From assembly GCF_002954615.1 (NCBI RefSeq), contig NZ_MSCJ01000001.1:2046001-2110000 (forward strand): DNA of 64,000 nt, given 5' to 3'. The position numbers were made by a program, and so were the translations under genes. Below are positions 1-64,000 of this stretch, piece by piece. This DNA comes from Photobacterium angustum. GTDB taxonomy: Bacteria; Pseudomonadota; Gammaproteobacteria; Enterobacterales; Vibrionaceae. Under the pieces are notes generated by a model. That model was not told the origin of the DNA, did no database searches, and saw only the letters and a list, made by a program, of their open reading frames with translations. Numbering within the stretch: the stretch's first letter is position 1; each line of letters opens with the position of its first letter.

Positions 1-79
1 CAACATCTTTGATACGTGCCGCATCAACAGTGCCAGATAATAAAATTAATCCAGTAATAATAATTGCGCGAAAATTCAA
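1..79 (-). CDS. flgI: Flagellar P-ring protein FlgI (5' end only)
   Basis: This is the first 26 codons of FlgI, which builds the P-ring around the flagellar rod in the periplasm. The window cuts off the rest. The start appears to be TTG at 77-79, preceded by a good AGGAGA ribosome binding site. The visible peptide is a signal sequence (hydrophobic IIITGLILLSG, then a VDA-A cleavage region) followed by ARIKDV, which matches the usual mature N-terminus of FlgI. It lies directly downstream of flgH, as expected for a flgFGHI unit. The identification rests on this short peptide plus context. Confidence 0.8.
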   Translation of the reverse strand, partial: MNFRAIIITGLILLSGTVDAARIKDV

Positions 80-125
80 TGGATTCTCCTGTCCCTGACG
101 CTATGTTTTGACAAAAATTGGCTGA

Positions 126-911
126 TTAGAAAGCAACGTTAAAGAAACGTGATAACCAATTTTGCTCTTGAATATCTTGGCGATCACCTGTACCTGAGTA
201 TTGGATCCGCGCATTAGAAATACGTGTTGATGCAATAGTATTATCTTGGCTAATATCGTCAGGTCTAATATGTCCGCTAACCCGAATATATTCTTCGCCA
301 GTGTTAAGCATTAGCCATTTTTCACCACGTACAACCAAGTTACCGTTATTTAAAACCTCAACCACTTCAACTGAAATAGAACCTTTAATACTGTTACTTT
401 GATCGGCAGAAGTAGAGCCTGCAAATGTGTTATTGTTCGACATGCCATAAGACAAGCTATAATCACGAATGGTGACGGGTTTACCCCCTAGCTCTATTGG
501 CTTCATATTTAAATCGGTAGATTTATCTAAATCTGAGCTTGCACTCTTTTTCGCTGCGGTTTTTTCTTCTAATAAAATTGTGACGATATCACCAATACCA
601 CGAGGCTTAGTGTCGTCATACAGATCTTGTACTTGTGATTGATTAAACAAAGAGCCTGTTGCTGTTGCGTAATGCTCAGGTTTATCTTGTGGACGAACAG
701 GATTCCAAGCGGGATCGCCCGCTTCTGGATCTTCGCGTTTACGGATCCGATCAATAAGCCCTTTCGACTCTTTCTCTTTACCTTCTACCGCATCAACATT
801 GGTGGTGGCTTTTTCAATATCACTGCCAGCAACATCAGGTGGTGTAGATACACAGCCTGTTAATGCCAAACTTAATAGAAGTAATGATCTTTTCATCCAC
901 TGACGATTCAT
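126..911 (-). CDS. flgH: Flagellar L-ring lipoprotein FlgH
   Basis: FlgH forms the L-ring, the outer-membrane bushing of the flagellar rod. The N-terminus is a lipoprotein signal ending in the lipobox LTGC. Motifs typical of FlgH follow: [18 protein letters not shown] near the middle, then the conserved [21 protein letters not shown] and the RPDDIS segments. I chose the ATG at 909-911 (MNRQWMKRS) because AGG sits 8 bases upstream. An in-frame ATG at 935 would add 8 residues before the signal and is less likely. The gene lies between flgG and flgI. Confidence 0.95.
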
Positions 912-951
912 TTTATTTACCTGAGCGCAATTCATTCATTACCACCAATCA

Positions 952-1740
952 TTACAATTGCTGGTTAACGTAACTCAACATCTGATCAACAGTTGAAATC
1001 ACTTTCGAGTTCATCTCATAAACACGTTGTGCTTCAATCATATTCACAAGCTCTTCCGTTACGTTTACGTTGGACGTTTCAAGCATAGATTGGCGAATAG
1101 AGCCGTATCCTTCTAAGCCCGGTGTCCCTTCTTGAGGATCGCCGCTAGCGCCTGTTGGTAAGAATAAGTTCTGACCGATAGGCTCCATACCGCCTGGGTT
1201 AATAAAGTCGACGGTGGTAATTTGCCCTAACACTTGGTTTTCTTGCTCACCACGAATACGGGCAGAAACTTCACCATCAGTACCAACAGTAATGCCTACC
1301 GCATCTTCAGGTACCACAATCTCAGGCTGTACAGGATAGCCACTACCACTGGTAACTAATTGACCTTCAGAGTTAATCGTGAACTGACCATTACGGGTAT
1401 AACCTATGTTGCCATCAGGTAATAGCACTTGGAAAAAGCCATCACCTTCGATCATCATATCCATAGCGTTATTAGTGGTTTGAGTATTACCTTGGGTAAA
1501 GACTTTTTGTGTCGCAACCACTTTTGAACCCGCTCCCAACATTAAACCTGTTGGTAGTGTTGTATCTTGGGTTGACTGGCCACCCGGTTGATTAATATTT
1601 TGATAAAAGAGATCTTCAAAAACCGCGCGACCTTTTTTAAACCCAACAGTTGAGGCGTTAGCCAAGTTGTTAGAGATAGTCGAGATATTTGTCTGCTGCG
1701 CGTCAAGACCGGTTTTACTTACCCATAGTGCTGGATGCAT
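952..1740 (-). CDS. flgG: Flagellar distal rod protein FlgG
   Basis: FlgG forms the distal part of the flagellar rod, joining the proximal rod to the hook. At 262 residues it has the normal family length. The N-terminal signature for export and axial assembly is present (ALWVSKTGLDAQQTNI, then SNNLANASTVGFKKGR), as is the C-terminal heptad region (SNVNVTEELVNMIEAQRVYE). It is 16 bases downstream of flgF and just ahead of flgH, so the three genes are probably co-transcribed from the promoter before flgF. Confidence 0.97.
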   Translation of the reverse strand: MHPALWVSKTGLDAQQTNISTISNNLANASTVGFKKGRAVFEDLFYQNINQPGGQSTQDTTLPTGLMLGAGSKVVATQKVFTQGNTQTTNNAMDMMIEGDGFFQVLLPDGNIGYTRNGQFTINSEGQLVTSGSGYPVQPEIVVPEDAVGITVGTDGEVSARIRGEQENQVLGQITTVDFINPGGMEPIGQNLFLPTGASGDPQEGTPGLEGYGSIRQSMLETSNVNVTEELVNMIEAQRVYEMNSKVISTVDQMLSYVNQQL

Positions 1741-1756
1741 TGTTCTGTCCTTTTAA

Positions 1757-2506
1757 TTAGCCAATACGCATAAGAGAAGAAGAGGCTTTATCCATTTCTT
1801 CTGCGGTTTTCATCAGTTTTACTTGCATTTCAAAGTGGCGCTGAAGATCAATCATGCTGGTCATTTCAGAAACCGCATTCACGTTACTGCCTTCAAGCAT
1901 ACCTTTCGCCAGTGTTACACTGGCATCTGCATCAAGCGGAATACGCTCGCCGATGGATTTAAATAAACCATCAGTATCTTTAAACAGCGCTTGGTTATCA
2001 GGTTTAACCAATTTAATACGATCAACAACTGCAATTGCATCAGGCGGCGCACCTTGTGGTAAAACAGACACCGTACCGTCTTTACCAATTTCAATTTTAC
2101 TGATCGGAAGTGGGATAAAAATAGGACTGTCGTTTTGGCCTAACACCAATTGACCATTACTGTTTTGTAACATGCCTGTTTGATCAATTTTCAAATGTCC
2201 AGCACGGGTGTAAGCTTCTTGGCCTTTTACATCCATAACAGCAAGCCAACCATCGCCTTCTACTGCAACGTCTAAATCCCGCCCTGTATTGATCACTGAG
2301 CCTTGTGCAAAATCATTACCTGGACGTTCAGCCATTGAAAACACACGGCTAGGTAGACCTTCACCATAGGCTTGCATACTACGCGCCTGTTGTAAGTCTG
2401 CACGAAAGCCTGTTGTACTGACATTCGCCAAGTTATTGGCATGTACTTGCATACCATACATATCTTGTTTTGCGCCACTCATGGCAAGATACAGAGCACG
2501 ATCCAT
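1757..2506 (-). CDS. flgF: Flagellar proximal rod protein FlgF
   Basis: FlgF is a proximal rod component. The protein starts MDRALYLAMSGAKQ, the family's standard N-terminus, at 2504-2506. AGGAG lies about 10 bases upstream. An upstream in-frame ATG at 2539 would add 11 residues with no family support. The axial signature NNLANVSTTGFR and the C-terminal coiled region (SNVNAVSEMTSMIDLQRHFE) are present, giving 249 residues. It is the first gene of a separate unit: a terminator stands between it and flgE, and a sigma-54 promoter lies immediately upstream. Confidence 0.96.
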   Translation of the reverse strand: MDRALYLAMSGAKQDMYGMQVHANNLANVSTTGFRADLQQARSMQAYGEGLPSRVFSMAERPGNDFAQGSVINTGRDLDVAVEGDGWLAVMDVKGQEAYTRAGHLKIDQTGMLQNSNGQLVLGQNDSPIFIPLPISKIEIGKDGTVSVLPQGAPPDAIAVVDRIKLVKPDNQALFKDTDGLFKSIGERIPLDADASVTLAKGMLEGSNVNAVSEMTSMIDLQRHFEMQVKLMKTAEEMDKASSSLMRIG

Positions 2507-2543
2507 TTTTTTGACACTCCTATTATCTAACAGCATCAATAAA

Positions 2544-2558
2544 GCAAAAACTACGCCA
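2544..2558 (-). promoter_or_regulatory. Sigma-54 promoter of flgFGHI
   Basis: On the minus strand the sequence TGGCGTAGTTTTTGC has GG and GC at the exact -24/-12 spacing of RpoN promoters. It lies 38 bases from the flgF start and downstream of the flgE terminator. The bases after it (TTTGCTTTATT) are the same as in the flgB promoter. RpoN with FlrC drives the middle flagellar genes in vibrios. Use of this site here is inferred. Confidence 0.75.
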
Positions 2559-2620
2559 ATTATATTTATTGTTTAATAACAGTGTATTGAGAGAAAAAGA
2601 GAAGGAAGATAATACAGGAG

Positions 2621-2661
2621 GGAAAAAAATTGCCGCTTCAACGAAAAGGTAAAACGGCAAT
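2621..2661 (-). terminator. Intrinsic terminator after flgE
   Basis: On the minus strand, arms at 2652-2661 and 2629-2638 (ATTGCCGTTT with AAGCGGCAAT, one GU pair) form a 10-bp stem followed directly by a run of seven T. It lies 20 bases past the flgE stop, so it would end or attenuate flgBCDE transcription before flgF. Confidence 0.75.
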
Positions 2662-2681
2662 AGGACTGTAAAGGATAAACC

Positions 2682-4085
2682 TTAACGAATTTGTAGAATA
2701 TTCTGTTGTAGCTGGTTATTCACATCTAGTGCACGAGAGCTCGCTTGGAAGTTACGTTGCGCGGTGATCAAATCCACCAGCTCTTGGGTCATATCAATAT
2801 TTGATTGTTCAAGCGTTCCGCTTTTAACAGAGCCAAATGAGCCTTGAGATGCATCACCCCAAATCGCCTGACCTGATTCTTGGGTGGTATTCCAAAGCGT
2901 ACCACCTAACTGTGCTAACCCTTGCTCATTAGAAACGCGCGCTAAGGCAACACGTCCTACAACGATATCTTTACCATTTGAATAAGACGCCAAAATATTG
3001 CCTTCAGGATCGATATCAACTTTCGATAAATAGCCTGTTGTCGCGCCGTCTACATCTTGGAATTTACGCACTTCAAACGCTGAAGCATATTGAGTGGGAT
3101 CATCATAGTTCATGGTTAATGATTGTGTAGGATCAGCACCACCGACATCAATACCAGCAGAAGCAAATGTCTCCATTTGAATATTTAATGGGCTTGCTGG
3201 TGTTGGTGGTATTGCAGGTGTTGCTGTTGGATCACCAGGGTCTCCTGGATAAGGCTGACCATTTTGATCAAATCGCATACGATAACCTGTCACCACTGGA
3301 GCAGTAGGATCTGTATTATCAATAACTTGATAAGCAGGAGGTATTTTTGTCGGATCTGGTTTTAATAATCGCTCTTCGCCACTGTTATTAGTAACAGTTT
3401 GGTGTACTTCCCATGTATTAGCATTGGTTGGAACGGCATTAGGATCATATTTAGCGACATAATAAGTCGTCATTTTATACGGTTTACCTAATGAATCGTA
3501 AATCGTTGATGACGTAGATTTATTGAAAGAATCTGGGTCTTTAAAATCAAATGAATTGCTTTTTGGTGCTGTTTCTTTATTGGGTAAATTCAAAGACACT
3601 TTGATCGTGCCTGACTTTGTTGGCTGACCAAACACATCATCAATTTTCATCGATTTTGCTTCATAAGAAGCCACGGTATTTGAATCTTTATTGACAGGGT
3701 AACCTAATAAGAACTTACCTTCAGAGTTAACTAACTCATTTTCATTATTTAAATGAAATGCACCATTACGGGTAAGGTTGTTATTCGCAGGTTCATTTTT
3801 ATTATCTGCCACAGCAAAAAAACCCGAACCAGAGACACGTAAATCTAACGGGTTATTGGTGTAAATACTGGAACCTTCGTGGAACTGCTGAGCAACTGTT
3901 GAGGTTTGTACGCCCCCACCCGTTGTGGTTTTTGCATTAGAGAAAATCGAATTAGAATAGACATCACCAAATTCAGCACGTGATTCTTTAAAACCAAAGG
4001 TGTTGGCATTGGCTATGTTATTACTGGTGGTATTTAGATCTTTTTGAGCTGCACCTAAACCGCTCAACGCAATGTTCATACTCAT
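2682..4085 (-). CDS. flgE: Flagellar hook protein FlgE
   Basis: FlgE polymerises into the hook, the universal joint between rod and filament. The 467-residue protein carries the axial N-terminus (SGLGAAQKDLNTTSNNIANA, then NTFGFKESRAEF) and the C-terminal hook signature (SNIDMTQELVDLITAQRNFQ). The variable centre has a proline-rich stretch around residues 280-300. The ATG at 4085 has AGGAT upstream. A second ATG two codons later is possible. It is 6 bases from flgD and is the last gene before a terminator. Confidence 0.97.
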   Translation of the reverse strand: MSMNIALSGLGAAQKDLNTTSNNIANANTFGFKESRAEFGDVYSNSIFSNAKTTTGGGVQTSTVAQQFHEGSSIYTNNPLDLRVSGSGFFAVADNKNEPANNNLTRNGAFHLNNENELVNSEGKFLLGYPVNKDSNTVASYEAKSMKIDDVFGQPTKSGTIKVSLNLPNKETAPKSNSFDFKDPDSFNKSTSSTIYDSLGKPYKMTTYYVAKYDPNAVPTNANTWEVHQTVTNNSGEERLLKPDPTKIPPAYQVIDNTDPTAPVVTGYRMRFDQNGQPYPGDPGDPTATPAIPPTPASPLNIQMETFASAGIDVGGADPTQSLTMNYDDPTQYASAFEVRKFQDVDGATTGYLSKVDIDPEGNILASYSNGKDIVVGRVALARVSNEQGLAQLGGTLWNTTQESGQAIWGDASQGSFGSVKSGTLEQSNIDMTQELVDLITAQRNFQASSRALDVNNQLQQNILQIR

Positions 4086-4091
4086 ATTCGA

Positions 4092-4817
4092 TTATCCTTT
4101 TTGTGTTGCTTTGCCAATTTGTAGAACATCAGCCAACTGAACTGGCTTATCGAAGCCAGCAAGATTTAACATCACCTGACCGTCGTTATTCCCTAATAAA
4201 ACGCTATTCACGTTTGCGTGTGTAAGCACTTCAAAATTCTGGCTTTCGCCTTTTACATTGCCTGACACAGAAAACTTATACATTCCTTGCGGCATAATGT
4301 TGCCATCATCATCTTTGCCATCCCATGTAAAGGGATGTTCACCGGCTGATTTAGCACCAAGACTCATGGTTTTGACCAATTCACCTTGTTCATTTTCAAC
4401 GCGCAACATAGCGTTATCAACGCTTTGCGTTAAACGCGTCATGCCAGACATTTCGCCTTCACTACTGCGCATTGCGGTTGAATTAGGAATAAGTACATCT
4501 TGTCCAACAAGAGAAGAAGCTTGTAGTGCTTGATTTGATGTCATTGCACTATTTAATGAGCCAAACTGCTCATTCATTTTGTTAATGCCATCAACGGTGG
4601 CGAATGATGCCATTTGCGCGATCATTTGATCATTACTCACAGGTTTAAACGGATCTTGCTGTGCTAATTGTTTGGTTAGCAATGATAAGAAATCATCTTG
4701 CTTCAGCTGATTTTTTCCTGTGACTTCTTGCTCTTGTTCGACTTTCTTATCTTGCATGCTTTTTAGCTGGTCAAGGTAAGAAAGATTGCTGTTTCCTGCA
4801 CCATTAATTGTGCTCAT
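4092..4817 (-). CDS. flgD: Hook assembly scaffold FlgD
   Basis: FlgD is the cap on which FlgE subunits add during hook assembly, and it is lost once the hook is complete. The N-terminal export region contains the hallmark FLSLLTKQLAQQDPFKPVSN. The C-terminal half has the FlgD Ig-like/tudor fold motifs (MTRLTQSVDNAMLRVENEQG, HPFTWDGKDDDGN). Its 241 residues fit the family. AAGGAG precedes the start. It lies 17 bases after flgC in the flgBCDE unit. Confidence 0.97.
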   Translation of the reverse strand: MSTINGAGNSNLSYLDQLKSMQDKKVEQEQEVTGKNQLKQDDFLSLLTKQLAQQDPFKPVSNDQMIAQMASFATVDGINKMNEQFGSLNSAMTSNQALQASSLVGQDVLIPNSTAMRSSEGEMSGMTRLTQSVDNAMLRVENEQGELVKTMSLGAKSAGEHPFTWDGKDDDGNIMPQGMYKFSVSGNVKGESQNFEVLTHANVNSVLLGNNDGQVMLNLAGFDKPVQLADVLQIGKATQKG

Positions 4818-4834
4818 AATGACAACTCCTTACC

Positions 4835-5251
4835 TTATTTACCCATCTGCAAGGTTTTCATTAGCATCTGCTTACTCGCATCGGCTACCTGAACATTATT
4901 TTGATATGAGCGAGATGCCGAAATCATATTCGCCATTTCTTCCATCACATTAACGTTGGGCTTATAAATAAAGCCTTCAGCATTTGCCATCGGATGCTCT
5001 GGATTGTATTCAGCTGATAACGGCTTATCACTTTCAACAATGCCTTTAACTTGCACAGGCACGCTGCTACTTTGGTGATAAGACGCAGAATTTAATGCAG
5101 CGGCAAAAATAGGATGGCGGGCTTTATAAGTTTCTTCTGCTGAGCTACTGACACTATTGGCGTTAGCAAGATTACTTGATGTGGTATTTAAACGTACGGA
5201 TTCAGCACTCATTGCCGATCCCGTTACATTAAAAACATTAAATAAACTCAT
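4835..5251 (-). CDS. flgC: Flagellar proximal rod protein FlgC
   Basis: FlgC is a proximal rod subunit. The 138 residues include the rod signature (MSAESVRLNTTSSNLANANS), the conserved PNVNVMEEMANMISASRSYQ near the C-terminus and the final hydrophobic heptads. It is 2 bases downstream of flgB, so translation of the two genes is probably coupled. Confidence 0.97.
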   Translation of the reverse strand: MSLFNVFNVTGSAMSAESVRLNTTSSNLANANSVSSSAEETYKARHPIFAAALNSASYHQSSSVPVQVKGIVESDKPLSAEYNPEHPMANAEGFIYKPNVNVMEEMANMISASRSYQNNVQVADASKQMLMKTLQMGK

Positions 5252-5253
5252 TA

Positions 5254-5649
5254 TTATTCCCCTTTCAATGCCTTGCTCAGGTTCTTAAATTTCGAACCTA
5301 AAAAATCCAGCGATGCTTGATATTCAATACTATTTTGCATAAACAAGTTTTGCTCTAGTTGTGCATCCACCGTGTTGCCATCCCCTGTATCCGGCTGTGT
5401 TGGCACGCGATATTTTTGCTCGCCACTGACTTGTGTAGAGGCATTAATGTGCCGCCCATTTGTTCGGCTTAGGCCAATATCTGCCCCAGATGTTGCCGCT
5501 TTAAGCGCTCGACTGAAGTCTAAATCTTTTGCTTTATAGCCCGGAGTATTGGCATTAGAGATATTACTCGCAAGGGTTTCTGCACGTTTTTCACGTACAC
5601 CAACAGTATACTGATGAACCCCTAATGCTTTATCGAACGAAATGGACAT
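5254..5649 (-). CDS. flgB: Flagellar proximal rod protein FlgB
   Basis: FlgB is the proximal rod protein nearest the MS-ring/export gate and the first gene of flgBCDE. The start at 5647-5649 gives MSISFDKALGVHQYTVGVRE, the family N-terminus, with GGAGG 8 bases upstream. An ATG at 5664 would add five residues without support. The rod signature LASNISNANTPGYKAKDLDF is clear. The 131 residues match the usual size. A sigma-54 promoter lies 34 bases upstream of the start. Confidence 0.97.
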   Translation of the reverse strand: MSISFDKALGVHQYTVGVREKRAETLASNISNANTPGYKAKDLDFSRALKAATSGADIGLSRTNGRHINASTQVSGEQKYRVPTQPDTGDGNTVDAQLEQNLFMQNSIEYQASLDFLGSKFKNLSKALKGE

Positions 5650-5682
5650 ATCTTGCCTCCACAATTACTTAGCAGTAATAAA

Positions 5683-5697
5683 GCAAAGACAGTGCCA
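5683..5697 (-). promoter_or_regulatory. Sigma-54 promoter of flgBCDE
   Basis: On the minus strand TGGCACTGTCTTTGC matches the RpoN consensus TGGCAC-N5-TTGC perfectly in sequence and spacing. It is upstream of flgB and downstream of the cheR terminator, so flgBCDE has its own start of transcription. Confidence 0.88.
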
Positions 5698-5756
5698 ATT
5701 TTAAGAATTGAGAAATTAAGAAGATGGTTGGTTACTAGAGAGGATAATAATTAACT

Positions 5757-5794
5757 AAAAAGCGCTACACGCAATATTAACAAGCGGTAGCGCT
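5757..5794 (-). terminator. Intrinsic terminator after cheR
   Basis: An 8-bp perfect stem (AGCGCTAC at 5761-5768 with GTAGCGCT at 5787-5794) is followed on the minus strand by four T. It sits 8 bases past the cheR stop and ends the cheVR transcript. Confidence 0.7.
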
Positions 5795-5801
5795 TCTTCA
5801 A

Positions 5802-6629
5802 TTAACGGAGTTTATAAATGATGCCTGGGTTACAACGGATCATTTCAAATTTTTCCGTTAACCCTGTTAGCGACTCTGATGCCCCTAAGAACAAATAGCC
5901 GCCAGGGTTTAAGCTTGCCGCTAATTGATTTAATACTTTCGATTTCATTTCTGGTGAGAAATAAATCAAAACATTACGACAGAAAATGATGTCAAACTTT
6001 CCCAGCAATGCATAACTATCTTTAAGATTTTGCGGCCTAAAATTAACCATTTGTTTAACTTTATTGTTAACTCGCATACGGCCATCACCATTGTCTTCAA
6101 AAAACATACGGCGACGTTCCGGCGATAGCCCTCGGCTTAAAGCAAGATTGTCATACACACCTGCTCGGCATGTTTCCAGCATCGTCTGTGAGATATCGGT
6201 TGCTGTAATTTGAATAGATGGCAGTAAACCAGGGCGCTTAGCTTGGGTTTCCAACACAGTCATCGCCATCGAATACGGTTCTTGACCTGATGAACTTGCC
6301 GCAGACCAAATTTTGATCGGTTTTTTATTTGCTGCAAGTTCTGGCAAAATTTTGTCAGATAAAACAGTAAAAGGATAACCGTCACGAAACCACAATGTTT
6401 CATTGGTTGTCATTGCATCAACGGCGGCAATACGTAGTTCACGATTACGACCAGATAATACATTCTGCAACAAGTCTGAAAGCGACGATAAAGAAAAACG
6501 ATTCACTAACGGGCTTAAACGACTGCGTACTAAATATTGCTTGCTATCGCCTAATACGATGCCACATTGTGACTCAAGAAAACGGCAAAATTCACGATAT
6601 TCTTGGTCATTTACAGTTACTGCTGTCAT
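5802..6629 (-). CDS. cheR: Chemotaxis protein methyltransferase CheR
   Basis: CheR transfers methyl groups from S-adenosylmethionine to glutamates of chemoreceptors during adaptation. The 275 residues comprise an N-terminal helical receptor-binding domain (about 1-75) and a Rossmann methyltransferase domain with the SAM loop WSAASSSGQEPYSMAM and the later FDIIFCRNVLIYF motif. It follows cheV at a distance of 66 bases and precedes a terminator, so cheV-cheR look like one unit. The neighbouring flagellar operon is normal for vibrios. Confidence 0.96.
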   Translation of the reverse strand: MTAVTVNDQEYREFCRFLESQCGIVLGDSKQYLVRSRLSPLVNRFSLSSLSDLLQNVLSGRNRELRIAAVDAMTTNETLWFRDGYPFTVLSDKILPELAANKKPIKIWSAASSSGQEPYSMAMTVLETQAKRPGLLPSIQITATDISQTMLETCRAGVYDNLALSRGLSPERRRMFFEDNGDGRMRVNNKVKQMVNFRPQNLKDSYALLGKFDIIFCRNVLIYFSPEMKSKVLNQLAASLNPGGYLFLGASESLTGLTEKFEMIRCNPGIIYKLR

Positions 6630-6695
6630 TTACAACTCTTCTTTGTCAGTACGTTCAGCATTAAATGCTCAATAATTTATTATAATTTTTAACGG

Positions 6696-7631
6696 TTACG
6701 CCGATTCGATTGCTCTATCAGGCATTGCCCCTTTAACAGCTCGACCCAATTCGTCTGGGTTAAATTTAGGAATAAAGGCATTTGCTCCTACACGTTCAAC
6801 CATGGCTTGGTTAAACACACCGCTTAATGATGTATGTAAAATAACATGTAAGTCTTTTAATTTAGGATCATTTCGTATTTCAGCGGTTAATGTGTACCCG
6901 TCCATCTCTGGCATTTCAATATCAGAAATAATCAATGCTAGTTGATCATAAATAGAACCTTGGGCAGCCATTTCACGCAATTTAATAATCGCTTCTTTAC
7001 CATCTTTTACGAGTACACATTCACAACCAATCGCTTCTATCGCTCGTTGTACCTGCTTACGCGCCACAGTTGAATCATCGGCAACAAGAACACGACGCAC
7101 TACTGGGCCATTTTCAACCAACTCTTCGAGCACAGTTCCTGTGATATTGGTATTAACTGGGGAGATCTCATCGAGAATTTTTTCAACATCTAAAATCTCA
7201 ACTAATTCACCGTCTATTTCCGTCACAGCTGTCAAATAATTACTTCGACCAGCCCCTTGAGGAGGAGGAAGAATCGATTCCCAATTCATGTTAATAATGC
7301 GTTCAACAGAAGACACAAGGAAGCCTTGAATAGAGCGATTAAATTCCGAAATAATAATAAAGCAGTTAGTTAAATCGGTTATCGGACGCCCACCGGTAGC
7401 TAAGCTCATATCAATAACAGAAATTGTTTGTCCTCGAATATGAGCAACACCTTTAATCAATGGATGTAAATTCGGCATTGATGTTAACTGGGGACATTGC
7501 AGAACTTCTTTAACTTTAAAAACGTTAATACCATAACGTTGACGTCGATTAAGACGAAATGTCAGCAGCTCTAAACGGTTTTGCCCGACTAATTGTGTCC
7601 GCTGGTTAACTGAATCTAAAATACCTGTCAT
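6696..7631 (-). CDS. cheV: Chemotaxis coupling protein CheV
   Basis: CheV is a CheW-like adaptor fused to a receiver domain. It couples receptors to CheA and tunes adaptation. Residues 1-165 are the CheW domain (NRLELLTFRL, HIRGQTISVIDM). Residues about 180-305 are the receiver, with the acidic pair in VADDSTVARK, the phosphoacceptor Asp in LIISDIEMPEMDG and the late Lys in IPKF. The start at 7631 (MTGILDSVNQRTQ) has AGGGAG at good spacing. An ATG at 7685 would add 18 residues unlike the family. Confidence 0.95.
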   Translation of the reverse strand: MTGILDSVNQRTQLVGQNRLELLTFRLNRRQRYGINVFKVKEVLQCPQLTSMPNLHPLIKGVAHIRGQTISVIDMSLATGGRPITDLTNCFIIISEFNRSIQGFLVSSVERIINMNWESILPPPQGAGRSNYLTAVTEIDGELVEILDVEKILDEISPVNTNITGTVLEELVENGPVVRRVLVADDSTVARKQVQRAIEAIGCECVLVKDGKEAIIKLREMAAQGSIYDQLALIISDIEMPEMDGYTLTAEIRNDPKLKDLHVILHTSLSGVFNQAMVERVGANAFIPKFNPDELGRAVKGAMPDRAIESA

Positions 7632-7716
7632 TGGATAAACTCCCTGTCGTGTTATAAATCGCGCTCGCGAACACACTTTATCCACTCACGATCACATCTG
7701 ATAAATAATCAAGATA

Positions 7717-7759
7717 TTAGAATATCTAGCTATAACTTGGAATGTTATAGTAATTCTAA
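7717..7759. promoter_or_regulatory. Nested palindrome between cheV and flgA
   Basis: Two nested inverted repeats lie in the divergent intergenic region: TTAGAAT (7717-7723) with ATTCTAA (7753-7759), and CTATAAC (7730-7736) with GTTATAG (7744-7750). There is no T-run, so it does not look like a terminator. It could be an operator or a leader hairpin of flgA. I found no clear sigma-54 or sigma-28 box here. Confidence 0.45.
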
Positions 7760-7781
7760 CCATGACCAAAGAGCATTTACC

Positions 7782-8489
7782 GTGACAAGCCACAGAGATC
7801 AAAAACTCTTGCCAATTTTTATCGGCCTTTTGCTATTTTTCTTTAGTACAAATATCTTCGCTTCCGATTATAACGTGCTAGATTCCGTGGAAAAAGCCGC
7901 TGAAAACCTAATAAAACAGCAAGTTACCTTACCAGAAAAAGGGAAATTAAAAGTTACAGCAGCAGAGCTTGATAACCGTCTTCGCTTTTCTACTTGTTCG
8001 GCACCACTTGAAGCCACTCTCCCCGGCAAACAAAACTTAAGTGGTAATGTTACTGTACTTGTTAAATGCCCTACCGAAAACTGGCAGCTTTATGTCCCTG
8101 TAAACGTGCAATTAACACTACCTAAAGTTGTTGCTAGTGTTGCTCTTGGTCGAGGCATGGTTATTACTCGAGATAAACTTTCCATTCAAATGGTTGAAAG
8201 TCGTTTTCAACGAGGCAATAGCTTTGAAGATCCTAATGAAATCATAGGATCAAAAGTTAAACGCTCAGTAAAATTAGGAGAAATGATCCAAGCCCGTGAT
8301 ATTTGTTTAGTATGTCGTAACGACACTGTCATTATCCGTGCCGGAACAGGCGGACTAAATATAGTAACAGAAGGTAAAGCGCTGTCTGACGGGGCTATCG
8401 GTGAAGAGATCCGAGTTCAGAATAGAACATCAAGACGCATGATTGATGCTATTATTACCGCAGTTGGTGAAGTAACCGTAAAGTATTAG
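7782..8489 (+). CDS. flgA: Flagellar P-ring assembly chaperone FlgA
   Basis: FlgA is the periplasmic chaperone for polymerisation of FlgI into the P-ring. The likely start is GTG at 7782 (VTSHRDQK), giving a signal peptide with the hydrophobic core LPIFIGLLLFFF and a cleavage after FA. A start at ATG 7737 would extend it 15 residues into the palindrome. The mature protein has the C-terminal SAF-type domain with VVASVALGRGMVITRDKL and a second repeat near the end (VIIRAGTGGLNIVTEGKAL). The gene is divergent from cheV and upstream of flgM. Confidence 0.92.
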   Translation: MTSHRDQKLLPIFIGLLLFFFSTNIFASDYNVLDSVEKAAENLIKQQVTLPEKGKLKVTAAELDNRLRFSTCSAPLEATLPGKQNLSGNVTVLVKCPTENWQLYVPVNVQLTLPKVVASVALGRGMVITRDKLSIQMVESRFQRGNSFEDPNEIIGSKVKRSVKLGEMIQARDICLVCRNDTVIIRAGTGGLNIVTEGKALSDGAIGEEIRVQNRTSRRMIDAIITAVGEVTVKY

Positions 8490-8547
8490 TCAGAAAAGTT
8501 TATTGCGCATGATGATAAATAAATCATTTTATCTTCATAATATTTAC

Positions 8548-8574
8548 TAAAGTCTGTTCACACTTTGCCGATAG
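8548..8574 (+). promoter_or_regulatory. FliA (sigma-28) promoter of flgMN
   Basis: TAAAGTCT (8548-8555), an 11-base spacer and GCCGATAG (8567-8574) match the sigma-28 consensus TAAAGTTT-N11-GCCGATAA in 14 of 16 positions. flgM begins 36 bases downstream. FliA control of its own anti-sigma factor is the usual late-class arrangement. Confidence 0.9.
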
Positions 8575-8609
8575 CTAGGTATCACAGTTAATTATCAAGG
8601 TAAAACATT

Positions 8610-8921
8610 ATGGCAAGTATTGATCACCTACGTGGTGGACAACCTGTAAATACCACACGTGTTGGCCAACAAAAAACAACCACAACGGAAGAGCAAACTA
8701 CCACGTCAAACATTGCTAAAGAGCAACATGACGAAGTATCTTTAAGCTCTCAAGGTAAAGCTGTGGGACAAATTCATCAACAATTAGCAACAGAGCCAAG
8801 CTTTGATGCTGGAAAAGTGGCAGAGATCAAACAAGCAATTGCAAATGGCTCATATACTATTGATGCCGATAAACTTGCATCAAATATGTTAAAGTTCGAA
8901 GACGAGCTTAATGGGCTTTAA
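8610..8921 (+). CDS. flgM: Anti-sigma-28 factor FlgM
   Basis: FlgM binds and inhibits FliA until the hook-basal body is complete, then is exported through it. The 103 residues show the usual unstructured, polar N-terminal half (repeated TTTEEQTTT) and the C-terminal sigma-binding region (DEVSLSSQGKAVGQIHQQL, then FDAGKVAEIKQAIANGSYTI and ASNMLKFEDEL). It sits behind a sigma-28 promoter and 35 bases ahead of flgN. Confidence 0.95.
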   Translation: MASIDHLRGGQPVNTTRVGQQKTTTTEEQTTTSNIAKEQHDEVSLSSQGKAVGQIHQQLATEPSFDAGKVAEIKQAIANGSYTIDADKLASNMLKFEDELNGL

Positions 8922-8956
8922 GATAACATTTGCATACTAAAATTGAGATCAGCGTA

Positions 8957-9385
8957 ATGAAACAGACACTTGGTCAACTGCTTGAAGTTCAACAAACCAC
9001 CTTATTGTCTTTAATCGATCTTCTCAAACAAGAAAGAGTGGCAATCACTCGCCGCAAGGCATTAGAAATTGAACAAATTGCCAAAGAGAAGTTAGATCTG
9101 ATCTACAAAGTCCAACAACACGATTATTTATTGTCTTCCCATGAAGAGCGCGAACAGTTAACGCAGATCGACGAATACCAAACACAAGTGAATACGATTC
9201 AAGATCTAGTTAAAGAATGCCAACAATTTAATGATATCAATGGCGAAGTATTACAGCGCGCTCACCTCAGCTTTCATAAGCTAAATAATTTATTCCAGCA
9301 AAGTCGTGGGCGGCACCAAATGACCTACAATTGTGATGGTATCGCACAAAATGTTCGTTCATTAGGCACCAACCTAAAAGCGTAA
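8957..9385 (+). CDS. flgN: Flagellar export chaperone FlgN
   Basis: FlgN is the cytoplasmic chaperone that delivers the hook-filament junction proteins FlgK and FlgL to the export apparatus. The 142-residue protein starts at ATG 8957 (MKQTLGQLLEVQQ). An in-frame TTG at 8930 lacks family support. It is almost wholly alpha-helical with heptad-like leucines (LLSLIDLLKQE, TIQDLVKECQQF), as expected for this family. The stop is 3 bases from the convergent flgP stop, with no terminator in between. Confidence 0.88.
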   Translation: MKQTLGQLLEVQQTTLLSLIDLLKQERVAITRRKALEIEQIAKEKLDLIYKVQQHDYLLSSHEEREQLTQIDEYQTQVNTIQDLVKECQQFNDINGEVLQRAHLSFHKLNNLFQQSRGRHQMTYNCDGIAQNVRSLGTNLKA

Positions 9386-9388
9386 TCG

Positions 9389-9850
9389 TTAAAACATAAC
9401 TTCTTGTTTATTTGGTACATGAAACACTTCACCGTGTTGCTTCATTCGTTCCATCAAACCAATATTTAACTCCATTTCAGTGACATAACTGTCACCGACA
9501 GGATAGCTGCGAATAATTTTTGCCCCACGAATAACGCCATCTACTGCTCCATCTGTACTTTCATATCCTAACTGCTGATCATCAAGCGATGTGGTTGCAC
9601 TAATGCGTAATCCATAAATTTGCTCTGATAATTCGCGGTAAGCATCTAACTTAGAAGCGCGCATTGCACGAATACTTTTTTCTTCTTTGGTTCGCCCTTT
9701 TTGCTCACTAATTGAAGCATACCCTACAGCTTGGATCACATCTTTACTTTTAGTTAAGTCTGGGCCCGGAACCGTTGAACTGCCTGATGTTGTATTAGTA
9801 CAACCTGACAGTAATAACATCGCAGCAGCTAAAGCCACATAATATTTCAT
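9389..9850 (-). CDS. flgP: Flagellar outer-membrane lipoprotein FlgP
   Basis: FlgP is an outer-membrane lipoprotein of the disk or ring around the basal body of sheathed or polar flagella in vibrios and is needed for motility. The 153 residues begin with a lipoprotein signal ending in the lipobox LSGC. The LPP20-type segment follows (DVIQAVGYASISEQKGRTKE, AMRASKLDAYRELSEQIYG). It lies 10 bases after flgO, and the two are transcribed together away from flgT. Confidence 0.92.
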   Translation of the reverse strand: MKYYVALAAAMLLLSGCTNTTSGSSTVPGPDLTKSKDVIQAVGYASISEQKGRTKEEKSIRAMRASKLDAYRELSEQIYGLRISATTSLDDQQLGYESTDGAVDGVIRGAKIIRSYPVGDSYVTEMELNIGLMERMKQHGEVFHVPNKQEVMF

Positions 9851-9860
9851 TGTTACTTCC

Positions 9861-10496
9861 TTACGGCTTTAAAATTACATTATTATCAGGACGGTTACGC
9901 ACATCTGTACGCATAATTACCCCATTTCGTAACTGAATTTTATTCATAAAATCCAAATCTCGACCAATACGCTCTGCCGGAAGAAAACCCTGTGCTGTAG
10001 CAATAACCACATTTGAGCGCATACCGATAATTCGAGCATTAATGAGCACACCACCACTTTGACGCAGCATTGTGCCTGTTAGTACATAATCAACAGGTTG
10101 CTGTGACGCTAATTCTTTCCAGTTACGACTAATACTAAAATCGCCACTACGCGTCACTTTAATTACCCCTGTTGACTTATAGTCAACCACTGTAAAACCA
10201 CGCTGCTGCATTTGGTACATGAAGTTTTCACTCACCACATTACCTAACCAGTTGGTTTCTGTCATATCTTGTAAATCGACAAATGAGGTGACTGCTAATG
10301 GCGTGCTCGCCGTTAAATATTGATTCGACATTACCAATTGATTAGCTAATCCTTCAATAAAATAATCAACGGTATGTCTTGGCGTGTCTGATAAAGAATA
10401 GGCGCCTGATGAGTATTTCTCTTTACCGTTATAAACCGGAGGTGCGGCACAAGCAGTCATCGCTAACGACAACACAATTACAATCCACTTATTCAT
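9861..10496 (-). CDS. flgO: Flagellar outer-membrane lipoprotein FlgO
   Basis: FlgO is an outer-membrane lipoprotein that works with FlgP and FlgT in the H-ring of Vibrio-type flagella. The signal ends in the lipobox MTAC. The body fits the FlgO domain: LANQLVMSNQYLTASTPLAV, an SFVDL strand and the later VDYVLTGTMLRQSGGVLINA. Its 211 residues match the family. A weak sigma-28-like promoter lies just upstream. Confidence 0.92.
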   Translation of the reverse strand: MNKWIVIVLSLAMTACAAPPVYNGKEKYSSGAYSLSDTPRHTVDYFIEGLANQLVMSNQYLTASTPLAVTSFVDLQDMTETNWLGNVVSENFMYQMQQRGFTVVDYKSTGVIKVTRSGDFSISRNWKELASQQPVDYVLTGTMLRQSGGVLINARIIGMRSNVVIATAQGFLPAERIGRDLDFMNKIQLRNGVIMRTDVRNRPDNNVILKP

Positions 10497-10527
10497 TACT
10501 TACCCGCCCTCAAATATTGTTTTCTTT

Positions 10528-10554
10528 ATATCGTATGAACATTTAAATTCTTTA
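10528..10554 (-). promoter_or_regulatory. Possible FliA promoter of flgOP
   Basis: The minus strand reads TAAAGAAT, an 11-base spacer, then TACGATAT. The TAAAG and CGATA cores and the spacing fit sigma-28, but five of the 16 consensus positions differ. The predicted start would give a leader of about 25 bases before flgO. Confidence 0.45.
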
Positions 10555-10570
10555 ATACAAGAGCCTAATT

Positions 10571-10585
10571 GGGAACACTCTTTGC
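10571..10585 (+). promoter_or_regulatory. Possible sigma-54 promoter of flgT
   Basis: GGGAACACTCTTTGC has GG and TTTGC at -24/-12 spacing and AC at the expected position. One core base (C after GG) is replaced by A. The predicted transcript start is about 44 bases before flgT. Confidence 0.55.
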
Positions 10586-10640
10586 ATTCACTTTTTCATC
10601 GAACTATTAAAAAGCAAAAAACATACCTAAATGGGCTTTT

Positions 10641-11777
10641 ATGAATAAAAATTTTTTACGCAGCTTAAGTGCACTTTGTTTGTTTTTTTCATGCTATAGC
10701 TCAGCCCAATGGGTTGAAGTAACAGGTGAAGCTGTCATTTTAGAAAGTGAAGAAACAGCACGTGTTAATGCACTAGAAGATGCGGTATATCAAGCAATGA
10801 AACATGCAGGCGGTGAAATAGCGACACTTCCGTCATTAAAACCTTATTTCGCAGAGCCTAAACAGCAATACCGTTTTAGTGGTAATGAAATCCGTAACGT
10901 AACGGTTCTTGAACAAAAAAAAGCAGGCGGCAAAATGTATGTCACCAGCCGTGTCGATATTTACCCATCGGCAAAAAGTTGCCACAAGACCCAGTATAAA
11001 AAAGGCATTCTATTAGGCAGTTTTTCAATTGCTGAGCCACAACAAGCAGCCATGGGTAGCGTTTATAAAATAGGCACTGATTTCGCTTCAATACTCGGAA
11101 AGCAAATTCAAAAACGTTCACAAAGCTTTATTGTTACTGGTAAAACAACCGTCCCTTTCAGTGCAACTCAAGCATCAGCAATGACGATGCTGGCTGAAGA
11201 TCACGATGCGCAATATTTAATTGGTGGTGAAATAACAGATTTGACCGCTACCCTTGATGAAAAATTAGTTAAGAAAGATCAAGTCAATCGCCAGTTTGCG
11301 GTTTCACTGGAAATAATGGACGGTAAAACAGGAGAGATCATCTACCAAAATAGCTACCGTGAAATTGGGTTATGGCCGTTTTCTCGCTCAAGCCATGTAG
11401 ATACCAAATCAGCACGTTTTTGGGTTTCACCTTATGGACAGAGTATTCAACGGATCAGCCAAAATATGATGCTCGATATTGAAAGTGCGCTCTCTTGCCG
11501 AGCCAGCCTCCCAGAAGTCATCAACATCCATAATAATGTTGCGCAAATGAACGTTGGTCGTGTTCATGGTGTAAAACAAGGTGATAAATTAAAACTTTGG
11601 CATAGTGCTGGGTTTATTGACCAAAAAGGTATACCACGGAATCGGATGGTTGATACAAAAATTAGCTTAACCGTTGGTCGCGTTTATGAAAAGTCAGCAG
11701 AACTTATTGTTAATCAACCAGAATTAGCAGCAAGCATTCAACCTGGTGATTTACTAACCAAGCAGACGCGACGTTAA
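10641..11777 (+). CDS. flgT: Flagellar H-ring protein FlgT
   Basis: FlgT is a periplasmic protein that forms the H-ring and helps anchor the MotX/MotY stator ring in vibrios. The 378 residues start with a signal peptide (cleavage after SSA). The N-terminal FlgT domain (WVEVTGEAVILESEETARVN) is followed by a TolB-like middle domain (DAQYLIGGEITDLTAT) and the C-terminal domain (NVGRVHGVKQGDKLKLWHSA). The gene is divergent from flgOP, the standard Vibrio arrangement. Confidence 0.95.
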   Translation: MNKNFLRSLSALCLFFSCYSSAQWVEVTGEAVILESEETARVNALEDAVYQAMKHAGGEIATLPSLKPYFAEPKQQYRFSGNEIRNVTVLEQKKAGGKMYVTSRVDIYPSAKSCHKTQYKKGILLGSFSIAEPQQAAMGSVYKIGTDFASILGKQIQKRSQSFIVTGKTTVPFSATQASAMTMLAEDHDAQYLIGGEITDLTATLDEKLVKKDQVNRQFAVSLEIMDGKTGEIIYQNSYREIGLWPFSRSSHVDTKSARFWVSPYGQSIQRISQNMMLDIESALSCRASLPEVINIHNNVAQMNVGRVHGVKQGDKLKLWHSAGFIDQKGIPRNRMVDTKISLTVGRVYEKSAELIVNQPELAASIQPGDLLTKQTRR

Positions 11778-11823
11778 GAGTATTCCCTTATATTTTTAAA
11801 AATATACCGTATAATACTCAAAT

Positions 11824-11900
11824 GCTTCCTTAGCTCAGATGGATAGAGCGTCCCCCTCCTAAGGGGAAGGCCACTGGTTCGACTCCAGTAGGGAGCGCCA
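11824..11900 (+). tRNA. tRNA-Arg (anticodon CCT)
   Basis: A 77-nt cloverleaf with acceptor GCTTCCT pairing AGGGAGC, an A/B-box region TTAGCTCAGATGGATAGAG, anticodon CCT in the loop between CCCCT and AGGGG arms, T-loop GGTTCGACTCC and encoded CCA end. A TATAAT-like -10 (GTATAATACT) lies about 10 bases upstream. It reads AGG codons. Confidence 0.95.
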
Positions 11901-11908
11901 TATTTTTC

Positions 11909-11946
11909 AAAGGCTTAGCGATTTTTTATTGCTAAGCCTTTTTTAT
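11909..11946 (+). terminator. Terminator of tRNA-Arg
   Basis: AAGGCTTAGC (11910-11919) pairs with GCTAAGCCTT (11931-11940), a perfect 10-bp stem followed by T4. It ends the tRNA transcript 10 bases past the CCA end. Confidence 0.9.
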
Positions 11947-12273
11947 ATCCATACGATTTAGTGTCGTAACAATACAATATAGATTCTGTATTGATAACTT
12001 CATATCATCAAAAATTTAATATCACTATAAATTGCTCTTCTTTAATTAATCTACTTTATAAGTTGTGATTAGCCTTATTTATTCAGGCTAATAAACTGAT
12101 TCACCCATTATCACCAAAAGAGTTTTTAATGTTTTAAATCAATGAAATAGATTTATTTACCTTAGTATTTGAAACATAATGTTACAATATTTGAACATTG
12201 TTTTTTATTGTTTTGTGTTTATACTGCCAGCACTTCATAACTCTCATGTTATGCGCTTGTTTAGGACATTATT
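11947..12273. other. Non-coding stretch before the first repeat-protein gene
   Basis: About 330 very AT-rich bases with no ORF. The last 60 bases hold a plausible -10 (TATACT, about 12221-12226) with a poor -35, which probably serves the gene at 12274. I see no other structured element. Confidence 0.4.
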
Positions 12274-12813
12274 ATGAAAATGAAATTAGCATCTCTTATT
12301 GTATCTGCCGCTCTTCTTGCCCCTGCAGCAGCTATGGCTAACACACCGGTTCAGCTTTCAGTACCTGGCGTAAACCTACCAGCAGGTAACGTTACAGGTG
12401 TTCGCTTAAATGCTTTATATGGGCATACCGCTTCTGTAACAGGTGTAAACTTCTCATTATTAGGTCTTTCAGATATTGATACATTCAAAGGTCTAAACTT
12501 TGGCCTAGCATTTGGTGTGAACCGTACTCGTTCGATGATGACAGGTCTTGAATTCGGTCTTGCGAACTGGAATGACGGTAATGCTAAAGGTGCTGATTTT
12601 GGTGCTGTAAACTATACTGCAGGCAACTTTACAGGTGCACAGTTCGGTACGTTTAACTACGCAGGAACACTAAATGGTCTACAGTTTGGCTTAGTTAACG
12701 CAACCGATCATATTAATAAAGGTATTCAGATCGGTCTGATTAACTATGATAAGTCTGGCACTTTCGTAAGTAATAGCTTACCTGTATTCCCTATTGTAAA
12801 TGCGCGATTCTAA
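12274..12813 (+). CDS. Secreted repeat protein, paralogue A (LA_2272-like)
   Basis: The function is unknown. The 179 residues begin with a clear signal peptide (cleavage after AMA). The mature part is built of short repeats of the form G-x-x-F/I-G-L-x-N (for example GLEFGLANW, GADFGAVNY, GAQFGTFNY, GLQFGLVN, GIQIGLINY) spaced about 18-25 residues apart. This resembles proteins annotated as LA_2272-family surface repeat proteins and suggests a beta-helical or beta-barrel fold at the cell envelope. A second copy lies at 13193, after a tRNA gene. No enzymatic motif is visible. Confidence 0.8.
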   Translation: MKMKLASLIVSAALLAPAAAMANTPVQLSVPGVNLPAGNVTGVRLNALYGHTASVTGVNFSLLGLSDIDTFKGLNFGLAFGVNRTRSMMTGLEFGLANWNDGNAKGADFGAVNYTAGNFTGAQFGTFNYAGTLNGLQFGLVNATDHINKGIQIGLINYDKSGTFVSNSLPVFPIVNARF

Positions 12814-12833
12814 GATTTCGCTATAACTATAAA

Positions 12834-12865
12834 GAGCCTCGCCATTGTGCGAGGCTTTCTTTTTA
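12834..12865 (+). terminator. Terminator after paralogue A
   Basis: AGCCTCGC (12835-12842) pairs with GCGAGGCT (12849-12856), followed by TTCTTTTT. It is a strong stem 21 bases past the stop of the repeat-protein gene. Confidence 0.88.
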
Positions 12866-12913
12866 AATAAATTTAGATGTAAAAAAATCTCGCACAAGGC
12901 GAGGTTTAAAATT

Positions 12914-12989
12914 TGGTGGAGCTAAGCGGGATCGAACCGCTGACCTCTTCGCTGCCAGCGAAGCGCTCTCCCAGCTGAGCTATAGCCCC
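12914..12989 (-). tRNA. tRNA-Ala (anticodon GGC)
   Basis: A 76-nt cloverleaf on the minus strand: acceptor GGGGCTA with TAGCTCC, D-arm TAGCTCAGCTGGGAGAG, anticodon stem CTTCGC/GCGAAG enclosing GGC, T-loop GGTTCGATCC and encoded CCA. It reads GCC/GCT alanine codons. It sits between the two paralogous repeat-protein genes in the opposite orientation. Confidence 0.95.
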
Positions 12990-13192
12990 AAAACAGGAAT
13001 ACAATAAAATCTCACTGCATCAGTGTCAACATAACTATAAAGATATAACTATATTTGTGAATTAACTCAAGATATGCGCCTAATAAACATCAAATAATCA
13101 CTCCTATATCATTTACTTACCATTGACACCTCTAGTAATAAAGTACGGTTAAATATCTTTAATGGTGACGACTAACCTTAAGGATTATTTTC

Positions 13193-13729
13193 ATGAAGCT
13201 TCAACTGACCTCTCTTTTACTCGCAACAGCAATTTGTGCGCCATCCGTTTACGCTGATACTCCAGTACAACTTTCTGTTCCAACAATTAACTTGCCAGCT
13301 GGTGATGTATCAGGTGTTCGAGTAAGTGCACTTTATGGTCGAAGCCATAATGTGAAAGGGTTAAATTTTTCCGTTCTTGGTCTTTCTGATATTGACAACT
13401 TTACAGGTATTAACCTTGGTTTGTTCTATGGTGCAAACCGCACTCGGACAAGTATGAAAGGGTTTGAATTAGGTTTAGCAAACTTTAATGGCGGAACAGC
13501 AAAAGGTGCTGATGTAGGTCTTTTAAACTATACGGAAAGTAATTTCACAGGTGCGCAATTGGGACTCTTTAATTATTCTGGTAGCTTAAATGGACTTCAA
13601 TTGGGCTTTATGAATGCAACGAATCACATCAATAAAGGTATTCAAATCGGTTTAATCAACTTCGACCGTTCTGGTACTTTCGTCAGCAAAGATCTTCCTG
13701 TTTTCCCAATTGTGAACGCAAGGTTCTAA
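13193..13729 (+). CDS. Secreted repeat protein, paralogue B (LA_2272-like)
   Basis: This is a paralogue of the protein at 12274, roughly two-thirds identical by eye and nearly the same length (178 residues). It has a signal peptide cleaved after VYA, the shared start DTPVQLSVP, the same repeats (GFELGLANF, GADVGLLNY, GAQLGLFNY, GLQLGFMN, GIQIGLINF) and the same C-terminal motif LPVFPIVNARF. That fixed C-terminal aromatic end is compatible with outer-membrane association. AAGGATTATTTTC before the ATG gives the ribosome binding site. The function is not known. Confidence 0.8.
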   Translation: MKLQLTSLLLATAICAPSVYADTPVQLSVPTINLPAGDVSGVRVSALYGRSHNVKGLNFSVLGLSDIDNFTGINLGLFYGANRTRTSMKGFELGLANFNGGTAKGADVGLLNYTESNFTGAQLGLFNYSGSLNGLQLGFMNATNHINKGIQIGLINFDRSGTFVSKDLPVFPIVNARF

Positions 13730-13740
13730 CTACCAGATAT

Positions 13741-13772
13741 AAAAAAACGGAGCATTAATGCTCCGTTTTTTT
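13741..13772. terminator. Bidirectional terminator between paralogue B and gltX
   Basis: AAAAAACGGAGCATT and AATGCTCCGTTTTTTT form a perfect stem flanked by A and T runs, so it can end transcripts from both convergent genes. Confidence 0.92.
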
Positions 13773-13790
13773 ATTTAATGTTTAACAAGC

Positions 13791-15215
13791 TTATGCGTTT
13801 GCTTCACGCTCTGCAATAAATGCTAATGCCATTTTGATACGAGCTACAACACGCTCTTTACCAATAAGCTGCATAACAGCATCAACAGAAGGTGACTGAC
13901 CTTGACCTGTAACAGCTACACGTAAAGGCATACCCACTTTACCCATACCTAGCTCAAGTTCTTCACACACTTGGGCAATAACGGCATGAAGATTTTCTGT
14001 TGTCCACTCATCAAGTGCTTCAACTTTAGCAAGTGCAAGCGCTAACGCTTCTTTCGCAACAGGACGTAAGTGTTTTTTCGCCGCACCAGCTTCAAACTCA
14101 CTAAAGTCTTGGTAGAAGTAACGAGATTGTTCAGCAAGTTCGATCAATGTATTACAACGCTCACCCACTAACGTGATCACATCTGTAATAGCAGGACCAT
14201 TTTCAATAGAAATTTCTTTCTGATCTAAGTGCCATTGTAGGTACTTAGCAACATATTCAGGCTCAGCTGTTTTGATGTAATGGTTGTTTAGCCATAATAG
14301 CTTGTCAGTATTAAATGCAGATGCTGACTTACTTACTGACTCTAGGCTAAATAGATCAATCATCTCTTGTAGTGAGAAAATCTCTTGATCGCCATGAGAC
14401 CAACCTAGACGAACTAAGTAGTTCAGTAGTGCTTGTGGCAGGTAACCATCATCACGGTATTGCATTACACCTACAGCGCCATGACGCTTAGATAATTTCG
14501 CGCCATCATCACCTAGAATCATTGCACAGTGTGCAAACTCAGGTACAGGTGCACCTAGTGCTTTATAGATATTAATTTGACGAGGCGTATTGTTAATGTG
14601 GTCTTCACCGCGAACAACTTGAGTAATACCCATATCCCAGTCATCGATAACCACACAGAAATTGTATGTTGGGCTACCATCTGTACGACGAATGATAAGA
14701 TCATCAAGCTCACTGTTCGCAATTTCGATGTGACCACGGATTTTATCATCAAAAACTACCGTCCCTTCTTTAGGGTTACGGAAGCGAATACAGAATGGTG
14801 AATCTTCTGTCGCAGCGGCATTAGCTGCAACAATTTTAGGGTGGTTTGCATCGTAGCGAGGTTTAATGCCAGCTGCCATTTGCTCTTCACGGATTTCGTC
14901 AAGAAGCTCTTTCGGGCAGTAACACTTGTACGCTTTGTCTTCTGCTAGTAGTTGATCAACCACTTCGTTGTAACGATCAAAACGCTTAGTTTGGTAGTAA
15001 GGACCTTCATCCCAGTTAAGCTCTAGCCACTCCATACCTTCCATAATCGCGTCGATAGCTTCTTGAGTTGAACGCTCTAGATCCGTATCTTCAATACGAA
15101 GTACAAACTCGCCGCCCATATGTTTAGCGTATAACCATGAGTAAAGTGCAGTACGAGCACCGCCTACGTGCAAAAAGCCAGTTGGACTTGGTGCAAAACG
15201 AGTTTTAACCGTCAT
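13791..15215 (-). CDS. gltX: Glutamyl-tRNA synthetase GltX
   Basis: GltX charges tRNA-Glu with glutamate. The 474 residues show the class I signature [16 protein letters not shown] at the N-terminus (HVGG in place of HIGH), the zinc-knuckle-like CYCPKELL near residue 98, [13 protein letters not shown] and the catalytic loop KLSKRHGA near 240. The C-terminal anticodon-binding helices complete the fold. AAGG lies 8 bases before the ATG. The gene is single and convergent with the repeat-protein gene. Confidence 0.98.
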
Positions 15216-15314
15216 TGGAATTACCTTATGAATGAAGGACTACACAGTAAGGACTACTGTGTCTTATCTAATGAGGAGTATTTTAGCACTGTGGGGTAAA
15301 TCTACAATAATCAA

Positions 15315-15352
15315 ATAAAATGGTATAAACCCATTCATAGATCTATACCATT
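15315..15352 (-). terminator. Weak terminator after the small secreted protein gene
   Basis: AATGGTATA (15319-15327) and TATACCATT (15344-15352) form a 9-bp AT-rich stem, followed on the minus strand by TTATTTG. It is weak but correctly placed 13 bases past the stop. Confidence 0.5.
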
Positions 15353-15364
15353 AAAAACTATCCG

Positions 15365-15583
15365 CTATAAGATGGTTTTACCACCATTGCTATCACAGAA
15401 GTACTGCGGAACAAAGACATCTTGCTCTTGTCCACGACGGTCAATGTAAACACAGCGATAGATTGAAACACTTTGCGCACCATTACCACCATTCATACCT
15501 CCACTACCACCACAGCTTTCTGCATGAGCCAATGAAGATAAAACAGATAAAGTAAAAAACGAAATAAATAAAAATACTTTCAT
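15365..15583 (-). CDS. Small secreted glycine-rich protein, unknown function
   Basis: I do not recognise this protein. It has 72 residues with a strong signal peptide (MKVFLFISFFTLSVLSSLAHA, cleavage before ESCGG). The mature part of about 51 residues has a glycine/asparagine-rich start and three cysteines. I chose the ATG at 15583 because GGGAGAA stands just before it. An ATG four codons upstream overlaps that site. It lies alone between gltX and the chitoporin gene with a weak terminator behind it. Confidence 0.6.
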   Translation of the reverse strand: MKVFLFISFFTLSVLSSLAHAESCGGSGGMNGGNGAQSVSIYRCVYIDRRGQEQDVFVPQYFCDSNGGKTIL

Positions 15584-15682
15584 TACTTCTCCCATAAAGT
15601 GAGTTAAATCACAATAATTATAGAAATGGGAAAAAGTCTTATCTTCTTTTCTAGTGTTTTTTTTTCTTTATTCTTAAAAAAA

Positions 15683-15714
15683 AGAAAAGCCAGTATCCTA
15701 AGATACTGGCTTTA
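15683..15714 (-). terminator. Terminator after the chitoporin gene
   Basis: AAAGCCAGTATC pairs with GATACTGGCTTT (arms at 15686-15697 and 15702-15713). On the minus strand it is followed by TCTTTT. Strong 12-bp stem. Confidence 0.9.
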
Positions 15715-15737
15715 ATTTAACTAATTTAAGTTACTAA

Positions 15738-17087
15738 TTACTTTACAGAGAAAGGAATTGTTAGAGTAACTTTGATATCAGACTCATCTTGGAATGCGTT
15801 AGTGTAACCAGTCCAGTTTGGAGCATCTGAATCGTTGTAGTATTTGGTGTAGTGCATACCTAGGTTAGCACCTTTAAGCGCACCACCTTGAATAGCATAG
15901 CTTGTAAATACACTTGCTGCGTATTCTTTAAGCTCTTTGTAATCTGCAACTTCAGCACCTAGACCAAATGCGCCACTGATACCAGCGTTTAGACCTGGAG
16001 CACCGATGTCCGAGAAGTCACGAGATACAGATGCGAAACCTGCAAATTCGCCATTATGGTTGAAGTCAGAACGGTTGTTCCACCAAATCTCGTAAGCACC
16101 GTTTGATTGACCGTATCCTTGAGTTGGACGGTATGCGAACCAGTTACCATCTTCACCAGCGTCAGTGTATGTTGCTTCAACACGCATAGAGTAAGGACCA
16201 GCAGCCCAAGATGTTAACATTGCCAATTGGTAACCGTAATCATCTTCGTACTGCTTGCTATCTTTAACTACGTAAAGCTGTGGAGAGTAGTAGAAACCAC
16301 CTTCAGTTGTTGCTTTAAATTTGAAGTGTGCAATTGAACGCTCATCAAGGTTTGCGTATGCAGTGTCAATACTCATACCGTTACCAAAGCCGTAACGAAG
16401 ACCTACAGAGTAAAGTGTTGAACCTTCGCCATCAGCATATGAACGCATTTCATCAGTATACTTGTACCATGGAGCTTTATATTGGTCAGCAACAACTAAA
16501 CCAAGCGCTAGGTCACCAAAGTTTGCACCGATTTCACCACCTAGGTATGTACCAGGAGCGAATGACCAGTTAACACCTAGAGCACTAGGTACAGAAGGCT
16601 GGAAGTAACCTAACTTAGCGTTTGCGTTAGCACCAAGCTTGAATTTAAGAGCAGCAGTTGAAACAGAAACGCCACCTTTTTCTTTTTTATCCCAATGTGC
16701 TTCATCCCATGTGCGATCCCATGGTAGGAAGTTCATCTCATGGCCAGTACCGCCATCGTTAAACATATCCCACGTAGAGTAAACAACAAGGTCTAAACCA
16801 ACTACATCTGCAACATAACCAGAGTTAAAACCAAGATTCATAAATACAGAACCGTGGTTAAGGTTAGTTTCTTTTGGAGTATTGTTACCAGCAGCGTCTA
16901 CATTACCACGCTCACGATCGCGGAACCAAAAGTTCACATTACCGCTGATAGTTGATTCATTGAAGAATGCGATTTCTTCTTGGATAACTGGAGAAGAAAC
17001 ATTCATTTCTTCTGCAGTAGCTGGCATTGCTACTGCACCTAACATTGCTGCTGATAAAGCAGAAACTTTAAAAAACTTTGATTCCAT
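15738..17087 (-). CDS. chiP: Chitoporin ChiP (OprD-type outer-membrane porin)
   Basis: ChiP is the outer-membrane channel for chitin oligosaccharides. The 449 residues start with a signal peptide (cleavage after ATA). Segments align with E. coli ChiP/YbfM: FFNESTISGNVNFWFRDRER, WSFAPGTYLGGEIGANFGD, DQYKAPWYK, NGAYEIWWNNRSDFN, and a C-terminal strand beginning FQDESDIKVTLTIPF. The start at 17087 (MESKFFKVS) has AGGAG 7 bases upstream. Reading frame continues upstream to 17210, but that is leader. The chiP-ligA-zipA order matches Vibrio chromosomes. Confidence 0.9.
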   Translation of the reverse strand: MESKFFKVSALSAAMLGAVAMPATAEEMNVSSPVIQEEIAFFNESTISGNVNFWFRDRERGNVDAAGNNTPKETNLNHGSVFMNLGFNSGYVADVVGLDLVVYSTWDMFNDGGTGHEMNFLPWDRTWDEAHWDKKEKGGVSVSTAALKFKLGANANAKLGYFQPSVPSALGVNWSFAPGTYLGGEIGANFGDLALGLVVADQYKAPWYKYTDEMRSYADGEGSTLYSVGLRYGFGNGMSIDTAYANLDERSIAHFKFKATTEGGFYYSPQLYVVKDSKQYEDDYGYQLAMLTSWAAGPYSMRVEATYTDAGEDGNWFAYRPTQGYGQSNGAYEIWWNNRSDFNHNGEFAGFASVSRDFSDIGAPGLNAGISGAFGLGAEVADYKELKEYAASVFTSYAIQGGALKGANLGMHYTKYYNDSDAPNWTGYTNAFQDESDIKVTLTIPFSVK

Positions 17088-17546
17088 GGAATAACTCCTA
17101 AAAGATATAAGCTGTTTACCTGTAACCTGAAAGGTTGGCCGCCGAAGGCTACAAGTAAATCTCCCATATGTTAGCCGAATCAATTCGACCAATTCATATT
17201 TTTTGTTCAAAATTGAACTTTATGTAACTTCGTTATTAAGACTACTTTCGCAGCGCAAAACATCAATAAGAACTTACTTTCTTGTGTTAAAAATTTGATT
17301 CAGTGCAAAGTTTCCGGCCTATAGTGATCCAGTTCAAATGTTTTCACAAACAGGAATAAATCAATCACAAACAATAACTTATATGAATAACAGCATATAT
17401 ATGTGACCCTGATCTTGTTTTCTTTATTATTGAAACACCTGTATTTTTTTGGAAACAAACTGTTAACATAAATATTTATTATTAATTAGAAAACATCTAT
17501 AACTCGTATTGATCACACAGTTATATACACTGTTTCATTTAATTCA
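17088..17546. other. Chitoporin leader and promoter region
   Basis: About 460 bases without a gene, transcribed leftward into chiP at its lower end. The first 80 bases upstream of chiP carry two small hairpins on the minus strand (GCCTTCGGC, and AACCTTTCAGGTT) close to the ribosome binding site. The rest is AT-rich. I could not fix a promoter with confidence. The region may hold sites for catabolite and chitin-sensing control. Confidence 0.4.
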
Positions 17547-17582
17547 TAAAAAAAAGCCGCCCAAAATGGAGCGACTTTTTTT
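17547..17582 (-). terminator. Terminator after ligA
   Basis: On the minus strand AAGTCGCTC pairs with GGGCGGCTT (two GU pairs) and is followed by T7. It lies about 35 bases past the ligA stop. Confidence 0.85.
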
Positions 17583-17614
17583 GTAACAAGATTTATCAAC
17601 CTTATAAAAAGGTA

Positions 17615-19633
<2,019 letters not shown>

Positions 19634-19712
19634 CTACCTGACAAATCTTGATAGTTTCTGCCAAACAACGCCTATCGATAATAAAACGATTGAGACGGTT
19701 GCCTAAATTTAA

Positions 19713-19741
19713 ATAAAAAACAGGCCCCTTAAAGGAGCCTG
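19713..19741 (-). terminator. Terminator between zipA and ligA
   Basis: CAGGCTCC pairs with GGGGCCTG (arms 19721-19728 and 19734-19741, one GU pair), followed on the minus strand by TTTTTTATTT. ligA begins 86 bases further on, so it probably also has its own promoter. Confidence 0.82.
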
Positions 19742-19769
19742 CTCATTAATGACTTCATCTTTTTAAAGA

Positions 19770-21143
<1,374 letters not shown>

Positions 21144-21498
21144 ACGAATACTCTGAAATTAACTCGTTATCCCTAGACGGGGTTAATAATAGTAAAAAAT
21201 CAACTAGGCAGACAAAATCTCTAGCTAGAATTTCTTGCCGATGACTTACTGTACCAAAACTCAAATGATAATGAGAAGTTGAATATCGCTATTCAGTCAA
21301 GATAGTCTTTACAACGTGAGTTTTGTACACTTTTACATCATTTTTCATTATGAATGATGAGATTTAATGGTTTGTCAAAACTGTGACAACCATATTTTCA
21401 TTTGATTCCATCCTATATAGCCCGTTAACATACTCTTATATAGTCTCTCTATCATCCCTCATCAAAATAAATTTGAGAGATTCGATTAAGGAAACCAC
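21144..21498. other. Divergent promoter region zipA/cysZ
   Basis: 355 AT-rich bases without a gene. There is an inverted repeat CATCATT (21336-21342) with AATGATG (21353-21359), without a T-run. Promoters for both genes must lie here, but I cannot assign them confidently. Confidence 0.4.
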
Positions 21499-22260
21499 AT
21501 GTCGCAACTGCATGCTATAAAATCAACAACCAGCGGCGCTGGATACTTTTTTAAAGGGTTACAACTGGTCACTCAACCAGGAACGCGTCGTTTTGTAATT
21601 ATCCCATTACTTATCAATATCCTATTACTAGGTGGTGCATTTGCAACCTTACTTACTCAGTTGAATGGGTGGATTGATGGTTGGTTAAGTTACCTGCCAA
21701 GCTGGCTTGAATGGCTATCTTATGTGTTATGGCCGTTACTTGCCATTGCTGCATTAGTCACGTTTTCTTATTTCTTCAGTACCATTGCTAACTGGATTGC
21801 AGCACCATTTAATGGACTATTGGCTGAATATTTAGAAGCTAAACTCACAGGTAAAAATCCACCTGATGATAGTTTTAAAGCGTTAATTAAAGATCTACCT
21901 CGCACCATGGGCAGAGAGTGGACCAAATTGAAGTATTACTTACCAAAAGCGATCGGCTTATTGATCCTCATGTGGATCCCTGCTATCGGGCAAACGCTTG
22001 GTCCTATTTTATGGTTTTTATTTAGTGCTTGGATGATGACAATTCAATATGTTGATTACCCATTTGATAACCACAAAGTGCCATTCATTGATATGCGAGA
22101 TGCACTTAAAGAACATCGTGGGCAAGCATTAAGTTTTGGCGCTGTTGTCATGTTTTTCACTATGACCCCTATTATTAACTTACTTGTCATGCCTGTGGCC
22201 GTTTGTGGCGCGACAGCAATGTGGGTTGATCATTACCGCGAGCAATTCAAACGCTATTAA
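21499..22260 (+). CDS. cysZ: Sulfate transporter CysZ
   Basis: CysZ is an inner-membrane sulfate permease feeding assimilatory sulfur metabolism. The 253 residues match the family: [20 protein letters not shown] at the N-terminus, membrane segments around 30-55, 70-100, 145-180 and 200-235, and the signature [31 protein letters not shown] gives the ribosome binding site. It is followed by a terminator and then cysK, which has its own upstream region. Confidence 0.95.
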
Positions 22261-22282
22261 GATCAACGATAAATATTCACCA

Positions 22283-22312
22283 AAGAGCACTTATTCTAGT
22301 GCTCTTTTCTTT
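22283..22312 (+). terminator. Terminator after cysZ
   Basis: AAGAGCAC pairs with GTGCTCTT around an 8-base loop, followed by TTCTTTT. Good stem 22 bases past the cysZ stop. Confidence 0.88.
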
Positions 22313-22530
22313 TCTACCAAACTTGCTGCAAACACCATTGTTTACCGTTATTTGAGTAAAACATATTTGTAAATTAGTCACTTGACGCTTTTCATCCCAC
22401 TATATATCTTTAGTTCAATATAATTCACACATTGATAACAATAAGATATAACCATTAATTACTTTTCAAATAACTTATCCAGTATATTCTTAATTTATAT
22501 TACTTTTAACGTGTCACGAAGGAACGAAGC

Positions 22531-23499
22531 ATGAGCAAGATTTATGAAGATAACTCACTAACTATTGGTAATACTCCACTAGTACGTCTTAACCGTGTAA
22601 GTAACGGTAAAGTGTTAGCTAAAGTAGAAGCTCGTAACCCAAGCTTTAGTGTTAAATGTCGTATTGGCGCTAACATGATTTGGGATGCTGAGAAAAAAGG
22701 CCTTTTAAAAGAAGGTGTTGAACTTGTAGAGCCAACGAGTGGTAATACCGGTGTTGCACTTGCTTTTGTTGCTGCGGCACGTGGCTATAAACTAACATTA
22801 ACCATGCCTGAGAGCATGAGTCTTGAACGTCGTAAGCTATTAAAAGCATTAGGTGCAAATCTTGTGCTAACTGAAGCGCCTAAAGGCATGAAGGGCGCAA
22901 TTGATAAAGCAGAAGAAATTGTAAATTCAGATCCAAGTAAATACCTACTGCTACAGCAATTTAATAACCCAGCAAACCCAGAAATCCACGAAAAAACCAC
23001 AGGTCCTGAAATTTGGGATGCAACGGATGGTGAAATTGATGTGTTTATCTCAGGCGTAGGTACTGGCGGTACACTTACAGGTGTTAGCCGTTTTATTAAA
23101 CAGCAAAAAGGCAAAGCAATTACTACAATTGCAGTTGAGCCTCTAGAGTCACCAGTAATTACCCAAACATTAAATGGCGACACGGTACAACCAGCTCCAC
23201 ACAAAATCCAAGGTATTGGTGCTGGTTTTATTCCTGGTAACTTAGATTTATCATTAATTGATGAAGTTGAAAAAGTAAGCTCAGATGATGCAATTGAAAT
23301 GGCGCGTCGCCTAATGGATGAAGAAGGTATTCTTGCTGGTATTTCATCAGGTGCTGCCGTTGTTGCTGCAAATAACATCGCAGCTCGCCCAGAATTTGCA
23401 GATAAAAATATTGTTGTGATACTGCCTAGTTCAGGTGAACGTTACCTATCAACTGCACTATTTGCAGGCATTTTCACAGAAAAAGAAACACAACAGTGA
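22531..23499 (+). CDS. cysK: Cysteine synthase A CysK
   Basis: CysK makes L-cysteine from O-acetylserine and sulfide with pyridoxal phosphate. The 322 residues show the PLP lysine region [14 protein letters not shown] (Lys about 43), the substrate loop [19 protein letters not shown], the phosphate-binding [13 protein letters not shown] and the C-terminal GISSGAA. GAAGGAACGAAGC is the ribosome binding site. It lies beside cysZ, so two sulfur-assimilation genes are adjacent. A strong terminator follows. Confidence 0.98.
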
Positions 23500-23534
23500 T
23501 CACACTTTATAATCTTTAATAGGTATATCGCTAT

Positions 23535-23562
23535 GAAAAAAGCCCCTTTGTGGGCTTTTTTG
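23535..23562 (+). terminator. Terminator after cysK
   Basis: AAAAAAGCCC pairs with GGGCTTTTTT around a short loop, 36 bases past the cysK stop. The symmetric A and T runs make it work in both directions. Confidence 0.9.
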
Positions 23563-23606
23563 TTGCATTTTGAACTGAGCTTTAATATAAAACTCGCACG
23601 CTTTAT

Positions 23607-23634
23607 TTTTAGCTCCGAAATAAAGGAGCTAAAA
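23607..23634. repeat. Hairpin between cysK and ptsH
   Basis: TTTTAGCTCC and GGAGCTAAAA form a perfect 10-bp inverted repeat with an 8-base loop. Neither strand has a terminator-type T tract beyond it. The role is unknown. It lies upstream of the likely ptsH promoter. Confidence 0.5.
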
Positions 23635-23673
23635 TGCACTTTAATCGCTAACAAGCAAGTTTCTGATAAAACT

Positions 23674-23702
23674 TTGACTTGGATTAAAGCTAAGACATTA
23701 TG
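23674..23702 (+). promoter_or_regulatory. Possible sigma-70 promoter of ptsHI-crr
   Basis: TTGACT (23674-23679), a 17-base spacer and ATTATG (23697-23702). It is about 100 bases upstream of the ptsH start, leaving a leader of that length. Other -10-like sequences occur closer to the gene. Confidence 0.4.
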
Positions 23703-23797
23703 CTATTAGGTAGTTTATACTGCAGCAGCACGAGCAAGATATCTATATTATGCTTGTCATTAATAAAGTAATTATTAAATAAAATACTATATCTATC

Positions 23798-23806
23798 GGG
23801 GTGAAT
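23798..23806 (+). promoter_or_regulatory. Unusual ptsH ribosome binding site
   Basis: GGGGTGAAT directly before the ptsH ATG (23808). GGGGTGA is an atypical Shine-Dalgarno form. It is complementary to the C-rich segment of the RNA gene at 46784-47171 (8 Watson-Crick pairs plus one GU). Confidence 0.6.
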
Positions 23807-23807
23807 T

Positions 23808-24095
23808 ATGTATCAGAAGCAAGTTGAAATCACAGCACCAAATGGTCTACACACTCGTCCAGCGGCTCAGTTCGTTAAAGAAGCAAAATCATTTGATGCA
23901 GATGTGACTGTAACTGCTAATGGCAAAAGCGCTAGCGCAAAAAGCCTATTCAAGCTTCAAACTCTTGGCTTAATCAAAGGTGCACAAATCACTATCGCTG
24001 GTGAAGGCGCACAAGCTCAAGAAGCTGTTGATGCTCTAATTCAACTGAAAGAAGATCACGACGGTTCACCAGTTGCAATGTTCCGCGAGATCTAA
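23808..24095 (+). CDS. ptsH: Phosphocarrier protein HPr
   Basis: HPr carries phosphate from enzyme I to the sugar-specific EIIA proteins of the PTS. The protein has the active-site His15 in [16 protein letters not shown] and the conserved [15 protein letters not shown] around Ser46. It has 95 residues rather than the usual 85: from about residue 81 it diverges from E. coli and Vibrio HPr and ends [16 protein letters not shown] see no sign of a frameshift. It is the first gene of ptsH-ptsI-crr, 54 bases before ptsI. Confidence 0.96.
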
Positions 24096-24149
24096 GCTAC
24101 GTTTATATACAAACGGGTTTTCAGTTTTTAGTTAATTTAAGGTAAGGCT

Positions 24150-25874
24150 ATGATTTCAGGTATCTTGGCATCTCCAGGTATTGCTTTTGCAAAAGCACTA
24201 CTCCTGCAAGAAGAAGAGGTTGTTCTAAACAAAGCACCAATCTCTGCAGACCAAATCGATAACGAAATTCAACGTTTCTTCGACGCACGAAAGAAATCGT
24301 CTGAGCAGCTAGAAGTAATCAAAGAAAAAGCACGTGTCACCTTTGGTGAAGAGAAGGAAGCGATCTTTGAAGGTCACATCATGTTGCTTGAAGATGAGGA
24401 GCTTGAAGAGGAAATCATAGCCCTTATTAAAGATAAAATGTCTGCTGACTTTGCAATCTACTCTGTTATCGAAGAGCAAGCACAAACACTTGAGTCTTTA
24501 GATGATGAGTACTTAAAAGAACGTGCAAGTGATATCCGCGATATCGGTAGCCGTTTTGTTAAGAATGCATTAGGCATTAACGTAATCAACCTAAGTGCTA
24601 TCAGCGAAGAAGTTATCCTTGTTGCTAACGATCTTACACCGTCTGAAACAGCACAGATTAACCTTGATTATGTTCGTGGTTTTATCACTGATATCGGTGG
24701 TCGCACATCACACACTTCAATCATGGCACGCTCGCTTGAGATCCCAGCGATTGTTGGTACAAACGATATCACATCAAAAGTTAAATCTGGCGATATGCTA
24801 GTACTTGATGCAATCAATAATCAGGTTGTAATCAATCCAACGGATGATGAATTAAACAAATTTAAAGCTATCAGCGACGCGCACAAAGCAGAGCAAGAAG
24901 AACTAGCGAAGCTAAAAGATCTTCCTGCAATTACGCTTGATGGTAAGCAAGTAGAAGTTTGCGGTAACGTAGGTACAGTGAAAGACTGTGACGGCGTAAA
25001 CCGTAATGGTGGTGAAGGTGTAGGTCTATACCGTACTGAATTCTTGTTCATGGATCGCGATTCTCTACCGACAGAAGAAGAGCAATACCAAGCATACAAA
25101 GAAGTTGCAGAAGCAATGCACGGTGAGCCAGTGATTATCCGTACTATGGATATCGGTGGTGATAAAGATCTTCCATACCTAGATCTGCCAAAAGAAATGA
25201 ACCCATTCTTGGGTTGGCGTGCAATCCGTATCAGCCTTGACCGTCGTGAAATTTTACGTGATCAGTTCCGTGCTATTCTTCGTGCATCTGCACACGGTAA
25301 GATCCGTATCATGTTCCCAATGATTATTTCGGTTGAAGAAGTACGTACACTTAAAGCTGCAATTGAAGAGTTTAAAGTTGAATTAACGGCTGAAGGTTTA
25401 GCTTTTGACACTGACATCGAGATCGGTGTGATGGTTGAAACGCCAGCAGCTGCAGCAATTGCACACCACTTAGCGAAAGAAGTTTCTTTCTTTAGTATTG
25501 GTACCAACGACTTAACCCAGTATACTCTAGCAGTTGACCGTGGTAATGAGCTAATCTCTCACCTTTACAACCCACTATCGCCTGCTGTACTTACTGTGAT
25601 CAAGCAAGTTATTGATGCTTCTCACGTTGAAGGTAAGTGGACAGGTATGTGTGGTGAGCTTGCCGGCGACGAACGTGCTACCCTACTTCTTTTAGGTATG
25701 GGTCTTGACGAATTCAGTATGAGTGCGATTTCTATCCCTCGCATCAAGAAAGTTATCCGTAACGCTAACTTTGCTGATGTAAAAGCAATGGCAGAGTATG
25801 CATTAACTCTACCAACGGCTGCTGAAATCGAAGAGCACGTAGAAAAATTCATCGCAGAAAAGACCATCTGCTAA
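24150..25874 (+). CDS. ptsI: PTS enzyme I
   Basis: Enzyme I takes phosphate from phosphoenolpyruvate and passes it to HPr, the first step of PTS sugar uptake. The 574 residues contain the phosphorylated His (about 188) in [18 protein letters not shown], the PEP-binding barrel with [13 protein letters not shown] and [13 protein letters not shown], and the C-terminal catalytic Cys in [19 protein letters not shown] precedes the ATG. It sits between ptsH and crr in the standard operon. Confidence 0.98.
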
Positions 25875-25914
25875 TATAGCTGCAGATAATATAACAACGC
25901 TTAGGAGCATCGAT

Positions 25915-26424
25915 ATGGGTCTGTTTGACAAATTGAAGAAACTGGTTTCTGACGACAGCAGTGAAGCTGGTGCAATTGAAATCATCGCACCACTTTCTGG
26001 CGAAATCGTTAACATCGAAGATGTGCCAGATGTAGTATTTGCTGAGAAAATTGTTGGTGACGGTATTGCTATCAAACCAGCTGGCAACAAAATGGTTGCA
26101 CCAGTAAACGGTACTATTGGTAAGATCTTTGAAACGAACCACGCTTTCTCTATTGAGTCTGACGATGGCATCGAACTTTTCGTTCACTTCGGTATTGATA
26201 CTGTTGAACTAAAAGGCGAAGGTTTTACTCGCATCGCTGAAGAAGGCCAAACTGTTAAAGTTGGCGACACTATCATCGAATTCGATCTTGCACTATTAGA
26301 AGAGAAAGCGAAGTCAACTCTGACTCCAGTTGTTATCTCTAACATGGACGAGATCAAAGAGCTAACTAAGCTTTCTGGCGCTGTAAACGTTGGTGAAACA
26401 CCAGTACTACGCGTTAAGAAATAA
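25915..26424 (+). CDS. crr: PTS glucose-specific EIIA (Crr)
   Basis: EIIA-Glc passes phosphate to glucose-type EIIBC permeases. In its two states it activates adenylate cyclase or blocks non-PTS permeases. The 169 residues match E. coli Crr closely: [15 protein letters not shown] at the N-terminus, [17 protein letters not shown], and the active-site His (about 91) in [16 protein letters not shown]. The amphipathic start MGLFDKL is the membrane anchor seen in E. coli. AGGAGCATCGAT is the ribosome binding site. A strong terminator closes the operon. Confidence 0.98.
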
Positions 26425-26444
26425 GCTAAGTTCTATAGCTGATA

Positions 26445-26473
26445 AAAAAGCGCTACTTCGGTAGCGCTTTTTG
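26445..26473 (+). terminator. Terminator of ptsHI-crr
   Basis: AGCGCTAC and GTAGCGCT around a TTCG loop, with A6 before and T5 after. The stem arms are the same as those of the cheR terminator at 5757-5794. Confidence 0.93.
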
Positions 26474-26545
26474 TTTATCTGAACATTAAAAAAGCATGCT
26501 AAAACATTGTTCATCGCATGCTTATATCAACTGTTCTTTTAGAGA

Positions 26546-27442
26546 TTAAAGGCTGTTCAACATCGCCATCGATGGAGCAAAGAAATAAGCCCCAGTAACA
26601 GGTTTTGAGAAACGTAACATTTGGTCTGTTTTACCATCTGTTTCACCAAACATACTTTCAAGCTGTGCATCAAAGTGATGCTGACGATGACAGTAAGCAA
26701 TGAATAGTAAGCCATGATCTGATGTTACAGAGCCATATGGCAAGCTGTGACGCAGAATCTTTAAGCCTTTACCATCTTCCTTAATATCAACGCGACCAAC
26801 GTGTGACGCAGCTGGCACATCTTCTAGTTCAATAGAATCAGGTTTCGTTCGACCAATCACTTTTTCTTGTGCTTTTACGTTTAGACGATGCCATGCTGGT
26901 AGGTTATGAACATAACGCTGTACCATAACGTAGCTACCACCCGCAAAATCACCTTCTTTTATCACCCCCACGTTAGCACGATCTTCTGCTGTTTGTGGAT
27001 TCTCTGTGCCGTCAATGAAATCTGTCATGTCACGGTGGTCGAGGTATTGGAAACCATACGTTTCATCTAACACTTCTACGTCTTGAGACAATTTTTCTAA
27101 GAAAACACGAAATGCGTAAAAGTTAAGATCATGACGATTAGAATGGATATGCAGTAAGACATCACCACCTGTTGCTGGTGCAATAGTCTCACCTTCACCT
27201 AACTGACGGAACTCTGTTAATTCAGCTGGGCTTTGTTGACCTAAAGACTCCCAAAATGCCTTACCGAAGGCAACACTTGCATGTAACTTTGCGTCTTGCT
27301 GCTCAGTATTGAGATCCGCAAGTAACTGATGAATTGACTGGCATTGAGCAATAACATTTTGCTTATTACCAACAACATTCATCACCACATAAAGGGCAAA
27401 GGCGCCACGATCTGGAACGATTGCTGGTTGGGCAATACTCAT
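26546..27442 (-). CDS. yfeX: Dyp-type heme peroxidase (YfeX-like)
   Basis: This is a dye-decolourising-type peroxidase, a heme enzyme of the YfeX branch that acts on porphyrinogen-like and other substrates in the cytoplasm. The 298 residues carry the family motif GxxDG (FIDGTENPQ), the proximal histidine region (PAASHVGRVDI) and the distal arginine stretch (ILRHSLPYGS). No signal or Tat peptide is present, so it is cytoplasmic. TAGGAGAAGACACCT is the ribosome binding site. A yfeZ homologue lies nearby, as in E. coli. Confidence 0.93.
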   Translation of the reverse strand: MSIAQPAIVPDRGAFALYVVMNVVGNKQNVIAQCQSIHQLLADLNTEQQDAKLHASVAFGKAFWESLGQQSPAELTEFRQLGEGETIAPATGGDVLLHIHSNRHDLNFYAFRVFLEKLSQDVEVLDETYGFQYLDHRDMTDFIDGTENPQTAEDRANVGVIKEGDFAGGSYVMVQRYVHNLPAWHRLNVKAQEKVIGRTKPDSIELEDVPAASHVGRVDIKEDGKGLKILRHSLPYGSVTSDHGLLFIAYCHRQHHFDAQLESMFGETDGKTDQMLRFSKPVTGAYFFAPSMAMLNSL

Positions 27443-27652
27443 AGGTGTCTTCTCCTAACAGGATGTTTAGTCAAAAATGAAAAGTAATTATAACGATATA
27501 AAGACGTAAATCACTTGATCTTAATGCATAAGTAGAAGGTTTTACTCTTTTCCAACGAAATCGGGTGTTTTGATACCGACTAGATACCAAAACGCCTTCT
27601 AAGAAGAAGGCGTTATTGAAGAAGAAAAAGATCAACGAACGATATTAATACA

Positions 27653-28066
27653 TTATGCCGTCATTATTTCAATTTGGAGTTTAACGCGCTCTTCTAAGTC
27701 GGTATTCTCACTTTCAAATAGTATTGGCATATTAAGCCCCGTAGATAAGGTTTTGGCTAAAATAGTACGCCAACCACCATCATCTAATCGCTCTTGGATC
27801 TGAAAAGCAATTTTCACTTCATCTGGGGAAACGTCAAGTAGTTGAGCACGGCCAACCACTTCACGGCACAAATTATGTTGGCTTTGACTTAACCCATTAA
27901 AAAATATCGTTTCTTCACCAGGCAGTAATGAAAGTGAGGTATTCACTGTATGCTTCGAATGACAGTAACTGCTCAATTCAAAGCTAACATCAAGTAACCA
28001 GTCTGCCATCGCTAATGGGCTCAGTAACGTGCTTAACAGCAATTGTCCTCGACTTAAATCATTCAT
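27653..28066 (-). CDS. Hypothetical protein
   Basis: I do not recognise this 137-residue protein. It starts at an ATG with GGGGAG 5-6 bases upstream, so it is probably real. It is soluble-looking, acidic and rich in Leu/Ser/Glu, with a central stretch SSYCHSKHTVNTSLSLLPGE and a C-terminal hydrophobic-acidic tail. It begins 19 bases after the yfeZ-like gene, so the two are likely co-transcribed. It has no recognisable domain or signal peptide. Confidence 0.65.
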   Translation of the reverse strand: MNDLSRGQLLLSTLLSPLAMADWLLDVSFELSSYCHSKHTVNTSLSLLPGEETIFFNGLSQSQHNLCREVVGRAQLLDVSPDEVKIAFQIQERLDDGGWRTILAKTLSTGLNMPILFESENTDLEERVKLQIEIMTA

Positions 28067-28085
28067 TACAGCTCCCCTTTACAGG

Positions 28086-28532
28086 CTAGTCTGCAAATAT
28101 ATCTTTAACTCGAGAGCTTCTTAGAAGGTACAACCCAAGCCATGCAGTTAACAGTAATGTGGTTGCCCGTATCCAGCTAAACTCACCATGACTGATAACC
28201 AAATGATATATTTGCATTAGAAAATCAAAACTATATGCAGCAAGTAACACTCTTTTCCCTTGCCGCCACAGAAAATGTATTAATTTATTATTCTTATTTC
28301 GTTGACCTGATAGCCACATCAATAATATTGCGGGGCTACCTATCGCCATTCCTATGTATAAAACATCTCTTATTGGATAAATAAGCTCAAGTAATTCACC
28401 GCCTTGAGTACGGCTAACACCAGCCATAATGAAAACTAACCAAGCTTTGGCGTTAAATAACAAAACGAACCACAACATGATATTAATTTTTAATTGTCCA
28501 TGCTGATCATAAGCATCTATCGGATATAACAA
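28086..28532 (-). CDS. yfeZ: Inner-membrane protein, YfeZ/DUF2919 family
   Basis: The function is unknown. The 148 residues have four probable membrane helices (about 17-37, 52-75, 92-112 and 122-137) and the family start DAYDQHGQLK, followed by LWFVLLFNAKAWLVF. This resembles E. coli YfeZ (DUF2919), which also neighbours yfeX. The best start is TTG at 28532, supported by GAGGG 8 bases upstream. An ATG just before it is in another frame. The downstream gene is 19 bases away. Confidence 0.8.
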   Translation of the reverse strand: MLYPIDAYDQHGQLKINIMLWFVLLFNAKAWLVFIMAGVSRTQGGELLELIYPIRDVLYIGMAIGSPAILLMWLSGQRNKNNKLIHFLWRQGKRVLLAAYSFDFLMQIYHLVISHGEFSWIRATTLLLTAWLGLYLLRSSRVKDIFAD

Positions 28533-28957
28533 GCCATTTCCCTCAAATAGGTATCCAATGAAATTCAGATCAGAGCTTAATAAACATCTCTATGGTTCAC
28601 AAACGACTCTAATCTATTCATTTAAATTTTGAACAATAAGGATAAAGTTTTGTGCAGAACCGCACTTTTCCATTTTTTATATTGCCGCTATCGTCACACT
28701 TTTTGATCTAAAAAAAACAAAAACACTGTTTTTTAAACTCAGATCACAGACAGGAAAAGGTATAGTTAAATACTTAAAAAACATAAAGTTACACATTAAA
28801 AACACCATTAACAAACCTTTTACCTATTTCTGAAAATTTCCTACACAATCAGTAAGATAGTTCATCAGATTTTCTTTCTATTTTATTGCTAGGACATCAA
28901 CTCTCTTATTTATGGGATATAATCTACGCTTAAATGTTATTTTCAGGGAGCTGCACC
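28533..28957. other. AT-rich divergent intergenic region
   Basis: About 425 bases without a gene between the leftward yfeZ and rightward DUF2956 genes. A TATAAT sequence at 28918-28923 is a likely -10 for the rightward gene, but its -35 is poor. Poly-A/T tracts are frequent. I see no strong hairpin or operator. Confidence 0.4.
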
Positions 28958-29305
28958 ATGGCGAGTAGAAAACAATCTGCCCCTTCACCAGAAACACAAG
29001 CTGAAGCTATACGCGTCGCAAAAGCCACACAAAAAGCAGGGCAAACAAAAGAGCAAACTCGACTGATTGCACAAGGAATCCAAAAAGGTATAGAGCAATA
29101 TAAAAAGCAGCAAAAAGCCAAGGCTCGTGAGCAAGACAAACTGAAAAAAAAGGTTTCACGTAACAAGGCCTCCAATGATGCTAACAACGCTTCAGAAGTC
29201 ATAACGGATACAACTGTCATCTACCAGCAGAGCAAGCTCGCTTGGGGGCTTTTGATTGCCTCATGGCTAGGGTTTATCACTTATCTACTCCTTCCGCGAT
29301 TATAA
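28958..29305 (+). CDS. DUF2956 family small membrane protein
   Basis: Function unknown. The 115 residues start MASRKQSAPSPETQAEAIRV and include TQKAGQTKEQTRLIAQGIQK, the signature of DUF2956 proteins found in vibrios. A long basic helical stretch follows (YKKQQKAKAREQDKLKKKV), and the C-terminus is a single membrane helix (LAWGLLIASWLGFITYLLL). The start is chosen by AGGGAG seven bases upstream. An earlier in-frame ATG at 28934 overlaps that site. The next gene is 15 bases downstream. Confidence 0.85.
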   Translation: MASRKQSAPSPETQAEAIRVAKATQKAGQTKEQTRLIAQGIQKGIEQYKKQQKAKAREQDKLKKKVSRNKASNDANNASEVITDTTVIYQQSKLAWGLLIASWLGFITYLLLPRL

Positions 29306-29320
29306 AAAAGGAATTACATC

Positions 29321-29758
29321 GTGTTACTTCGCTTTACGCTATTACTGTTACTTTTCCTCACAGGCTGTAGCGATACAAAGACAACCTCATGGACGCGTTC
29401 GATAAATCAGCTTTGTGAAAATAAGCCCAATTGTGTCTCAACGATTGAAAAACGTGAGCAATTTAGCGTTAAGCCTTTTCTTTTAACTACGAAAGGTGAA
29501 CATAGCTGGGAGGAAATAAAACAGGTAGCGCTTCAGTTACCCGGAGCAAAAATAGCAGATCAATCTGATCACTATTTTCATATAGAAGCCACCAGCAAAG
29601 TGTTTAGGTTTATCGATGATTTTGAAGTCGAAAAAAAGGCAGAGCAGTTACAAGTACGCTCTGCATCACGGGTTGGATATTCTGATTTTGGTGTGAATAG
29701 GAAGCGAGTAGAAGCATTCCGTAACCAATTAATGAAGCACGAACTGATTAAACAATAA
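29321..29758 (+). CDS. DUF1499 family lipoprotein
   Basis: This is a predicted outer- or inner-membrane lipoprotein of the DUF1499 family, function unknown. The 145 residues begin with a GTG start (AAAGGA upstream) and a lipoprotein signal ending in FLTGC. The family landmarks are KPNCVSTIEKRE, the HYFHIEATSKVFRFIDDFE region and the near-invariant RSASRVGYSDFGVNRKRVEA. It is 15 bases after the DUF2956 gene and probably in one transcript with it. Confidence 0.88.
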   Translation: MLLRFTLLLLLFLTGCSDTKTTSWTRSINQLCENKPNCVSTIEKREQFSVKPFLLTTKGEHSWEEIKQVALQLPGAKIADQSDHYFHIEATSKVFRFIDDFEVEKKAEQLQVRSASRVGYSDFGVNRKRVEAFRNQLMKHELIKQ

Positions 29759-29768
29759 AAAATAATTT

Positions 29769-29787
29769 GATAATAATTCTCATTTGC
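29769..29787 (+). promoter_or_regulatory. Probable Fur box
   Basis: GATAATAATTCTCATTTGC matches the 19-bp Fur consensus GATAATGATAATCATTATC in 14 positions. It is 41 bases upstream of the small membrane protein gene at 29828. It suggests iron-dependent repression. Confidence 0.6.
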
Positions 29788-29827
29788 ATGTATATTTCTA
29801 ATATCATTCGAAATAGGATTAGCTATC

Positions 29828-30061
29828 ATGGATAAGAAAACGTTTAAGCTCTTCACACTATTAGGACTGAGCGTTATTCTTGGTTTGCATTTTTTTGAAA
29901 TCAACACAAACGAAAGTCAGGCATTCTCTATCACTTATTTTATGTTTGAATGGTTGCCGCTTTATCTTGCTTGGGGTGTGTTGTTTACGATTGGATATCG
30001 CCAGTGGAAGCGTAATCCCCCGCGGAAAAACAACAAAAGCCGCCCTTCTATAACGCACTAG
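29828..30061 (+). CDS. Small inner-membrane protein, possibly Fur-regulated
   Basis: I do not recognise this 77-residue protein. It has two probable membrane helices (about 8-23 and 43-58) and a very basic C-terminal tail (RQWKRNPPRKNNKSRP). The start is an ATG without a strong Shine-Dalgarno (AGGATTAGCTATC). A Fur-like site lies just upstream, separating it from the DUF1499 gene. Its stop codon lies inside the terminator shared with the convergent nap operon. A link with iron uptake is only suggested by the operator. Confidence 0.6.
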   Translation: MDKKTFKLFTLLGLSVILGLHFFEINTNESQAFSITYFMFEWLPLYLAWGVLFTIGYRQWKRNPPRKNNKSRPSITH

Positions 30062-30080
30062 CGCATTAAAAGGACGGCTT
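30037..30080. terminator. Bidirectional terminator at the end of the nap operon
   Basis: AAGCCGCCCTT (30037-30047) pairs with AAGGACGGCTT (30070-30080), one mismatch. An inner imperfect palindrome (AACGCACTAGCGCATT) is enclosed. On the minus strand it is followed by TTGTTGTTTTT, on the plus strand by ATTATTTCTTT. Confidence 0.8.
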
Positions 30081-30106
30081 ATTATTTCTTTATACCGAAT
30101 ATTGGC

Positions 30107-30247
30107 CTATTCGCTAATTTTCTTATCTTTACCTAGCGAAAGTAGCCAAATACAAATAGCTGCTACTACAGCAAACCCAGATAGAATAATCACAGGCATT
30201 GCTGCGTAACCGAGTATATGCCAAATCACTGACTCTAATGTACTCAT
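30107..30247 (-). CDS. 46-residue membrane protein of the nap operon (TIGR02808-like)
   Basis: A short gene with an excellent ribosome binding site (AAGGAGATAAG before ATG), 15 bases after napC. The protein starts MSTLESVIWHILGYAAMPVI and continues as one long membrane helix (about 13-37), ending in a charged tail LGKDKKISE. It resembles the short Vibrionaceae family TIGR02808 found beside nap genes and is similar in size and topology to NapE, which is otherwise missing here. Its role in nitrate reduction is unknown. Confidence 0.8.
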   Translation of the reverse strand: MSTLESVIWHILGYAAMPVIILSGFAVVAAICIWLLSLGKDKKISE

Positions 30248-30262
30248 CTTATCTCCTTAGGT

Positions 30263-30838
30263 TTATTGCCAACCTTCAATATTTTTCATATCAGGCAGTT
30301 TATGTGCAATACCCTTGTGGCAATCAACACACGTTTTATCCCCTGATGCTAACGCCGTCGAATGTTGCTTAACGCTACGTTGCCCCTGCTCGGAAAAGTC
30401 CATATATTCAAATTCATGACAGTTACGACACTCTTGAGAATTATTATTCTTCATCCGCATCCACTCACGTTCAGCAAGATGGGCACGGCGAGCTTGGAAT
30501 TTTTCTGTTGTATCAATCGTTCCCATTAAGTGAGCCACAATTTCTTTTGATGCCTGCACTTTACGTACAATCTTATCTGTCCAATTATGGGGGACGTGAC
30601 AATCAGAACAAATAGCACGAACACCAGAGCGATTTGAAAAGTGAATAGTTTCACGGATCTCCTCAACAATCGGCGCGTGGCATCCAGCACAAAACTCTTC
30701 AGTATTGGTTTTTTCCATACCAGTGTTAAATGCTCCCCAGAAAAGTAACCCACCAATAAAGCCCATGAAGAGAACTAAACCGACTGCCACTTTGCTGGGT
30801 GTTTTTAAGCGTATCCAAAACGTTTTTAATAGCTTCAT
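30263..30838 (-). CDS. napC: Tetraheme cytochrome c NapC
   Basis: NapC is the membrane-anchored quinol dehydrogenase that passes electrons to the periplasmic nitrate reductase NapAB. The 191 residues have one N-terminal membrane helix (about 17-38) and four heme-binding CxxCH motifs: CAGCH, CSDCH, CRNCH and CVDCH. The length and heme spacing match the NapC/NirT family. It follows napB by 25 bases. Because napGH are absent, NapC is the only visible electron input. Confidence 0.96.
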   Translation of the reverse strand: MKLLKTFWIRLKTPSKVAVGLVLFMGFIGGLLFWGAFNTGMEKTNTEEFCAGCHAPIVEEIRETIHFSNRSGVRAICSDCHVPHNWTDKIVRKVQASKEIVAHLMGTIDTTEKFQARRAHLAEREWMRMKNNNSQECRNCHEFEYMDFSEQGQRSVKQHSTALASGDKTCVDCHKGIAHKLPDMKNIEGWQ

Positions 30839-30863
30839 ATATCGTCCTTAGCCTTTAACTACC

Positions 30864-31361
30864 CTATCGCAATGCATTTACACGTTTAAAATCACTCTCA
30901 ACCAATGGCTTTGCATCAGCTTGAGGGACGTGACATTGCTGGCAGAAGTAGCGGCTTGGTGATACATCAGAAAGCACTTGCCCTTCTTGCGGTGAAATAT
31001 AATGCGTCACACTAATTTTAGTTGCGCCCATTTCTTTGGCATTTTTCCAACTGTGACATGCTAAACATTTGTTTGCATTGAGTGATACTTCATAATTTCT
31101 GATTGTATGAGGAATTAATGGCGGCTGATAAACATAGTCGCTATCAATCACACCTTGATCTTTAGGATAGTGCTTCATTGGATCAGCTGGACGCGTTGTT
31201 TCTAATTCTGCCATACCACGTAAAGATTCAACGCCGCCGATGCCGCCTGGGTTATTAAACTCAGCCACAACATTCGCCGTTTCCTTTTGAGGCTCTTCGC
31301 TTTGAACTGTACCTGCAATGAAGGCACTAATTGCAAGCATTGCGATAAGTATTCTTTTCAT
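30864..31361 (-). CDS. napB: Diheme cytochrome c NapB
   Basis: NapB is the small periplasmic subunit that delivers electrons to NapA. The start at 31361 (MKRILIAMLAI) is supported by GGAG 6 bases upstream. An ATG at 31376 precedes that site. A signal peptide is cleaved near QSEE. The mature protein has two heme sites, CLACH and CQQCH, and the typical YVYQPPLIPHTIRNYEVSLN segment. It lies between napA and napC. Confidence 0.96.
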   Translation of the reverse strand: MKRILIAMLAISAFIAGTVQSEEPQKETANVVAEFNNPGGIGGVESLRGMAELETTRPADPMKHYPKDQGVIDSDYVYQPPLIPHTIRNYEVSLNANKCLACHSWKNAKEMGATKISVTHYISPQEGQVLSDVSPSRYFCQQCHVPQADAKPLVESDFKRVNALR

Positions 31362-31429
31362 AAATTTCTCCGCCAACGGGCTAATGCTAAATAGTGACGA
31401 GCTGACTTTTCAGCTCATCATTAGCAGGC

Positions 31430-33916
31430 TTATACCTTGCTGATTTTAACTGGACATTTTTTGAAATCTGTTTGCTTTGACAGTGGATCAGTTGCATCAA
31501 GAATCAACTTATTCACTAAAATTCGTGCATCAAAAAATGGCACAAAAACCAAACCTTGTGGCGGGCGGTTACGACCTCGCGTTTCTACTCGACAGCGTAC
31601 TTCACCTCGGCGATTCGAGATTGCAACTTCATCACCACGACGTAAACCGCGTGTTTTAGCATCTTCTGGGTGGATATAGCACAGCGCATCTGGCACCGCT
31701 TTATATAACTCAGGAACACGACGAGTCATGGTGCCTGTATGCCAATGTTCTAATACTCGACCTGTACATAGCCACATATCAAATTCAGCATCAGGAGATT
31801 CAGGTGGTGCTTCATAAGGTGCAGAAATAATCCATGCTTTACCATCTGGTTTACCATAAAAATCCCAACCCGAGCCTTTTTTCGCGTAAGGATCTGAACC
31901 TTCTTTAAAGCGCCATTGCGTTTCTTTACCATCAACAACCGGCCAGCGTAGACCGCGAACTTGGTGGTATGTATCGTAAGGGGCTAAATCATGGCCATGG
32001 CCACGACCGAATGCCGCATATTCTTCAAACAAGCCTTTTTGAACATAGAAGCCTTGCGCTTTTGCATCATCATTAAGCTCTTGCGCTTCACTTAATGGAA
32101 ATTTATCTACCTGTCCATTGCGGAATAAAATGTCATACATGGTTTTCCCACGATATTCTGGCATTTTATTAACCAACTCTTCTCCCCACACTTCTTCAAT
32201 AGTAAAGCGCTTAGAGAATTCCATGATTTGCCATAAGTCAGACTTAGCATCGCCCGATGCTTGTACCTGTTGGTACCACGCCTGTGTACGGCGCTCTGCA
32301 TTACCATATGCCCCTTCTTTTTCTACCCACATTGCTGTAGGTAAAATAAGATCGGATGCTTGTGCGGTAACGGTTGGATAAGGATCAGAGCAGACAATGA
32401 AGTTTTCTGGATTACGGTAACCCGGTAATCGCTCTTCATTAATATTAGGGCCGGCTTGCATGTTGTTATTACACATCACCCAGTAGGCATTTATTTTGCC
32501 ATCTTTGAGCATGCGATCTTGCACTACAGCATGATAACCAGGCTTTGGTGGAATCGTTCCTTCAGGTAACTTCCAGATTTTTTCAGCAATGGCTCGGTGC
32601 TTAGGATTCGCAACCACCATATCAGCAGGTAAACGGTGAGAGAATGTCCCCACTTCACGTGCTGTACCACAAGCTGAAGGTTGACCCGTTAATGAAAATG
32701 GACTATTTCCTGGGGTTGAAATTTTACCGGTTAATAAGTGCAGGTTATAGACCAAGCTGTTCATCCATACACCACGGGTATGCTGATTCATCCCCATCGT
32801 CCATAGTGACATCACCTTAGTTTTAGGATCAGCATAAAACTTCGCCAGCTCAATTAACTTTTCAGGTTTAACGCCTGACATTTCAGATGCTTTTTCAAGC
32901 GTATACTCAGCAACAGAAGCTTTGTATTCCTCAAAATTCATTGGGAAAATATCACCTGAATTCGGGTGAGCAGCTTGCTGTTGTAGTGGATTATCGTCAC
33001 GTAGACCATAACCAATATCGGTTTGTGCACGTTTGAAATGAGTATGTTTATTTACAAAATCCCAATTCACCGCGTCATTTTCAATAATGTAGTTGGCAAT
33101 AAAGTTAGCGATGGCTAAATCAGTCTGGGGCTTAAAGATCATGCCATTATCAGCGAGTTCAAAAGAGCGATGATAATAAGTAGACAGTACATTGACTTTA
33201 ACATGTGGATTGCTTAAACGACGGTCAGTAATACGAGTCCATAAAATTGGATGCATTTCTGCCATATTAGAGCCCCAAAGGACAAATGCATCAGCATGTT
33301 CAAAATCATCATAACAGCCCATTGGCTCATCAATACCAAAGGTACGCATAAAGCCACCAACTGCTGACGCCATACAATGTCGAGCATTAGGATCAATATT
33401 GTTAGAACGAAAGCCTGCTTTCATCATTTTTGATGCCGCATAACCTTCCATCACCGTCCATTGACCTGAACCAAACATACCTATGCCTGATGGACCATGT
33501 TTCTTTAAGGATAATTTCCACTTTTCAGCCATGATATCAAAAGCTTGATCCCAAGAGATTGGAGTGAATTCGCCTTCTTTATCATATTTTCCATCTTTCA
33601 TACGTAGCATCGGCGTTTGTAAACGATCTTTGCCGTACATGATTTTTGATAGGAAGTAACCTTTAATACAGTTAAGTCCTTTATTTACTGGCGCTTTAGG
33701 ATCGCCTTGAGTGGCAACAACTCGACCGTTTTGGGTACCCACCAAAACAGAACAGCCTGTACCACAAAAACGACACGGCGCTTTATCCCATTTAATTTTT
33801 GTTTCATCAGAACTTACAATTAAGTTAGTTGCTGACGCGGGTAAGGTAATACCTGCAACAGCCGCAGCTGAAGCGGCAGCATTTGCTTTAACAAATGCGC
33901 GTCTTGTCATTTTCAT
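31430..33916 (-). CDS. napA: Periplasmic nitrate reductase catalytic subunit NapA
   Basis: NapA reduces nitrate to nitrite at a molybdenum bis-MGD centre. The 828 residues start with a twin-arginine signal ([19 protein letters not shown]). The [4Fe-4S] motif follows ([14 protein letters not shown] with the fourth Cys in [11 protein letters not shown]). The molybdenum-ligand cysteine region is [14 protein letters not shown], and [13 protein letters not shown] is also present. The ATG overlaps the napD stop by 4 bases, indicating coupled translation. Confidence 0.98.
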
Positions 33917-34185
33917 GAGTTGCCCTCTGGTTGCGTCTCAAAGTGCTCTATTTGGTGATACACCAAAAAAGTAATTAACACATTTTCTAAATTATTGATT
34001 TTATCTATGGTATCGGTCACGTAGCCTTGGTTCTGCGTCTCAAGTACTACAATGATTTTCCCTTCTTCACTATCGCCCGGTATTTCGGTATTTGGCATTG
34101 CTAAGATCTGTTCTTTTATTTCTTGTAAGTACTCAGGTTTTACATGAACCACGAGACTTGATATATGTACTTCTTGTAAAGACAT
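33913..34185 (-). CDS. napD: NapA maturation chaperone NapD
   Basis: NapD is a small cytoplasmic chaperone that binds the twin-arginine signal of NapA and delays its export until the cofactor is loaded. The 90 residues have the family's ferredoxin-like pattern, beginning [20 protein letters not shown], with GKIIVVLET in the middle. The gene overlaps napA by 4 bases and follows napF by 21. Confidence 0.93.
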
Positions 34186-34206
34186 ACAGACCCTCTTTGA
34201 TGTGTA

Positions 34207-34707
34207 CTACTGTGCATTGTTCTCTACACGATTAATTGTTATTGCTGATACAGGGCACCCAGATAAACAGGCACCACAGCCAGTACAGTCTTTTTCTGTA
34301 ATAGTTGGCATCGCGATTTTTCCAACCTGTAATTGAAATTTTATCGCTTGGGACTCACACATATCGCCACAGCTTCTGCACTCAATATTTTTATATGCCA
34401 TACAACTTTCATTAATCGTTGCAATGATGGCCCATGGCTGTTCTGTTTCGGCAAGAAATAGCGATTCGGGACAAGTCTCTGCGCACTGATAACAAAATGT
34501 GCATTCACCTTCACCTTGGCTGAAATCCACTTGAGGAAAACCACCATCACCTTTCACTATGATGTTTGTCTCACAACGCTCGATACAACGTTCACAACGA
34601 GAGCAAAGATCGGTAAAAGTATCTGCATGACTAAGCCAAGGTAAGCGTGGGATGTTTGATGGTGTTTTGCGTGTGAATAATGAACGTCTTAAACGATCAA
34701 CCATCAT
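34207..34707 (-). CDS. napF: Ferredoxin-type protein NapF
   Basis: NapF is a cytoplasmic iron-sulfur protein thought to help assemble or reduce the iron-sulfur centre of NapA. The 166 residues contain cysteine clusters for three to four [4Fe-4S] centres: CSRCERCIERC, CTFCYQCAETCPE, CRSCGDMC and CTGCGACLSGCPV. Two adjacent ATG codons (34707 and 34704) are possible. AGAGG fits the second better. It is the first gene of napFDABC, behind NarP and FNR sites. Confidence 0.95.
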   Translation of the reverse strand: MMVDRLRRSLFTRKTPSNIPRLPWLSHADTFTDLCSRCERCIERCETNIIVKGDGGFPQVDFSQGEGECTFCYQCAETCPESLFLAETEQPWAIIATINESCMAYKNIECRSCGDMCESQAIKFQLQVGKIAMPTITEKDCTGCGACLSGCPVSAITINRVENNAQ

Positions 34708-34836
34708 TACCTCTATCGTTGTACTGTTTATGTCACATGACTGATAAAATATTCACCAAATCACTAAAACAGCACCTATTAATAAACTATTCATCTTTTT
34801 ATACATTAATTCTAAATAATGAAATAATTGCTTAAA

Positions 34837-34852
34837 TACCCCCTTAGGGGTA
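34837..34852. promoter_or_regulatory. NarP-type 7-2-7 site
   Basis: TACCCCC-TT-AGGGGTA is an inverted heptamer pair with 2-bp spacing, the arrangement NarP recognises. It is between napF and narQ, so it could serve either. By analogy with E. coli it should activate nap. Confidence 0.8.
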
Positions 34853-34866
34853 ATTGATAGGGTTAT

Positions 34867-34880
34867 TTGTTCTAGATCAA
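34867..34880. promoter_or_regulatory. FNR-type site
   Basis: TTGTT-CTAG-ATCAA matches the FNR consensus TTGAT-N4-ATCAA in nine of ten conserved bases. It is centred 29 bp upstream of the NarP site relative to napF, so both regulators could act on the nap promoter under low oxygen. Confidence 0.7.
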
Positions 34881-34976
34881 TAAATCTAGCCGATAAAGCT
34901 CACATTATTCGTGTGATTGTCTACATCTAAAATTAAGCTATTAATATTTTCAGGGTAAGTAACAGAAAGGATTGCT

Positions 34977-36677
34977 GTGAATAGGAAAAAAACGACACAT
35001 TCTGTAACAGCGACGATAGCGCGCTCTTTAGTGTTAATTTTAATCATTTCGATAATAACAACGGCACTTGCATTAATGACATTGGTTTCGAGTCAAAATG
35101 ATGCTGAAGCTATTAATATTGCAGGTTCTTTACGCATGCAAAGCTATCGATTAGCTTTTGATGTTGAAACTGAATCACCTCTTTTATCTACACATATTGA
35201 ACAATTTGAACACTCACTCTATTCCGCGCCAATGAAAGAGCTCTCTTATTGGTTTACCTCTACAGAGATCCAACAGCACTACAACCACATCGTTCTGCGC
35301 TGGGAAGAGCTTCACCCTATACTTAAGGCCGACAACAACACTATTTTTATTCAGCATGTTGCTCCTTTTATGAACCGTATTGACACTTTTGTGGCTGAGC
35401 TACAGTATTCATCAGAATTAAAAATACAACGCCTCGCTGTTATTGGCGCGGTAGGTCTTAGCTTAATTTTCTTGATTGTGCTCTATACCATTCGTTATAC
35501 ACGCCAACAAATTGTTGCTCCTTTAAATGATCTTGTTGATGCTTGTAAGCAAGTAAAACGTAAAAATTTTCGATTAAATTTATTAAACAATAGCAATAAT
35601 GAGCTGGGTATTCTTGCTCATACGTTCAGTCGAATGTCATCAGATCTTGAACAGCTTTATCAAGGATTAGAACGCAGTGTAAATGAAAAAACCCACCGCT
35701 TGCGTCATGCAAACGAATCACTCCAAGTGCTTTATAATTGTTCACAACAACTTTCTGTTAGTCATTTAACCCGAGAACAATTTACAAACATGCTTGAAAC
35801 CATGATTGCTATTGATGGTTTAATTGGTGCAAAACTGATCATTGCAGAACCAAATAGCAGCACATCAGAGATTCAAGTGGGTCAACAAGCAGGTCAACAT
35901 TGGCAATATAACGAATTGTATATCGATGGTGAGTTAATGGGACAACTTTGGTGGCAGTACACTTTACCTTGTCCTGATAAGGCGTTAATTAATAATATAT
36001 CTCAAATCCTTGCTCGCGCTATCTATTACAACCGTGCCCAAAAACAAGCGGAATATTTATTACTAATGGAAGAGCGCGCGACCATTGCCCGTGAGTTACA
36101 TGATTCATTGGCACAATCGCTCTCCTATTTGAAAATTCAATTAGCCTTATTGAAAAGAGAACTCAATCAAAGCGATCAAAACGAAAATATCCATCAAACA
36201 GTCCATGATATTGAAGAAGGGTTAAGTAACGCTTATACCCAACTGCGCGAATTACTTAGTACATTTCGATTGACAATTAAAGATGCCAATTTTGGTGAAG
36301 CCTTAAATCAAATGTTAGAACCATTAGAAGAGCAAACCGACGCACTCTTAATTATAGATAATCAAATATCATCAATGGCGTTAGATGCCCATAACCAAGT
36401 TCACTTGTTACAAATTATTCGAGAGGCAGTATTAAATGCGATTAAACATGCAGACGCCGATGAAATTACCGTAAACTGTCAACAAACCGATCAGCATATT
36501 CATGTCACGATCATCGATGATGGTAAAGGATTCGACCTTAACAAGAGTAAACGTGATCATTACGGTTTAAGTATTATGCAAGAGCGCGCATCACGGCTAC
36601 AGGGTCAATTAAAAATACAATCGGGAATCAATCAAGGTAGCGTTATCGGCCTACTATTCCCATTACAGAAAGGATAA
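34977..36677 (+). CDS. narQ: Nitrate/nitrite sensor kinase NarQ
   Basis: NarQ senses periplasmic nitrate and nitrite and phosphorylates NarP. The 566 residues have a first membrane helix (about 15-35), the ligand-binding P-box (DAEAINIAGSLRMQSYRL), a second helix (about 146-165), a HAMP domain, a degenerate GAF-like region, then the HisKA_3 box ERATIARELHDSLAQSL (His about 375) and an HATPase with REAVLNAIKHADA and DDGKGFD. The start is GTG with GAAAGGA upstream. narP follows after 4 bases. Confidence 0.96.
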   Translation: MNRKKTTHSVTATIARSLVLILIISIITTALALMTLVSSQNDAEAINIAGSLRMQSYRLAFDVETESPLLSTHIEQFEHSLYSAPMKELSYWFTSTEIQQHYNHIVLRWEELHPILKADNNTIFIQHVAPFMNRIDTFVAELQYSSELKIQRLAVIGAVGLSLIFLIVLYTIRYTRQQIVAPLNDLVDACKQVKRKNFRLNLLNNSNNELGILAHTFSRMSSDLEQLYQGLERSVNEKTHRLRHANESLQVLYNCSQQLSVSHLTREQFTNMLETMIAIDGLIGAKLIIAEPNSSTSEIQVGQQAGQHWQYNELYIDGELMGQLWWQYTLPCPDKALINNISQILARAIYYNRAQKQAEYLLLMEERATIARELHDSLAQSLSYLKIQLALLKRELNQSDQNENIHQTVHDIEEGLSNAYTQLRELLSTFRLTIKDANFGEALNQMLEPLEEQTDALLIIDNQISSMALDAHNQVHLLQIIREAVLNAIKHADADEITVNCQQTDQHIHVTIIDDGKGFDLNKSKRDHYGLSIMQERASRLQGQLKIQSGINQGSVIGLLFPLQKG

Positions 36678-36681
36678 AACT

Positions 36682-37308
36682 ATGACATGCTGGAAAGTCA
36701 TGATTGTTGATGATCACCCTCTAATGCGTCGAGGAATAGGCCAACTATTAAGTATTGAATCAGACTTCCAATTAGTGGGTGAAGCCAGTAATGGTAATGA
36801 TGCTATCGCACTCGCCCATGAAAAATCACCAGATTTGATCTTACTCGATTTAAATATGAAGGGGTTGTCCGGTCTTGATACGCTAATAGCGATGCGTGAT
36901 GAAGGGATACTTGCCTGTATTGTTATATTAACCGTCTCTGATAGTCGAAGCGATATTAAAACAGTACTCAATGCTGGCGCTGACGGTTATTTACTCAAAG
37001 ATACTGAACCTGACGAGTTAATTGAACAGCTAAAATCTGCATTATGTGGCGGGAAAGCCTACAGTGATATCGTAAAAGAATGTCTTGAATCACCCAATAC
37101 CCCGACTAATATTTTGTCACAATTAACAGACCGAGAGACGCAAATCTTACAAGAAGTGGCAAAAGGTCAACGTAATCGACAAATAGCCGAGCAGCTCTTT
37201 ATCTCAGAGGCAACGGTTAAAGTACATATGAAAAGTTTACTCAAAAAGCTACAAGTAAAATCCCGTACGGCTGCCACTATTTTATACCTTGAAGCCCAAG
37301 GCCAATAA
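36682..37308 (+). CDS. narP: Nitrate/nitrite response regulator NarP
   Basis: NarP is the DNA-binding partner of NarQ. The 208 residues contain a receiver domain (acidic pair in MIVDDHPLMRRG, phosphoacceptor Asp in LILLDLNMKGLSG, Lys in YLLKDTEPD) and a LuxR-type helix-turn-helix (LTDRETQILQEVAKGQRNRQ). Overall similarity and the link to nap favour NarP over NarL. AAAGGATAAAACT is the ribosome binding site. A terminator follows. Confidence 0.94.
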   Translation: MTCWKVMIVDDHPLMRRGIGQLLSIESDFQLVGEASNGNDAIALAHEKSPDLILLDLNMKGLSGLDTLIAMRDEGILACIVILTVSDSRSDIKTVLNAGADGYLLKDTEPDELIEQLKSALCGGKAYSDIVKECLESPNTPTNILSQLTDRETQILQEVAKGQRNRQIAEQLFISEATVKVHMKSLLKKLQVKSRTAATILYLEAQGQ

Positions 37309-37317
37309 AATCCTATT

Positions 37318-37358
37318 AAAAACGCATAACACGTGACGTATTATGCGTTTTAATTTTT
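37318..37358. terminator. Bidirectional terminator after narP
   Basis: AAAACGCATAA (37319-37329) pairs with TTATGCGTTTT (37341-37351), followed by AATTTTT. It serves narP and possibly the convergent gene at 37357. Confidence 0.87.
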
Positions 37359-37635
37359 AGGATAACGCCGCTAATAAGTAGGGTTCTTTTTCTTTGATCC
37401 ATTCCAAATCAAATGGCCCCCAATCACTCAGCGTATAGTAACCATCATTATGACGGCGACCATCTTGAATGAAAGCAAGCTCAATACCGATGCTAGGTAG
37501 CGCTTTTAATACATCTTGAATAGTGCGACGCGGCCAACCTGTTTGCTCAACCAAACGCGGGACATTAGGTCTCTCTGTATGTTCTACTAACAATGCTAAA
37601 TAAAGTCGACGGGCAAAAACCGGATTCAGTTCCAT
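37357..37635 (-). CDS. Winged helix-turn-helix protein
   Basis: This is a putative DNA-binding protein of 92 residues, found beside the dapE locus in vibrios. A recognition-type helix is visible (RLVEQTGWPRRTIQDVLKAL), followed by a wing-like IQDGRRHNDGYYTLSDWG. I chose the ATG at 37635 (MELNPVFARR) because GGAGG lies 5 bases upstream. Two earlier in-frame ATGs are less well placed. Its target is unknown. Confidence 0.8.
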   Translation of the reverse strand: MELNPVFARRLYLALLVEHTERPNVPRLVEQTGWPRRTIQDVLKALPSIGIELAFIQDGRRHNDGYYTLSDWGPFDLEWIKEKEPYLLAALS

Positions 37636-37876
37636 TGAGGCCTCCATAAAATATTCCACATATTATTAAGCAGTGGAAAATATTTATGTTGAGATTGATC
37701 AAGCCAGCTTTATCTTTACTTCTATTAAATATAAAAAATAAAAAAGTATTATTGTTTTTGTTAACAATACCGTTTTCAATCCCTTACAATCACCTCACAA
37801 ACAACAACACTTGCGGTCATTGCGTAATCTCGTTATAAAAGACTATCCATTAAAATAGAATCAAGTCAGATCTTTT

Positions 37877-39374
<1,498 letters not shown>

Positions 39375-39395
39375 TAACAAACGCATTCAATACTC

Positions 39396-39448
39396 AAAGC
39401 AGCTAACGTATTTCACCTAAGAAGTGAAATATCTGGCTGCTTTTTTAT
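39396..39448 (+). terminator. Terminator after dapE
   Basis: AGCAGC pairs with GCTGCT and encloses TATTTCAC pairing with GTGAAATA, a two-tier hairpin followed by TTTTTATT. Confidence 0.88.
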
Positions 39449-39535
39449 TGCCATTAATGACTAATATATAAGCTAAGTGGTCGATAAAAGTGTTATTCTA
39501 AAAATACTCTTTATCACTAAATTAGTGAGGCTAAT

Positions 39536-39730
39536 ATGGAATGGCTTTTTAACCCTTGGGTGATCTCTTTTATTATTGTTGCCGTCATCGCTAGCAACAT
39601 TGCAGCGCTAAAATATACCGCTTATATGAAGATTGGGATGCAGAAAAAGAACAAACTGTTTGACGACAAACACCCTCTCAGTAAACAAGAAGATCCTGTA
39701 TCTCAAGATAAAGAAGACAACAAAGAATAA
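39536..39730 (+). CDS. DUF2897 family small membrane protein
   Basis: The 64 residues have one N-terminal membrane helix (about 7-25, WVISFIIVAVIASNIAAL) followed by KYTAYMKIGMQKKNK and an acidic/polar tail. This is the pattern of DUF2897 proteins of gammaproteobacteria, whose function is unknown. The gene stands alone between the dapE terminator and the proA terminator. TAGTGAGGCTAAT gives a ribosome binding site. Confidence 0.8.
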   Translation: MEWLFNPWVISFIIVAVIASNIAALKYTAYMKIGMQKKNKLFDDKHPLSKQEDPVSQDKEDNKE

Positions 39731-39751
39731 AAAAGCAAAAATTATAGACAT

Positions 39752-39793
39752 AAAAAAGCTGCCAATTAGTGACTACTAGCAGGCAGCTTTTTA
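39752..39793. terminator. Bidirectional terminator between DUF2897 gene and proA
   Basis: AAAAAAGCTGCC and GGCAGCTTTTT pair around an 18-base loop. A and T runs on both sides allow termination of both convergent transcripts. Confidence 0.87.
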
Positions 39794-39808
39794 TATTTTA
39801 TTTAACGA

Positions 39809-41065
39809 TTAAGCGCGGCTTAAGTAATCAGCAACACCCACCCACTTATAACTCGTTAGCTCTTCTAACCCCATTGGGCCGCGAGCATGCAGTTTCTGAG
39901 TCGATACAGCCACTTCAGCACCTAAACCAAATTGTGCACCGTCAGTAAAACGCGTAGACGCATTCACATAAACAGCCGCAGAGCCTGCCGCATTAACAAA
40001 ACGTTCTGCCGACTGCAGGTTATTGGTTAAGATTGAATCTGAATGGCTCGCATTGTGCTTACGCATATGGAAAATGGCTTCATCCACATCGTTTACCACT
40101 TTAATACCTAAAGTGTAACTTAACCATTCAGTATCAAAGTCACCTTCTACTATCTTACGCAGTGAAGCCGCTTTACCTTCAAGTAGATTATAGGCTGCTT
40201 CATCAGCAACCAACTCGACCTTGGCTTTATTCATACGCTCAACTAAACGCGATAAGAAGGCTTCTGCTACTTTTTCATTTACCAATAAGGTATCTAACGC
40301 ATTACAGGCTGATGGACGCTGTACTTTGGCGTTTTCAACCACATCTAAAGAACGAGTAAGATCGGCACTTTCATCAACATAAATATGGCTAATACCAAAA
40401 CCGCCGATGATCACAGGGATCGTGCTGTTTTCTTTACACATTTTATGTAAACCTGCACCACCACGAGGAATGATCATATCCACGTATTGATCAAGCTTAA
40501 GCAGTTGTGAAACGAGTTCACGATCGGGTTGCTCTATGTACTGTACAGAAGCGGCTGGAAGCCCTGCTTTTTCCAGTGCCACTTGAATCACTTTTACCAG
40601 TGCCATATTGGAATGGAATGTCTCACGACCACCACGAAGAATGCTGGCGTTACCTGTTTTTAGGCATAGTGCAGCAATATCAATCGTAACATTCGGACGC
40701 GCTTCATAAATCACACCAACAACACCTAATGGAACACGACGACGACTTAAACGCATGCCATTTTCAAGTACGCGGCTATCAAGCTCTGCACCAACAGGAT
40801 CATTAAGATTAATCACATTACGCACATCATTTGCGATACCCGCTAAACGTGATTCATTTAGTAATAGGCGATCAACTAATGCATCAGACATACCTGATTC
40901 AAGTGCAGCATCAATATCTAGCTTGTTCGCCGCTAAGATAATGTCTTTATTACTTTCTAATTCATCAGCAATAATCGCTAAGGCATTATTTTTAACCGCT
41001 GTTGCCGTTGTTGCTAACTCGAAAGCTGCTTGTTGTGCCGCTTGTCCCATTAATTCAAGATTCAC
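39809..41065 (-). CDS. proA: Glutamate-5-semialdehyde dehydrogenase ProA
   Basis: ProA reduces glutamyl-5-phosphate to glutamate semialdehyde, the second step of proline synthesis, with NADPH. The 418 residues show the family motifs [20 protein letters not shown], the catalytic-cysteine region [14 protein letters not shown] and [20 protein letters not shown] near the end. The start is GTG (41063-41065) with AGAGGA six bases upstream. The operon partner proB lies 67 bases upstream. Confidence 0.97.
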
Positions 41066-41132
41066 AATAATTCCTCTATTAATCCTTGTCGTGATGCCAA
41101 TGCTTATCTGTATTTATACATACATGTCGTTT

Positions 41133-42287
41133 TTAAATAACTACCATATCATCACGATGGATAGCCACGTGACCATGTTCGTAACCCAACACAAGGTGGA
41201 TTTCTTGGCTATGCTTTCCTGCAATTTTTGCCATATCTACACTCGAGTAGCGGCAAATACCACGTGCTAATAGGTTATTTTGTTTATCAAAGATACGCAC
41301 AACTTCACCGCGTTCAAAATCACCTTTTACCATGGTGATCCCTTTCGCAAGTAAACTACTCCCACGTTGTTGCACAGCAATGACAGCGCCATCATCAATA
41401 ACAATGTCACCGGCTGGAGGAGGCCCAGCTAAAATCCAACGCTTACGGCTTTCTAATGGTGATTCCAGTGGTAAGAAACGCGTACCTACAGATTTACCTT
41501 CCGCTAAATCAATAATGACATCAGGGCGACGACCAGCAGCAATGATCACTTCGATACCAGCTCGACGAGCCACATCTGCGGCCTGTAGTTTTGTTGCCAT
41601 ACCGCCAGTACCTAGACCACCAACAGTCCCCCCCGCTAATTTACGTAATGTTTCATCAATAGTATGTACTTCGCGGATGAGCTCTGCGTCAGGGTTATTA
41701 CGTGGATCGGCAGTGAATAAACCAGGCTGATCGGTCATCAGTAATAATTTATCTGCGCCACCTAAAATACCGACAAGTGCGGATAAATTATCGTTATCAC
41801 CCACTTTAATTTCTGTTGTCGCTACCGCATCATTTTCATTTACAACAGGAACAATACCGTTATCTAGTAAGGCGACTAACATATCACGCGCATTTAAATA
41901 ACGTTCACGATCGTTTAAGTCCGCGCGCGTTAATAGCATTTGACCGATATTGATCCCATAGATACCAAATAAGGTTTCCCACTCTTGAATTAAGCGACCT
42001 TGACCAACCGCTGCCAGCAATTGCTTACTCGCCATTGTTTTGGGCAGTTCGGGGTAACCTAAATGCTCACGTCCTGCTGCAATTGCACCAGATGTGACAA
42101 TAATAATTTTATGTCCTTGACGACGAAGCATCGCACATTGACGGACAAGCTCAACCATATGGGCGCGATCTAACTTCAGCGTACCGCCAGTAAGAACACT
42201 GGTGCCCAACTTAACAACAATTGTTTGTGATGCAGCAGATGCTGCAAGGTCTTGCTCTCGAGCATTAGTATTTTTGGTATCTGCCAT
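41133..42287 (-). CDS. proB: Glutamate 5-kinase ProB
   Basis: ProB phosphorylates glutamate in the first, feedback-controlled step of proline synthesis. The 384 residues have an amino-acid-kinase domain ([63 protein letters not shown]) and a C-terminal PUA domain (about 285-375). I place the start at 42287 ([12 protein letters not shown]), although its ribosome binding site is weak. An ATG at 42335 would add 16 hydrophobic residues unlike ProB. Confidence 0.96.
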
Positions 42288-42490
42288 GGGGATCAAACAA
42301 AATATAAAGAAATAATATGTACTTTGTTTTATCAATACTGCTAATAAAGCACAAGAGAAAAACAGTGGCTAAATAGATATAAGTACGCAAATATTTAGTT
42401 AACCAACTGAAACGCTTACAAATCACACAAAATTATCATTAAGCCGCTAAATTCGGTTGTCTCAGACAGCAATATGTAAAAAAAAGATAC

Positions 42491-42523
42491 AAAAAAACCC
42501 ATCACTTCATTGGATGGGTTTTA
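42491..42523 (-). terminator. Terminator after crl
   Basis: On the minus strand AAACCCATC pairs with GATGGGTTT, followed by TTTT. It lies about 20 bases past the crl stop. Confidence 0.87.
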
Positions 42524-42542
42524 TAAATTTTGAGCAAATTAT

Positions 42543-42947
42543 TTATGCTAGCTCAGTAAGCGGTGTTTGCGTGAGTTCTGAAGATGAAGATAACGTTAAT
42601 TGGCATTCATCAACAATAAATGGCGTCAACTTACCGTGAAAATCTGATAATGTTTTCATTACCGCATCTTTATGCTTCGCGGGTAACTTTCCACTGTTCC
42701 ACTCACCATTTAAATCAAAACGGCCAAAGTCATAGCAATATTCATAACCATTATCGGTTGCCGTTAAAATTAACCACCAGCCCCAAAATTCACGTTGTTC
42801 TGGCTCTTTATCAGCATTAACACAACTGGCTAAACAATCAAAAAAGAACTGACCTTCTTTTGATTTTTTCTCACGTAAGTAAGGGCCAAGCGCAGTTAAT
42901 TTTGTCATTAAACGCCCATGAGGCGGAAAAAGAGTTGTCGAAGTCAT
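42543..42947 (-). CDS. crl: Sigma-S binding protein Crl
   Basis: Crl binds the stationary-phase sigma factor RpoS and favours its association with core RNA polymerase. The 134 residues carry the Crl pattern: GRLMTKLTALGPYLREKKS, FFFDCLASCVN, REFWGWWLILTATDNGYEY and CYDFGRFDLNGEWNSGKLP. The start at 42947 (MTSTTLFPP) is the best fit. An ATG seven codons earlier is possible. It is followed by a terminator and lies between proB and frsA, a neighbourhood common in vibrios. Confidence 0.93.
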   Translation of the reverse strand: MTSTTLFPPHGRLMTKLTALGPYLREKKSKEGQFFFDCLASCVNADKEPEQREFWGWWLILTATDNGYEYCYDFGRFDLNGEWNSGKLPAKHKDAVMKTLSDFHGKLTPFIVDECQLTLSSSSELTQTPLTELA

Positions 42948-43219
42948 TGCAAATCCATCCATAGTCAACTGCAGTGATGAGTATGCTAATACTCAAAATA
43001 ATATACTTCTAATAACGTTTTTTAATCATGTTGTTTATGTGCAACAAGATAGCTATCAGTATTTATATATTATGGTTGAATATGGATAAAATGCCAATGA
43101 AGATACGACATTTTATTAACAATATCATAGTGGTATAAAATAAAATGCGATATCCTCACGGTATTCCGTCAAGGTTTTGTCTCTATTTAACTGCCAGAGC
43201 CAAATAATTGTCTACTTTA

Positions 43220-44479
43220 CTACCCTAACTGCTCATTTAACCATTCAACGACAGTCGTTAATGAACGGTGGTAGCCATCATGAATCGGTTTTTCTGGTAA
43301 TGTTATCGCTTTGCCACCATAACTGGATAATGCTATTAACTGATTATCACTTTCAGGGCATACAGGATCATTTTTTAAACTTATCCCCAGCATTGGCATA
43401 TCAATACGACGGCGACCTAAAATTCCTTGGTGCTTTAACGACCATGCAGGAAGATGAGAAATGATACTAGTTTCTGATTGACCATTTTTTCCCATTCGGG
43501 ATGCTAAAACATCAAGATACATCCGGGGTATCTGCTCAATAAGCTTAGGTTGAGTCAACACGCTATGAATCGCGCCGCCCAAACTAATACAAGTTTTTAA
43601 ACGTGTTGGCTCCATAAAGCCTAAACGAATGGCTGCATTACCGCCCATTCGTAATCCTAGCATCGCAACTTTATGGTGATCGACCCAAGGTACATCACGG
43701 ATCTGCTGTAATAGCGCTTGATGAAGTCGACTGGTATCTTCAGTTAAATTCCAACGATCACAATGACCTACAGATGGCATATCCAGTGTCACCATCGCAT
43801 AACCTGCTGGGCCTAAATAATCTTCATATAAGCGCCACAAATCGCATTGCAATGTATCTAATCCACCGCTAACGATGACTGTGGGTAATAGTTTATCGGT
43901 ACGAGGCAAATGAATAAAAGCTTCAAAGGTTTTACCTTCATACTTGACATTAATCGTTCGCATATCATGCGGGCGTAACTCTATCGCTTCACGATAACTT
44001 TGATTGGCTTGCAATTCTGCTTGATCAGCTAATTGATCGCCTTTGATATACGGATACGCGGCAATACTGTAATGAGTGCTGGCTTTTAATAACAACTCAG
44101 AAGCTTTAAGTTTCTCACCTTCATTTAATAAAAGACGTGCTTGCTTCTGATAGTTTGCACCCAACTGCGACCATTCGTATGTCCAGTTACCTGGCTTATA
44201 GCCAATCACTGTATCAAGTAAATGTTCACTTGTACGTGGAGCTTTCGCACTCGCAATACGAGCAAGTACCGCTTCAAGCTCTATCGGATCGACACCCTGC
44301 CAAATCCATTGTGGACGGCGTAAAACACGGTACCAACCCGTTTCACTTTCGCCATCAAGTGCATTATTCACTTTTCCACTTCGCACATGGGCAATTTTAA
44401 CTAAATTCGAGGTTTCTTTTGACGTCGGTCTCGGGGCAAATAGCTTTTCTGATAAATTCTCAGGGGATGGCTCTGACAC
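43220..44479 (-). CDS. frsA: Alpha/beta-hydrolase-fold protein FrsA
   Basis: FrsA (YafA) is a cytosolic alpha/beta-hydrolase-fold protein that binds EIIA-Glc of the PTS in enterobacteria and shifts cells between respiration and fermentation. About 419 residues match the family: NLSEKLFAPR, WIWQGVDPIELEAVLARI, TVIGYKPGNWTYEW, MVTLDMPSVGHCDRWNLTED. At the position of the hydrolase nucleophile the sequence is GLRMGGN, without serine. E. coli FrsA also lacks it. The start is GTG at 44479 with GGAG 6 bases before it. Confidence 0.92.
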   Translation of the reverse strand: MSEPSPENLSEKLFAPRPTSKETSNLVKIAHVRSGKVNNALDGESETGWYRVLRRPQWIWQGVDPIELEAVLARIASAKAPRTSEHLLDTVIGYKPGNWTYEWSQLGANYQKQARLLLNEGEKLKASELLLKASTHYSIAAYPYIKGDQLADQAELQANQSYREAIELRPHDMRTINVKYEGKTFEAFIHLPRTDKLLPTVIVSGGLDTLQCDLWRLYEDYLGPAGYAMVTLDMPSVGHCDRWNLTEDTSRLHQALLQQIRDVPWVDHHKVAMLGLRMGGNAAIRLGFMEPTRLKTCISLGGAIHSVLTQPKLIEQIPRMYLDVLASRMGKNGQSETSIISHLPAWSLKHQGILGRRRIDMPMLGISLKNDPVCPESDNQLIALSSYGGKAITLPEKPIHDGYHRSLTTVVEWLNEQLG

Positions 44480-44552
44480 AGCACTCTCCAACGTAGGCGT
44501 GATAATTGTTAAGATGATATACCCAAAACGGGTTGTAGATGTCGATTTAACG

Positions 44553-44582
44553 CAAAAAAAAGACGCCTTTATGGCGTCTTTA
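44553..44582 (-). terminator. Terminator after gpt
   Basis: AAAGACGCC pairs with GGCGTCTTT (arms 44559-44567 and 44573-44581), followed on the minus strand by T5 or more. It separates gpt from frsA. Confidence 0.88.
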
Positions 44583-44643
44583 AAAACAATCTTAGTTTAC
44601 AGTAGCGAGTAGCACTACTCTAGACTGTAAGAGATTAAGCTAC

Positions 44644-45102
44644 TTATTTTTTAGCGATTGGATCGACAAAAGTAACCGCCATATCCCATGGTTGTTCAAT
44701 CCACGTATCTTGTGGAATATCAACAACATAATCATCAACTAAATGTTGACCAGCAGGCTTTGCGCATACTGTTACAAATTTACCACGTGGGTACAGTTCA
44801 CGAATTTTTTCAGCTGTACCGCCCGTATCGACTAAATCATCAACAATAATAAAGCCTTCACCATCACCTTCTGCTTTCTTGATCACACGCATATCACGCT
44901 GGTGATCATGATCGTAGCTTGAGATACATACGGTATCTACATGACGAATACCCAGTTCACGCGCCAAAATAGCAGCAGGAACAAGACCGCCACGGCTAAC
45001 AGCAATAATACCTGTCCACTGCTCAGCTGGTAGCAACTTTTCAGCTAGCTGACGGGTGTAAGTTTGCATGTTATCCCAAGTGATGATGAATTTATTACTC
45101 AT
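44644..45102 (-). CDS. gpt: Xanthine phosphoribosyltransferase Gpt
   Basis: Gpt converts xanthine and guanine to their nucleotides with phosphoribosyl pyrophosphate. The 152 residues match E. coli Gpt: [40 protein letters not shown], and the PRPP-binding motif [30 protein letters not shown] is the ribosome binding site. The purine permease gene lies upstream in the same direction, so uptake and salvage of purines are encoded together. Confidence 0.97.
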
Positions 45103-45171
45103 AGATAAAGAACCTCTGGATCAACGATGTTAAATCGCCATAAATAGATAAAGCTTTATGAAATCTAAAAC

Positions 45172-46461
45172 TTAAAGGAAAATTATTTTTGCTAGGAACA
45201 ATGCTGAAATAACCCAAACACTGATATTTACATCACGTCCCTTACCACTCATAGCTTTAACCGCAGCATAAGTGATGAAACCAAGGCCGATACCTTCAGC
45301 GATAGAATAAGTTAAAGGCATCAACAAACAAACTACAACAACAGGTGCAGCTTCTGTTAGATCGCGCCAGTCAATTGCCACCAACCCCGACATCATTAAA
45401 ATCGCGACGTAGAATAATGCGCCTGCCGTTGCGTAGGCAGGTACCATGCCAGCTAATGGAGCAAAAAATAGAGCGAGTAAGAATAATACACCAACCGTTA
45501 CCGCAGTAAGACCGGTACGACCTCCGACTGCGACACCGGACACACTCTCGACAAAAGAAGTGGTATTCGATGTACCCAATAAGGCACCAACAGAGGTTGC
45601 TGTACTATCGGCAAGTAACGCGCGATTTAAGCGTGGCAACTTGCCATCCTCACCGATTAAGTTTGCTTTTGTAGCAACACCGACAAGCGTACCTGCGGTA
45701 TCAAATAAATCGACAAATAAGAAAGCAAACACAATTGAAATCAGGCCAACTTCCATTGCACCCGAAAAATCTAATTGCATGAAAGTTGGTGCAATGCTTG
45801 GTGGCATTGACATAATGCCGCCATAAGTCACTTCACCAAATGCAATACTCACCCCTGTAACAATTAAGATTGCAATTAATACTGCGGCTTTAAAGCCACG
45901 GTGAACAAGCGCTATTGTTAGAAAGAAACCGAGTGCCGCCATTACAACAGGGAAACTGGTTAAATCGCCTACTTGTACTAACGTCGCAGGATTATCCACT
46001 ACAATGCCTGAGCTCTGTAATGCAATGAAAGCAAGGAATAAACCAATACCTGCAGAAATCCCGGTTCGTAGCGCCAACGGTATGGAGTTAATGATCCATT
46101 CCCGTACTTTTAATAAACTTAATACAATAAAGCACAAGCCTGATAAGAAAACAGCGGCTAACGCGACTTGCCATGTATACCCCATGCCTAGCACAACGGT
46201 ATAAGTAAAGAAGGCATTCAACCCCATGCCTGGTGCTTGTGCGACAGGATAGTTAGCAAAAAATCCCATCACAAAACAGCCGATCATTGCTGCTAAACAG
46301 GTCGCAACAAATACTGCACCTTTATCCATTCCCGTATTGGCTAGCATAGTAGGGTTTACAAAAATGATGTAAGCCATGGTCAGGAATGTCGTTAAGCCAG
46401 CAAGCAACTCCGTTCGCACATTCGTGCCGTGTTCCTTTAGTTTAAATAACTTCTCAAGCAT
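45172..46461 (-). CDS. Purine permease, AzgA-type NCS2 family
   Basis: This is an inner-membrane permease of the AzgA branch (guanine/hypoxanthine or adenine transporters such as PbuG, GhxP and AdeP). About 429 residues form 12-14 membrane spans. Motifs include LAGLTTFLTMAYIIFVNP, FANYPVAQAPGMGLNAFFTY, FDTAGTLVGVA and GTSNTTSFVESVSGVAVGGR. The start at 46461 (MLEKLFKLKEHG) matches the family, with AAGGA upstream. A PurR box upstream and gpt downstream support purine uptake. The exact base cannot be told. Confidence 0.9.
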   Translation of the reverse strand: MLEKLFKLKEHGTNVRTELLAGLTTFLTMAYIIFVNPTMLANTGMDKGAVFVATCLAAMIGCFVMGFFANYPVAQAPGMGLNAFFTYTVVLGMGYTWQVALAAVFLSGLCFIVLSLLKVREWIINSIPLALRTGISAGIGLFLAFIALQSSGIVVDNPATLVQVGDLTSFPVVMAALGFFLTIALVHRGFKAAVLIAILIVTGVSIAFGEVTYGGIMSMPPSIAPTFMQLDFSGAMEVGLISIVFAFLFVDLFDTAGTLVGVATKANLIGEDGKLPRLNRALLADSTATSVGALLGTSNTTSFVESVSGVAVGGRTGLTAVTVGVLFLLALFFAPLAGMVPAYATAGALFYVAILMMSGLVAIDWRDLTEAAPVVVVCLLMPLTYSIAEGIGLGFITYAAVKAMSGKGRDVNISVWVISALFLAKIIFL

Positions 46462-46503
46462 GTTTCTCAGTTCCTTGGAGATTGACACGTTAGTATTAAG
46501 CAA

Positions 46504-46519
46504 AAGAAAACGTTTGCGT
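46504..46519. promoter_or_regulatory. PurR operator
   Basis: AAGAAAACGTTTGCGT matches the PurR consensus (ANGCAANCGNTTNCNT) with one mismatch. It lies 43 bases upstream of the purine permease start, over its probable promoter. Purine-dependent repression of uptake is inferred. Confidence 0.75.
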
Positions 46520-46783
46520 CTTCAATTCGAGCGCGATTATAAACATCAGATCTATCAATTTCCAGAAAATATCGAGTAAATGCACAAAACTAAGACTAAT
46601 AAATTTAATTTTGTTTTTTTGACTTTTAAGAACAGATAATTAGCAATATAAAATCAATACATTAGCAAAAATATGCCAAATTAATATATTTCATCTATTT
46701 TATATTTATGAGATCTACAGCAATAAAACGTTTCTAAGGATCACATCACGATGTGTGCTAACTCGTTATGACGATTTAAAGGT

Positions 46784-46814
46784 AAAAAAAACGCCGCTTC
46801 AAAACGAAGCGGCG
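46784..46814 (-). terminator. Terminator of the RNA gene
   Basis: CGCCGCTTC (46792-46800) and GAAGCGGCG (46806-46814) form a perfect 9-bp GC-rich stem followed on the minus strand by T8 (46784-46791). It ends the transcript that starts near 47171 and is not linked to any longer ORF. Confidence 0.93.
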
Positions 46815-46914
46815 GCGAATGTTGCAAATAATCGATCACGATTATTTAGTATTCTCAAGTTAGGGGGTGAACAAGCTGTTCAGTTAACTAGTCAGCAACT
46901 AGATAACAAAATTC

Positions 46915-47004
46915 TTAGTAACCAAAGTAGTTAGGGTAAGTAAAGTTACCTGTATATACAGAGCGGTTATTCCAAAAGTGTGTAATTGAATCAAAAATTT
47001 TCAT
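46915..47004 (-). CDS. 29-residue small protein (VcdP-like)
   Basis: The ORF runs ATG to TAA for 29 codons with AAGGTGA 6 bases before the start. The peptide begins MKIFDSITHFWNNRSVYTGN and ends NYFGY, rich in aromatic residues, without a membrane helix or signal. It lies inside the terminator-bounded RNA unit. Its length equals that of V. cholerae VcdP as I recall it, which binds citrate synthase. Whether the sequence matches needs an alignment. If it is not VcdP, it is still a well-supported small gene. Confidence 0.7.
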   Translation of the reverse strand: MKIFDSITHFWNNRSVYTGNFTYPNYFGY

Positions 47005-47030
47005 TTTAAATCACCTTATAAATAAGTAAT

Positions 47031-47069
47031 CCAAATTAACCACATAAAAACTATGTGCTTAATCCTTGG
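47031..47069 (-). promoter_or_regulatory. Long hairpin before the small ORF
   Basis: On the minus strand CCAA-ATTAA-CACATA pairs with TATGTG-TTAAT-TTGG around a GTTTT loop, interrupted by a two-base bulge and one mismatch. It ends about 11 bases before the ribosome binding site of the 29-codon ORF. Confidence 0.65.
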
Positions 47070-47177
47070 AGGGTAAAGACCATCGTGGTCGCACTTATCT
47101 CGGTTCCATGGAGGCGATATCTCGGGTTCATCCTGAACGTGTACAGTGTTTTCTCATACCTTTATGAGACTGTCTAA

Positions 47178-47206
47178 ATCATAACCATTACGTAATTTAC
47201 TTTCAA
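47178..47206 (-). promoter_or_regulatory. Sigma-70 promoter of the RNA gene
   Basis: On the minus strand TTGAAA (47201-47206), a 17-base spacer and TATGAT (47178-47183). Two TGTGA half-sites at 47225-47238 upstream are CRP-like but do not form a good palindrome. Confidence 0.75.
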
Positions 47207-47544
47207 GCATTTTTTTTAAGCTCGTCACACTTTTCACAAAAAAACATTGTTAAACAACTTTACGCGTAATTTATTTTCAATTTTGATCGGTTAAATGTGC
47301 ATTTATGATCAAAAAAATAAATATAAGAAATAATAAACTCAATATATAAAAGTAAAGCACCGTTAAATACTAATTCATTATCGTATTCGTGGTTTAAGAT
47401 TTTACTTTTTTCTCTACCTCCACCGTAGTCTGAATGATATGCTAAAAAAAATGCGATAGAGTAAATCGCTACTTATATATGTCATTTGGCGGCTAATAGC
47501 CTGACAAGTGCCACTGGACCAATATTCTATAAAGGTAGGCTTCC
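47207..47544. other. Divergent intergenic region, RNA gene/pepD
   Basis: About 340 very AT-rich bases without a gene. They contain the CRP-like half-sites at 47225-47238 and must hold the pepD promoter, which I cannot fix. No other hairpin stands out. Confidence 0.4.
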
Positions 47545-49005
47545 GTGTCTGAAATCAGTCAACTATCTCCTAAAGCTGTATGGCAATTTTTCGATCAAAT
47601 TTGTTCGATCCCTCACCCTTCTAAATATGAAGAACAATTAGCACAATTCATTGTTGAATTTGCAAAAAAAGAAGGCTTAGACGTTTGCCGTGATGAAATC
47701 GGTAACGTGATCATTAAAAAGCCAGCAACAGCAGGCATGGAAAACCGTAAAGGTGTGGTACTTCAAGCGCACATCGACATGGTTCCACAAAAAAATGAAG
47801 AAACAGTACACGACTTCACAACCGATCCTATTCAACCTTTCATTGACGGCGAGTGGGTAACAGCAAAAGGCACAACATTAGGTGCTGATAACGGTATGGG
47901 TATGGCAAGTTGTCTTGCGGTACTGGCAGCTAAAGATATCGAACATGGCCCATTAGAAGTACTACTTACTATTGATGAAGAAGCAGGCATGACAGGCGCT
48001 TTTGGTCTTAAAGAAGGTTGGTTAGAAGGTGACATCCTACTAAACACTGACTCTGAGCAAGAAGGCGAAGTCTACATGGGTTGTGCTGGCGGTGTAGACG
48101 GCGCAATCACACTGGATATAAAGCGTGAAGCAACACCTGCTGATCACCAAGCAATTAAACTAGTCCTAAAGGGCTTAAAAGGCGGTCACTCTGGTTGTGA
48201 CATTCATACTGGCCGTGGTAATGCAAACAAATTACTGGCTCGCTTTTTAGTCGGTCACGCAGACGAGCTAGGCTTACGTATTAACAACTTCACAGGTGGT
48301 AGCCTACGTAATGCAATTCCACGTGAAGCATCTGCGATTGTTACCCTACCAGCTAAACATGTTGATCAACTAAATTCATTATTTACTCATTACCAAGCGT
48401 TACTAAGTGCTGAGCTTGGTCATGTTGAAACTGATATCAATTTATTTACAGAGACGACTGAACTGCCAGCAGATGTGATGGTAATGTCAGATCAAACACG
48501 TCTAATCAATGTACTAAACGTCTGCCCTAACGGTGTTATCCGTATGAGTGATGACATTGAGGGCGTTGTTGAAACCTCTCTAAATATGGGTGTTATCACG
48601 ACTGAAAACGATAAAGTGATCGTACTTTGCTTAGTACGCTCTTTAACTGACTCTGGTCGTAGCTATGTAGAAAGCATGCTTCAATCATTAGCAACCTTAG
48701 CAGGCGCACAATGTGAGTTTTCTGGTACATATCCGGGTTGGAAACCAGACGCCGATTCTGAAATCATGCACGTATTCCGTGACATGTACCAAGAGATGTA
48801 TGGTAATAAACCCAACATCATGGTGATCCACGCAGGTCTTGAGTGCGGCTTATTTAAAGAACCGTACCCTGAAATGGACATGTTATCATTTGGTCCTACC
48901 ATCAAGTTCCCACACTCACCTGATGAGAAAGTGAAAATTGATACTGTTCAAATGTTCTGGGATCAAATGATTGCAGTACTTAAAAATATTCCTGTTAAAA
49001 AATAA
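47545..49005 (+). CDS. pepD: Aminoacyl-histidine dipeptidase PepD
   Basis: PepD is a cytosolic M20-family metallopeptidase that hydrolyses Xaa-His and other dipeptides. The 486 residues include SIPHPSKYEEQLAQFIVEFA, metal ligands in LQAHIDMVPQKN and GADNGMGMASCLAV, and the catalytic glutamates in DEEAGMTGAFGLK. HAGLECGLF is near the C-terminus. The start is GTG with AAAGGTAG upstream. A perfect terminator follows. Confidence 0.96.
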   Translation: MSEISQLSPKAVWQFFDQICSIPHPSKYEEQLAQFIVEFAKKEGLDVCRDEIGNVIIKKPATAGMENRKGVVLQAHIDMVPQKNEETVHDFTTDPIQPFIDGEWVTAKGTTLGADNGMGMASCLAVLAAKDIEHGPLEVLLTIDEEAGMTGAFGLKEGWLEGDILLNTDSEQEGEVYMGCAGGVDGAITLDIKREATPADHQAIKLVLKGLKGGHSGCDIHTGRGNANKLLARFLVGHADELGLRINNFTGGSLRNAIPREASAIVTLPAKHVDQLNSLFTHYQALLSAELGHVETDINLFTETTELPADVMVMSDQTRLINVLNVCPNGVIRMSDDIEGVVETSLNMGVITTENDKVIVLCLVRSLTDSGRSYVESMLQSLATLAGAQCEFSGTYPGWKPDADSEIMHVFRDMYQEMYGNKPNIMVIHAGLECGLFKEPYPEMDMLSFGPTIKFPHSPDEKVKIDTVQMFWDQMIAVLKNIPVKK

Positions 49006-49020
49006 ACTAACGGAATAACA

Positions 49021-49059
49021 AAAACGGGCTTAACGTGATCTCATGTTAAGCCCGTTTTT
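49021..49059. terminator. Bidirectional terminator between pepD and dinB
   Basis: AAAACGGGCTTAAC pairs with GTTAAGCCCGTTTT, a 14-bp stem with A and T runs on either side, between convergent genes. Confidence 0.93.
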
Positions 49060-49109
49060 ATATGTACTGTAATAAATGCGTTAACAGAGTAGATTCAGTT
49101 TTCATCTAA

Positions 49110-50198
49110 TCAAAAACCAAAAGAAAGCTGTTGCGCTTTTAAACCAACCTCTAACCCAACACTTAAGCCTATTAGGCGTATCTCACGAGAATTTTGTCGG
49201 GTCATCGCTTCTTTTAATAAATCGATAAATTGCGCTTTATCTAATTTAGGGTAAATATGCTCAACCGTAGTTTGTTGAAAATCTGCAAATTTTAACTTTA
49301 TACCTTGCTTGGCAATATCTAACTCAGGCCGTACTTTACGTAATCGTTGCTCAAGCTCAGGATATAACTGATCAACCACTTGCCAACATTGCTCAAAACT
49401 TGAAATATTTTGACTAAAAGTACGCTCTACCCCAACCGACTTTCGTTGTCGTTCAACAATCACTTCACGCTCATCAATACCATGTGCTCGAGACCATAAT
49501 GATTGCCCAAATTTACCAAATTGCTGTAGCAATAAATGGCGATCATAATTTTGTACATCACGACCTACATACAGGCCTTTCTCATGAAGTTTTTGGATAG
49601 TTACCTTTCCTACCCCAGGTATTTTTTCTAATTTTAGTTCAGCAACAAAGCTATCTACATCTTCAGGTGTTACCACATATTGGCCATTAGGCTTATTCAG
49701 ATCTGAAGCAACTTTGGCAATAAACTTCACCGGAGCCACACCTGCAGAAGCGGTGAGTTGTAACTCATCTTCAATTGCACGACGAATATCTTGAGCAATT
49801 AAAGTCGCAGAGCCATGAAGCATTTCGCAATCAGACACATCTAAATACGCTTCATCTAATGATAACGGTTCAATTTTATCGGTATAGCGTTCAAAGATAG
49901 CGCGTATTTGTTGGGATACTTCACGATAAACCTGCATTCTGCCTGGCACTAAGGTTAAGTGTGGGCATAATTTTAAAGCATGAGCCGTTGGCATTGCAGA
50001 ATGAATACCATATTTACGGGCTAAGTAATTACAAGTACTGACGACGCCTCGCGTAGAGCGCCCACTGATCGCTATAGGGATATCGCGCAAAGCTGGATCG
50101 TCTCTCATCTCGACGGCAGCATAAAAGCAATCCATATCGACGTGGATAATTTTCCTTTGGCCTGCTATTTGTTTCGTTATATTCGCCACCAAAGCCAC
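49110..50198 (-). CDS. dinB: DNA polymerase IV DinB
   Basis: DinB is the SOS-induced Y-family translesion polymerase. About 360 residues show the catalytic motifs IIHVDMDCFYAAVEMRDDP and EPLSLDEAYLDVSDCE, the helix-hairpin-helix GVGKVTIQKLHEKGL and a C-terminal clamp-binding motif (QLSFGF). Start codons are not ATG: GTG at 50198 or, with GAG better placed, GTG at 50189. A LexA box sits 10 bases upstream of the first. Confidence 0.95.
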   Translation of the reverse strand: MALVANITKQIAGQRKIIHVDMDCFYAAVEMRDDPALRDIPIAISGRSTRGVVSTCNYLARKYGIHSAMPTAHALKLCPHLTLVPGRMQVYREVSQQIRAIFERYTDKIEPLSLDEAYLDVSDCEMLHGSATLIAQDIRRAIEDELQLTASAGVAPVKFIAKVASDLNKPNGQYVVTPEDVDSFVAELKLEKIPGVGKVTIQKLHEKGLYVGRDVQNYDRHLLLQQFGKFGQSLWSRAHGIDEREVIVERQRKSVGVERTFSQNISSFEQCWQVVDQLYPELEQRLRKVRPELDIAKQGIKLKFADFQQTTVEHIYPKLDKAQFIDLLKEAMTRQNSREIRLIGLSVGLEVGLKAQQLSFGF

Positions 50199-50207
50199 TC
50201 GTAGTTA

Positions 50208-50223
50208 CTGTTTATACATACAG
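50208..50223. promoter_or_regulatory. LexA box of dinB
   Basis: CTGTTTATACATACAG fits the LexA consensus CTGT-N8-ACAG, directly upstream of dinB. It indicates SOS control. Confidence 0.88.
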
Positions 50224-50423
50224 CCATTATAACGATGAATTACAATAGTTGGAAAATTAAAAATATTTATCTAAGAAGGAATACAAATTAAGTTTGATAT
50301 TTCACCAACAAGATCACAAAAATAAAACCTAATAAAATATTTGATAATCAACCCATTACATCTAATGTTATATATATCAATATACACCTAATATATTATG
50401 CGTATTGCTAAAAGGAGTTAACT

Positions 50424-51644
50424 TTGCAACATCAAGTACTTGTTGTCGAAGATAGCCGCGCATTTCGTCACTATCTTGATGACCAATTGAAACAAGCTGG
50501 CTTCAAGGCTATTTTTGCCGAAAACCTATCACAAGCTAAAAAATTATTAGCCGACCCAGAACGTTATCTTTGTGCTGTACTCGATTATTGCCTTCCGGAT
50601 GGTCAAGATGGTGAAATCATCGATCTCGTATTAGACCACAAGGTCAAATCGATCGTTTTAACTGCCCAATTTAATGAAACTATCCGCGAAAAAGTTCTTG
50701 CCAAAGGTGTTTTAGATTATTTACTTAAAGATAGTGCAGCTTCCGTTGCCTACCTTGTACCACTGTTACTTCGTCTAGAAGCTAACTTAGAGCATAAAGC
50801 ACTCGTCGTTGATGATTCTGACATGGTACGAAATCATGTCAGTCATTTATTAGAAAAACAGAACCTCACTGTATATGAAGCCTCTGACGGTAATGAAGCG
50901 CTACAAATCATTGACGATAATCCAGATATAAGCTTAGTTATTACCGATAACGATATGCCAGAAAAAGACGGCATTACCATGACCCGTGAAATCAGACGAG
51001 AATACAGCAGAAATGAAATGGCGGTGTTGGGTTTATCTGGTAGTGACGACAGCACGATGACGGCGCAGTTTCTAAAAGCAGGTGCCAACGATTTTCTCTA
51101 TAAACCCTTTAATCAAGAAGAGTTTAACTGCCGAATTCATCATATTCTAAATATGAAAGATACCTCAGATAAGTTGTATCGTATGGCAAACCAAGATGCA
51201 TTAACAGGGCTTTGGAATCGTCGTTACTTCTTCACTCATAACTGCTGTCAAACTGAAAATGAATCGTTAAATATAGCGATGATTGATATCGATTTTTTCA
51301 AAAAAGTAAATGATACATATGGTCATGATGGTGGCGATGCCGTGCTCATTAGTATCAGTAAAATCATTGATGCTCATTTTCCAGAATCGATTGTTGCTCG
51401 CTTTGGCGGAGAAGAGTTCTGCATTCAGCATTGCGGTCATTTCCCCAGCTTCTTATCAACCTTGGATCTGATTCGAAAGCGCATTGAATCAATTACTATC
51501 CCCTACCTAGATCAACAAATCAGCATTACCATTAGTATTGGTGCAACAACCGGTTTAGAGTCATTAGAGAATTTAATAAAACAAGCAGATGATAATCTCT
51601 ACGCCGCGAAACAAAATGGTCGGAATAAATTAGTTAGCGATTAA
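50424..51644 (+). CDS. Double-receiver diguanylate cyclase (REC-REC-GGDEF)
   Basis: This is a response regulator that should make cyclic di-GMP when phosphorylated. The 406 residues have two receiver domains: about 1-120, with VVEDSRAF and phosphoacceptor Asp in AVLDYCLPDG; and about 125-245, with VVDDSDMV and Asp in VITDNDMPEKDG. A GGDEF domain follows (about 260-405) with MIDIDFFKKVNDTYGHDGGD and an intact active site RFGGEEF. The RxxD inhibitory site expected just before GGEEF is absent (FPES). No partner kinase is adjacent, so the input signal is unknown. Confidence 0.92.
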   Translation: MQHQVLVVEDSRAFRHYLDDQLKQAGFKAIFAENLSQAKKLLADPERYLCAVLDYCLPDGQDGEIIDLVLDHKVKSIVLTAQFNETIREKVLAKGVLDYLLKDSAASVAYLVPLLLRLEANLEHKALVVDDSDMVRNHVSHLLEKQNLTVYEASDGNEALQIIDDNPDISLVITDNDMPEKDGITMTREIRREYSRNEMAVLGLSGSDDSTMTAQFLKAGANDFLYKPFNQEEFNCRIHHILNMKDTSDKLYRMANQDALTGLWNRRYFFTHNCCQTENESLNIAMIDIDFFKKVNDTYGHDGGDAVLISISKIIDAHFPESIVARFGGEEFCIQHCGHFPSFLSTLDLIRKRIESITIPYLDQQISITISIGATTGLESLENLIKQADDNLYAAKQNGRNKLVSD

Positions 51645-51650
51645 AAATAA

Positions 51651-51681
51651 AAAAGCCTGAGTTAACTCAGGCTTTTCTTTC
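51651..51681. terminator. Bidirectional terminator after the GGDEF gene
   Basis: AAAAGCCTGAGTT and AACTCAGGCTTTT form a perfect 26-base palindrome, between the GGDEF gene and the convergent nqrM. Confidence 0.9.
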
Positions 51682-51702
51682 ATCATTCTTGCTCAAAGAC
51701 AG

Positions 51703-51924
51703 TTAGATAATTTGATTCTTTTTCCACTCAGCTGCACGAGCAGCACGGGCTTCACGCTTTTTACGCGCATCACACGGCTCAGGGCAATCACATTCTTTTG
51801 CAATACCAATACCGTCTAATCCTCCACAACTGCCACTCACGGTTTTACGCTGGAAGATATAGCCAACTGCCATTGCGACAATCACTAATAAGAAAACAGA
51901 AAATGTGACTAAGTAAATAACCAT
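51703..51924 (-). CDS. nqrM: Na+-NQR maturation factor NqrM
   Basis: NqrM is needed to assemble the iron centre between NqrD and NqrE of the Na+-translocating NADH dehydrogenase. The 73 residues have an N-terminal membrane helix (about 2-24) and the conserved cysteines in SGSCGGLDGIG and CDCPEPCDARKK. It is 11 bases after apbE, so the two maturation genes are co-transcribed next to the nqr operon. Confidence 0.95.
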   Translation of the reverse strand: MVIYLVTFSVFLLVIVAMAVGYIFQRKTVSGSCGGLDGIGIAKECDCPEPCDARKKREARAARAAEWKKNQII

Positions 51925-51935
51925 GACTACCTCAT

Positions 51936-52961
51936 TTATTTTTTAACAACGTATTGCTCAAACGTATCTGACTTATATTCAACGAAGCCATCTTTGGTCT
52001 TTACAATCAACATTACAGGTAACTTCTCTTTATTAGCTAATGCAATAGACTCTTCTTCCCCCATAACAGAAAAAGTCGTCGCGTATGCATCTGCCGTCAT
52101 GCAAGATGGTGCAATAACTGTAACCGACACAACATGGTTAGCAATTGGCTTACCGGTTTGAGGATTGATCAAGTGAGAATAACGCACTCCATCTTCTTCA
52201 AAGTAATTACGATAATCACCCGATGTCGCTATTGCCATATCGCCAGCTTGAATTATATCTTGTACCGCACGCTCACTTGCAACAGGTTTTTCAATCGCAA
52301 TACGCCATGGCACATCAGAACGGTTCTTTCCTTGTAAGCGAACTTCACCGCCGACATCAACCATGAAATCTTTAACATGCAGATCATCTTTTAAATAATC
52401 AGCAACGACATCAACACCATACCCTTTTGCGATAGATGAAAGGTCAACATACAGGTTAGGCAGATCTTTCACTAATTTATTACCCGATAATACCGCTAAA
52501 TGTTGATAACCAATTTCAGCTTTTCGAGTCGCAATCTCTTTATCTGTAGGGGTAGATTCTGGGCGAGCTTCAGGACCAAAACTCCACAAGTTTACCAATG
52601 GACCCACCGTCACATCATAAGCCCCATTACTTAGCTTAGAAATACGTAATGCTTCAGAAATTACTTTTGCAGTTGCCGCAGAAACCTCAAAAGGTTGAGA
52701 AGATTGTTGCTGGTTAAATTGGCTTAATTCAGAATCAGGACGATAAGTCGACATTTGATCATTAACAAGCTCTAAACGCTTATCAATTTCTTTTTGGATA
52801 ACTTCTGGGCTTGGTAATCCCTCTTGCTTAATGAGTTTTACTGAATAGTAAGTCCCCATTGTTTGCCCATTAATATCAATCTGTTGACGACTATCACCAC
52901 AGCCAGTCAACAACATTAACGTTGATAACACCAACGTACTACACAGCAGGAAACGCTTCAC
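51936..52961 (-). CDS. apbE: FMN transferase ApbE
   Basis: ApbE attaches FMN covalently to threonines of NqrB and NqrC. About 341 residues start with a lipoprotein signal (lipobox LLTGC). Motifs include NGQTMGTYYSVKLI, VDLSSIAKGYGVD, MVDVGGEVRLQGKN and SHLINPQTGKPI. I chose GTG at 52961 (VKRFLLCST) because GGAG stands 6 bases before it. An ATG at 52973 has no such site. A terminator after nqrF separates it from that operon. Confidence 0.95.
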   Translation of the reverse strand: MKRFLLCSTLVLSTLMLLTGCGDSRQQIDINGQTMGTYYSVKLIKQEGLPSPEVIQKEIDKRLELVNDQMSTYRPDSELSQFNQQQSSQPFEVSAATAKVISEALRISKLSNGAYDVTVGPLVNLWSFGPEARPESTPTDKEIATRKAEIGYQHLAVLSGNKLVKDLPNLYVDLSSIAKGYGVDVVADYLKDDLHVKDFMVDVGGEVRLQGKNRSDVPWRIAIEKPVASERAVQDIIQAGDMAIATSGDYRNYFEEDGVRYSHLINPQTGKPIANHVVSVTVIAPSCMTADAYATTFSVMGEEESIALANKEKLPVMLIVKTKDGFVEYKSDTFEQYVVKK

Positions 52962-53057
52962 TTCATACTCCATCGTTCATGTTGTTTTTTAGTCTGATCA
53001 CTTAATCACTATTGATAAATAACCACAATAAAAAATAGGTTTATAAAAGATTAATAA

Positions 53058-53090
53058 GAAAAAAGGCTGACCATTAACTGGCCAGCCAAT
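53058..53090 (-). terminator. Terminator of the nqr operon
   Basis: On the minus strand GGCTGGCC pairs with GGTCAGCC (one mismatch), followed by TTTTTTC, about 25 bases past the nqrF stop. Confidence 0.82.
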
Positions 53091-53115
53091 TTAATTGTGA
53101 TAGAAGGGCTATTGA

Positions 53116-54342
53116 TTAGCCACCGAAATCATCAAGTAGGATGTTTTCATCTTCTACACCAAGATCTTTAAGCATGCTGATAACAGCCGCGTTCATCATT
53201 GGTGGACCACACATGTAGTATTCACAGTCTTCAGGTGCTTCGTGATCACGTAAGTAGTTTTCGTAAAGCACGTTATGAATGAAGCCAGTGTAACCATCCC
53301 AGTTATCTTCTGGTTGTGGATCAGACAATGCACAGTGCCATACGAAGTTATCGTTTTCAGCAGCAAGCATATCGAAATCTTCAACGTAGAACATTTCGCG
53401 CTTAGAACGTGCACCGTACCAGTAAGACATCTTACGCTTAGAGTGTAGACGCTTAAGTTGGTCAAAGATGTGAGAACGCATTGGAGCCATACCAGCACCA
53501 CCGCCCACAAATACCATCTCATTGTCAGTATCTTTTGCGAAGAACTCACCAAATGGACCTGAAATCGTACACTTGTCACCTTCTTTAAGTGACCAAATGA
53601 ATGATGACATTTGACCTGGAGCAACATCTGGATTATTAGGCGGCGGCGTAGCAATACGCACGTTTAGCATAATAATACCGAACTCTTCAGGGTAGTTCGC
53701 CATTGAGTAAGCACGGATGATATCTTCATCAACCTTAGACTCGTAACGGAATAGGTTAAACTTATCCCAGTCTTCACGGTACTCTTCTGGAACATCAAAG
53801 TCAGAGTACTTAATGTGGTGAGCAGGTGCTTCAATCTGGATGTAACCACCAGCACGGAAAGGTACTGATTCGCCATCTGGAATTTGTAGCTTAAGCTCTT
53901 TGATGAAGGTCGCTTTGTTATCGTTAGAGATAACAGAACATTCCCACTTCTTCACACCAAAAATTTCTTCAGGTAATTCGATGTCCATATCAGACTTCAC
54001 GTTTACCTGACACGCAAGACGCTCGCCTTCACGTGCTTCACCTTTGGTGATGTGATCTAATTCTGTTGGCAGAATATCGCCGCCGCCAGATTTAACTTTT
54101 ACACGACACTGACCACAAGAGCCACCGCCACCACATGCTGATGATACGAAGATACCGTTACCCGCTAGAGCACTTAGTAGCTTGCCACCTGCACCTGTGG
54201 TGATCGCTTTCTCTGGATCGCCGTTTACTGAAATAGTGATGTCACCTGTTGGTACTAGCTTAGATTTAGCAAATAGAATTACTAAAACTAGAGCCAGGAT
54301 AATCAAGGTGAACATGACTACGCCAAGAAGAATAATATCCAT
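53116..54342 (-). CDS. nqrF: Na+-NQR subunit F
   Basis: NqrF is the NADH-oxidising entry subunit of the sodium pump. The 408 residues have an N-terminal membrane helix (about 2-24), a [2Fe-2S] ferredoxin domain ([10 protein letters not shown]), an FAD-binding motif ([12 protein letters not shown]) and an NADH-binding domain ([33 protein letters not shown]). It is the last gene of nqrABCDEF, followed by a terminator. Confidence 0.98.
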
Positions 54343-54364
54343 TGATATTCCTTACTTATCCTGA

Positions 54365-54961
54365 TTACAGCTGTACGCCAGAGAAAGACATGAAGCCTAA
54401 CGCCATCAAACCTACGGTGATAAAGGTAATACCTAGACCACGAAGACCTGCCGGTACATCTGAATATTTCATCTTTTCACGAATACCTGCAAGTGCAACA
54501 ATTGCTAGCATCCAACCCGTACCCGAGCCGAAGCCGTATACGATAGATTCTACAAAGTTGTAATCACGCTGTACCATGAACGATACACCACCGAAGATTG
54601 CACAGTTAACTGTGATCAACGGAAGGAAAATACCTAGTGCGTTATATAGCGGCGGGAAGAAGCGATCTAGAATCATTTCTAGGATCTGTACTAACGCTGC
54701 GATAACACCGATGAAAGTAATAAAGTTCAGGAAGCTAAGGTCAACACCTTGAACTAATGCACCATCTTTCAATAAGTAAGTGTAAACAAGGTTGTTTACA
54801 GGTACTGCAATCGTAAGTACTACGATTACTGCAACACCCAGACCAAACGAGGTCTTAACTTTCTTAGATACCGCAAGGAATGTACACATACCTAAGAAGA
54901 AGGATAATGCCATGTTCTCGATAAAAATCGAACGAACTAATAGGCTAAGATAATGTTCCAT
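54365..54961 (-). CDS. nqrE: Na+-NQR subunit E
   Basis: NqrE is a membrane subunit that, with NqrD, holds an iron centre midway through the membrane. The 198 residues form six helices and begin [20 protein letters not shown], with the conserved cysteines in [12 protein letters not shown] and [12 protein letters not shown]. It is 7 bases from nqrD. Confidence 0.98.
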
Positions 54962-54968
54962 GTTCCCC

Positions 54969-55601
54969 TTACTCCTTCGCTTCTACTTGTTCTGGACGGA
55001 AAGTACGAATCACCCAGATCATGAAACCAATTAGGAAGAAAGCAGACGGAGCTAACAGCATTAGACCGTTAGGCTGGTACCAACCACCGTCAGACGTTAG
55101 TGGTAATACTTGCATACCGAATAGCTTGCCAGAACCTAGTAGTTCACGGAAGAAAGCAACTGTAATCAGAACAAAACCATAACCTAAACCGTTACCAATA
55201 CCATCTAAGAAAGATGGAAGTGGTGCTGATTTCATTGCGTATGCTTCTGCACGACCCATTACGATACAGTTAGTAATGATAAGACCAACGAATACAGATA
55301 GCTGCTTAGAGATATCGTATAGGTACGCTTTTAGTACCTGATCTACCACGATTACTAGTGATGCGATAATTGCCATCTGAGCAATGATACGCACGCTGTT
55401 AGGGATTTGATTACGTACAAGTGAAACAAATAAGTTAGAGAATGCAGTTACTACTGTTACTGCGATTGTCATAACAAATGCTGTTTCTAACTTAGTTGTT
55501 ACCGCTAGCGCCGAACATACACCAAGGATCTGAAGGGCGATTGGGTTATTACTAATAAAAGGTCCAAATAGGATCTTTTTCATTTCTTTAGCATCAGCCA
55601 T
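54969..55601 (-). CDS. nqrD: Na+-NQR subunit D
   Basis: NqrD is the membrane partner of NqrE, with inverted topology and the matching iron-ligand cysteines ([13 protein letters not shown] and [17 protein letters not shown]). The 210 residues include six predicted helices. Its start overlaps the nqrC stop by 8 bases. Confidence 0.98.
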
Positions 55602-56385
55602 TATTCAGATCTCCTGCACGTAGCTTAGCAAGGTAAGGACCGAAGCCTTGAGCACCAAACCAGAAGTCGAAGGTGTGCTGTACACCATTACTTGTTAATG
55701 TTGCACCAGAAAGACCGTCAACACCATGTTCGCTACCCGCTGGCGCGCCACCTTTAACAATCTTAATTGCAGGCTTGAAGTTCATGTCGTACAACTTCTT
55801 ACCAACAAATTGGTCACGCCAAGTTGGGTTTTCAACTTCACCACCCAGTCCCGGAGTTTCAGCTTGATCGTAGTAAGTGATACCGTCAACAGTGTTACCG
55901 TCCATACCAACAGCAACAAAAGCGTACATCATTGACCATAGACCGTTACCGTGGATAGGTAAGATTACTTTGGTTGTTTGACCTGCAGCATCTTTTACAA
56001 GATATACAGTCGCAACGTTAGCACGACGAATGATCTTCGCTAAATCTTCGCTCGCTGGAAGCTTAGTAGATTCAGTTGGATCTTTCGCAGCCGCACGCTG
56101 GTCGTATTGTGCCGCAGTTTGACCATCAACTTCAGAAACATAAGTACCGGTTTTAATGTTAACAAGCTTAGGCTCGATGAACTTACCGTATGTTTCTTTA
56201 ACGTTTGTTGTTGGTGTTAGCAAACCTGCAACAGAAAGAATATTACGTTGTACGTCAAGTACCGCATTTTCTTCTTGCTTAGGGCGTAATGAAACAGCTG
56301 CTACTGATACGATGATTGAACACACTAGGCTCAATACAACAACAAAAAGCAGCGTTCTTTTCATGCTATCTTTATTACTTGCCAT
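55594..56385 (-). CDS. nqrC: Na+-NQR subunit C
   Basis: NqrC carries covalently bound FMN in the periplasm and receives electrons inside the pump. About 263 residues have one membrane helix (about 9-30) and the flavinylation motif [13 protein letters not shown] near the C-terminus, the ApbE target threonine being in SGAT. The start at 56385 ([11 protein letters not shown]) overlaps the end of nqrB. An ATG at 56421 lies deeper inside nqrB and is unlikely. Confidence 0.97.
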
Positions 56386-57619
56386 GGCGAGCCAGTCTCC
56401 GTTTGATATTGCCTTGAACAACTAGGTTGTCAAATAGAGGTGCAAATAAGTTAGCGAATAGGATCGCTAGCATCATGCCTTCTGGGTACGCTGGGTTAAC
56501 AACACGAACCATCACAGCCATTGCACCGATCAATGCGCCATACCACCATTTTGCTTTGTTGGTAAACGCTGCAGAAACAGGATCAGTTGCCATGAACATC
56601 ATACCGAATGCAAAACCACCTAGTACTAGGTGCCACTGCCAAGGCATGCTGAACATTGGGTTCGTATCAGAACCAATGATATTAAATAGCGTTGCTGCTG
56701 CAATCATACCGATCATCGTACCGGCAATAATACGCCATGAAGCAATACCCATAACAACGATGAATGCACCACCGATAAGGATAGCTAGTGTTGATACTTC
56801 ACCAATAGAACCTGGGATATGACCGATGAACGCGTCCATCCAAGTAATTGTTTGACCAGTGATAGTGTTAACAACACCTGCTTCACCACCTTGAGCCCAC
56901 TGACTTAGCGGAGTCGCACCAGAGAAACCATCCGCCGCAGTCCAAACTAGATCACCAGAGATCTGAGCTGGGTATGCGAAGAATAGGAACGCACGACCTG
57001 CAAGTGCAGGGTTAAGGAAGTTACGACCAGTGCCACCAAAAATTTCTTTTGCGACTACAACACCAAAGGTAATACCTAGTGCTGCCTGCCAAAGCGGTAA
57101 TGTAGGTGGAACGATCAAGGCGAAAAGAATAGAAGTTACAAAGAAACCTTCGTTAACTTCATGCTTACGCACCATACAGAACAACACTTCCCAGAAACCA
57201 CCCACAGCAAATACTACTGCGTAGATAGGTAGGAAATAGGTTGCACCAAGCAGCATCTTACTGCCCCAACCTGCATCAACGGATAATGTTCCGCCTAGCA
57301 TTTGAGTAAACCAGTAATGCCAATCTGCAGCAATAATTGCTGTTAGCTTGTCTGCTGTGTATAGGTGATTAAGGCCAGCAATAGCTTGATCACCGACGTT
57401 GTACATACCCCAGAACATTGCTGGGAAGACCGCAAGCCAAACCATGATCATCAGGCGCTTAAGGTCGATGCTGTCACGAACGTGTGCAGAAGTACGCGTT
57501 ACTTGACCTGGTGTGTACATGATAGTTGCAAACGCTTCATATAGCGCAAACCAACGTTCATGCTTACCACCTGGTTCAAAGTGATGTTCAATATCTTCGA
57601 GGAAATTCTTGAGACCCAT
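56375..57619 (-). CDS. nqrB: Na+-NQR subunit B
   Basis: NqrB is the main membrane subunit of the sodium pump, with covalent FMN, riboflavin and quinone-site functions. The 414 residues begin [20 protein letters not shown] and contain about ten helices and the ApbE flavinylation motif in [16 protein letters not shown]. The gene lies 3 bases from nqrA and overlaps nqrC by 11 bases. Confidence 0.98.
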
Positions 57620-57622
57620 GAA

Positions 57623-58963
57623 TTACCCTTCCTTCTCAATTTTGTCCAAGCACTCACGTAGCAAAGGACCAAACTCATACTTACCAGGGCAAACAAATGT
57701 ACATAGTGCTAGATCTTCTTCATCTAGTTCTAATGCACCAAGTTGTTGCGCGCTGTCTGAATCACCAGCACATAGATCACGAAGCAGTAATGTCGGCTCG
57801 ATATCTAGTGGCATTACTTTTTCGTAATTACCGATAGGTACCATTGAACGCTCAGAACCATTCGTTGTTGTTGTCATGTTGAACAACTGACCAGGGAAGA
57901 ACTGGCTTAAGAATGTGCGAGTTACAGAAAATTTGTTTTTACCAGGTACAATCCAGCCCATGAATTCTTTTTCATAGCCTTCACGTAACGCTGACACTTG
58001 TAGGTGATAGCGACCTAGGTATGCATGTGGACCTTCTGCTTTCAAGCCGTTAAGCACTGAACCAGAAAGAACACGTAGTTGACCTGGCATCATTTCTGAA
58101 TCAGTCAGTTGCTCAAGAGAAGCACCAATGCGAGTACGCACTAGACGCGGCTTATTAACAACAGGGCCTGCAAGAGAAACAACGCGATCTGTGTATAGCT
58201 CACCTGTTAGGAATAACTTACCGAACGCAATAACGTCTTGGTAATTAATACCCCAAGCAATGTGATTTGCATCTGCACCATAAAGCATGTGAATGTGCGT
58301 ACCAACAAGACCCGCAGGGTGCGGACCGTTAAATACGTGCTCTTCAACATTTGCTTCAGATGAACGCGGAAGACTAGCACCAGACTTACAAACGAAAACT
58401 TTACCGCTAGTTAGACGAGAAAGAACCGTCAAACCTGCAATGAAAGCATCACTTTGTTCATTGATGATAACTTCTGGATTCGCAGCCAATGGATTGGTAT
58501 CCATAGCCGTCACAAAAATAGCTTGAGACTCAGAACCAACAGCTGGAACTTTGCTAAATGGACGCGTACGAAGCGCAGTCCACATACCTGACTCAACCAA
58601 TTGATCGACAACAACTGCACGATCTAGTTGAGCAAGTTGAGCTGACTCATACTTGTTAAATGTGATTTGCTCATCGCCTTCGACATCAATTACTACAGAT
58701 TGAAGAACGCGTTTAGCACCACGGTTAATTTCCGCTACCTTGCCACTAGCTGGAGCAGTGAACTTAACGCCAGGATTCTTTTTATCTTCAAAAAGAATCT
58801 GACCTTTTTTCACTACATCCCCTACGCGAGCATGCATTGTAGGACGCATACCAACATATTCTTCGCCAAGCAAGGCGACTTTAGAGATGGCATTACCATC
58901 ATGTATCGCCTGGGTAGGAGTCCCTGAAATTGGGATATCCAAACCCTTTTTTATTGTAATCAT
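57623..58963 (-). CDS. nqrA: Na+-NQR subunit A
   Basis: NqrA is the peripheral cytoplasmic subunit implicated in ubiquinone binding. The 446 residues start [18 protein letters not shown] and include the Rnf/Nqr-family region [20 protein letters not shown] and GPAVVN-like [15 protein letters not shown]. The start is at 58963. A reading frame extends 16 codons further upstream, but these do not match the family. The ribosome binding site (AAGTG) is weak. It is the first gene of the nqr operon. Confidence 0.98.
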
Positions 58964-59487
58964 ACGCACTTGCACTACATTAAAGGGAAAAAAGAATTTT
59001 CTATTGCGCAATTAAGACACGACTTTTCATAGTTCGAAATCGGTCTACAAGTGAATTTCACTCGCAAAGAACCAATACCGCAACATCTAGTTAACCACAT
59101 CACCACAATCATTATCGGCGAGTAGTTTTTCAAGGCGGCGATTCTACCATTAACCGCGTTGTTTTTTCTATGCCAATACACGCGATTCCGACTGAAAACC
59201 AAGCAAAAATTGGAGTGCAATAGTTCAACAACTCAATAAGTTTGACAAAGCGCACATTTATTAAAAATAACACCATTCGACCTTGCATTTTTTTTAAGGT
59301 CAGATTTTAACAAAAATGTCATTATCACTTTTATTGAGATAATCAAATTAATACATAAGGTTAACAAATGAGTGTTATTTAAATCATCAGCCATAAATAC
59401 GATTAAACACTGACCGTACCGCTAATTTTTAACAAATTTATATGCTGTTTATGGATTTGCACTCAGTTTTATATTACCGACAAATAA
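58964..59487. other. nqr promoter and leader region
   Basis: About 520 AT-rich bases without a gene, upstream of nqrA and downstream of the bolA terminator. The nqr promoter must lie here, and the leader could be long. I could not assign a -10/-35 pair or a regulator site with confidence. Confidence 0.4.
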
Positions 59488-59515
59488 TAAAAAAGGCCGT
59501 TATAACAACGACCTT
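59488..59515 (-). terminator. Terminator after bolA
   Basis: On the minus strand AAGGTCGTT pairs with AACGGCCTT (one GU pair), followed by T5 or more, about 20 bases past the bolA stop. Confidence 0.87.
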
Positions 59516-59536
59516 TTATTTAATTTATTTCAGTAA

Positions 59537-59848
59537 TTATCCAATTTGTGAGCCACCACGACAAGATGGTGATGCAGGTGCTGCCATTAACTCAGACCAC
59601 TCTGATTCAGTATAAGTGTGAATCGCTAAAGCATGAATATCATTTGCCAATTCATCGGCCAATACGCTATTAATAGCGCGGTGTCTTGCGATTAAACGCT
59701 GATCATCAAATTGAGCACTCACAACGACAACTTTAAAGTGACTCTCAGAGCCTGGGGGAACATTATGCATATAACTTTCATTAAGCACTTCTAAATGCTT
59801 TGGTGCAAACGCATCATGAAGTTTATGTTCGATACGTTGTTGAATCAT
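59537..59848 (-). CDS. bolA: BolA family protein
   Basis: BolA proteins bind monothiol glutaredoxins and iron-sulfur clusters and act in stress and morphology control. The 103 residues start at ATG 59848 ([14 protein letters not shown]) with GGAGGTAAAT just before it. The family motifs are [20 protein letters not shown], the [17 protein letters not shown] stretch and [13 protein letters not shown]. The C-terminus contains a Cys (SPSCRGG). It is divergent from rlmG. Confidence 0.95.
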
Positions 59849-59992
59849 ATTTACCTCCGCTCGCAATATCGCGACTTATTGCCATACCTTCTCGACTTTA
59901 TTGTTATTTTAATGTCGTATTTCCTTTGCACTCGCGTGGTGTTCTGCGAAAATAGCCGACTATTTTGTAAACATACCTGAAAGTTATCCGCA

Positions 59993-61117
59993 ATGAAACC
60001 AGAGCTAACCTTACACCAACGCACTCTATCGCTAACTCGTTTTCCAGTAAGGAAAAATGAAACTCTGCAAGCATGGGATGCTGGCGATGAGTACCTGATC
60101 AATTATTGCCAAGATCTGGAACTCGACCCTGAACGTCCAATTCTTATCATGAACGATAGCTTTGGCGCATTAAGTTGCTGGTTTTCAAATCAAGCACCTG
60201 TAACAAGTGTGACGGATTCTTTTGTCTCTAAACAGGCATTTATTGCTAACTTAGAAAACAACCAATTACCAACGATTAATATTGTTGATTGTCTTTCAAA
60301 ATTGCCTAACAACCCTCAGTTAGTTTTGTTAAAGCAGCCTAAAAACAATCGGTTATTAAGCTGGCAATTACAACAATTATGTCACTTACTTCCTGCTGAT
60401 TGCACCATTATTGCGGCAGGTAAAGTAAAAGAGATTCATTCTTCTACCTTAAAGCTATTTGAAAAGTTTTTAGGTGAGACCAAAACATCACTAGCCGTTA
60501 AAAAAGCACGATTAATATTTTGTAAAACCAATCCTAACTTAGCAAAGCCCCTACCCCGCCCTACACAATGGGATGTGCCTGAGCATAAGTTAACAATCAC
60601 TAACCACGCCAACGTATTTTCTAGTGATAGCTTAGATATTGGTGGTCGTTTACTGTTAGATTTCATTCCACAAGACCAGAAGTATATAGATATTATTGAT
60701 CTTGGTTGTGGTAATGGGGTGATAGGTATTAAAGCTGCACAATTAAACCCACAAGCTAACGTTGTTTGTGTCGATGAAAGTTTCATGGCGACTGCATCAT
60801 GCCGTGAAAATGCAGATTTAAACTTAGAAAATCCTAAACAATTACAAGTAGTAACAGCTAACTGCTTAGATAACTTCCCACTTGATAGCGCTGACTTAGT
60901 CTTATGTAATCCTCCTTTCCATCAGCAAAATACCGTTACTGATCATATTGCTTGGCAAATGTTCTGCGATGCACAACGAGTATTGCGTCAAGGTGGCGAT
61001 CTGATCGTGATCGGGAATAGGCAATTGGGTTACCATGAAAAGCTAAAACGTGTCTTTGGTAATGTAAAACTTATCGGCCAAAGTAATAAATTTGTGGTTT
61101 TGCAATCGTCAAAATAA
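59993..61117 (+). CDS. rlmG: 23S rRNA m2G1835 methyltransferase RlmG
   Basis: RlmG (YgjO) methylates G1835 of 23S rRNA. The 374 residues align with E. coli RlmG: LTLHQRTLSLTRFP, LQAWDAGDEYL, LIMNDSFGALSC, STLKLFEKFLGE, NHANVFSSDSLDIGGR, then the SAM motif IIDLGCGNGVIGI and the catalytic CNPPFHQQNTVTDHIAWQMF. These features favour RlmG over the related RsmC. It is divergent from bolA. Confidence 0.95.
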   Translation: MKPELTLHQRTLSLTRFPVRKNETLQAWDAGDEYLINYCQDLELDPERPILIMNDSFGALSCWFSNQAPVTSVTDSFVSKQAFIANLENNQLPTINIVDCLSKLPNNPQLVLLKQPKNNRLLSWQLQQLCHLLPADCTIIAAGKVKEIHSSTLKLFEKFLGETKTSLAVKKARLIFCKTNPNLAKPLPRPTQWDVPEHKLTITNHANVFSSDSLDIGGRLLLDFIPQDQKYIDIIDLGCGNGVIGIKAAQLNPQANVVCVDESFMATASCRENADLNLENPKQLQVVTANCLDNFPLDSADLVLCNPPFHQQNTVTDHIAWQMFCDAQRVLRQGGDLIVIGNRQLGYHEKLKRVFGNVKLIGQSNKFVVLQSSK

Positions 61118-61215
61118 TCTAACGTGTTTATGACGTTAATTTATTGCTTGTGATATTTAATACAACATTGATTTTTCGTTTATATTTAAACAACGAATAC
61201 AAGGAAATGGAGAGC

Positions 61216-61785
61216 ATGAAAAAATATATTGTGATTGCCGCAGCATTATTACTAAGCGCATGTGCAAGCCGTCCTGCGCAACCACCACTCGCTTTAACAT
61301 TAACGCCAGTTTTAGCACAGCAAGCAACATCACAGCTTGCAGTACAACTATCAAGCAAAGATGATCGTAATCATAACTATATCGCCATCATTGATAGTGG
61401 TGCGACCAATGTTGAAGAGTTTCAACCTGAAGGTAATATTGCATCAACCTTTCAAGCAGCATTAACAAAACAATTTGCCAGTGAAGGGATTACTGTAAAC
61501 ACTGCTTCAACGTCAAATATTGCTATAAATATTCAGCAAGCCTTAGTCAACGTGACCCAAGGCCTAGTTAAACATGATATTAATAGCCAACTTCAAATTG
61601 AACTCGTTGTAACGACACCAAAAGGTACTTTTAGTAAAAAATATTCTGCTCGTACTACCAAGCAGGCACCTTTTAAAGTGACGCGCGAAGAAATCGCACA
61701 AAGCTTAGAGAAAATGATGAATTCAGTGCTTAAAGAGATCGCCAAAGACGGCGAATTGCATCAATACTTAACGGAGAATGTTTAA
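61216..61785 (+). CDS. yajG: YajG family lipoprotein
   Basis: This is an envelope lipoprotein related to E. coli YajG, which lies upstream of ampG there as here. Function unknown. The 189 residues begin with a lipoprotein signal ending in LLLSAC. The C-terminal half resembles YajG (QLQIELVVTTPKGTFSKKYS and the KMMNSVLKEIAKDGELHQYL tail). I chose the ATG at 61216 (MKKYIVIAA). GGAG and AAGGAAA lie just upstream. The stop overlaps the next start (TAATG). Confidence 0.9.
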   Translation: MKKYIVIAAALLLSACASRPAQPPLALTLTPVLAQQATSQLAVQLSSKDDRNHNYIAIIDSGATNVEEFQPEGNIASTFQAALTKQFASEGITVNTASTSNIAINIQQALVNVTQGLVKHDINSQLQIELVVTTPKGTFSKKYSARTTKQAPFKVTREEIAQSLEKMMNSVLKEIAKDGELHQYLTENV

Positions 61786-62336
61786 TGTCACGTTTTTTAC
61801 TTGCGCTATGCTTACTTATCGCTTTACCTGTCAGTGCTGCAACACAGGTATTAGTGACAACAAATTTAGGGGATTTTACTATTCAGCTAAATGAAGAAAA
61901 AGCCCCGATTAGTAGTAAAAACTTCTTACGCTATGTTGAAGAAGGCAACTACAACGGAACGATTTTCCATCGTGTTATCCCAGGCTTTATGGCTCAAGGC
62001 GGTGGTTTTGATAAAGACATGGTAAAACGTCCAACTCATGCTCAGATTAAAAACGAAGCAAGTAATGGATTGAAAAACGATACCGCGACTGTTGCAATGG
62101 CACGTACGCAAAATCCAAATTCTGCGACTAACCAATTCTTTATTAACTATAAAGACAATGCATTTTTAAATGCCGCAGGTAATAACCCAGGTTATGCGGT
62201 ATTTGGTAAAGTGGTTAAAGGTTTTTCTGTTGTACAAGATATGGCAAAAATTCCAACAGGTTCAAATCGTGCAACGGGCATGCAAGATGTACCTCAGCAG
62301 CCTATAATCATTGAATCAATGAAAGTTATTAAATAA
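61785..62336 (+). CDS. Periplasmic peptidyl-prolyl cis-trans isomerase (cyclophilin)
   Basis: A PpiA-type cyclophilin that speeds proline isomerisation during folding of exported proteins. The 183 residues start with a signal peptide (cleavage after VSA). The cyclophilin core has NYNGTIFHRVIPGFMAQGG with the catalytic Arg, the FINYKDNAFLN segment and GYAVFGKVVKGFSVV. Its ATG overlaps the yajG stop by one base, so the two are translationally coupled. Confidence 0.95.
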   Translation: MSRFLLALCLLIALPVSAATQVLVTTNLGDFTIQLNEEKAPISSKNFLRYVEEGNYNGTIFHRVIPGFMAQGGGFDKDMVKRPTHAQIKNEASNGLKNDTATVAMARTQNPNSATNQFFINYKDNAFLNAAGNNPGYAVFGKVVKGFSVVQDMAKIPTGSNRATGMQDVPQQPIIIESMKVIK

Positions 62337-62379
62337 ATTGATTACGTCACCTGTGCGCAATCAAGTACAGGTGACGTAT

Positions 62380-62748
62380 ATGATCACACCTATCTATCAA
62401 CCGTCTGTTTCTCATCGTCAAAACAAACGAATTCAGCAGTTTATTTTTGATCAAGCCCCTTCTTTTGCGGTGTCTACTATTGCAACTATTGAGGGTGATG
62501 TTCCTTTTTATCATCTAAAAAATGATGCCCATGAATGTCTTGCTCAGTGGTGGGACATGAATATCGCTGATAAAGACCCAATCGATGATTATGAAGCCGC
62601 TTTTTGGCTATTACTTCAATATGTTGTACAACTCGAAGATTACCAATTGCTAGGCAACATTTATATTCAACAAAAAATCACCAATCACGCTTATTACTTG
62701 CTCAATCTTGCCCCTTGTCCTGAACTAACACAGATCCAGCGTCCTTAA
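62380..62748 (+). CDS. Hypothetical protein between ppi and ampG
   Basis: I do not recognise this 122-residue protein. It starts at ATG 62380 (MITPIYQPSVSHRQN) with AGGTGA five bases upstream. An in-frame TTG at 62338 would add 14 residues. It is cytoplasmic-looking, with many aromatic and acidic residues (ECLAQWWDMNIADKDPIDDY, AFWLLLQYVVQLEDYQLLGN) and mostly helical. It follows the cyclophilin gene by 43 bases and is likely in the same transcript. Confidence 0.7.
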   Translation: MITPIYQPSVSHRQNKRIQQFIFDQAPSFAVSTIATIEGDVPFYHLKNDAHECLAQWWDMNIADKDPIDDYEAAFWLLLQYVVQLEDYQLLGNIYIQQKITNHAYYLLNLAPCPELTQIQRP

Positions 62749-62932
62749 ATAATTACCCTCAAATATCAACCAACTTTTACGGTTTATGAATTAACAGCAC
62801 AAGTTGTTGTCGAATTGATAATGAAGCAATGCACACTGAGCTTATTGCTGCTAAGATCTGATTTATAAAGAAAAATAACAGTTTTATACTTTGCTAAGTA
62901 TCAAGTGTCGATACTTGTGTTACGAGGAAAAT

Positions 62933-64000
62933 ATGGACAAAGCCATACAACAAAATAATACCACCGGTTGGCGTGTGTATTTAAACCCCAAAGCACTGAT
63001 CATGTTCGCGCTAGGGTTCTCCTCCGGCTTACCTATTTTATTAGTCTTTGGCACCCTTTCATTCTGGTTACGAGAAGCAGATGTTAGCCGAACCAGTATC
63101 GGTTTTTTCAGTTGGGTAGCCCTTGCTTATGGCTTCAAATGGGCATGGTCACCACTTGTTGACCGTTTTCCTTTACCCATTTTTTCTCGATTATTTGGTC
63201 GACGTCGTGGCTGGATGTTATTTTCGCAGCTGATCATTATTTTATCGCTATGTGGCATGGCGACCAGCAACCCACAAACAGATCTTCTTCAATTTGCCTT
63301 ATTTGCGATTGTTGTCGCCTTTGCTTCTGCGACACAAGATATCGTCATTGATGCATTTCGTATTGAGCTTGCTACCGTGCGTTTACAAGCCGCATTATCT
63401 GCAACCTATATGGCAGGCTATCGATTAGCGATGATCATGGCAGGTGCTGGCGCACTGGCTTTTGCTGCGTGGTTTGGCTCTGATAGTGGTTATGATCCTG
63501 CAGGCTGGAAAGCCGCTTACTTTATCATGGCTGGTATGATGTCAATTGGCGTGATCACCACCCTATTTGTTAAAGAGCCAAAGATCGACAGCTCATCAAT
63601 TCAAAAGATCGAACATGACTACCAACAAAAATTACAGCAAAAAGGGATAGGTAAAAAACAAGCAAGACTCGCTGCGTGGTTTTATACCGCTGTCGTCATG
63701 CCTTTCCAAGACTTCTTTCAGCGCTATGGTAAAAACGCACTACTGATCTTATTACTCATTAGTTGTTATCGCATTTCTGATGTGGTGATGGGCGTAATGT
63801 CTAATGCGTTTTATGTTGACATGGGCTTTACTAAAAATGAAGTCGCGTCTATATCAAAAGTCTTTGGGGTGATCATGACCTTAGTGGGCGCTGGTTTAGG
63901 CGGTATTCTTGTCAGTAAATTTGGCACCTTACGTATTCTTGCCTTAGGCGCTTTATTATCCGCAATTACCAATCTGTTGTTTATGGTATTTACCTATATT
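62933..64000 (+). CDS. ampG: Muropeptide permease AmpG (3' end beyond window)
   Basis: AmpG imports anhydro-muropeptides into the cytoplasm for cell-wall recycling and thereby controls AmpC-type beta-lactamase induction where present. The visible 356 codons are open to the window edge. The sequence starts MDKAIQQNNTTGWRVYLNPK and shows major-facilitator features: FALGFSSGLPILLVFGTLSF, KWAWSPLVDRFPLP, ATQDIVIDAFRIE and about nine membrane helices so far. GAGGAAAAT precedes the ATG. The yajG-ampG neighbourhood is conserved with E. coli. Confidence 0.93.
   Translation, partial: MDKAIQQNNTTGWRVYLNPKALIMFALGFSSGLPILLVFGTLSFWLREADVSRTSIGFFSWVALAYGFKWAWSPLVDRFPLPIFSRLFGRRRGWMLFSQLIIILSLCGMATSNPQTDLLQFALFAIVVAFASATQDIVIDAFRIELATVRLQAALSATYMAGYRLAMIMAGAGALAFAAWFGSDSGYDPAGWKAAYFIMAGMMSIGVITTLFVKEPKIDSSSIQKIEHDYQQKLQQKGIGKKQARLAAWFYTAVVMPFQDFFQRYGKNALLILLLISCYRISDVVMGVMSNAFYVDMGFTKNEVASISKVFGVIMTLVGAGLGGILVSKFGTLRILALGALLSAITNLLFMVFTYI

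Follow-up and report, generated by a model that had tools for sequence, protein, structure and literature searches.

The RNA gene lying between a purine permease gene and pepD in the window (the whole 64,000-nucleotide stretch of DNA analysed here) is, with high confidence, the orthologue of vcdRP, and a dual-function RNA, probably CRP-controlled, explains the locus as a whole. A homologue of this Vibrio cholerae gene had been proposed in a first-pass annotation, and the proposal is now supported by synteny, a peptide family match, the published coordinates and a shared seed. All the parts listed from the sequence (promoter, ORF with ribosome binding site, C-rich segment and terminator with T8) were found on the minus strand (Table 1); they make up 388 nt in all, where about 390 had been noted, and the setting between the permease gene and pepD was borne out. 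From the position of the -10 box and by homology, the transcript probably starts near 47171. The window RNA is a further vcdRP, a kind already described, and the peptide already has an NCBI model.

Table 1. Features of the RNA gene, of the adjacent permease start and of the predicted target (window positions)
Feature	Position	Strand	Basis or remark
CRP-like half site TGTGA-N6-TAAAA	47214..47229	-	upstream of -35 box; alignment of 23 loci
Promoter TTGAAA-17-TATGAT	47178..47206	-	TTGAAA 47206-47201, 17 nt, TATGAT 47183-47178
Leader hairpin 1, GUUC-AGGAU-GAAC	47126..47138	-	GGA in loop
Leader hairpin 2, CUC-CAUGGAACC-GAG	47099..47113	-	GGA in loop; CG just before
vcdP ribosome binding site AAGGTG	47012..47017	-	sequence
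vcdP, 29 codons, MKIFDSITHFWNNRSVYTGNFTYPNYFGY	46915..47004	-	NCBIfam VcdP match, conservation, purifying selection
Seed region: GAACAGCUUGUUC hairpin and unpaired C5 run	46863..46881	-	predicted fold
UUCACCCC within seed region	46871-46864	-	sequence
C5 run	46867-46863	-	sequence
Intrinsic terminator with T8	46784..46814	-	stem 46814-46792, then T8
Copy of leader hairpin 2, CUCCAAGGAACUGAG	46466..46480	-	covers SD of permease gene, start codon 46461
ptsH, predicted target	23798..24095	+	start region GGGGTGAA at 23798-23805; 23 kb from RNA gene

Identity of the locus and of its peptide

The neighbours were identified by Pfam as a permease (PF00860), a phosphoribosyltransferase, an M20 peptidase, a protein of the DNA polymerase IV type and FrsA. 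As in vcdRP, the RNA gene lies between the counterparts of vc2278 and vc2279, which we take to be the permease gene and pepD respectively, in agreement with the syntenic locus of a V. cholerae-like genome (L068). Of 28 loci taken from the listed peptide-search matches, 26 have gpt, permease and pepD as neighbours, the remaining two being second copies. Among the best 80 named loci, the PepD of L068's genome was closest to those of V. mimicus (94%) and V. metoecus (92%), V. cholerae itself not being among those 80. The V. cholerae numbers given in PMC8672173 fit L068 unadjusted: the ORF at 104-193, four C at 229-232 and the last T at 306, with TGTTCACCCC at 223-232 and the -10 box seven bases before position 1. 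The phosphoribosyltransferase gene (44644-45102, minus strand) scored 275.6 bits on the NCBIfam Tet(34) model, below its cut-off of 345, and passed the xanthine phosphoribosyltransferase model; by the NCBIfam cut-off rule it is an ordinary purine salvage gene.

The window carries a 29-residue VcdP-type ORF upstream of the seed. VcdP was the sole NCBIfam match of its peptide, over the full length (E 4.5e-13, 48.6 bits), 1.4 bits short of the curated 50-bit cut-off of the equivalog model NF053523; by NCBI's rule the peptide is not an NF053523 call, yet it is an orthologue by locus. The model gives 66.5 bits to the V. cholerae-like peptide and 67.5 to the V. parahaemolyticus-type one. When aligned, the window peptide proved 59% identical to V. 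cholerae-like VcdP, and the peptide is kept in related genomes. At the DNA level, matches were obtained in 22 of 40 genomes: 21 of the 24 belonging to the genus, counting the own genome, and one outside the family (L022), which is AT-rich and was set aside as a chance match. The three genomes of the genus without a DNA match were G010, G012 and G018, and a peptide search found a divergent version in G010 and G018 that the DNA search had missed. A peptide profile reached 263 of 296 genomes of the family and 12 of 13 genera at the loose limit of E 1, at which some of the weakest matches will be chance. Peptide matches outside the family were dropped, G338 and G522 for a stop inside and G419 (L181) for having no leader alongside.

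The pooled pN/pS was 0.235 over 30 distinct same-genus ORFs, and both other frames contained stops in all 30, a sample chosen by a pattern demanding the core FWNNR or close forms and thus favouring conserved ORFs. Residues 15-18, four positions at which replacement inactivates V. cholerae VcdP (PMC8672173), fall on SVYT, of which T18 is invariant and Y17 is present in 14 of 15 same-genus peptides. The same source describes binding and activation of citrate synthase by VcdP in V. cholerae. The SMFTVIFA phenylalanine of NADH-sensitive citrate synthase was found in all seven proteins compared, and we read it as the F383 of PMC8672173, the numbering being off by a few residues. A single citrate synthase gene, carrying this phenylalanine, was found in the own genome (G000) versus two in the V. 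cholerae-like G251. Separately, in Vibrio tapetis subsp. quintayensis (L148) leader and seed are kept and the ORF reads MSSASFWSSSYVCVTNAVNFKNFTGFGY, most of the VcdP core being lost.

Promoter-like sites found by pattern alone (7 in 2 kb, 6.1 expected) were not above chance, while four terminator-like sites were found by pattern with 1.4 expected. The promoter is backed by alignment, because a TGTGA element is conserved in place upstream of the -35 box: counted by eye, it stands at the equal position in 21 of 23 aligned loci, the exceptions being f11_G033, with CGTGA, and f25_G441, with none. The V. cholerae-like locus has a full CRP palindrome, TGTGATTTTAATCAC; in the genus of the window the TGTGA is correctly placed and the right half-site is degenerate. 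Repression of vcdRP by CRP has been demonstrated for V. cholerae alone (PMC8672173). None of 100 shuffles folded as well as the 388-nt RNA (z -3.3), and none of 200 as well as its 3′ part (z -6.2). Could the ORF be a chance one, in an unrelated intergenic transcript that resembles vcdRP? The chance-level promoter pattern and a peptide score under the NCBIfam cut-off would fit such a reading, to which we give next to no probability: synteny, coordinates, purifying selection and the conservation of leader and terminator oppose it, and comparison already refutes it.

Nothing near the gathering score was found in Rfam for the RNA or the leader (window and six loci), and the window RNA had no match in phage or plasmid collections. 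With a second copy, the plasmid collection gave one match, a 31.8-kb V. parahaemolyticus record filed as a plasmid (L350, NZ_CP099936.1 15917-28141). It carries the vcdRP locus, unannotated in its gene table, with the chromosomal neighbours from permease to proB (permease, gpt/tet(34), frsA, crl and proB) on one side, and looks like a piece of chromosome.

The C-rich segment, its predicted target and relatives with the peptide

The C-run of the window RNA, five C ahead of the terminator, is predicted to be unpaired, 3′ of a GAACA..UGUUC hairpin. A run of at least four C was present in 26 of 26 main-locus copies and the GAACA..TGTTC hairpin pattern in 13 of the 26, which makes the C-run a general feature, unlike the hairpin. 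TGTTCA[CT]CC was found in 19 of these copies, and UGUUCA beside the C-run is absent in the other 7. When the 3′ segments were compared, UUCACCCC turned out to be common to the window RNA and the V. cholerae-like RNA, with a ptsH start region complementary to it. As target candidates we took, from the own genome, 12 genes for PTS EIIC and 3 for HPr-domain proteins; apart from HPr, the PTS names were read from protein starts. The strongest duplex among these was that of ptsH (window 23808), pairing UUCACCCC with GGGGUGAA at -21.2 kcal/mol; only 1 of 286 background start regions (464 kb, own genome) was as low, and GGGGTGAA occurred in none of the 286. GGGGTGA stands ahead of ptsH in 30 of 30 kept same-genus loci (52 genomes with a match). 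The complementary stretch of ptsH is also its SD and the seed is invariant, hence no covariation.

Three transporter genes of the own genome did not rise above background: 12 of 286 background regions were as low as the first, at -17.9, 39 of 286 as low as a treB-like gene, at -14.3, and 80 of 286 as low as a nagE-like gene, at -12.3. By the same method, the V. cholerae-like genome gave -18.6 for a treB-like gene, -18.2 for a nagE-like gene, -14.2 for ptsH and -12.2 for a ptsG-like gene. In V. cholerae, VcdR represses ptsG, treB, nagE and ptsHI through the C-run with Hfq (PMC8672173), and the method therefore recovers the known targets only in part. In the own genome, the best-supported target of the C-rich 3′ segment is ptsH, by predicted pairing.

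Several relatives have leader and peptide and, by eye, no C-run outside the terminator stem: all 15 loci examined of family f25, most of which have a C-run inside that stem, and all 11 of family f2. The f25 locus adjoins pepD, with frsA, proB and proA further on (from ORF reading). VcdP was the sole model matched by f25 and f2 peptides, far below the cut-off (24.0 and 19.8 bits for f25, 19.4 for f2), so that leader and place suggest the membership of these two families more than the peptide does. Family f11 (two loci), where the peptide tested scores 67.6 bits, above the cut-off, has a shortened seed, UUCAUCCCUA; from ORF reading, its locus sits between pepD and gpt or genes close by. Leader and peptide without C-run were also seen in second copies in two same-genus genomes; counted from the list, the leader is strongly matched in 43 of 52 genomes of the genus, and matched a second time in 2 of the 52. 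These second copies (L178:2571-2765 in G162, and L179 in G060) are unlinked, with a terminator close behind the ORF, and their peptides resemble that of L063, which belongs to another genus.

One could then suppose that the gene is mainly an mRNA for VcdP and that the C-run is not a working seed, as the lack of a free C-run in f25, f2 and the two second copies would suggest, together with transporter genes of the own genome predicted no better than background. We regard this as improbable: the run of at least four C in every main-locus copy and the good match of the ptsH start region to it argue for a dual-function RNA. Because other-family relatives and second copies keep leader and peptide without the free C-rich seed, these two parts may be older than the sRNA part, although both gain and loss of the seed are possible in the history.

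The leader hairpins, a putative CsrA site and the permease start

The leader, rather than the ORF or the seed, was the most conserved part and is shared by four families. Its consensus over 44 chosen sequences comprises a GYUC-GARY stem around a loop with GGA, one pair of this stem being U-A for C-G in some, then CCG, then CGCCUCCANGGAACYGAG. With no structure supplied, RNAalifold proposed two hairpins, each with GGA in the loop. Hairpin 1 is paired in 42 of 42 distinct rows, and both sides change in two of its four pairs. Hairpin 2 is invariant except at N and Y in all 44 aligned rows; since it never varies, its stem is neither supported nor refuted by covariation in the leader. The hairpin 2 motif occurs twice in the window (0.02 expected, one mismatch allowed). 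The exact string GCCTCCANGGAACCGAG was found in 41 of 295 genomes of the order, one each and in families f1, f2 and f25 only (f11 carries U for Y and is hence missed), and its reversed control in none of the 295. By eye, a VcdP-like ORF follows the string in 30 of 30 loci examined out of the 41. Of 119 distinct motif instances, 112 were followed by a VcdP-like ORF according to a pattern, which took the wrong frame in at least two f25 rows and overlooked real ORFs among the 7 others. One divergent group within the genus (L070-L073) has different letters at hairpin 1, GCAC..GUGC around a longer loop that contains GGA, and keeps CUCCANGGAACCGAG (by eye).

In a two-hairpin shuffle test on thirteen leaders other than the window's own, 2 to 8 of 300 shuffles were as good in ten leaders; the result was weaker for L021 (23 of 300), L174 (20 of 300) and L072 (124 of 300), and the L070-L073-type loop is too long for the search used in this test. 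A class-wide search of 369 genomes with a leader model, with strict filters in force, gave matches in 13 genomes at E 0.01 or better; besides the own genome at 62.8 bits, the other 12 (19.8-25.5 bits) were taken as chance.

In the Csr RNAs of V. cholerae, CsrA sites are recognisable by a GGA in the loop of a hairpin (PMC7858070), and both predicted leader hairpins present it. The gene csrA and CsrB-family RNAs, with loops like that of hairpin 1, were found in five of five genomes examined. The own genome has four CsrB-family RNAs above cut-off, three of them clustered on one contig (G000:C1:2285902-2287701, G000:C3:731967-732266). We put at about even the chance that the leader with its two GGA loops is a CsrA site controlling translation or stability of the RNA. 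Several observations speak against CsrA: the fixed flanks GCCUCC and ACYGAG exceed the needs of a GGA site, hairpin 1 of the window reads UCAGGA, not ANGGA (14 of 44 rows depart from ANGGA), hairpin 2 is invariant, the shuffle result is weak for some leaders, and Vibrio has no copy at the permease.

Instead of binding CsrA, the leader might switch translation itself, perhaps through a ligand or another RNA, with AUCGCCU pairing the vcdP SD AGGUGAU. Five to seven pairs are complementary in most lineages (by eye), and the CGCC just before hairpin 2 is otherwise unexplained. The mean pairing probability exceeded 0.5 in only 10 of 43 scored leaders (46 tried; for L068 a wrong, shorter start was used) and was 0.07 in the window, any CCUCC tends to match an SD, and no Rfam family was matched. 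Such a switch is thus unlikely, though not negligibly so. The motif could also be the trace of a conserved upstream reading frame encoding a leader peptide: an AUG stands in the hairpin 1 loop in 34 of 44 rows, and in one frame two variable motif positions fall on third codon positions. With no AUG in 10 of the 44 rows and motif frames 0/1/2 at 22/1/11, the frame counts disfavour this, and we consider it very improbable.

The main text of PMC7858070, on V. cholerae CsrA, has no vcr, gltA, vc2278 or vc2279. PMC8672173 mentions several highly conserved sequence elements, though its main text nowhere uses the terms CsrA, Aeromonas, Aliivibrio, Moritella, leader or hairpin. In the accessible open-licence literature we came across no account of the leader as a regulatory element, nor of a tie to CsrA or of relatives with the peptide only.

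A relaxed form of hairpin 2 had two matches only in 464 kb of the own genome, the leader itself and the SD of the adjacent permease gene; the copy over an SD counts in favour of CsrA. Of 117 distinct permease start regions, 27 have the strict form, and every one of these belongs to the genus of the window (genus being assigned by locus); the other 9 permease rows of the genus have near variants, and Vibrio rows have no copy. At the permease site of L067, from another genus, UUUC-CAAGGAAC-GAAA forms a compensated stem (by eye). With one such hairpin over the permease SD and another in the leader, a single regulator could act on both genes in the genus of the window.

Proposed mechanism and comparison with known systems

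Extending the V. cholerae case through the conserved TGTGA, the promoter of vcdRP itself would drive its transcription under an ample supply of PTS sugar, when cAMP is low. VcdP, as in V. cholerae, would bind and activate citrate synthase. The unpaired C-rich segment would pair, with Hfq, with the start of the ptsHI mRNA and lower its translation, an action shown in V. cholerae and represented here by the predicted ptsH pairing; some PTS transporter mRNAs are perhaps also paired and lowered. The two GGA loops of the leader may be presented to CsrA, which would control translation or stability. By homology with V. cholerae, PTS flux and the citric acid cycle would be linked, as the first-pass annotation had it.

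For the history of the gene we offer a tentative scenario that we hold possible rather than probable: vcdRP began as a CRP- and CsrA-controlled mRNA for a micropeptide that activates citrate synthase, shared by at least four families of the order, the PTS-repressing segment was added later in the lineage of Vibrionaceae and f11, and in the genus of the window a CsrA-type hairpin was also placed on the permease start, so that purine uptake came under the same carbon signal. Only a small number of dual-function RNAs have been described, and which of their two parts, coding or pairing, arose first can seldom be seen; leader and peptide without a free seed in other families make this question of origin testable. 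If CsrA does bind the leader, a single small RNA that balances sugar uptake against the activity of citrate synthase would be under both of the global carbon regulators, CRP and CsrA.

The closest known system is VcdRP (Vcr082) of V. cholerae, described in PMC8672173. The window RNA shares its neighbours, its order of parts (CRP-like element, promoter, leader, VcdP ORF, C-run, terminator), a VcdP-type peptide and a ptsH start region complementary to the seed. It differs in its length of 388 nt instead of 306, in C5 instead of C4, in its degenerate CRP site, in the longer stretch of leader, 95 nt, that separates hairpin 2 from the ORF, in the copy of the leader hairpin at the permease start and in its peptide, at 59% identity to the V. 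cholerae-like one. SgrS/SgrT of enteric bacteria, as presented in the discussion of PMC8672173, similarly places a small ORF upstream of a distal segment repressing PTS mRNAs in one RNA, but has another peptide with another target and another transcription control. Moreover, in SgrS/SgrT the pairing part is conserved and the ORF patchy, whereas leader and peptide of vcdRP reach further than its seed. RNAs of the CsrB family (RF00018), including those of the same genomes, likewise carry GGA in short hairpin loops; unlike them, vcdRP is a coding RNA whose leader has two such sites in most lineages, with fixed flanking letters.
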